20,592 nucleotides of DNA from a virus: positions 1-20,592 of the IMG/VR virus record IMGVR_UViG_3300030406_005982; one strand, written 5' to 3'. Both the position numbers and the translations under genes were made by a program. Under the pieces are notes generated by a model. It had not been told where the DNA came from. It was given only the letters and a program-made list of their open reading frames with translations, and did not search any database. This document shows positions 1 to 20,592 of this stretch, one piece after another; the stretch's first letter is position 1, and each line of letters opens with the position of its first letter.

Positions 1-238
1 CGCTGCAGATCAGTTCAAGTCATATGAAGAATTGAAGAAGCGTCTTGGTTATGTTCTTGGAAATGCTGCACCTCGTCAAGATGCAGAAGTTGAAGATGAA
101 GTTGAACTTATTGAGAGAGAAAGAGCAGAGCAAGTTGTTACTGCTGCTACTACATCTACCTCAGCACCAGTTACTGCTGCTGCAGAATCAGATGAAGAAG
201 ATACTCTTTCATATTTCGCTAGACTTGCTGAAGAGTGA
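1..238 (+). CDS. gp32: gp32 single-stranded DNA-binding protein, C-terminal end (partial)
   Basis: The frame is open from base 2 to the stop at 236-238, so the gene begins outside the window; the TTG at 32 is an internal Leu codon, not a start. The first residues, DQFKSYEELKKRLGYVLG, closely match the end of the T4 gp32 core (DKFKSFEELNTKFNQVMG, recalled from memory). An Ala/Thr-rich linker and an acidic tail ending DTLSYFARLAEE follow. In T4, gp32 coats single-stranded DNA during replication, recombination and repair, and its acidic tail recruits partner proteins such as gp59. The zinc-containing DNA-binding core lies upstream and is not seen. The gene converges on the gp53 block and is followed by a strong hairpin at 308-331. 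Identification is fairly secure from the core-end motif, the acidic tail and the marine T4-like neighbourhood. Confidence 0.85.
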   Translation, partial: AADQFKSYEELKKRLGYVLGNAAPRQDAEVEDEVELIERERAEQVVTAATTSTSAPVTAAAESDEEDTLSYFARLAEE

Positions 239-307
239 GATACAATCAACTCTGTCTAACATTGTTAGTCATAGCAGCATATTTAAATTTACTACTTAAG
301 TAAAATC

Positions 308-334
308 AGACCGTAGAGAAATCTACGGTCTTTT
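308..334. terminator. Bidirectional hairpin terminator between gp32 and gp53
   Basis: A perfect 10-bp stem (AGACCGTAGA, 308-317, with TCTACGGTCT, 322-331) closes a GAAA tetraloop and runs into TTTT on the plus strand. On the minus strand the same stem is followed by GATTTTAC. It lies 69 bases after the gp32 stop and directly beside the gp53 stop at 333-335, so it can end transcription from both converging units. The remainder of the 239-332 gap shows only a short CTAACA/TGTTAG palindrome at 256-268. Confidence 0.85.
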
Positions 335-983
335 AATTTGGATCTGTATTTCTAGTATTCTCTGTTCTAACAAGATTACCGTTAATATATTGAGAAGATT
401 TATCATAAGTCATAATATTTCTCATATCAAGTAAGAATATATTTTTATATGATGGTCGTAGAACTGTTATATTTCTCTTATCTTCGTTTATCTTAGCTTC
501 ATATTCATAATTAGTAACTCCAGCCACTGGATTAAGAGTTGCAGTTGGCGATGTTGGATCTGGAATAGTAAAATCAGAATCAACAACTTTTCCCTCTGGT
601 AGATATATGTTTCCAGATGAATCTTTCACCTCTTCAGTAACATAATATTTTATTTGACTTAAATCATTTCCATATTTGTTCAAAGAATAATCATAAATTT
701 CTTTACTGGTAAGTGGCCACTCATCTCTTATATTTACAATTCCAGCAGAATGAATAACAATCCAATCAAGATCAGATTGTCCATATAAATCTAACGCTAC
801 TTGATCAGGTCTAAATCCATCTCTTATATAATAATTTTGTAAATAAGTGATTGAACCTTTTAAATCATCACGTAATTTTACTCTACGAAAAAGATTTTTC
901 ACCTCAACATAATCTCTTGATGATGCTCTTGAAGAGAGTGGTGATTGATAATCAATATTTGGTAGTTCTCTAAAGTAAGACAT
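333..983 (-). CDS. gp53: gp53-like baseplate wedge protein
   Basis: This 216-residue protein is near the length of T4 gp53 (about 196). The N-terminal half carries the pattern typical of the family: a YYIRDGFRPDQVALDLYG stretch (about residues 51-68) followed by DLDWIVIHSAG and DEWPLTSKEIYDY, comparable to T4 gp53's YYI...RPEELANAIYG...YWVLL. In T4, gp53 joins baseplate wedges to each other and to the central hub. The C-terminal half is more variable, and contains a KRNITVLRPSYKNIFLLDMR stretch. The start ATG overlaps the gp48 stop as TAATG, which implies translational coupling within the minus-strand block. It is the last gene before the hairpin at 308-331. The assignment rests on remembered family pattern and on the adjacent gp48. 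Confidence 0.85.
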   Translation of the reverse strand: MSYFRELPNIDYQSPLSSRASSRDYVEVKNLFRRVKLRDDLKGSITYLQNYYIRDGFRPDQVALDLYGQSDLDWIVIHSAGIVNIRDEWPLTSKEIYDYSLNKYGNDLSQIKYYVTEEVKDSSGNIYLPEGKVVDSDFTIPDPTSPTATLNPVAGVTNYEYEAKINEDKRNITVLRPSYKNIFLLDMRNIMTYDKSSQYINGNLVRTENTRNTDPN

Positions 984-2134
984 TAGTATCCAACTCCTCC
1001 TACAGATCCATAATCCTCTCTAAAGATTGGATTGAGTTCTTTGAATTGCAAGTCAACTTGAATATGAGTAGGTGTACCATCATAAAATGTGGAATGTGAT
1101 CCAGCAGCAGTATAATTTACTTTCATATCACTCAAAACTGCGGGTAGGAAACGATTTAAAAATGGATGTGGAGAACTTCCTTTTTTATACTTTAAATGAA
1201 AAACACTAGGTGCTTTTATGAATACACCTTTAGTCTCACTCTCAACGGTGCGAGATGGAGCCATTTCTATTTTTAAAGTTCTGATAATATCCATGACCAC
1301 TTGTCCTTCTGATCTATTTCTAGGGAAAAATTGAAAAGAGAATGGGAACGTTCTGATACCAACTCCATTGAATAATAATTCAAGATTTGGATTTAGTATT
1401 TGACCCGTTGCTCTTGAAATAAGTTGATCTGCACTGACGTTACCTCCAAGTGCTCCGATGGCGGTTCCTGCGATTGCAGCACCAATAGCACCTCTTGTGT
1501 TCGGATCTTGTAACATCTCACCAGCACCCTCAGAAAGTGTAATGAACGCATTTTTTAGAGCATCAACACTACCTGCTGGATCAACTCCACCTGCTACAGC
1601 AGATAATCCAACTGCCTCTAACGGATTTAATGAAGATTCCCCATATTGTACACCCTGAGTGTCAGTTACATTTCTAGGGATTGGTAAATTTATTATACTT
1701 TTTATTTTTTTCTTTTTTCGATTTGACTGACTTCCTGTCCTAAGAGCAAAACTTGCATCCTTTGCATCAATCTCTTCTTTGGAATCACCACTACCTTTTT
1801 GGAACACTAATTGTGATTCAGATGTTGTTGATACTAAGTTCGAGCTTTCACCAGAACTTTTGTTATTGGATAGATTGGAAAATGATACTCCTTGTAATTG
1901 TAAACCTGGTGGAACATACTCTGCTATTACTATCTCCAAATAATCTGTATCTTGATCATCCCTTCTTGATAATGGATATGATAATACTTTAGTTTTTCTT
2001 GCTCCCCCTTCTTCTTTCTTACCTGTTGTAGTTGTCGTGGTTGATGCTGGTGTAGACGCAAAAGTACTAGCATCAATTCTATCGAATGATGACGAGTCAG
2101 TATATTGAGCAACTTCGTCTAAAATATCAGCCAT
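983..2134 (-). CDS. gp48: gp48-like baseplate tail-tube cap protein
   Basis: The protein has 383 residues; T4 gp48 has about 364. The first 150 residues are low-complexity and Ser/Thr-rich with a lysine patch (NRKKKKIKSI). A small Gly/Ala-rich stretch near residues 210-235 (AIAGTAIGALGG) follows. The C-terminal part, from about residue 250, is the recognisable portion: LLFNGVGIRTFPFSFQFFPR, then EGQVVMDIIRTLKIEMAPS and HPFLNRFLPAVLSDMKVNYT. This is the tail-tube-like fold used by gp48 and gp54 to cap the baseplate and seed the tube. It is followed by gp53 with a one-base overlap. A CTAAATA box lies just upstream at 2154-2148 on the minus strand. gp48 and gp54 are distant paralogues, so some uncertainty about which of the two remains. 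Confidence 0.8.
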   Translation of the reverse strand: MADILDEVAQYTDSSSFDRIDASTFASTPASTTTTTTGKKEEGGARKTKVLSYPLSRRDDQDTDYLEIVIAEYVPPGLQLQGVSFSNLSNNKSSGESSNLVSTTSESQLVFQKGSGDSKEEIDAKDASFALRTGSQSNRKKKKIKSIINLPIPRNVTDTQGVQYGESSLNPLEAVGLSAVAGGVDPAGSVDALKNAFITLSEGAGEMLQDPNTRGAIGAAIAGTAIGALGGNVSADQLISRATGQILNPNLELLFNGVGIRTFPFSFQFFPRNRSEGQVVMDIIRTLKIEMAPSRTVESETKGVFIKAPSVFHLKYKKGSSPHPFLNRFLPAVLSDMKVNYTAAGSHSTFYDGTPTHIQVDLQFKELNPIFREDYGSVGGVGY

Positions 2135-2146
2135 ATCTTTTTTTAA

Positions 2147-2653
2147 CTATTTAGGAGGTTTCATCTGGAAATTCTGAAATGGTATCAGTTCAAGGTCTCT
2201 CAACTCATCTGCAGTCACTTGATATAATCCACCTTGCACCTCTGGATACGTGTATTTTCTATTTCTACCCCAGTGAAAGTTGTATGCTATGAATCCATAT
2301 GAAAATACTTCAGTCACTTGAACTAGAGGATTTAAGTCAAATTTAATCTCTGGTGTTTTCGCCATATATCGAAACATGTAGTAAGAGCCTGGTATCGGAA
2401 CTACAGGACCTTCAATGAGAACACTTTTAACTCTTTCTGCGAGTTCATCTGGATTCTTAATTGATAAAAGACTATCTGAAACAGGACGAATACGATTTTC
2501 AATTGTGTCTTCAGGTCTATTTGTTTCTAAATTGTACGCTTTTGTTAATGTATCTTCTGAAAACAAAAAATTACCATATCCTTCCTGAACTAATTTTGAT
2601 CTAAGTCGAAGAAGTGCTTTCGGTGATAATCGTGTCGCTTTTCTACGTGCCAT
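2147..2653 (-). CDS. Conserved phage protein of unknown function (between gp4 and gp48)
   Basis: I cannot assign a function to this 168-residue protein. Its N-terminus is basic (MARRKATRLSPKALLRLRSK). The middle is helical and charged. Residues about 88-130 form the best-defined part, with PGSYYMFRYMAKT, then FDLNPLVQVTEV and SYGFIAYNFHWG. This resembles a pattern I associate with small conserved proteins in marine myovirus structural clusters: an aromatic strand, a D-x-x-P-L-V segment, then GF-x-x-x-N-x-HW. Its start overlaps the end of gp4 by 11 bases and it ends 12 bases before gp48, so it is co-transcribed with neck and baseplate genes. A structural or assembly role is an inference from position. 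No membrane segment or signal peptide is visible. Confidence 0.8.
   Translation of the reverse strand: MARRKATRLSPKALLRLRSKLVQEGYGNFLFSEDTLTKAYNLETNRPEDTIENRIRPVSDSLLSIKNPDELAERVKSVLIEGPVVPIPGSYYMFRYMAKTPEIKFDLNPLVQVTEVFSYGFIAYNFHWGRNRKYTYPEVQGGLYQVTADELRDLELIPFQNFQMKPPK
2148..2154 (-). promoter_or_regulatory. Possible late promoter box CTAAATA upstream of gp48
   Basis: The minus strand reads CTAAATA, similar to the T4 late -10 element TATAAATA, ending 13 bases before the gp48 ATG. It includes the TAG stop of the upstream gene, so the match may be partly accidental. The leader would be only a few bases long. Confidence 0.35.
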
Positions 2654-3089
2654 ATTTTATACCTAACTCTTTCTCTGTAAATACTTTGAATTCATATCCA
2701 CGATCTTTACACCATTCATCTGCTGCTTCCCATTTTGCTTGATTCTTTGCGTATTCATATGCTTCACGTAGATAACCCTTTGTCTGTCTTTTTGGTTTTG
2801 CTGGTGGTTTTGTTTGTTTATTTGGTTTGATTTCTATAATATATTTTTTGATAGCACCTGTGCTTTCTTTTACTTTAATATAGAAATCTGGAAAGTATCT
2901 GTGTGGTCTATTATCAATCGGTGAACGATACCAAACGTACATCTCTTCACTTCCCCATTCAAGTATTCGTTCATTATTATCACAATAAACCATGAATTTT
3001 CTCTCCCAAAGTGACCTATAAACTATGTTTGTAGGATTACCCTTGTACTTGCGAGGATAAGATGGTTGATATTTACCCTTGTAAGACAT
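2643..3089 (-). CDS. gp4: gp4-like head completion protein with nuclease-type fold
   Basis: This 148-residue protein matches the gp4 (50/65) head-completion family in length and pattern. The N-terminus YKGKYQPSYPRKYKGNP leads into IVYRSLWERKFMVYCDNN (about residues 22-39). A PD-(D/E)xK-like arrangement follows: Glu29 in LWERKF, Asp68 in FPDFYI, and Glu86-x-Lys88 in YIIEIKP. The C-terminal half is basic and helical. In T4, gp4 acts after DNA packaging to complete the head so that the tail can join. The TnsA-like endonuclease residues suggest DNA-end processing, which I infer rather than know for this phage. It is the first gene of the minus-strand block, with a late-promoter-like box about 28 bases upstream. 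Confidence 0.87.
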   Translation of the reverse strand: MSYKGKYQPSYPRKYKGNPTNIVYRSLWERKFMVYCDNNERILEWGSEEMYVWYRSPIDNRPHRYFPDFYIKVKESTGAIKKYIIEIKPNKQTKPPAKPKRQTKGYLREAYEYAKNQAKWEAADEWCKDRGYEFKVFTEKELGIKYGT

Positions 3090-3096
3090 CTAAATA
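3090..3096 (+). promoter_or_regulatory. Late promoter-like box (CTAAATA) for the rightward block
   Basis: CTAAATA resembles the T4 and cyanophage late element (N)ATAAATA. It ends 28 bases before the GTG start at 3125. That spacing allows transcription to start near 3103 with a leader of about 20 bases. It faces a matching box on the other strand. Confidence 0.55.
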
Positions 3097-3116
3097 ATAA
3101 TAAGACAAGTTTTAGG

Positions 3117-3123
3117 TATTTAG
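3117..3123 (-). promoter_or_regulatory. Late promoter-like box (CTAAATA) for the gp4-gp53 block
   Basis: The minus strand reads CTAAATA, ending 27 bases before the gp4 ATG at 3089. The arrangement mirrors the plus-strand box at 3090-3096, so each box lies in the other unit's leader region. Confidence 0.55.
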
Positions 3124-3124
3124 A

Positions 3125-3880
3125 GTGGTTAAACCTCGCAGAATTGATGATTTCAAACCTACATTTACAAATTTAGCACAAACATCACATTATCAATTGA
3201 TATTTGGTGGATTACCTCTTGGTGTGAGACAACATTTAAATGTTCGTGGAGTTGATTATAGATTCATTACTGAAACATCAGGGTTACTTTGCAACAATGC
3301 AGTGTTACCTGGTGCGACTCTAGCAACTAGTCAGATAGTTGGTAACTTCATGGGTGTTACGGAAAATATGGCTCATACAAAGGTATTCACTAAGATAAAC
3401 TTGGAATTTTATGTTGATAGTGAGTATAAGAGTTTGAAGTTTTTAGAGCATTGGATAGAATTTATTGCAAACGCATCAGGTGAAGATAAAGATAGAAAAG
3501 ATTATTACTTCAGAATGGAGTATCCTGATGATTATAAAGCATATCAAACTAAGATAATAAAATTTGATAGAGACTACAATGAAGAAATGCAATATAACTT
3601 CTATGGTATGTTTCCACAACAAATAAATGCAATACCTGTTAAGTATGAGGGATCTGATATTTTAAAAGCAACTGCTACGTTTATGTTTGATAGATACACT
3701 GCTGGTAAATATTCGAGTTACGATAAGTATCGTGGTAGATATAACAACTTGAAAGAGACATTTAAGAAGGAAAGACAAAGAAAAGAGGAAGTCAAAGCAA
3801 TAGCAGATGACAGTGGACTAACTAACAAAGAAGCTGCTATAATACAAGCAGGTGGTTTTGTAGAAACAGTTATCGAATAA
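3125..3880 (+). CDS. Tail-tube-fold protein, probably gp54-like tail-tube initiator
   Basis: The start is GTG: an in-frame TAG at 3113-3115 excludes an upstream start and the next in-frame ATG is about 75 codons inside. The 251-residue protein has the tail-tube pattern: YQLIFGGLP near the N-terminus, a CNNAVLPGATLATSQIVG segment, NLEFYVDSEYKSLKFLEHWI (about residues 94-113) and a late ATATFMFDRYT strand. T4 gp19 (tube) and gp54 (tube initiator) share this layout. The location beside baseplate genes favours gp54; at 251 residues it is shorter than T4 gp54 (about 320) and longer than gp19 (about 163). The last 50 residues are basic and helical. In T4, gp54 binds gp48 at the top of the baseplate and begins tube polymerisation. 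A gp19 paralogue is the main alternative. Confidence 0.75.
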   Translation: MVKPRRIDDFKPTFTNLAQTSHYQLIFGGLPLGVRQHLNVRGVDYRFITETSGLLCNNAVLPGATLATSQIVGNFMGVTENMAHTKVFTKINLEFYVDSEYKSLKFLEHWIEFIANASGEDKDRKDYYFRMEYPDDYKAYQTKIIKFDRDYNEEMQYNFYGMFPQQINAIPVKYEGSDILKATATFMFDRYTAGKYSSYDKYRGRYNNLKETFKKERQRKEEVKAIADDSGLTNKEAAIIQAGGFVETVIE

Positions 3881-3913
3881 CCAACTATATAATATACAAT
3901 TTAGTAATATATT

Positions 3914-4627
3914 ATGCCTTTACCAAAGATTAGCACTCCAACTTATGGATTGACGATTCCTTCAAGTGGAAAGAATATAAAATACAGACCTTTTCTAGTT
4001 AAGGAGGAAAAGATACTTATCATTGCGATGGAGAGTCAGGATGATAAGCAGATTGCACAAGCAGTAAAAGATGTGTTAGGAAGTTGCATTTTAACAAAGG
4101 GAATTAGTGTAGATAAACTATCCACATTTGATATTGAATATTTGTTTTTAAATATTCGTGGTAAATCTGTGGGTGAGAGTGTTGAAGTATTAATCACTTG
4201 CCCTGACGATAATACGACTAAAGTACCTGTGATGATCAATTTGGATGATATCAAAATTAAGAAAGATGATGATCATAGTGTTGATATACCACTTGATGGT
4301 AATTTAAGTATGAGAATGAAGTATCCAGCGATGGGTGAATTTATAAAGAACAACTTCAGCACTGAGATGAAAGTTGATGATACTTTTGATATGGTTGCAT
4401 CTTGTATCGAACAAGTTTATAGTGAAGAGGAGTCTTGGTCAGCAGCAGACTGCACAAAAGATGAAATGCAAGATTTTCTAGAGCAATTAGATTCAAATCA
4501 ATTTAAGAAAATAGAAAAATTCTTTGAAACCATGCCTAGATTATCTCACACATTTAAAGTAATTAACCCAAATACAAAAGTTGAAAGTGATGTTACGTTG
4601 GAGGGGTTAAACTCTTTTTTCGTCTAG
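3914..4627 (+). CDS. gp26: gp26-like baseplate hub / tail assembly protein
   Basis: The 237-residue product fits the T4 gp26 family (T4 about 208 residues), widely found in marine T4-like phages. Characteristic stretches are the N-terminal MPLPKISTPTYGLTIPSSGK, the KYRPFLVKEEKILIIAMES strand-helix, and FDIEYLFLNIRGKSVGE (about residues 74-90). T4 gp26 is a minor hub-assembly component. Position just upstream of the tape-measure-like genes is also where other phages place the first tail-assembly chaperone gene (lambda G, P2 E). The zero-frame stop lies two codons after a T TTT TTC heptamer at 4615-4621, so part of the output is probably a 300-residue -1 frameshift product. No clear Shine-Dalgarno sequence precedes the ATG. 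Confidence 0.82.
   Translation: MPLPKISTPTYGLTIPSSGKNIKYRPFLVKEEKILIIAMESQDDKQIAQAVKDVLGSCILTKGISVDKLSTFDIEYLFLNIRGKSVGESVEVLITCPDDNTTKVPVMINLDDIKIKKDDDHSVDIPLDGNLSMRMKYPAMGEFIKNNFSTEMKVDDTFDMVASCIEQVYSEEESWSAADCTKDEMQDFLEQLDSNQFKKIEKFFETMPRLSHTFKVINPNTKVESDVTLEGLNSFFV
4600..4621 (+). promoter_or_regulatory. Predicted -1 programmed frameshift signal (GGAGGGG plus T TTT TTC)
   Basis: In the gp26 frame the codons read TCT TTT TTC GTC TAG, giving the heptamer T TTT TTC (4615-4621), of the X-XXY-YYZ type. GGAGGGG (4600-4606) lies about 10 bases upstream, the spacing at which internal Shine-Dalgarno sequences stimulate -1 slippage in bacterial dnaX. The -1 frame is open from 4591 through the next gene. 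A weak 7-bp stem (4623-4629 with 4643-4649, one G-T pair) may follow. P2 uses T TTT TTG at the equivalent tail-chaperone position. Confidence 0.7.
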
Positions 4628-4629
4628 GT

Positions 4630-4815
4630 ATGGCTCACGAGGATCTAGAGTCATACTACAAAACAAATTTTGCCTTGATGCAACACCATAAATATAGTTT
4701 GACAGAGCTAGAAAATATGATTCCGTGGGAGAGAGACATCTATCTCACATTGCTCCAACAATATATTGAGGAGGAAAAACTGAAGGCTCAGCAGGAAAGA
4801 GGTATTAATGGATGA
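4630..4815 (+). CDS. Small T-like tail assembly ORF, probably expressed by -1 frameshift from gp26
   Basis: The ORF encodes 61 residues from ATG, with an ESYYKTNFALMQHHKYSLTE stretch and a MIPWERDIYLTLLQQYIEEE helix. The His-x-x-x-Ser-Leu-x-Glu-Leu then Met-Pro-Trp-Glu layout recalls the downstream half of phage tail-chaperone pairs. The ATG lacks a well-spaced Shine-Dalgarno sequence; the only good one, GGAGGGG at 4600, is 23 bases away. The same frame is open upstream to 4591, where it overlaps the end of gp26 at the slippery heptamer. Slippage would add Arg-Leu-Gly plus these 61 residues after gp26 residue 236, giving about 300 residues. In other phages such G-T fusions bind the tape measure protein, and a tape-measure-like gene starts 8 bases before this ORF ends. 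Independent translation by coupling is also possible. Confidence 0.75.
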   Translation: MAHEDLESYYKTNFALMQHHKYSLTELENMIPWERDIYLTLLQQYIEEEKLKAQQERGING

Positions 4816-6142
4816 AGACCAGCAACAGGAGGGTCAACAAGAAGAGGAACAGAAAGAACAACGAATAGCACCAGCAGCATTTACGAGTTTTAACATTTCT
4901 GCACCTCCAAGAAGACCAATCTCATCTCTAGCACTATTTCAAAGACAAAGTGCTGAGGGTGATGAGGAACTTTCTGCAGCTGTAAAATCTAATCAAACAG
5001 CAATAACTTCAATAAACAGCACACTAGCGGCTGTTACGATGCAAATATCCGCACTTAATAAATCTCTAGTTCAAGTTGCTGAACAAATTAAACAATCAGC
5101 AGCGATAGAGAATTTAAGAATGGCTCAAGAGCGAAAGCAAGAAATGATGCTCGCTGATCGTAACTTAAGGAGAGGTGCAGAGAATAATTTAGAGAGAGGA
5201 ATACAAGCAGCTTTATTTGCACCAGTGCAGAGAATAGGAGCAAAGGCAACATTTACTTTATCGAGACTAATAAATTTCTTCAATGTATTGTTAGGAGGTT
5301 TTTTAGTAGGAAGAACACTTAATTTAATAACTGCTTTAGTAAATGATGATAAGGAAGCATTGAAGAAGATTGGTGATACGATAGTTGGACAACTCGCAGC
5401 AGCAGGTGGTATATTTCTGGCGATTAATGGTGGATTATTAATCGCACTTAACTCTTTGACTAGACTAGCATCATTCCTTACACAGGTAGCGGTATCTAAT
5501 TTATTAATAAAACCAATTAAATTGATATTTAATATTGCAAAGGGATTAGTTGCAGCAATAGCTGTGGGAGCATCAGGTTTATTTAATGTTCCTCCTATTC
5601 CACCCAATGTTAATCCACAAAATGTAAAACCAAATAATAAAAATAAAACTAGGAACACGAATCGTTTAGGTACAATTTTTGCAGCGTTAGCAAACTTTGG
5701 GTTTGCAGCAAATCAAATAAGACAGGGCGGTGATCCTAAAAGAGAGTTAACAGGAGCTAGTGGTGGTCTTTTATCATTCATCCTTTCAGGTAGTGTTGGT
5801 CGTCGTTTGATGTCTAGTCCTAATTTTGGTGTGAAAGTATTGGGATTTGGAATATCAACACTTGGACCTCTCTTAGGATACCCACTAGCAACCACAGGAT
5901 ATGATTTAATCACTCAATCTGCTGGATTAGAGGCTATAAGTGGTGATGTCTCTCAAGATATATCAACACAAATTGATAAAATAAGAACTAATAATATAAT
6001 TGTAAATCAAGCCAAACCAGCACAACCTGCACCTTTTGGTCCAGAAGGTAGAGCAGCTTTACTAATGTTTGCTCCTTCATTCAATCGTAATAATATGTAC
6101 ATAGCATATTCTCATATTCAGTATAACGTTCCGATGGTATGA
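4808..6142 (+). CDS. Tape-measure-like structural protein I
   Basis: The 444-residue protein starts at an ATG with AGAGG at 4798-4802 and overlaps the preceding ORF by 8 bases. Residues 1-20 are Gln/Glu-rich. Residues about 52-130 are long helical, coiled-coil-like sequence (AVKSNQTAITSINSTLAAVT, then ERKQEMMLADRNLRR). Residues about 152-178 and 190-258 are strongly hydrophobic (FFNVLLGGFLVGRTL; AAAGGIFLAINGGLLIALNS). An Asn/Pro-rich linker and a second hydrophobic region (residues about 320-370) follow. Long helix plus hydrophobic stretches is typical of tape measure proteins, which fill the tail tube, set its length and may aid DNA passage. Position after the chaperone-like pair and before gp27 matches T4 gp29. 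No direct gp29 motif was recognised, so the function is inferred. Confidence 0.8.
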   Translation: MDEDQQQEGQQEEEQKEQRIAPAAFTSFNISAPPRRPISSLALFQRQSAEGDEELSAAVKSNQTAITSINSTLAAVTMQISALNKSLVQVAEQIKQSAAIENLRMAQERKQEMMLADRNLRRGAENNLERGIQAALFAPVQRIGAKATFTLSRLINFFNVLLGGFLVGRTLNLITALVNDDKEALKKIGDTIVGQLAAAGGIFLAINGGLLIALNSLTRLASFLTQVAVSNLLIKPIKLIFNIAKGLVAAIAVGASGLFNVPPIPPNVNPQNVKPNNKNKTRNTNRLGTIFAALANFGFAANQIRQGGDPKRELTGASGGLLSFILSGSVGRRLMSSPNFGVKVLGFGISTLGPLLGYPLATTGYDLITQSAGLEAISGDVSQDISTQIDKIRTNNIIVNQAKPAQPAPFGPEGRAALLMFAPSFNRNNMYIAYSHIQYNVPMV

Positions 6143-7458
6143 TGAGATCAAATTTAAATTTAGATTCAATAAAGAGATCATTATCTGGATTATCAGAGTC
6201 AATTAAGACTGCTAAAACAAACTCAGATCAGATATCAGAGAACGTTACAAAAAGAAATGAAGCTAAGAGAGAATCATTATCAATGTCTTCTAAGTTGTTT
6301 GCTAGAAGAAGAGATAACATGAGAAGGAGAGAAAAGGAAGATTTAATCGAAGCTGGTGGTGTGATGGGTGCTTTTAAGGCAAGAGCTAGAGCAGTAAGAA
6401 ATCAAACCAAAGGATTTTTAGGAAGGATACTTGATTTCCTAGCGACTGTTTTGATCGGGTGGGTAGTGTTGAATCTACCTAAGATTATTAAATTAGCAGA
6501 AGGTGTGATGAAGAGACTCAAGAAATTCTTTGATGTTATTGGTGGATTTGTAACAGGCACGATAGATTTTTTCACAGGACTTGGGGTAAGATTTTCTGAG
6601 ATGAGTGAATTAGTGAGTAAATTTGATTTTGAAAATGTTAAAAATCAGATTGAGAAATTTATGCGTAAAGTACAGGATGCATTTACAAAAATAACTCTCA
6701 CAACAATAAGAGATATAAGAAACTTCTCAGATAAGAGTGAAAAGGAATTAGCAGATGAACTTGGAATAAGAGATTTATATGATCAATTGTTGGAGAGTAA
6801 TACTGAGGATGATGCTGGTGGTGATGGAAGTGGCGATGGATCTGAGGACACTCAGCAAGAAGATGATGAGAGTGGTGATGATTTAGATAAAGAGAAACTT
6901 ATAATGGATGGAATAGAAATGTTGAAGCAGCAACAAGATGGTAAATTAACAGATAAACAACAAAATTTATTAGATGAAAAAAATTATAAAGAGTTGGATA
7001 AAGAATTATCTAAAAATGGTATCATACTTCTTATTGATAGAGATAATGGATTTATAAGTTATCTTCCTTATGAGAATAAAAAAGATCCAGGTTTACAATA
7101 TAGAGGAAACGAGGATCTATTTCGTGAGCAAAATGTTTTTCCATACGAACGTAATTCTGATGGATATACTGATATTTTTGACCCTTCTACTACATCATCT
7201 GATCAAAACTCAGATGTAAACAAATTACCACCTGGTTCAATTACTCCCCCAAACAAAAATAAACTTGATTTAACTGAAGAAAATAATGATAAAGATATAA
7301 TAATAGAATTACCACCATCAGGTGATTTTAAAACAACTGAAGATTTATTGAAGTACTTAAATCAGTCTGCTGGAATAAATCCATCTGCTAATGCTGACAT
7401 AAATAATAATGATAGTAACAAGATTTTTAATGATGCTCAGTATAATAGTCTACCTTAA
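6139..7458 (+). CDS. Tape-measure-like structural protein II
   Basis: The 439-residue product begins at an ATG overlapping the previous stop (ATGA), indicating translational coupling. The N-terminal 90 residues are basic and helical (RRRDNMRRREKEDLIEAGG). A hydrophobic, membrane-type segment, FLGRILDFLATVLIGWVVLN, lies at about residues 93-112, followed by an amphipathic region with FFDVIGGFVTGTIDFFTG. Residues about 225-250 are a highly acidic Gly/Asp/Ser linker. The last 190 residues are hydrophilic, Asn/Asp-rich and probably flexible. With its upstream partner it may supply what T4 gp29 does in one chain. It has no recognisable enzymatic motif. It is followed at 3 bases by gp27. The tape-measure role is an inference from position and composition; a baseplate structural protein is the alternative. 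Confidence 0.78.
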   Translation: MMRSNLNLDSIKRSLSGLSESIKTAKTNSDQISENVTKRNEAKRESLSMSSKLFARRRDNMRRREKEDLIEAGGVMGAFKARARAVRNQTKGFLGRILDFLATVLIGWVVLNLPKIIKLAEGVMKRLKKFFDVIGGFVTGTIDFFTGLGVRFSEMSELVSKFDFENVKNQIEKFMRKVQDAFTKITLTTIRDIRNFSDKSEKELADELGIRDLYDQLLESNTEDDAGGDGSGDGSEDTQQEDDESGDDLDKEKLIMDGIEMLKQQQDGKLTDKQQNLLDEKNYKELDKELSKNGIILLIDRDNGFISYLPYENKKDPGLQYRGNEDLFREQNVFPYERNSDGYTDIFDPSTTSSDQNSDVNKLPPGSITPPNKNKLDLTEENNDKDIIIELPPSGDFKTTEDLLKYLNQSAGINPSANADINNNDSNKIFNDAQYNSLP

Positions 7459-7461
7459 AAT

Positions 7462-8868
7462 ATGTCTGCATTAAATCCCGCCATATATGAATCCATAGAA
7501 ATCTCTGCCGAGACCACAAACGGTAGTAACAAGACTATTGAATTGAATCTTGGTGTCGTTAAAATTAATATATTTGAAGATCTATTTTCACCTTGTATCA
7601 CAGCACAGATTTTAGTTGTATCATCTGGTGGTGCAGTTCCTACAAATAGTGGTGAAGGAAAAACTGAACCAGATACAATGGATTCGGTCTATAGTGGATT
7701 ACCAATACGTGGTGGTGAAAGAGTAAGTATAAAAATTGCTGGTAACACTAATAATAATATACCAATTGAATTTAATACACCCGACACTTATCTTTATGTT
7801 TCAAATGTATCAAGACAATTTTCTGATGGTGCAAAAGAATTATTTACATTAGAGTTAGTCTCTAGGGAAGCAATCACAAATGAAACATCTAGATGTTCAA
7901 AAAGATATCAAAAAACTGCATCAATCAGTCAGCATGTTAGAGATATTATACAGGAAAAATTAGCTTCAACAATTCCAGAAGACAATATAGACAACACCCA
8001 AAATAAGTATGGATTCATAGGTAATCTCAAAAAACCTTTTAACATTTTGGTGTGGTTAGCGGCTAAGGCAAAACCTGAGAAGGGGACTTTACCTGGTTAT
8101 TTCTTTTATCAAACTAGAGAGGGATTTAAATTTAAAGCGATTGATCGTTTAATTGAAGATGGTAAGAGAAATCCAAAAGCAACTTATGAAGAGATAAGAT
8201 TTAAGGAGAGTTCTAAACTAGGAACTGATGCAAATGATTTTTCTATTTTATCATATGATATAGTAAAGAATAATGATTTGCTTAAAAAGTTAGCTTATGG
8301 TCAATATAGTAGTCACATTATGGAGTTTGATCCTTTATACGGATATTTTACGACAGAACAGCAGGGTAAATTCACTCTAGATGATACTACCAATCAAAAA
8401 ATAAAATTCTCAGAAGAAGAAAAAACAGATAACATAGTTAAGACTGAAGATGTAATAACACTTGGTGCAACTCCAGAGGTTCCTGTGTTACTTAGTGATG
8501 ACACCACCCAAAATTTAGGAACTCTTCCAAGTAGATTAATTACTATGGTATCTGATAGGGGACTTTTAGAATTTGATCCTTTTATTGATAAAAACTCAGA
8601 ACCTACAAAATGGCAGAGACAGGCAATATTAAGATATCAACTTCTCTTCACTCAAGTATTAAAAATGGTAGTTCCTTTGAATACCAATTTAGTCGCTGGA
8701 GATGTGATTAATGTTAAATTTTTAAAGTCAGATATGGAGGCAAAAGAGCATGATAGAAAACAAAGTGGTTTTTACTTAATAAAAGAGTTATGTCATCATT
8801 TTGATGCTAATATGTCATTAACGTCTTTGAAATTAGTAAGAGATACATTTGGAGAGATAAGTAAATAA
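7462..8868 (+). CDS. gp27: gp27-like baseplate hub protein
   Basis: The 468-residue product carries family features: an N-terminal beta-rich domain (IELNLGVVKINIFEDLFSPC), a YVSNVSRQFSDGAKELFTLE strand pair, a SREAITNETSRCSKRYQ segment, then a middle domain with KKPFNILVWLAAKAKPEKG and PGYFFYQTREGFKFKAIDRL (about residues 190-232). The final 100 residues include LNTNLVAGDVINVKF and an HHFDANMSLTSLKLVRDTFG end, typical of hub domains in gp27 and related gpD-type proteins. T4 gp27 (about 391 residues) forms a trimeric torus binding gp5 and matching threefold spike to sixfold tube. The stop overlaps the next start as TAATG, coupling it to its expected partner, the gp5-type protein. Assignment is firm. 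Confidence 0.92.
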   Translation: MSALNPAIYESIEISAETTNGSNKTIELNLGVVKINIFEDLFSPCITAQILVVSSGGAVPTNSGEGKTEPDTMDSVYSGLPIRGGERVSIKIAGNTNNNIPIEFNTPDTYLYVSNVSRQFSDGAKELFTLELVSREAITNETSRCSKRYQKTASISQHVRDIIQEKLASTIPEDNIDNTQNKYGFIGNLKKPFNILVWLAAKAKPEKGTLPGYFFYQTREGFKFKAIDRLIEDGKRNPKATYEEIRFKESSKLGTDANDFSILSYDIVKNNDLLKKLAYGQYSSHIMEFDPLYGYFTTEQQGKFTLDDTTNQKIKFSEEEKTDNIVKTEDVITLGATPEVPVLLSDDTTQNLGTLPSRLITMVSDRGLLEFDPFIDKNSEPTKWQRQAILRYQLLFTQVLKMVVPLNTNLVAGDVINVKFLKSDMEAKEHDRKQSGFYLIKELCHHFDANMSLTSLKLVRDTFGEISK

Positions 8869-10940
8869 TGGACAATTATAACTTTAAAACAAATTTTATA
8901 GGTAAAGATGGATTCGTGTGGTGGATAGGTCAGGTCGCACCCAATGATTCATGGATCAAAAATTTTGAGGAAAATAAAGAACTTGATACAGAACTTGCAA
9001 AAGCTTGGGGTATAAGGTATAAAGTTCGTATTATGGGATATCATCCATATTCAAATGAAGAACTTAAAGATAAGGATCTACCTTGGGCACAAGTATTAAC
9101 AGCTGCTGGAAATTCTGGATCACTAAACACCAGAGAGACAGTTCGATTAAACGGAGGTGATATAGTTGTAGGATTCTTTTTAGATGGTCACAATGCACAA
9201 GTTCCTATGATTATGGGTTCTTTCACTCATACCAAGCAGTGGGATGAGGAAATTAAAAAATGGAAAGAAAGTGGTGCACCACCATCTGCATTCGGTGTTT
9301 TTGGAGGGTATAGTAAAGCTTTTGAAGAAGCTAATTATGCAATCAATAAAACTAACTCACATGAGTCAGATGGCACAGGTGAAGGAGGTCCTAAAGACAA
9401 ATCTGTTGAAAACGCAGTTGAACAGGATGGTACATCAAATACAGTGAATGAAACTAATGGTTTAGAGATAAATCTTTGTGATAAAGGACCTGTATCAGAC
9501 ATTAAAAATGATGTTAAAGATATGGTTTCTCAGATTCAGAGTCTGAAAGCAAGGATGGATGATGGTAATGAGTTTTTTAGAGATAAGGTAAAAGATATAG
9601 TATCAAGCACCACTGAGAGTGTTGTAAGAAAGTCTGGTAAATTAGTAAGTGGTATGATAGATGATACTTTTAACAAGATAGCACCAATAGGAAGAACAGG
9701 ATTGGATAAACTTTACAAGGGTGTCTATAGTAAAGTTCTTGCAGCAACAAAGGCTCCTCCTGTCGCACACATAGCAGGTGTAGCAGCACAGACAGCAATG
9801 CTCGCACCATTGAGTGTCGCAGAGAATCTAATTGGTTGTCTTGCAAATAATATCATTGCTGATTTGGGTGGTATGACCGAAGATATATTAAACTCTGTGG
9901 TTGATAACGTATTTAACGTAACTGATTGTGTTAGCGATCAAGTGGTAGGTGCAATCACTAATGGTATTGTGGGTAAGGTCGGTGATGGTATGTCTGGTGC
10001 GTTAGGTGGATTAGACAAGATACTTGGATTTTTTGGTGGTGGTCAAGGAGGAGGATTCAATGTTGAAAATATTATAAGAAATAGTACGTCATCCATTGCT
10101 GGTGCAGTTGGATTGAGAGGTTGTAATGAACCAATTAAAACTGATGAACTAGGACCTTGTAAGTATCGTTTAGGATACGGACCAGTATCAGCAGGTGATG
10201 CGGATCTTAAAAATATTTTGGGTAACGCAAACGCAGCTGCAGCCATATCAAGTGCTGCTGCACTCACAGGATTTCCTTTAGATGGTATTCAAGATATTGC
10301 AGGTGCTTTAGATATATTTAATTCGGACATGAAAGTTCCTGGATTTAAGAGTTCGATTAGCAACTGCTACTCTGGACTTCCCACTTTATGCGAACCTCCT
10401 AAGATAAGAATATTTGGTGGGGGAGGATCAGGTGCAGAGGCAATACCTATATTTGGTAATATCATAGGAGATACAAGATATCGAACTGGTAGTATTATTG
10501 ATATAAAGTTAACTAATCCTGGTAATGGTTATCAATATCCTCCGTTTGTTGAGATTGTAGATAATTGTAATCAAGGAGTAGGTGCTCAGGCGAGAGCAAC
10601 TATAAAAGATGGTAAAGTAGTTAATCTCTACATCATAACAGAGGGTGAAAATTATCCAGTGAGTGATCAACCAGAAGTGGTCATAACTGATATCAATATT
10701 GTAAATCCTGGTCAAAATTATAATGATGGAGACACGGTGACTGATAACATAGGTAATGAATATGATGTTACCATACAAAATGGTGCAATTATAAAAGTTA
10801 GACCTCTAACAAATATTGCAGTTGAAGAGACTGTTCAGTTGTCTATCAATACAAGCACTGGATTTGATGCGTTAATATTTGCTACGTTAGGTGATAGACC
10901 TGATGGAGAGGTCACACAAGTAATTGATTGTATATCATAA
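8868..10940 (+). CDS. gp5: gp5-like baseplate hub protein, OB-fold type without lysozyme
   Basis: The 690-residue protein begins with the gp5 OB-fold: DGFVWWIGQVAP, RYKVRIMGYHP, DLPWAQVLTAAG, GDIVVGFFLDG, then PMIMGSFTH (about residues 15-122), as in T4 gp5 where this domain binds gp27. T4 gp5 continues into a lysozyme domain and a beta-helical needle. Here I see no lysozyme-like catalytic signature and no octad beta-helix. Residues about 190-330 are helical (DIKNDVKDMVSQIQSLKARM), and residues about 330-400 are Gly-rich and hydrophobic. From about residue 540 two Gly-rich beta modules appear (IIDIKLTNPGNGYQYPPFV; ITDINIVNPGQNYNDGD) resembling those in the 1088-residue fibre downstream. The needle is probably the separate gene at 10963. 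GGAGAG precedes the start by 11 bases. Confidence 0.87.
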   Translation: MDNYNFKTNFIGKDGFVWWIGQVAPNDSWIKNFEENKELDTELAKAWGIRYKVRIMGYHPYSNEELKDKDLPWAQVLTAAGNSGSLNTRETVRLNGGDIVVGFFLDGHNAQVPMIMGSFTHTKQWDEEIKKWKESGAPPSAFGVFGGYSKAFEEANYAINKTNSHESDGTGEGGPKDKSVENAVEQDGTSNTVNETNGLEINLCDKGPVSDIKNDVKDMVSQIQSLKARMDDGNEFFRDKVKDIVSSTTESVVRKSGKLVSGMIDDTFNKIAPIGRTGLDKLYKGVYSKVLAATKAPPVAHIAGVAAQTAMLAPLSVAENLIGCLANNIIADLGGMTEDILNSVVDNVFNVTDCVSDQVVGAITNGIVGKVGDGMSGALGGLDKILGFFGGGQGGGFNVENIIRNSTSSIAGAVGLRGCNEPIKTDELGPCKYRLGYGPVSAGDADLKNILGNANAAAAISSAAALTGFPLDGIQDIAGALDIFNSDMKVPGFKSSISNCYSGLPTLCEPPKIRIFGGGGSGAEAIPIFGNIIGDTRYRTGSIIDIKLTNPGNGYQYPPFVEIVDNCNQGVGAQARATIKDGKVVNLYIITEGENYPVSDQPEVVITDINIVNPGQNYNDGDTVTDNIGNEYDVTIQNGAIIKVRPLTNIAVEETVQLSINTSTGFDALIFATLGDRPDGEVTQVIDCIS

Positions 10941-10948
10941 GATAAATA
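10941..10948 (+). promoter_or_regulatory. Late promoter box GATAAATA upstream of the needle gene
   Basis: GATAAATA matches the cyanophage late consensus NATAAATA, and T4 TATAAATA at seven of eight positions. It follows directly after the gp5 stop and ends 14 bases before the ATG at 10963. It may provide an extra internal late start for the needle and fibre genes. The leader would be short, about 9 bases, and no Shine-Dalgarno sequence lies in it. Confidence 0.55.
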
Positions 10949-10962
10949 CTTAAAAAATATCT

Positions 10963-11808
10963 ATGGCAGAACGCAAAAAAAATTGGTATAAGAGATTTAT
11001 AAAATCATTTGGACCTGGATTATTTGTTGAAACTGGTAATCCAGAGGTAGGTGATGGTGGTGAGACTGCGTTTAGACTTTTTTCTTCTACAAAGAAAGGT
11101 GATAAATTTAATCTTGGAATGAATGAGAATGGAAAGGTTGCGATGAATGCTGATGTAAGCATTGAGATGGTTGCAGGTGCAAAGAATAATCCAAAGGGCA
11201 CAGATATATTAATACACAGTAGAAATGGTACGATAGATATCGCTGTTAATAAGAATGGTGCAGTCAGAATAAGAGGAGATAATGTTACTCTTCAGGCATC
11301 AAATCAAATTAAGTTAAGTTCTCGTTCGATTCGTATGGAGGCAGCGGATGAAATTAGTCTGCAAGCACCTAAAGTATGGAGTCGTGGTAAGAAGGGTAAT
11401 TTAGTTCCTAAAACTTGGATGCAGTCTGTTACATTTGGATCTTACATAGGTGCTGATTCAATAGGTGGATTTTTAGAAAAAGGTCTGCAAGAAGCAGCAG
11501 GTATCGTGGATGGTATTGATGATCTTGCCCCAGTCGCTGCAGGTTTAGCGGGTCAAGCAGGTGCACTTGCACAAGGTCTTGGTAGTCAATTACCAGGAAT
11601 GGCTGATCAATTATCGGGGGTAACAGGTCAATTATCATCACTTGCCGAGACAGCAGCTCCACAACTACAATCTATAGCTCAAGATCTTGCTCCACAATTA
11701 CAATCAATCGCAACCTCTCCAGAGGTTACACAATTAGGTGCTGCATTAAAAGATCAAGCAGGTGCATTTGCTAATTTAGGTAAAGGATTAGTTCCAACGG
11801 GATATTAA
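10963..11808 (+). CDS. Separate beta-helical spike/needle protein (gp5 C-terminal-like)
   Basis: The 281-residue protein has a basic N-terminus (MAERKKNWYKRFIKSFGPGL). Residues about 56-137 form short alternating strands: NGKVAMNADVSIEMV, TDILIHSRNGTIDIAVN, NGAVRIRGDNVTLQASNQIK, RSIRMEAADEISLQAPKV. This stacked-strand pattern is that of trimeric beta-helix needles in T4 gp5C and gpV/VgrG spikes, which pierce the outer membrane. Residues about 170-275 are unlike T4: Ala/Gln/Leu-rich and probably helical, with a repeated APQLQSIA (about residues 232-251). No His-rich metal-binding tip was noticed. The gene follows the OB-fold protein by 22 bases with a late-type box between them. I infer that the two together replace gp5. 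A needle accessory protein is an alternative. Confidence 0.75.
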   Translation: MAERKKNWYKRFIKSFGPGLFVETGNPEVGDGGETAFRLFSSTKKGDKFNLGMNENGKVAMNADVSIEMVAGAKNNPKGTDILIHSRNGTIDIAVNKNGAVRIRGDNVTLQASNQIKLSSRSIRMEAADEISLQAPKVWSRGKKGNLVPKTWMQSVTFGSYIGADSIGGFLEKGLQEAAGIVDGIDDLAPVAAGLAGQAGALAQGLGSQLPGMADQLSGVTGQLSSLAETAAPQLQSIAQDLAPQLQSIATSPEVTQLGAALKDQAGAFANLGKGLVPTGY

Positions 11809-11809
11809 A

Positions 11810-14800
11810 ATGGCAGCAACAGATCCTAATCCCAATGTAGATCCAACTATAACAGGTCAAGAGGCTTGGTTTAATAAGGATGTTCGTATTTACGAGGATC
11901 TATATGTTTATGGAAACTTATATTATAACTTTGATGGGACAGATTCTTTAAATCTTGATGAACTTAATGTTACTGGTATTGCAACCTTTAAAGACGTAGA
12001 TATTACTGGTAGTTTAGATGTATTAGATTTAACTTTAAGAAATCTTTTTTCAACGGGTATTGCTACATTTACAGAGGCTATATTACCAGAAATTGATAAT
12101 CTTCAAGTAGGCATTCTAACAGTAACTGAATTCTTTAGAATAGATAATGGGACTGATGAATTAGTTACAATACCTGCAACTGGGGTTAGGGCAGGTAATG
12201 TAGGCATTAATAGCACTCTACCAGATCAGAAATTAGATATCGGTGGATCTATTCATATTGATGAGCAAATATTCGACTCAGATAATGCTTCTGGTAATAT
12301 TGGAAACTATCTAAGTAAAGATGCTGGTGGTATTCGTTGGGTATCAGTTCCACCTAATGCAAATGCTGATGGTGTATTTGCTAGGAATGAAGGTATAAAC
12401 ATTGGTGTTGGGTCATTCACAACATTAAATTTAATTGGAACTAGAAGTGGTGGAGATATAGTCTTTGGTACAGATGCAGGTGGTGGTGTCTTAGATATAG
12501 ATATTCGATCACGGTGGGTTGAGACTGGTGCTGGTATTCATACAACAGCAAATGTAGGTATTAATATTGCTAATCCAACAAAACCTCTTGATGTTAACGG
12601 ATCAGCTAGGATTAGAAGTGATTTAGATGTTGATGGAATTATATACGCAAACAGTCAACTTGATGTTGATGGAACAGCGATTATAAGAAACACTTTAAAT
12701 GTTCAAAATAATGTTGATTTTGATCAAAATTTAAATGTAGATGGAGATACAACTTTAGATGGATTAACTGTTGATGAACTTTCAAGGTTTAATGATTCTG
12801 TTTTCATAGGTAAAGATTTAATAATAACAGGATTTACAACAGGAACAATATCAACTTCAATATTATCAATTGAGGCAAAAAGAGCAGGTTTTGCAACATT
12901 CTCTGATTTTGCTGGTATCTCAACTTTCGCTAACATTGCTGGTGTTGCGACCATATCAGGATTCTCTACAAATTCACATCGTGCTGGTTTTGCTACATTC
13001 TCTGATTTTGCAGGTATTTCAACATTTGCAACCACAGCAGGTTTTGCTCTTACTGCTGGATTATCTACAAATACAAACTTCATTGATGTTAACTCAACAG
13101 ATGTTAATTCTTCACATCCGATTACATTTATTGACTCAACAGATGTAGGCACTTTTCATAAATTAAAAATTGATGCTAGTGGTGGATTACTTTTTAATCC
13201 GTTTGATAATTTACTTTCTGTAGGTGAAGTTAGTATCGCAGGTATACTTACAGTCGGTGGTGCTACTACTGTTTACAGCACTCTTGATGTAAATCAGAAA
13301 ACCACTTTAAAGAATGAACTTGAGGTTGATGGTGCTGCAGTCTTTGATAATACAGTTGAGTTAAATTCATCATTGATTGACATCAATGGAAGCGTTGCTG
13401 CTGGTAAGACTGATTATAGATTATCATCCGTGGGAACTGGTGTATCGTGGAGACCGCCAGGTGTTGAAACAACTAACATTCTCTACGTCACTAAAGATGG
13501 TAATGATGCAAACTCAGGACTATTAGAGGGTGATGCGAAAGCGACAATCGGTGGTGCTGCTGCAGTCGCATTAGATGGTGATACAATATATGTAAGACCT
13601 GGTGTTTACTTTGAAAACAATCCAGTCGGTTTGAGAACAGATGTATCAATATCTGGACAAGATTTGCGATTAGTCACAATTGTTCCAAATAATGTGAATG
13701 ATGATATATTCCATGTGAGAAGAGGTTGTTTAGTTGAAAACGTCAACTTTGCTGCTGCAAACTTTGGCGTGTTGCATGAAGGTTGTGGTTGTTTAGCATT
13801 TCCACCAATACAAGCAGATATTGATGCTGGTGATGCAACTGCAACAAGAAGTGGATATATCGGACCAGGTCCTGCAAATGAAGGTCCTAGTGGTAGGTGG
13901 AGATCACCTTACGCAAGAAACTGTACAAACTTTATTACAGGTAGTATTGGACTGAAGATTGATGGTAGATATGCTAATGCTGCGTACTCTGGAACTAATA
14001 ATCTTGGTCAGGATCTTAGAAGTATGGTGTGTGATTCATTTACACAATACAATGAAGCAGGTATTGGTGTGTCTGTTACAAACAAAGCATATGCACAGTT
14101 AGTTTCCATATTTACAATTAACAGTCATATTGGTATCTTCGCTGGAGGCGGAGGACAATGTGACCTTACAAACTCTAACTCATCATTTGGTGACTTTGGA
14201 TTAGTTGCAGACGGTACAAGTCTTGCAGAATTTACAGGTATTACAACTGGTGGAGCAACTGCTGAGAGTGATGTATTTCAGTTTTTAAATGTTAGAGATG
14301 TTGATAATAATGTTCGTAAACCATTTGATGGTCAGTCACTATTTTTCAAAATAAATCTCTCAGACTATCCAGAAGTCGCTGGTTATAGTGGTATTCTCAC
14401 ACAACCCATGAGAACCATCCGTAGTGTAAAGATAATTAATGGTGGAAATCCTGGTGAATATAGTTCTGCTGCACCACCAAACGTATTAGTTACCGCACCA
14501 GCAGGTCCTGAAGGAATCTTAGCGGAATTATCTGCTAATGTGAGTGCTGCTGGAACTATAACATCCGTAGATGTGATAGCAAGTGGTAGAAACTTTTTAC
14601 CAATTCAACCAATTGATATTTCATTTAGCACTGGTAGTGCAGTCGGTATTGCAGTCACAGATCCAATATTATTTACAGTTGATGATGCAACTGAGCCAGT
14701 TCAAAGTGGTGTAAATGCTGGACTTACCACCGTTACATTTAATGAATTTATACCATATAGTGTTGCTCAAGGTGTAGATGTTGAGTTCTTAAGAATTAGT

Positions 14801-15076
14801 CGCATAATCACCAGTTCTCATTCTTTTGAGTACGTAGGTGCAGGTACCGACATAAATAGAGCAAACCCCTTCCAAGGTGGTGAACCAATTCCTGCGAATG
14901 AAATTGTTGCGATTAATGGAGGTCAAGTTCCGTTCACAAGCACAGATCAAAAAGGTAACTTTAGAATTGGTCAAGGATTAGAAATCAACCAAACTACTTC
15001 AACCATTTCAGGAAGAGACTTCAACAGAGCGATACAAGCTAACCTTACCCCATTAATTCTTGCTTTGGGAGGATAA
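11810..15076 (+). CDS. Large tail fibre/spike protein with pectate-lyase-like beta-helix
   Basis: This 1088-residue protein starts one base after the previous stop. Residues about 1-550 are fibre-like, with repeating strand motifs (VTGIATFKDVDITGSLDV; NVGINIANPTKPLDVNGSAR) and two near-identical RAGFATFSDFAGISTFA units at about residues 358-407. Residues about 552-830 look like a right-handed parallel beta-helix of the pectate-lyase type, starting ILYVTKDGNDANSGLLEGDA and continuing through GDTIYVRPGVYFENNPVG and RRGCLVENVNFAAANFGVLH. Such folds occur in phage tailspikes that bind or cleave surface polysaccharide. No catalytic residues can be assigned by eye. A Gly-rich module (about residues 868-945) resembles the gp5 C-terminal modules. 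The end (about 1050-1088, FRIGQGLEINQTTSTISGRD) may mediate trimer contacts. A host-adhesion role is inferred. Confidence 0.85.
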   Translation: MAATDPNPNVDPTITGQEAWFNKDVRIYEDLYVYGNLYYNFDGTDSLNLDELNVTGIATFKDVDITGSLDVLDLTLRNLFSTGIATFTEAILPEIDNLQVGILTVTEFFRIDNGTDELVTIPATGVRAGNVGINSTLPDQKLDIGGSIHIDEQIFDSDNASGNIGNYLSKDAGGIRWVSVPPNANADGVFARNEGINIGVGSFTTLNLIGTRSGGDIVFGTDAGGGVLDIDIRSRWVETGAGIHTTANVGINIANPTKPLDVNGSARIRSDLDVDGIIYANSQLDVDGTAIIRNTLNVQNNVDFDQNLNVDGDTTLDGLTVDELSRFNDSVFIGKDLIITGFTTGTISTSILSIEAKRAGFATFSDFAGISTFANIAGVATISGFSTNSHRAGFATFSDFAGISTFATTAGFALTAGLSTNTNFIDVNSTDVNSSHPITFIDSTDVGTFHKLKIDASGGLLFNPFDNLLSVGEVSIAGILTVGGATTVYSTLDVNQKTTLKNELEVDGAAVFDNTVELNSSLIDINGSVAAGKTDYRLSSVGTGVSWRPPGVETTNILYVTKDGNDANSGLLEGDAKATIGGAAAVALDGDTIYVRPGVYFENNPVGLRTDVSISGQDLRLVTIVPNNVNDDIFHVRRGCLVENVNFAAANFGVLHEGCGCLAFPPIQADIDAGDATATRSGYIGPGPANEGPSGRWRSPYARNCTNFITGSIGLKIDGRYANAAYSGTNNLGQDLRSMVCDSFTQYNEAGIGVSVTNKAYAQLVSIFTINSHIGIFAGGGGQCDLTNSNSSFGDFGLVADGTSLAEFTGITTGGATAESDVFQFLNVRDVDNNVRKPFDGQSLFFKINLSDYPEVAGYSGILTQPMRTIRSVKIINGGNPGEYSSAAPPNVLVTAPAGPEGILAELSANVSAAGTITSVDVIASGRNFLPIQPIDISFSTGSAVGIAVTDPILFTVDDATEPVQSGVNAGLTTVTFNEFIPYSVAQGVDVEFLRISRIITSSHSFEYVGAGTDINRANPFQGGEPIPANEIVAINGGQVPFTSTDQKGNFRIGQGLEINQTTSTISGRDFNRAIQANLTPLILALGG
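12881..13029 (+). repeat. Two diverged copies of a 50-bp unit, 99 bases apart
   Basis: Copies at about 12881-12931 and 12980-13029 both encode RAGFATFSDFAGISTFA with several synonymous differences. They lie within the fibre shaft region and fit an intragenic duplication that has since drifted. A related AGVATISG / AGFALTAG pattern fills the space between and after. Confidence 0.75.
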
Positions 15077-15085
15077 TAAAATAAT

Positions 15086-16063
15086 ATGGCAATTGCACCA
15101 GTCAATAAGTTTCTATCTCTAGCTGTTCCTGTAGCACCAGGTGAGCAGAAACTTTATGAAGTACCAACTGGTACTACTGCAATTTTGCTGTACGCTCAAG
15201 TATCTAATGTAGGAATCGGACAGACCTATCCAACAGCAACTTTAATTCACAGAAGGGAATCAAGAAGCACAGGTAACAAAAGAGATATAAGAGTAATAAA
15301 AGATATAGAGATACCACCCAATGATGCAGCAATACTGATTGATGGTAGATTAGTTTTAGAAAAAACTCCACTTATTTTAGATAGATTATTTTTAAGAGGC
15401 GTTCAGTCAGGAGTAGGTACAATAACAAACGTTGTTTATCATGAGCCAACTGGTGTGGCTACAGTGACCACAATGAGTCCACATAATTTTAACGTAGGTG
15501 ATCCAATCACAATGAGTGGTATTGCGTTCACATGTTCAGGAAGCACTGGAATCACCACGACAATATTCCCAGATCCACAACAGTCTTACGTTGTTGATGA
15601 AATAACAAACGCAGTAGGAGTATCAAGAACATTCACTGCAGTAATTGGAAGTTCAAAAGGTTATCCACATTTTTATAATCCAGCAATACATTACTTTGTA
15701 CGTTCACGAAGTGAGGCAGTTACAGCGAATACAGGCACTAAATTTACACCATCTTTTGCTACATACACTGGTATAGATGGCGTATTAACTTTAACATTAG
15801 GTGCTAATCATGGATTGGTTGCTGGATCTAATACAGTGCAGATAGCAAACGATTCAATAATATTCACCTGTACACAGGATGGAAACTCAACAGAGCATGG
15901 ATATCCAAGAGCAACTGATCCTTACGCTGGTACAAACATAGCGATTGCATCTACCACTACCACAACGATAGCGGTCAATGTAGGTATTTCATCTGCAGGT
16001 GGATTAGTCGCACCACTTCAAATGGAATTCATAGCGAGTATCCTAGAAAATAGCACTGCATAA
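15086..16063 (+). CDS. Virion structural/fibre protein with two related beta modules
   Basis: I do not recognise a named family for this 325-residue protein, but its style is common in marine myovirus tail clusters. Residues about 1-110 form a beta-rich N-terminal domain (LSLAVPVAPGEQKLYEVPTG, then DIRVIKDIEIPPNDAAILID). Two modules follow at about 123-200 and 232-308. The first reads GVATVTTMSPHNFNVGDPIT...ITMSGIAFTCSGS, the second GVLTLTLGANHGLVAGSNTV...IIFTCTQDGN. Both place a His-(Asn/Gly)-(Phe/Leu) turn before a strand and end with a Phe-Thr-Cys strand; the second continues YPRATDPYAGTNIAIAS. GGAGG ends 13 bases upstream of the ATG, a long spacing. The stop overlaps the next start as TAATG. 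A tail fibre or fibre connector is the best guess. Confidence 0.78.
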   Translation: MAIAPVNKFLSLAVPVAPGEQKLYEVPTGTTAILLYAQVSNVGIGQTYPTATLIHRRESRSTGNKRDIRVIKDIEIPPNDAAILIDGRLVLEKTPLILDRLFLRGVQSGVGTITNVVYHEPTGVATVTTMSPHNFNVGDPITMSGIAFTCSGSTGITTTIFPDPQQSYVVDEITNAVGVSRTFTAVIGSSKGYPHFYNPAIHYFVRSRSEAVTANTGTKFTPSFATYTGIDGVLTLTLGANHGLVAGSNTVQIANDSIIFTCTQDGNSTEHGYPRATDPYAGTNIAIASTTTTTIAVNVGISSAGGLVAPLQMEFIASILENSTA

Positions 16064-17823
16064 TGGCTGAAGGAAGAAGATCAAGTCAGCGATATTTAAG
16101 TGGAAGATCCAAGATAATTGGATTTTCTGGTTTAAGTACAGATAGACATCTGTATGTTGAATCGGGGCAGGTTGAACCTAACTTAGGATTTCCTGGTGAA
16201 AAAAGTCTTCCAGTATCAAGCACATATTATAAATTAATAACTGTTCCCAACGGGAGCACATATGATCGTTACTGGCAGGAAGATACTCCTGCTACTTTAG
16301 TAAATGGTATTACAATATTTGATGAGGGTACATTAGTAGGTACAGCAAATACTGTATCAAAATTAAATTTTGTAGGAGCAGCAGTTACTGCTACAGCAAG
16401 TGGAACCATATCTACAATTACAGTTACACCTGTATCAATATCTACCGAAGCACCATTGGGAGCAAGGCATGGGGAACTATGGTGGGATAGTGATGAAGGT
16501 GAATTAAATGTTTATTATCAAGATGCTAACAGTGCTCAGTGGGTATTAGCAAATAGTGGAATTGGAACTACCACTGGAAGTGGTGGTGGCGGTGGAGGTG
16601 GAGGTGGTAGTGGTGGTGCTAATGTAACAGTATCATCAAATCCTCCAACAAGTCCTACTCCATCCAATGGTGATCTATGGTGGGATAGTGATATTGGTGA
16701 ACTCTACATTTACTATACTGACGGTGATAGTAATCAATGGGTTGAAACTTCAGGAGGAAGTGAAACTGTTACGATATCAGATAATGCCCCACCAAGTCCA
16801 AATGATGGAGATCTATGGTGGGAAAGTAATTCTGGATCTTTAAAAATATATTATAATGATGGTGATAGTCAGCAATGGGTTGATGCAAACGCTGGTGTTC
16901 TAAGCTCTATATCATCATTCATTGCATGGAGTAAAAATAGTGCTGGTATTCATACTACAGCAAATGTTGGAATAGGAACTACAAACGTTACTGCAGTTGA
17001 TTCTAGTAACACAGCGACTCTTGCGGTTGGAATTGTTACCGCACATAAGTTATATGGTGATGGGTCAAATTTGACTGGTGTTGGTGGAACAGTTGTAATA
17101 TCAACTTCTGCTCCTTCTAGTGCTGATGTCGGAGATTTGTGGTGGGATAGTGATGATGGCGATCTTTTGGTTTATTTTAATGATGGATCTGGTTCGCAGT
17201 GGGTAAGTACTAGTGCAGGTGCCACTGGAGCTCAAGGTGCACAGGGTGCTTCTGGAGGTGGTGGCGGTGGTGGATCTGGTGCTCAAGGAGCCGCTGGAGC
17301 TCAAGGTGCTGCTGGTGCTCAAGGTGCTACAGGTGCTGCTGGTGCTCAAGGAGCCGCTGGAGCTCAAGGTGCTGCTGGTGCTCAGGGTAACGTAGGTACG
17401 GGTGCTCAAGGAGCTGCTGGTGCTCAGGGTGCATCAGGATCAGCAGGATCAAGAACTACTGCAAATGCATCGACAGGATCAATCGCTAACAACGCTTCTG
17501 CAAACATATCAATCACAGCAGCAAAGGTATATGCATTACTTAAGATTCAAACATCAGCAGCTGCATGGGTAACTCTCTATACAGATGCATCTTCAAGAAC
17601 AGCAGACTCTTCTAGAAGTGAAACTACAGATCCAACACCTGGTTCTGGTGTGGTTGCTGAAGCGATTACAACTGGTGCTGCGACACAGATTATAACTCCA
17701 GGATTAATCGGTTGGAACAACGATGGAACACCTGCATCAACAATTTATGCAAAAGTTGTGAATAAAAGTGGAAGCACACAAGCAATTACAGTGACCGTAC
17801 ATTACCTACCTCTTGAGACCTAA
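16063..17823 (+). CDS. Modular collagen-like tail fibre protein
   Basis: The 586-residue protein is built from repeats. Four modules with a conserved GxLWWDSDxGxLxVYYxD...QWV core are centred near residues 141, 204, 252 and 361. A poly-Gly spacer (about 173-183) lies between the first two. Between the third and fourth is a GIHTTANVGIGTTNV segment similar to one in the 1088-residue fibre. Residues about 386-463 are collagen-like Gly-x-y triplets dominated by Gly-Ala-Gln-Gly, interrupted by a second poly-Gly run. The C-terminal 120 residues form a beta-rich head (ITAAKVYALLKIQTSAAAWV, ITVTVHYLPLET), probably the tip. Collagen-like shafts are trimeric in phage fibres. Direct overlap at both ends (TAATG) ties it to its neighbours. 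A receptor-binding fibre is likely. Confidence 0.85.
   Translation: MAEGRRSSQRYLSGRSKIIGFSGLSTDRHLYVESGQVEPNLGFPGEKSLPVSSTYYKLITVPNGSTYDRYWQEDTPATLVNGITIFDEGTLVGTANTVSKLNFVGAAVTATASGTISTITVTPVSISTEAPLGARHGELWWDSDEGELNVYYQDANSAQWVLANSGIGTTTGSGGGGGGGGGSGGANVTVSSNPPTSPTPSNGDLWWDSDIGELYIYYTDGDSNQWVETSGGSETVTISDNAPPSPNDGDLWWESNSGSLKIYYNDGDSQQWVDANAGVLSSISSFIAWSKNSAGIHTTANVGIGTTNVTAVDSSNTATLAVGIVTAHKLYGDGSNLTGVGGTVVISTSAPSSADVGDLWWDSDDGDLLVYFNDGSGSQWVSTSAGATGAQGAQGASGGGGGGGSGAQGAAGAQGAAGAQGATGAAGAQGAAGAQGAAGAQGNVGTGAQGAAGAQGASGSAGSRTTANASTGSIANNASANISITAAKVYALLKIQTSAAAWVTLYTDASSRTADSSRSETTDPTPGSGVVAEAITTGAATQIITPGLIGWNNDGTPASTIYAKVVNKSGSTQAITVTVHYLPLET
17278..17384 (+). repeat. Direct 44-bp repeat within the collagen-like segment
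   Basis: Bases 17278-17321 and 17341-17384 are identical over 44 bases, with 63 bases (21 codons) between the starts. Recombination between them would remove or add 21 codons in frame and change shaft length without breaking the gene. Confidence 0.85.
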
Positions 17824-19520
17824 TGGAGAAAGTATATATCGTAACTCTTAGTAATCGTGATGATCTTGAGGATTTTTATGCAGAGATGTCCTCAAAGGGA
17901 TTTAAGCTGCACATGAAGAGAACGATTAGTAGAAATACTAATTACTACATGACTCAGGAGCAAGCAGATGAATTAAAGAAAGACTCTAGGGTCATAGATG
18001 TTCAGGCAGCAGATGATTTTATAATAGAGAAACAAGCAATATACAATAATACGTCATATACTAAAAATGGTTATTTTTGGAAAGATGATTCACAGGGAGC
18101 ATTTACAATTCCAGCGACTGATTTTCAATGGGGACATACTCTTGCTGGATCCACATCACAAATAGGAAAGGGATCTTTTGGTAGAATAGCATCTGGAGGA
18201 ACCACAGAGAGAAAAACTACAAGTCTGGATGTATTTAATGATGGTAAACATGTTGATGTTGTGATTGTTGATGACCCAATGGCGTATGATAGTGAGGAGT
18301 GGTATAGTCCGTCAACTAATACAACAAGATTTGTTCAATATCAATGGTTTAACCAACTGAATACTTACGTGAGTTCTATTGATGATGATGGTATGACTTT
18401 ACCAACAGGAACAATTACATATAGACAAAATTCAGCGGAGTCAAACTATCATGGTCAGCATGTGGGGGGAACAGTTGCAGGACAACATTATGGTTGGGCA
18501 AGGGAAGCAAACATATACAATTTAGCAGTGACTGATAATTTTGCTTCAGGTCAATTTATTAGTGCGTATTTGATATATGATTACCTTCGTGCTTTTCATT
18601 TACATAAAGCAGTGAATCCAACAACTGGTCGTAGAAATCCAACAATTACAAATCATAGTTATGGTGGCGTTTTTTATTTTAATTCTGATCGAGAAGCACT
18701 ACCCTTTAGTGATTTAAACTCAGTTGTCTATAGAGGAACAACATATAACTCAGGAAATCCTGGTCCTTCAGGTTGGACACAATCTGGAGTTGAGGCAGAC
18801 TTTGGAGTAAGATTTGATATAACTTCAGGTCCTAGTCAAAGTGCAGCAATATCAGCAGATGTGCAAGATGCTATAGATGATGGTGTAGTTATAATTGGTG
18901 CTGCTGGAAATGATAACCTTGTAATTGCAGATCCAAGTAGTGCTGATTGGAATAATTATATAAATTGGGATTATGATGGATTTCCGAGATCACGATATTA
19001 TATGAGAGGTGCTTGGCCAAATTCTCCTGATAATGATTCAATCATAGTTGGTGCATTAAATAATACTCATAATTTTACAAGAGCTACTTTTACAATGCAC
19101 GGACCAGGTGTGGATGTGTTTGCACCAGGTCAAAGAATAGTATCTTGTTATGGTAGTGGTGGTTTGAATGATACAAAATATAGTGCTGGTTCTAGCAATA
19201 GATATTTTACTCTTAATGGAACTAGTATGGCTTCTCCTCAAGTAGCAGGAGTCGTTGCAACACTAGCGACTGCAAAATATAGATTTACTAATTCTGATGT
19301 AAAAGGATATTTACAGAGGCATAGTAAAGAAAATGATATGACTTTTGATTCGGGCACTGGATCTTACGATGATAACACCAGTCAACTAGGAAGTCCTAAC
19401 AAATATCTTTTATCAAAAAATCCAAGACCTACATCAGGCATGATTGAAGATGTGAAAGGTGAAAGAAAAACAAGTGGTATGACTTTCCCCCGTAGGTCAA
19501 CTTTGAACTACCAGCACTAA
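17823..19520 (+). CDS. Subtilisin-like serine protease (family S8) with propeptide-like N-terminus
   Basis: The 565-residue protein has the full subtilase set. Asp150 lies in VDVVIVDD, His210 in [12 protein letters not shown] (usual HGTHVAG), oxyanion Asn363 in IIGAAGND, and Ser468 in [12 protein letters not shown], in the canonical D-H-N-S order. Residues about 1-70 ([20 protein letters not shown] through [15 protein letters not shown]) resemble an I9-type propeptide, a chaperone and inhibitor removed on activation. Insertions lie between the catalytic blocks, and about 65 residues follow the protease core. No signal peptide or membrane segment is seen, so it acts in the infected cell or as part of the virion. 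It sits between two collagen-like fibre genes with a TAATG start overlap. Likely roles are cleavage of fibre proteins during maturation, or digestion of host surface proteins; both are inference. Confidence 0.92.
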
Positions 19521-19523
19521 ATA
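19517..19523 (+). promoter_or_regulatory. Weak candidate late box CTAAATA upstream of the last fibre gene
   Basis: CTAAATA overlaps the protease stop codon and ends 5 bases before the next ATG. Transcription from it would begin at or near the start codon, giving an almost leaderless mRNA, so it may be accidental. Confidence 0.25.
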
Positions 19524-19528
19524 TTTTT

Positions 19529-20592
19529 ATGGCTCAGTTTAACTTCCCATCTAGTCCAAATAACGGTGATTCTTTTACACAGAATGGCGTAACTTTTCAG
19601 TGGGATGGTGAAGCGTGGAGAAGACAGGGAGTTGCAGGTGCTCAGGGTGCTTCAGGAACTAATGGTGCTCAGGGTGCTTCAGGAACTAATGGTGCTCAGG
19701 GTGCTTCAGGAACTAATGGTGCACAAGGATCTGCTGGTGCTCAAGGTGCACAAGGTGTCGCTGGAACTGCTGCATCACAAGGTGCTCAAGGTGCTGCTGG
19801 TGCTCAAGGGGATTCTGGATCTGCTGGTAGTACAGGTGCTCAGGGTGCTCAAGGTCATCAAGGACAGGCTGGAGCTGCTGCATCACAAGGTGCTCAAGGT
19901 GCAACAGGTGCTCAAGGTGCTCAAGGTCATCAAGGTGCTACAGGTTCAGGATCTACTGGTGCTCAGGGTGCTACAGGTGCAACAGGTGCTCAGGGTGCAA
20001 CAGGTTCTGGAGGATCTACAGGTGCTCAAGGTGCTACTGGTTCTACGGGAGCACAAGGTGCACAAGGACATCAAGGAAATACTGGATCGACAGGAGCACA
20101 AGGAGATGCTGGTTCAAGATCATATACTGTAACAAACAGTGGATCTGGTGCATATGTGATAGATGGATCTAATAATCCAACACTTAATTTATTGAGAGGG
20201 TTTACATATACATTTAATATTAATGCTTCAGGTCATCCTTTTTATATTAAAACAGCACAGACCACAGGCACAGGAAATCAATACACAAGTGGTGTGACTG
20301 GAAATGGAACACAATCAGGAACATTAACATTTGCTGTTCCTTATAACGCACCATCAACTTTATATTATATCTGTCAGTATCACAGTGCAATGAAAGGCAC
20401 TATATCAATTTCTGATGTAGGTCCGACTGGTGCTCAAGGTGCTGCTGGAGCACAGGGTGCATCTGGAACTAATGGTGCACAAGGTGCTCAAGGTCATCAG
20501 GGTGCTGGTGGTTCAGGAGGATCTACAGGTGCCCAAGGTGCTACAGGAGCACAAGGTGCTCAAGGTCATCAAGGTAATACAGGATCAGGTGG
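19529..20592 (+). CDS. Collagen-like tail fibre with embedded cupredoxin-like domain (partial, runs off the right edge)
   Basis: The frame is open for 354 codons from the ATG to the window end, so the C-terminus is missing. The N-terminus ([20 protein letters not shown], then [14 protein letters not shown]) is a short module of the kind starting many marine phage fibres. Residues about 36-198 are Gly-x-y triplets, mostly GAQG with GASGTNG, GHQG and AASQG variants. Residues about 199-300 form a beta domain with [20 protein letters not shown] and a closing [16 protein letters not shown]. His236, Cys282, His285 and Met288 fit the four type-1 copper ligands of cupredoxins. Collagen-like sequence then resumes to the edge. 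The gene follows the protease by 8 bases, without a Shine-Dalgarno sequence. It is probably a trimeric receptor-binding fibre; whether copper is bound is untested. Confidence 0.88.
19637..19717 (+). repeat. Perfect tandem repeat, three 27-bp units
   Basis: Three identical 27-bp units starting at 19637, 19664 and 19691 encode GAQGASGTN each. The unit is nine codons, so slippage keeps the reading frame. A fourth unit begins with GGTGC but diverges (GGTGCACAAG). Confidence 0.95.

Follow-up and report, generated by a model that had tools for sequence, protein, structure and literature searches.

The lambda G/GT pair and other chaperones of dsDNA phages comprise a short form and a long form made by a -1 frameshift, the two sharing their N-terminal part; in lambda, the binding partner of the G part is the tape measure protein and that of the T part the tail tube protein (PMC5009743). 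PMC3004832 lists T4 gp26 and gp51 among the hub assembly chaperones and notes that the finished particle lacks gp51. Papers that cite Vladimirov et al. 2022 (Virology 566:9) credit it with identifying the tail assembly chaperones of T4-like phages. PRFect (PMC10885494) sums that work up as describing, for "some T4-like phages", a short gene and a long one, and in PMC12846349 it is the reference given for slippery poly-T stretches in chaperone genes of T4-like phages. Going by these citations, a G/GT strategy has already been proposed in some form for T4-like phages. A preliminary description of the DNA analysed here had read gp26 and the small ORF behind it as a G/GT-type pair, to its author's knowledge undescribed for the gp26 region of T4-like phages. 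The reading as a pair stands, but in view of Vladimirov et al. 2022 as cited, and of PMC12846349, the arrangement is not wholly undescribed.

A related case is the TAC of Pseudomonas phage Adele and the Vandenendeviridae. The accessible part of PMC12846349 describes a conserved -1 frame without a -1 stop and a poly-T motif where the short chaperone gene ends, as in the locus presented below; the motif there is GTTTTT, the phage family is a different one, and neither an upstream SD nor a downstream hairpin is reported in that part of the article. The E. coli dnaX gene has the same three-part layout as our locus (SD-like element, heptamer, hairpin), but its shift shortens the product whereas the shift predicted here would lengthen it. 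The dnaX heptamer is A_AAA_AAG, as against T_TTT_TTC. In work on E. coli, U_UU.U_UU.C is among the shift-prone motifs, stimulatory structures lie 5-8 nt downstream, and SD elements were searched for 6-17 nt upstream (PMC4066793).

The gp26 locus

We analysed a 20,592-base virus contig from a marine phage, the whole of which we call the window. The features of its gp26 locus are as follows.

3125-3880, + strand: tail tube protein gene, directly upstream of gp26 (PF23849, phrog_45)
3914-4627, + strand: gp26, predicted short chaperone form, 237 aa (PF12322, E 1.5e-74; phrog_150, E 8.7e-81)
4591-4815, + strand: -1 reading frame, open across the junction, with a 37-nt overlap with gp26
4600-4606, + strand: SD-like GGAGGGG, 8 nt before the heptamer; an SD-like core lies upstream in 103 of 105 dereplicated relatives
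4615-4621, + strand: slippery heptamer T_TTT_TTC, in 105 of 108 dereplicated relatives; top-ranked synonymous conservation
4627-4657, + strand: hairpin and candidate stimulator, 4627-4636 pairing with 4648-4657, 5 nt past the heptamer and enclosing the ATG of T
4630-4815, + strand: T segment, gp51-like, 61 aa from its own ATG or 66 aa from the heptamer (phrog_634, E 1.7e-28); homologous to the C-terminus of T4 gp51
4808-6142, + strand: next ORF, 444 aa, overlapping the end of T; a tape measure role is possible

We consider it very probable that gp26 and the small downstream ORF (T) form a tail assembly chaperone pair of the lambda G/GT type by way of a -1 frameshift. Most ribosomes would stop at 4627 and release the short form of 237 aa. 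A minority would be held by the SD-like element upstream and the hairpin downstream and would slip by -1 on T_TTT_TTC while Phe-tRNAs occupy the P and A sites, giving a 300-aa fusion with the T segment. We infer both the occurrence of the shift and its rate from the sequence. By analogy with lambda, the targets of the two forms may be the tape measure and tail tube proteins. This reading, already put forward in the preliminary description, is supported by the frame, the heptamer, the SD-like element, the hairpin, the loss of start codons, the homology to gp51 and the chaperone fold.

As in lambda, the putative chaperone gene comes after the tail tube gene and has a chaperone fold match. The locus differs from G/GT in its T_TTT_TTC site, its clear SD-like element, its hairpin at +5 and its T4 gp26 family protein (PF12322). 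The gp26 product scores 250.8 bits against PF12322, for which the curated cut-off is 24.5, and so belongs to the T4 gp26 family. The product of the small ORF falls in phrog_634 (gp51-like, "baseplate hub assembly catalyst"); phrog_150 is matched as well, over its C-terminal 40 positions.

The 3' end of gp26 reads AAC TCT TTT TTC GTC TAG, and the preliminary description was right in placing the heptamer of this stretch at 4615-4621. It was equally right that the -1 frame is open from 4591, which leaves a 37-nt interval for a useful shift, and that the product would have about 300 residues and include the MIPWERDIYL segment. The predicted -1 product joins 234 and 66 residues (...LNS-FF-RLGMAHEDL...MIPWERDIYL...). 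Its junction peptide in the window would be LGMAHEDLESYYK, which a free T starting at Met cannot yield.

Conservation of the slippery site

The junction was compared across 340 sequences, consisting of the window, 80 close relatives, the yield of three scans seeded with divergent gp26 proteins, and phage isolates. T could be found at 335 of these loci and lies in the -1 frame of gp26 at 333 of them. The two zero-frame exceptions are T4 and Aeromonas phage 25, where gp51 holds both parts in one ORF. An in-frame T_TTT_TTN stands 2-4 codons ahead of the stop at 330 of the 333 -1-frame loci (105 of 108 after dereplication). The same motif occurs in frame at 10 of 20,895 other gp26 positions of the relatives, and 4 times among the 6,259 codon positions of the main ORFs of the window. 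The presence of the heptamer at this site is far beyond chance, and what the preliminary description observed is right.

The composition of the run points to selection at the nucleotide level and not on the protein alone. In all 105 dereplicated sequences the third base of the codon preceding the T run is T, whether that codon stands for Ser, Asp, Asn or Ala. The first codon of the run is TTT in 105 of 105, and the usage of TTT elsewhere in gp26 is 72%. The three heptamer codons rank 2nd, 1st and 5th among 197 gp26 columns for excess synonymous identity. The second codon of the run is TTC, TTA, TTT or TTG, that is, Phe or Leu. Conservation of Phe-Phe in the protein was rejected as the cause of the T run, since 23 of the 105 have Leu as the second residue and the preceding codon is T-ending throughout.

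The arrangement could in principle be an artefact, either a sequencing or assembly indel in a single gp26-T gene or a Phe-Phe kept for the protein only. Homopolymers are error-prone, and Stenotrophomonas phage IME-SM1 is indeed one T short of its sister phage Marzo. An indel is nonetheless contradicted by 333 loci with the identical -1 arrangement, which come from many assemblies and include isolates. Together with the codon evidence above, this leaves a vanishingly small likelihood for an artefact.

The heptamer is missing at three loci that keep T in the -1 frame, those of Vibrio K476, Vibrio D533 and VAP7 (at about 3208-3225, 2070-2090 and 2230-2246 of the respective loci). Because a T_TTY tetramer remains near the stop, along with overlapping stop and start codons, these phages may shift on the tetramer or re-initiate. 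In IME-SM1, five T stand at the slippery site (about 2240), as against six in Marzo (about 1938-1945). Because of the one T fewer, the IME-SM1 gp26 ORF extends about 30 residues in another frame; the missing T probably reflects a sequencing error in the homopolymer or else a mutated site.

Elements flanking the slippery site

The preliminary description had also noted GGAGGGG about 10 bases ahead of the heptamer. The element is present, but the spacing is 8 nt. When 24 nt upstream were searched in the relatives, an SD-like core was found in 103 of 105, and in 102 it ends 9-10 nt before the T run; in 38 of the relatives the core is only AAGG. In the conserved Leu-Glu-Gly, most Glu codons are GAG, even though gp26 otherwise prefers GAA.

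The downstream hairpin is absent from the preliminary description and was found in the follow-up analysis. The 81-nt fold of the window taken alone is unexceptional (z -1.2). Across the 105 relatives, the folding energy of 36-nt segments reaches its minimum, -7.5 kcal/mol, at +3, against a background of -2.7 (sd 0.86). Synonymous resampling at the hairpin gives a mean z of -1.80 (-3.1 for the window), and the control region gives -0.28. This analysis of folding energy and synonymous resampling over the 105 relatives is the unbiased test of the hairpin. Base pairing was also counted by stem type. Stems of the window type pair at 90.4% of positions, compared with 30-52% when slid; the second stem type, in a set chosen by its pairing, has 95.6% pairs compared with 22-49% when slid. 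The counts for hairpin groups A-C are biased because the groups were sorted by pairing, and A4 was drawn mostly from group C. Both stem types show some compensating double changes, of which few are independent events. The shape of the stem varies by lineage, and in some lineages the hairpin is weak.

The three elements of the window, GGAGGGG at 4600-4606, the heptamer at 4615-4621 and a stem from 4627, lie at the distances of a dnaX-type signal under the E. coli spacing rules (PMC4066793). Their combination also bears on a different route to the same fusion, in which RNA polymerase slips on the T run and a fraction of the mRNAs is in the shifted frame. The run of six T, extended to T7-T8 in a few relatives, is the kind of sequence that this would require. 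Six T are, however, short for efficient transcriptional slippage, and an in-frame heptamer with an SD-like element and a hairpin fits slippage by the ribosome. We regard the polymerase as a very unlikely agent.

Initiation of T

If T were a separate small protein, the gp51-like "baseplate hub assembly catalyst", it would be made by termination and reinitiation at the post-stop ATG, and the heptamer would be incidental. In the window, the ATG at 4630 sits only 2 nt past the gp26 TAG; stop and start codons overlap in Cr30, D482, K476 and VAP7; and in GenBank records T is often annotated as its own gene. Other records omit T (several) or start it at internal codons, and in none of those inspected is T joined to gp26.

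Comparison of the start region across 329 loci goes against this account. The codon at the position of ATG 4630 is ATG in 102 loci, the clade of the window among them, and encodes Leu in 226. At 170 loci no ATG occurs until at least 16 codons beyond the heptamer, inside conserved T sequence. With most relatives devoid of a start codon, an independent start of T was rejected as a general rule. The preliminary description had held that the ATG of the small ORF is without a suitably spaced ribosome site, and this was borne out: no SD-like 4-mer is found 5-14 nt upstream of the T ATG in any of the 102 ATG-bearing loci, the window included. Moreover, the hairpin of the window encloses the ATG, and separate synthesis leaves the conserved heptamer unexplained. 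We find it quite improbable that T is made as a separate protein in place of the fusion; some free T may be made alongside it.

With the frameshifted pair as the preferred reading, "gp51" in these loci is most likely the tail of a frameshifted chaperone and not a free gene. This would call for a corrected annotation of a core gene that some of the most abundant marine phages carry.

Relationship to T4 gp26 and gp51

The match between T4 gp51 and a profile of the virtual -1 fusion extends over positions 23-280 of 298; with T4 gp26, only the gp26 part is matched. In agreement, PF12322 covers T4 gp26 and residues 1-201 of T4 gp51, and phrog_150 spans T4 gp51 end to end. The gp26 of the window thus corresponds to T4 gp26, and gp26 plus T to T4 gp51, but the parts are overlapping frames at one locus here and two genes of opposite orientation in T4. 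Since gp51 resembles gp26 plus T from end to end and T4 gp26 resembles gp26 alone, T4 carries the short and the long form as two divergent genes, and the phage of the window most likely obtains both from one locus by frameshifting. It is possible, though we hold it with some doubt, that the three-part signal is common to the Kyanoviridae and several other T4-like lineages, and that in the Straboviridae (T4) a duplication into gp26 (short) and gp51 (long) took its place. If so, members of one superfamily would arrive at the same chaperone ratio in two ways, some lineages by recoding and others with two genes, which would offer a natural comparison of recoding with gene duplication as ways of setting the ratio of two products.

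The two parts were folded separately with AlphaFold. The gp26 model has a pLDDT of 87.5, and the T model, three helices, a pLDDT of 77. Residues 1-90 of the gp26 model, compared with the PDB by VIA, match the HK97 tail assembly chaperone (2ob9, Z 7.8) and 3fgx (7.8), followed by 3klu YqbN (7.2) and 5ir0 (4.7), values just under the safe level of 8 that form a group clear of the unrelated matches (next, 2.4). YqbN-like proteins (3klu) are a tail assembly chaperone family. Foldseek of the gp26 model against the PDB returned nothing below E 0.001, and profile searches of the PDB with the gp26 and T sequences gave no convincing match. The models suggest, with moderate strength, that the N-terminal domain of gp26 has the fold of the HK97 tail assembly chaperone. 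For gp26 and gp51, which have long been put down as hub components or catalysts with no clear function, this would mean a specific and testable role as tail assembly chaperones.

Genes downstream of T

The preliminary description had called the gene after T tape-measure-like, and in the window this was not confirmed. The ORF at 4808-6142 has no match in Pfam or PHROGs, and tblastn lent no support to a tape measure identity either. In Vibrio D482 and Sinorhizobium phiN3, an ORF just downstream does match tape measure PHROGs. Because 4808-6142 is without a family match, adjacency to a tape measure gene is inferred from the relatives only.

Positions 4808-7458 of the window hold two consecutive ORFs (444 and 439 aa) with an ATGA overlap and hydrophobic stretches; they match a few cyanophages only (P-SSM2, S-SRM01), over their N-terminal parts. 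In Synechococcus phage S-PM2, a large ORF directly after T (from 2703 of its locus) has an N-terminal match to an ADP-ribosyltransferase family (PF01129). The ORF after T varies strongly among related phages, being annotated as chitinase, peptidase, endolysin or hypothetical.

Elsewhere in the window, collagen-like Gly-X-X coding repeats occur near the tail fibre region (17100-17410 and 19605-20132), and similar repeat DNA is found again near the window end. A 565-aa ORF at 17823-19520, inside the structural gene region, has the look of a subtilisin-type serine protease, the motif having been recognised by eye.

Follow-up and report, generated by a model that had tools for sequence, protein, structure and literature searches.

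A predicted S8 subtilase encoded directly behind a constant fibre end domain: a candidate exchangeable tip protein of cyanophages and related aquatic phages

The window analysed here is the whole 20,592-nucleotide stretch of virus record IMGVR_UViG_3300030406_005982 (IMG/VR, positions 1 to 20,592). Toward its end, a gene for an S8 subtilase lies between two fibre genes, the first of which ends in a constant C-terminal domain (CTD). The features of this region are as follows.

16063..17823, + strand: upstream fibre gene, 586 aa, with a variable front and collagen-like and WWDSD-type repeats
17452..17820, + strand: CTD, a constant C-terminal domain of ~122 aa (fibre residues 464-586), the regular neighbour of S8 in relatives
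17821..17825, + strand: TAATG stop/start overlap of the fibre and protease genes, a junction near-constant in relatives
17823..19520, + strand: S8 subtilase gene, 565 aa, phrog_9158 family, with an ATG start and no internal stop
17823..18020, + strand: N-terminal domain (residues 1-66), beta-alpha-beta-beta-alpha-beta, I9-propeptide-like by models and PDB fold matches
18057..19433, + strand: predicted subtilase catalytic domain, spanning residues about 79-537 (277 residues aligned by VIA-align with Z 32.6 and rmsd 2.6)
18270..18272, + strand: codon of catalytic Asp150, invariant in dereplicated relatives
18450..18452, + strand: codon of catalytic His210, likewise invariant
18909..18911, + strand: codon of oxyanion Asn363, likewise invariant
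19224..19226, + strand: codon of catalytic Ser468, likewise invariant
19425..19493, + strand: C-terminal tail (residues 535-557) with a conserved R-x-x-S-G-x-x-F-P-R motif, from the alignment
19529..20590, + strand: next fibre gene, open at the window end, with collagen-like repeats and a cupredoxin-like domain

The sequence-only reading of this DNA had proposed a one-base overlap of the subtilase gene with the upstream gene and a gap of 8 bases to the following one, and both junctions were confirmed: the TAA of the fibre gene runs to 17823, where the protease ATG begins, and the following gene starts with its ATG at 19529. The Pfam search with the window protein returned Peptidase_S8 (PF00082) with an E-value of 3.6e-23 and 82.7 bits against a cut-off of 21.8, and 124 PDB sequences matched at E<=0.01, the top ones being subtilases. 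These matches and the predicted fold bear out the earlier call of an intact S8 subtilase at 17823-19520. The four residues assigned to the active site lie in the contexts VVIVDDP (Asp150), HGQHVG (His210), AAGND (Asn363) and GTSMASP (Ser468), in the D-H-N-S order of peptidase family S8, and in an HMM alignment to aqualysin the window His, Asn and Ser fall on the aqualysin catalytic motifs. Among the dereplicated relatives reaching each column, identity was complete at Asp (131/131), His (132/132), Asn (132/132) and Ser (131/131), and all four are included in the only 18 invariant columns of the 552 mapped, which upholds their placement. The dereplicated sets, for residue invariance and for the mirror-tree comparison below, pool the S8-led and CTD-led scans; the S8 aligned set consists of the window protein and 75 of 80 loci, with L002 (identical) and L073, L078, L079 and L080 (partial) omitted. 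From its sequence and model, the window gene encodes an S8 subtilase with predicted proteolytic activity.

The AlphaFold2 model of the window protein had a pLDDT of 88.7 and a pTM of 0.81, and its superposition on solved subtilases aligned 277 residues at rmsd 2.5-2.6, with Z reaching 32.6. Residues 1-78, modelled separately (pLDDT 81.6), contained the beta-alpha-beta-beta-alpha-beta propeptide fold. The structure prediction of the N-terminus against I9, suggested along with the original observation, gave five pro-subtilisin propeptides as the top PDB fold matches for these residues (3whi_B, 3cnq_P, 3whi_A, 1spb_P and 1scj_B), with TM of 0.59-0.66 by query length and weak E-values of 0.003-0.019. 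Pfam Inhibitor_I9 (PF05922) matched 16 of the 33 family members, with a best E-value of 9e-4. Because the PDB sequence search with the N-terminal profile returned chance-like matches only (T4 lysozyme and others, E at least 0.5), the propeptide resemblance is drawn from the fold search and from the Pfam matches of some relatives. The proposed I9-like nature of the first 70 residues is supported at the level of fold and family, and weakly by the window's own sequence, which has no PF05922 match. The linker at residues 68-71 was modelled at low confidence, which is compatible with self-cleavage. Most of the C-terminal tail had a pLDDT <50 in the AlphaFold2 model, and its residues P556 and R557 were identical in 118/118 rows of dereplicated relatives reaching them.

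Aqualysin, proteinase K and the Meiothermus keratinase, all of family S8, are alike to the window protein in D-H-N-S order, in PF00082 and in an N-terminal I9-like domain, and the fold shared with S8 subtilases extends over about 270 residues (Z about 31-33). Compared to these subtilases, the window protein contains large loop insertions and a conserved arginine-proline tail at its C-terminus and shows no signal peptide obvious by eye, and its gene lies behind a constant-ended phage fibre gene.

In relatives, the upstream fibre likewise has a variable front and a constant CTD; of the 30 rows of alignment A4, 22 are IMG/VR loci retrieved with S8, one is the window and another two are S8-carrying phage records. 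No Pfam match to a Peptidase_S74-type auto-processing chaperone was obtained at E<=0.1 in the 586-aa upstream fibre. The survey of relatives that the sequence-only reading had called for found the S8 gene regularly sitting directly behind a CTD-bearing fibre. The CTD ended the upstream ORF in 75/75 readable S8 loci (76 examined; L073, L078, L079 and L080 were omitted from this check and L028 had no upstream sequence), and it was present in the directly preceding gene in 28/28 close phage records with a full-length S8. With the CTD as the sole query against IMG/VR, S8 was the next gene in 79 of the best 80 loci of the first scan and in 59 of the best 80 of the second, which was led by a CTD without S8 behind it. 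The union of both scans gave S8 as the next gene in 123/145 loci, the best 80 loci per scan, out of at least 600 matching rows each, being no random samples and 15 being common to both; a few contigs are listed twice, with different locus names (e.g. L002 = L102).

The place behind the CTD was occupied by a non-S8 family in 19/145 loci (best 80 per scan; L202 was put in this group on its first 8 residues, where its contig ends) and by an alpha/beta-hydrolase in 1/145. The slot behind the conserved fibre end can hold non-protease proteins. In S-CRES1 and L130 the CTD had no tip gene behind it. Some S8 family members carry extra C-terminal domains of cupredoxin, LamG lectin-like or hydrolase-like type.

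Mirror-tree comparison showed a weak coupling of the CTD with the catalytic domain (partial r 0.27, N-domain fixed) and with the linker (partial r 0.20, catalytic domain fixed), both over 130 dereplicated pairs. Docking through the I9 domain was considered and was unsupported, the partial r of CTD versus N-domain in these pairs being 0.045 with the catalytic domain fixed.

The locus is arranged like gp37/gp38, the candidate tip gene following immediately on a fibre gene whose front varies and whose end is conserved. The available text of PMC6851490 on S16-like T-even phages describes gp38 likewise as a separate tip protein capping a conserved-end fibre, and the window locus resembles this tip-gene slot in that the tip gene follows the fibre gene directly and is exchangeable between phages. 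In that text gp38 is a polyglycine adhesin and is not described as an enzyme; docking of the window protease would be the counterpart of its capping. Pfam and PHROG-type profile searches with the window protein gave no match to a gp38-type family, and since S8-type families alone were returned, the protease may work like gp38 and is not one.

Evidence on the virion comes from S-SCSM1, whose ORF228 is a distant homologue of the protease (phrog_9158 E 3.9e-116, PF00082 E 2.9e-26) and carries the label 'virion protein' in the depositors' record, as does ORF232, a non-S8 occupant of the slot. The S-SCSM1 virion proteome was measured by mass spectrometry and comprised 45 proteins according to the accessible part of PMC9602691. 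The label stands on 48 CDS in the record versus the 45 proteins in that part of the paper, so it mirrors the mass spectrometry imperfectly. The gene upstream of ORF228 has a C-terminus that differs from the CTD. The presence of the window protease in the virion is indicated indirectly, by the record label of this distant homologue. For S-CREM1, a virion proteome of 14 proteins is given in the available sections of PMC9964418.

The near-constant position of the protease gene just after that of a CTD-bearing fibre suggests that the enzyme sits on this fibre and cuts something on the host surface. We consider it fairly probable that the subtilase is an exchangeable virion tip protein that acts outside the cell on cyanobacterial surface protein. 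The protease would be produced together with the fibre encoded just upstream and would fold with its I9-type domain, with self-cleavage probably falling between about residue 66 and 96. The CTD of this fibre would bind whatever protein the following gene encodes, in this case the protease, on the model of gp38 capping gp37 in S16-like phages. Outside the cell, the enzyme may cut a cyanobacterial surface protein, either to reach or expose a receptor or to free the phage from a dead end. A wider proposal, made tentatively and with somewhat more doubt than confidence, is that cyanophages and related aquatic IMG/VR phages possess a plug-in fibre tip, in which a constant end domain carries varied enzymes or adhesins, most often, in the sampled loci, a subtilase zymogen. 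On this view specific proteolysis of a surface protein would be part of host recognition, and I9 would silence the enzyme for as long as the virion is still inside the cell. Counting against the tip reading are the weak mirror-tree coupling, the distance of the virion-labelled S-SCSM1 S8 and its differing upstream C-terminus, the imperfect match of label and mass spectrometry, and the CTDs that lack a tip gene.

Two roles had been put forward from the sequence, fibre maturation by cleavage and a virion-borne enzyme digesting host surface protein, and the second is the better supported, by the fused domains, the slot exchange and the virion label. The maturation alternative, which we regard as unlikely, holds that the S8 enzyme cuts the adjoining fibre, most likely removing its CTD, a folding domain, after trimerisation, in which case residence in the virion would be unneeded. 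The CTD is constant beside an otherwise varying fibre, as with C-terminal chaperone domains that are cut off; the nearly inseparable fibre/S8 gene pair and the invariant S8 active site also speak for this alternative. However, the CTD is followed by a non-protease gene in 19/145 loci and by the alpha/beta-hydrolase in 1/145 (best 80 per scan), and that of S-CRES1 has no such gene behind it; lectin-like and cupredoxin domains of some S8 copies would be superfluous for a maturation enzyme, and the distant homologue bears a virion label. The maturation protease of T4, gp21, is unrelated to S8, as had been noted, and the Pfam scan of the window protein, which gave S8 alone, agrees. Still less likely is an intracellular or lysis-phase enzyme lying in the fibre operon by chance, for example one for late degradation of host protein. 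While no signal peptide was seen by eye and a position in a fibre operon is by itself no proof of virion location, the fixed pairing with the fibre CTD across relatives, the fusion with adhesin-like domains and the virion label of the distant homologue argue against it. Enzymes can give rise to binding proteins, but a receptor-binding protein on a subtilase-fold scaffold without meaningful catalysis is highly improbable, as a catalytic residue was lost in 0 of 131-132 dereplicated relatives and catalytic columns make up 4 of only 18 invariant ones (552 total).

S8 peptidases were already annotated in the cyanophages P-HM1 and P-HM2 (T4-GC518), P-SSM2 (PSSM2_297), S-H38, S-H9-1, S-WAM2 and S-CREM1. 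Those of P-SSM2 (PSSM2_297), S-H38, S-H9-1, S-WAM2 and S-CREM1 are relatives of the window protein; P-HM1 and P-HM2 gave no match in the phage-record search with the window protein, and theirs may be a separate S8 group. The annotated proteins are called peptidase or hypothetical only, with no role given in the records or in the accessible text of PMC3037559. S8 genes in cyanophages are already known, and no description of the fibre-CTD/S8 cassette was found in the open-access main texts covered, among them the available portions of PMC3037559, PMC10665884, PMC2984593, PMC3004832, PMC9602691 and PMC9964418. Two papers on cyanophages and subtilisin (PMC12796325 and PMC9004378) concern sheath proteins, as far as their available text goes, and a further paper that came up for subtilisin-like virion-associated tail proteins deals with a tailspike jelly-roll.

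Little is known about the receptors and tip proteins that T4-like cyanophages use, and T4 genes 34, 35 and 37 are among those absent from cyanomyoviruses (Virol J review PMC2984593, in its accessible part). A constant fibre end with an exchangeable enzyme behind it offers a handle on the tip-protein gene in many uncultured phages, and the cassette makes surface-protein digestion during phage adsorption testable. The virion-associated depolymerases in the accessible sections of PMC5380687 and PMC6966330 are likewise fibre- or spike-borne enzymes that degrade a host surface layer; unlike the proposed protease, they have mostly polysaccharides as substrates, and the peptidase described there, from phage PhiNIT1, is for the poly-gamma-glutamate capsules of Bacillus. 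If the enzyme is active on virions, protein digestion would enter a field in which tail enzymes that degrade polysaccharides predominate, and if the plug-in tip holds, specific proteolysis would be the protein counterpart of polysaccharide depolymerases.

A late-promoter-like CTAAATA was observed at 19517, a few bases 5' of the start codon of the next fibre gene, and was given no weight. Residues 171-295 of this next fibre match the C-terminus of phrog_9158, and the same cupredoxin-like domain is fused to the protease in relatives.

The features discussed here lie on the plus strand of the window, a virus fragment of 20,592 bases:

16063-17823, +: upstream fibre gene; its residues 464-586 form a C-terminal domain (CTD) of ~122 residues that is the same in relatives
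17823-19520, +: S8 protease (subtilase) ORF, complete, 565 codons
19425-19493, +: arginine-proline motif in the protease tail
19529-20590, +: next fibre gene, open at the window end
20141-20419, +: cupredoxin-like domain in the next fibre gene; its ligand pattern resembles that of plastocyanin (GHPFYI ...); residues 171-295 of this gene's product match the protease end of relatives

Asp150 (VVIVDDP), His210 (HGQHVG), Ser468 (GTSMASP) and the oxyanion residue Asn363 (AAGND) were found where the sequence-only reading had placed them, as were the one-base overlap with the upstream gene (TAATG shares a stop and start codon base) and the 8 bases between the protease stop and the next start. Peptidase_S8 was the sole Pfam match at E ≤ 0.1 (E 3.6e-23, 82.7 bits, cut-off 21.8), and the PHROGs match was phrog_9158, labelled 'unknown function' (E 6.6e-210). 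The baseplate hub, hub-lysozyme and fibre genes of the window resembled those of T4-like cyanophages (PHROGs); at the DNA level, Synechococcus phages ACG-2014e and ACG-2014i matched over short stretches only.

The protease gave tblastn matches in 41 of 50,697 phage records, all from cyanophages or marine single-cell viruses, with at least 80% query coverage in 28, and 80 related loci in IMG/VR. By comparison, the neighbouring hub gene had matches in 670 records, and 470 of them bear the name Synechococcus, Cyanophage, Prochlorococcus or Marine; the protease is therefore an accessory gene. The four catalytic residues were identical throughout a first alignment (n = 76 proteins) and in a larger set (n = 164; Asp 163/163, His 163/163, Asn 158/158, Ser 158/158, contigs ending before a given residue being set aside for that residue). 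Dereplication left 132 rows, the window protein among them, and in these only 18 of the 552 mapped columns did not vary; all four residues belong to that set. The catalytic serine was also kept in more distant cyanophage homologues (GTSAAAP in S-T4, GTSAASP in S-TIM54). The invariant residues in relatives argue for an enzyme in use rather than a relic.

An AlphaFold2 model of the full-length protease, made from the window sequence plus 54 of the 80 IMG/VR relatives, had a mean pLDDT of 88.7 and a pTM of 0.81, with low confidence at linker 68-71 and most of the final 28 residues. Residues 79-537 matched Meiothermus keratinase, ProteinT and aqualysin (Z ~32.5, rmsd 2.4-2.6, 271-277 residues aligned). 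The N-terminus had been likened to an Inhibitor_I9 (I9) propeptide. The predicted fold supports this, as the five top PDB matches of a separate model of residues 1-78 (pLDDT 81.6) were subtilisin-propeptide chains (3whi_B, 3cnq_P, 3whi_A, 1spb_P and 1scj_B) at modest E-values of 0.003-0.019, and 16 of 33 family members had an I9 Pfam match, but the window's own copy had none.

The CTD ended all 75 readable upstream ORFs at the 76 S8 loci examined, behind a variable gene front; in the window this front holds four LWWDSD...YY.D..S.QWV-type repeats (residues 140, 206, 252 and 360). The domain was also present in 28/28 phage records with a full-length S8, at coordinates directly before the S8 match. 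IMG/VR was then searched twice with CTD alignments alone, each scan retaining the best 80 of ~600 matches, so the proportions below come from a non-random sample. In scan 1 the next ORF was S8 by the family HMM in 78/80, and 79/80 with L123, whose S8 is from a different subfamily (Pfam E 4.6e-11); the remaining locus, L130, had no S8 behind the CTD. In scan 2, whose query was led by a CTD without S8 behind it, S8 came next in 57/80 by HMM, and 59/80 with L123 and L225 by Pfam. One other, non-S8 family occupied this position (the slot) at 19 loci, including L202, judged on 8 residues; L239 had an esterase-like alpha/beta-hydrolase (BD-FAE, E 7.8e-17; L239:4371-6410) and L212 a fibre-like ORF. 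Together these two best-80 sets placed S8 behind the CTD at 123 of 145 loci. The next start lay -10 to +8 nt from the CTD gene stop, most commonly +2, L130 being the exception.

Among named phages, the slot of S-CAM1 held a diverged S8 (Pfam E 3.5e-10) preceded by a cupredoxin-like segment, and the non-S8 family occurred in Sf-CH1b, S-BM3, S-SCSM1 (ORF232) and AG-345-F15. The members scanned had no clear Pfam domain, except a cupredoxin in L240. This family, which starts with a GNTGW-type motif (L182-L184, L206, L240 and S-SCSM1 ORF232, L096:708-2678), is probably an alternative tip protein. The CTD also extended to 74-kb Synechococcus phages; in S-CRES1 (L100:3837-5300) no tip gene lay behind it. 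Upstream genes of distant S8 in P-SSM2, S-SCSM1 and S-T4 (L088, L089, L091) shared, by eye, another end with a TP-G-G-TYR pattern, perhaps a second dock type tracking the S8 clade.

S8 peptidases in cyanophages were already known: T4-GC518 of P-HM1 and P-HM2 is recorded as one in PMC3037559, PSSM2_297 is another, and records of S-H38, S-H9-1, S-WAM2 and Sf-FR1 carry 'subtilisin-like serine protease'. For the S8-CTD pairing and the exchange of tip genes, no description was found in the open literature searched.

S-SCSM1 ORF228 (1411 aa), which shares the PHROG of the window protease (E 3.9e-116) and has an S8 domain (E 2.9e-26) as well as LamG domains, is labelled 'baseplate wedge subunit (virion protein)'; ORF232, behind the CTD, is likewise labelled a virion protein. 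Mass spectrometry found 45 proteins in this virion, according to PMC9602691, against 48 CDS with the label. Because the label is present on the three non-structural virion proteins named in that paper and missing from several predicted structural genes (e.g. ORF17, ORF211 and ORF215), it seems to mark detection by mass spectrometry. ORF228 is a distant homologue with a different upstream gene end, so the evidence that it gives for a virion location is indirect.

By analogy we favour a fibre-mounted tip protease acting on the host surface. In phage S16, gp38 caps gp37 (PMC6851490), and a tip protein mounted on a fibre is proposed here by likeness to that pair. Fibre and protease would be made from overlapping genes, the CTD would be the dock, and the protease would work outside the cell on host surface protein. 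It is possible instead that S8 matures the fibre by removing the CTD, but CTDs exist with a non-protease partner or none, and some of the proteases bear lectin-like and cupredoxin domains.

The S8 proteins are modular. Of the 132 dereplicated ones, 72 ran no more than 40 residues past the S8 unit, whereas the other 60 were longer, by 41-160 residues in 46, 161-320 in 2 and >320 in 12. Plastocyanin-like cupredoxins occurred in the extensions scanned, L047 having several of them. L009 had a LamG lectin-like domain, and L046, L068 and L071 had a phrog_2576 segment along with a cupredoxin-like end; in L068 and L071 this segment weakly matched esterases or alpha/beta-hydrolases. The cupredoxin-like domain sits at the protease end in relatives, in the next fibre gene in the window and in the upstream fibre of some relatives; such shuffling among neighbour genes fits a shared outer-surface setting.

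Docking of the tip protease through its I9-like domain found no support in a mirror-tree test. Sequence conservation points to the tail motif R-x-x-S-G-x-x-F-P-R as another possible site of docking or of processing; P556 and R557 within it were identical in 118/118 proteins, and some relatives have the motif twice. Its stricter form was present in 93/132 S8 proteins, 0/75 upstream, 0/73 downstream and 2/28 other slot proteins.
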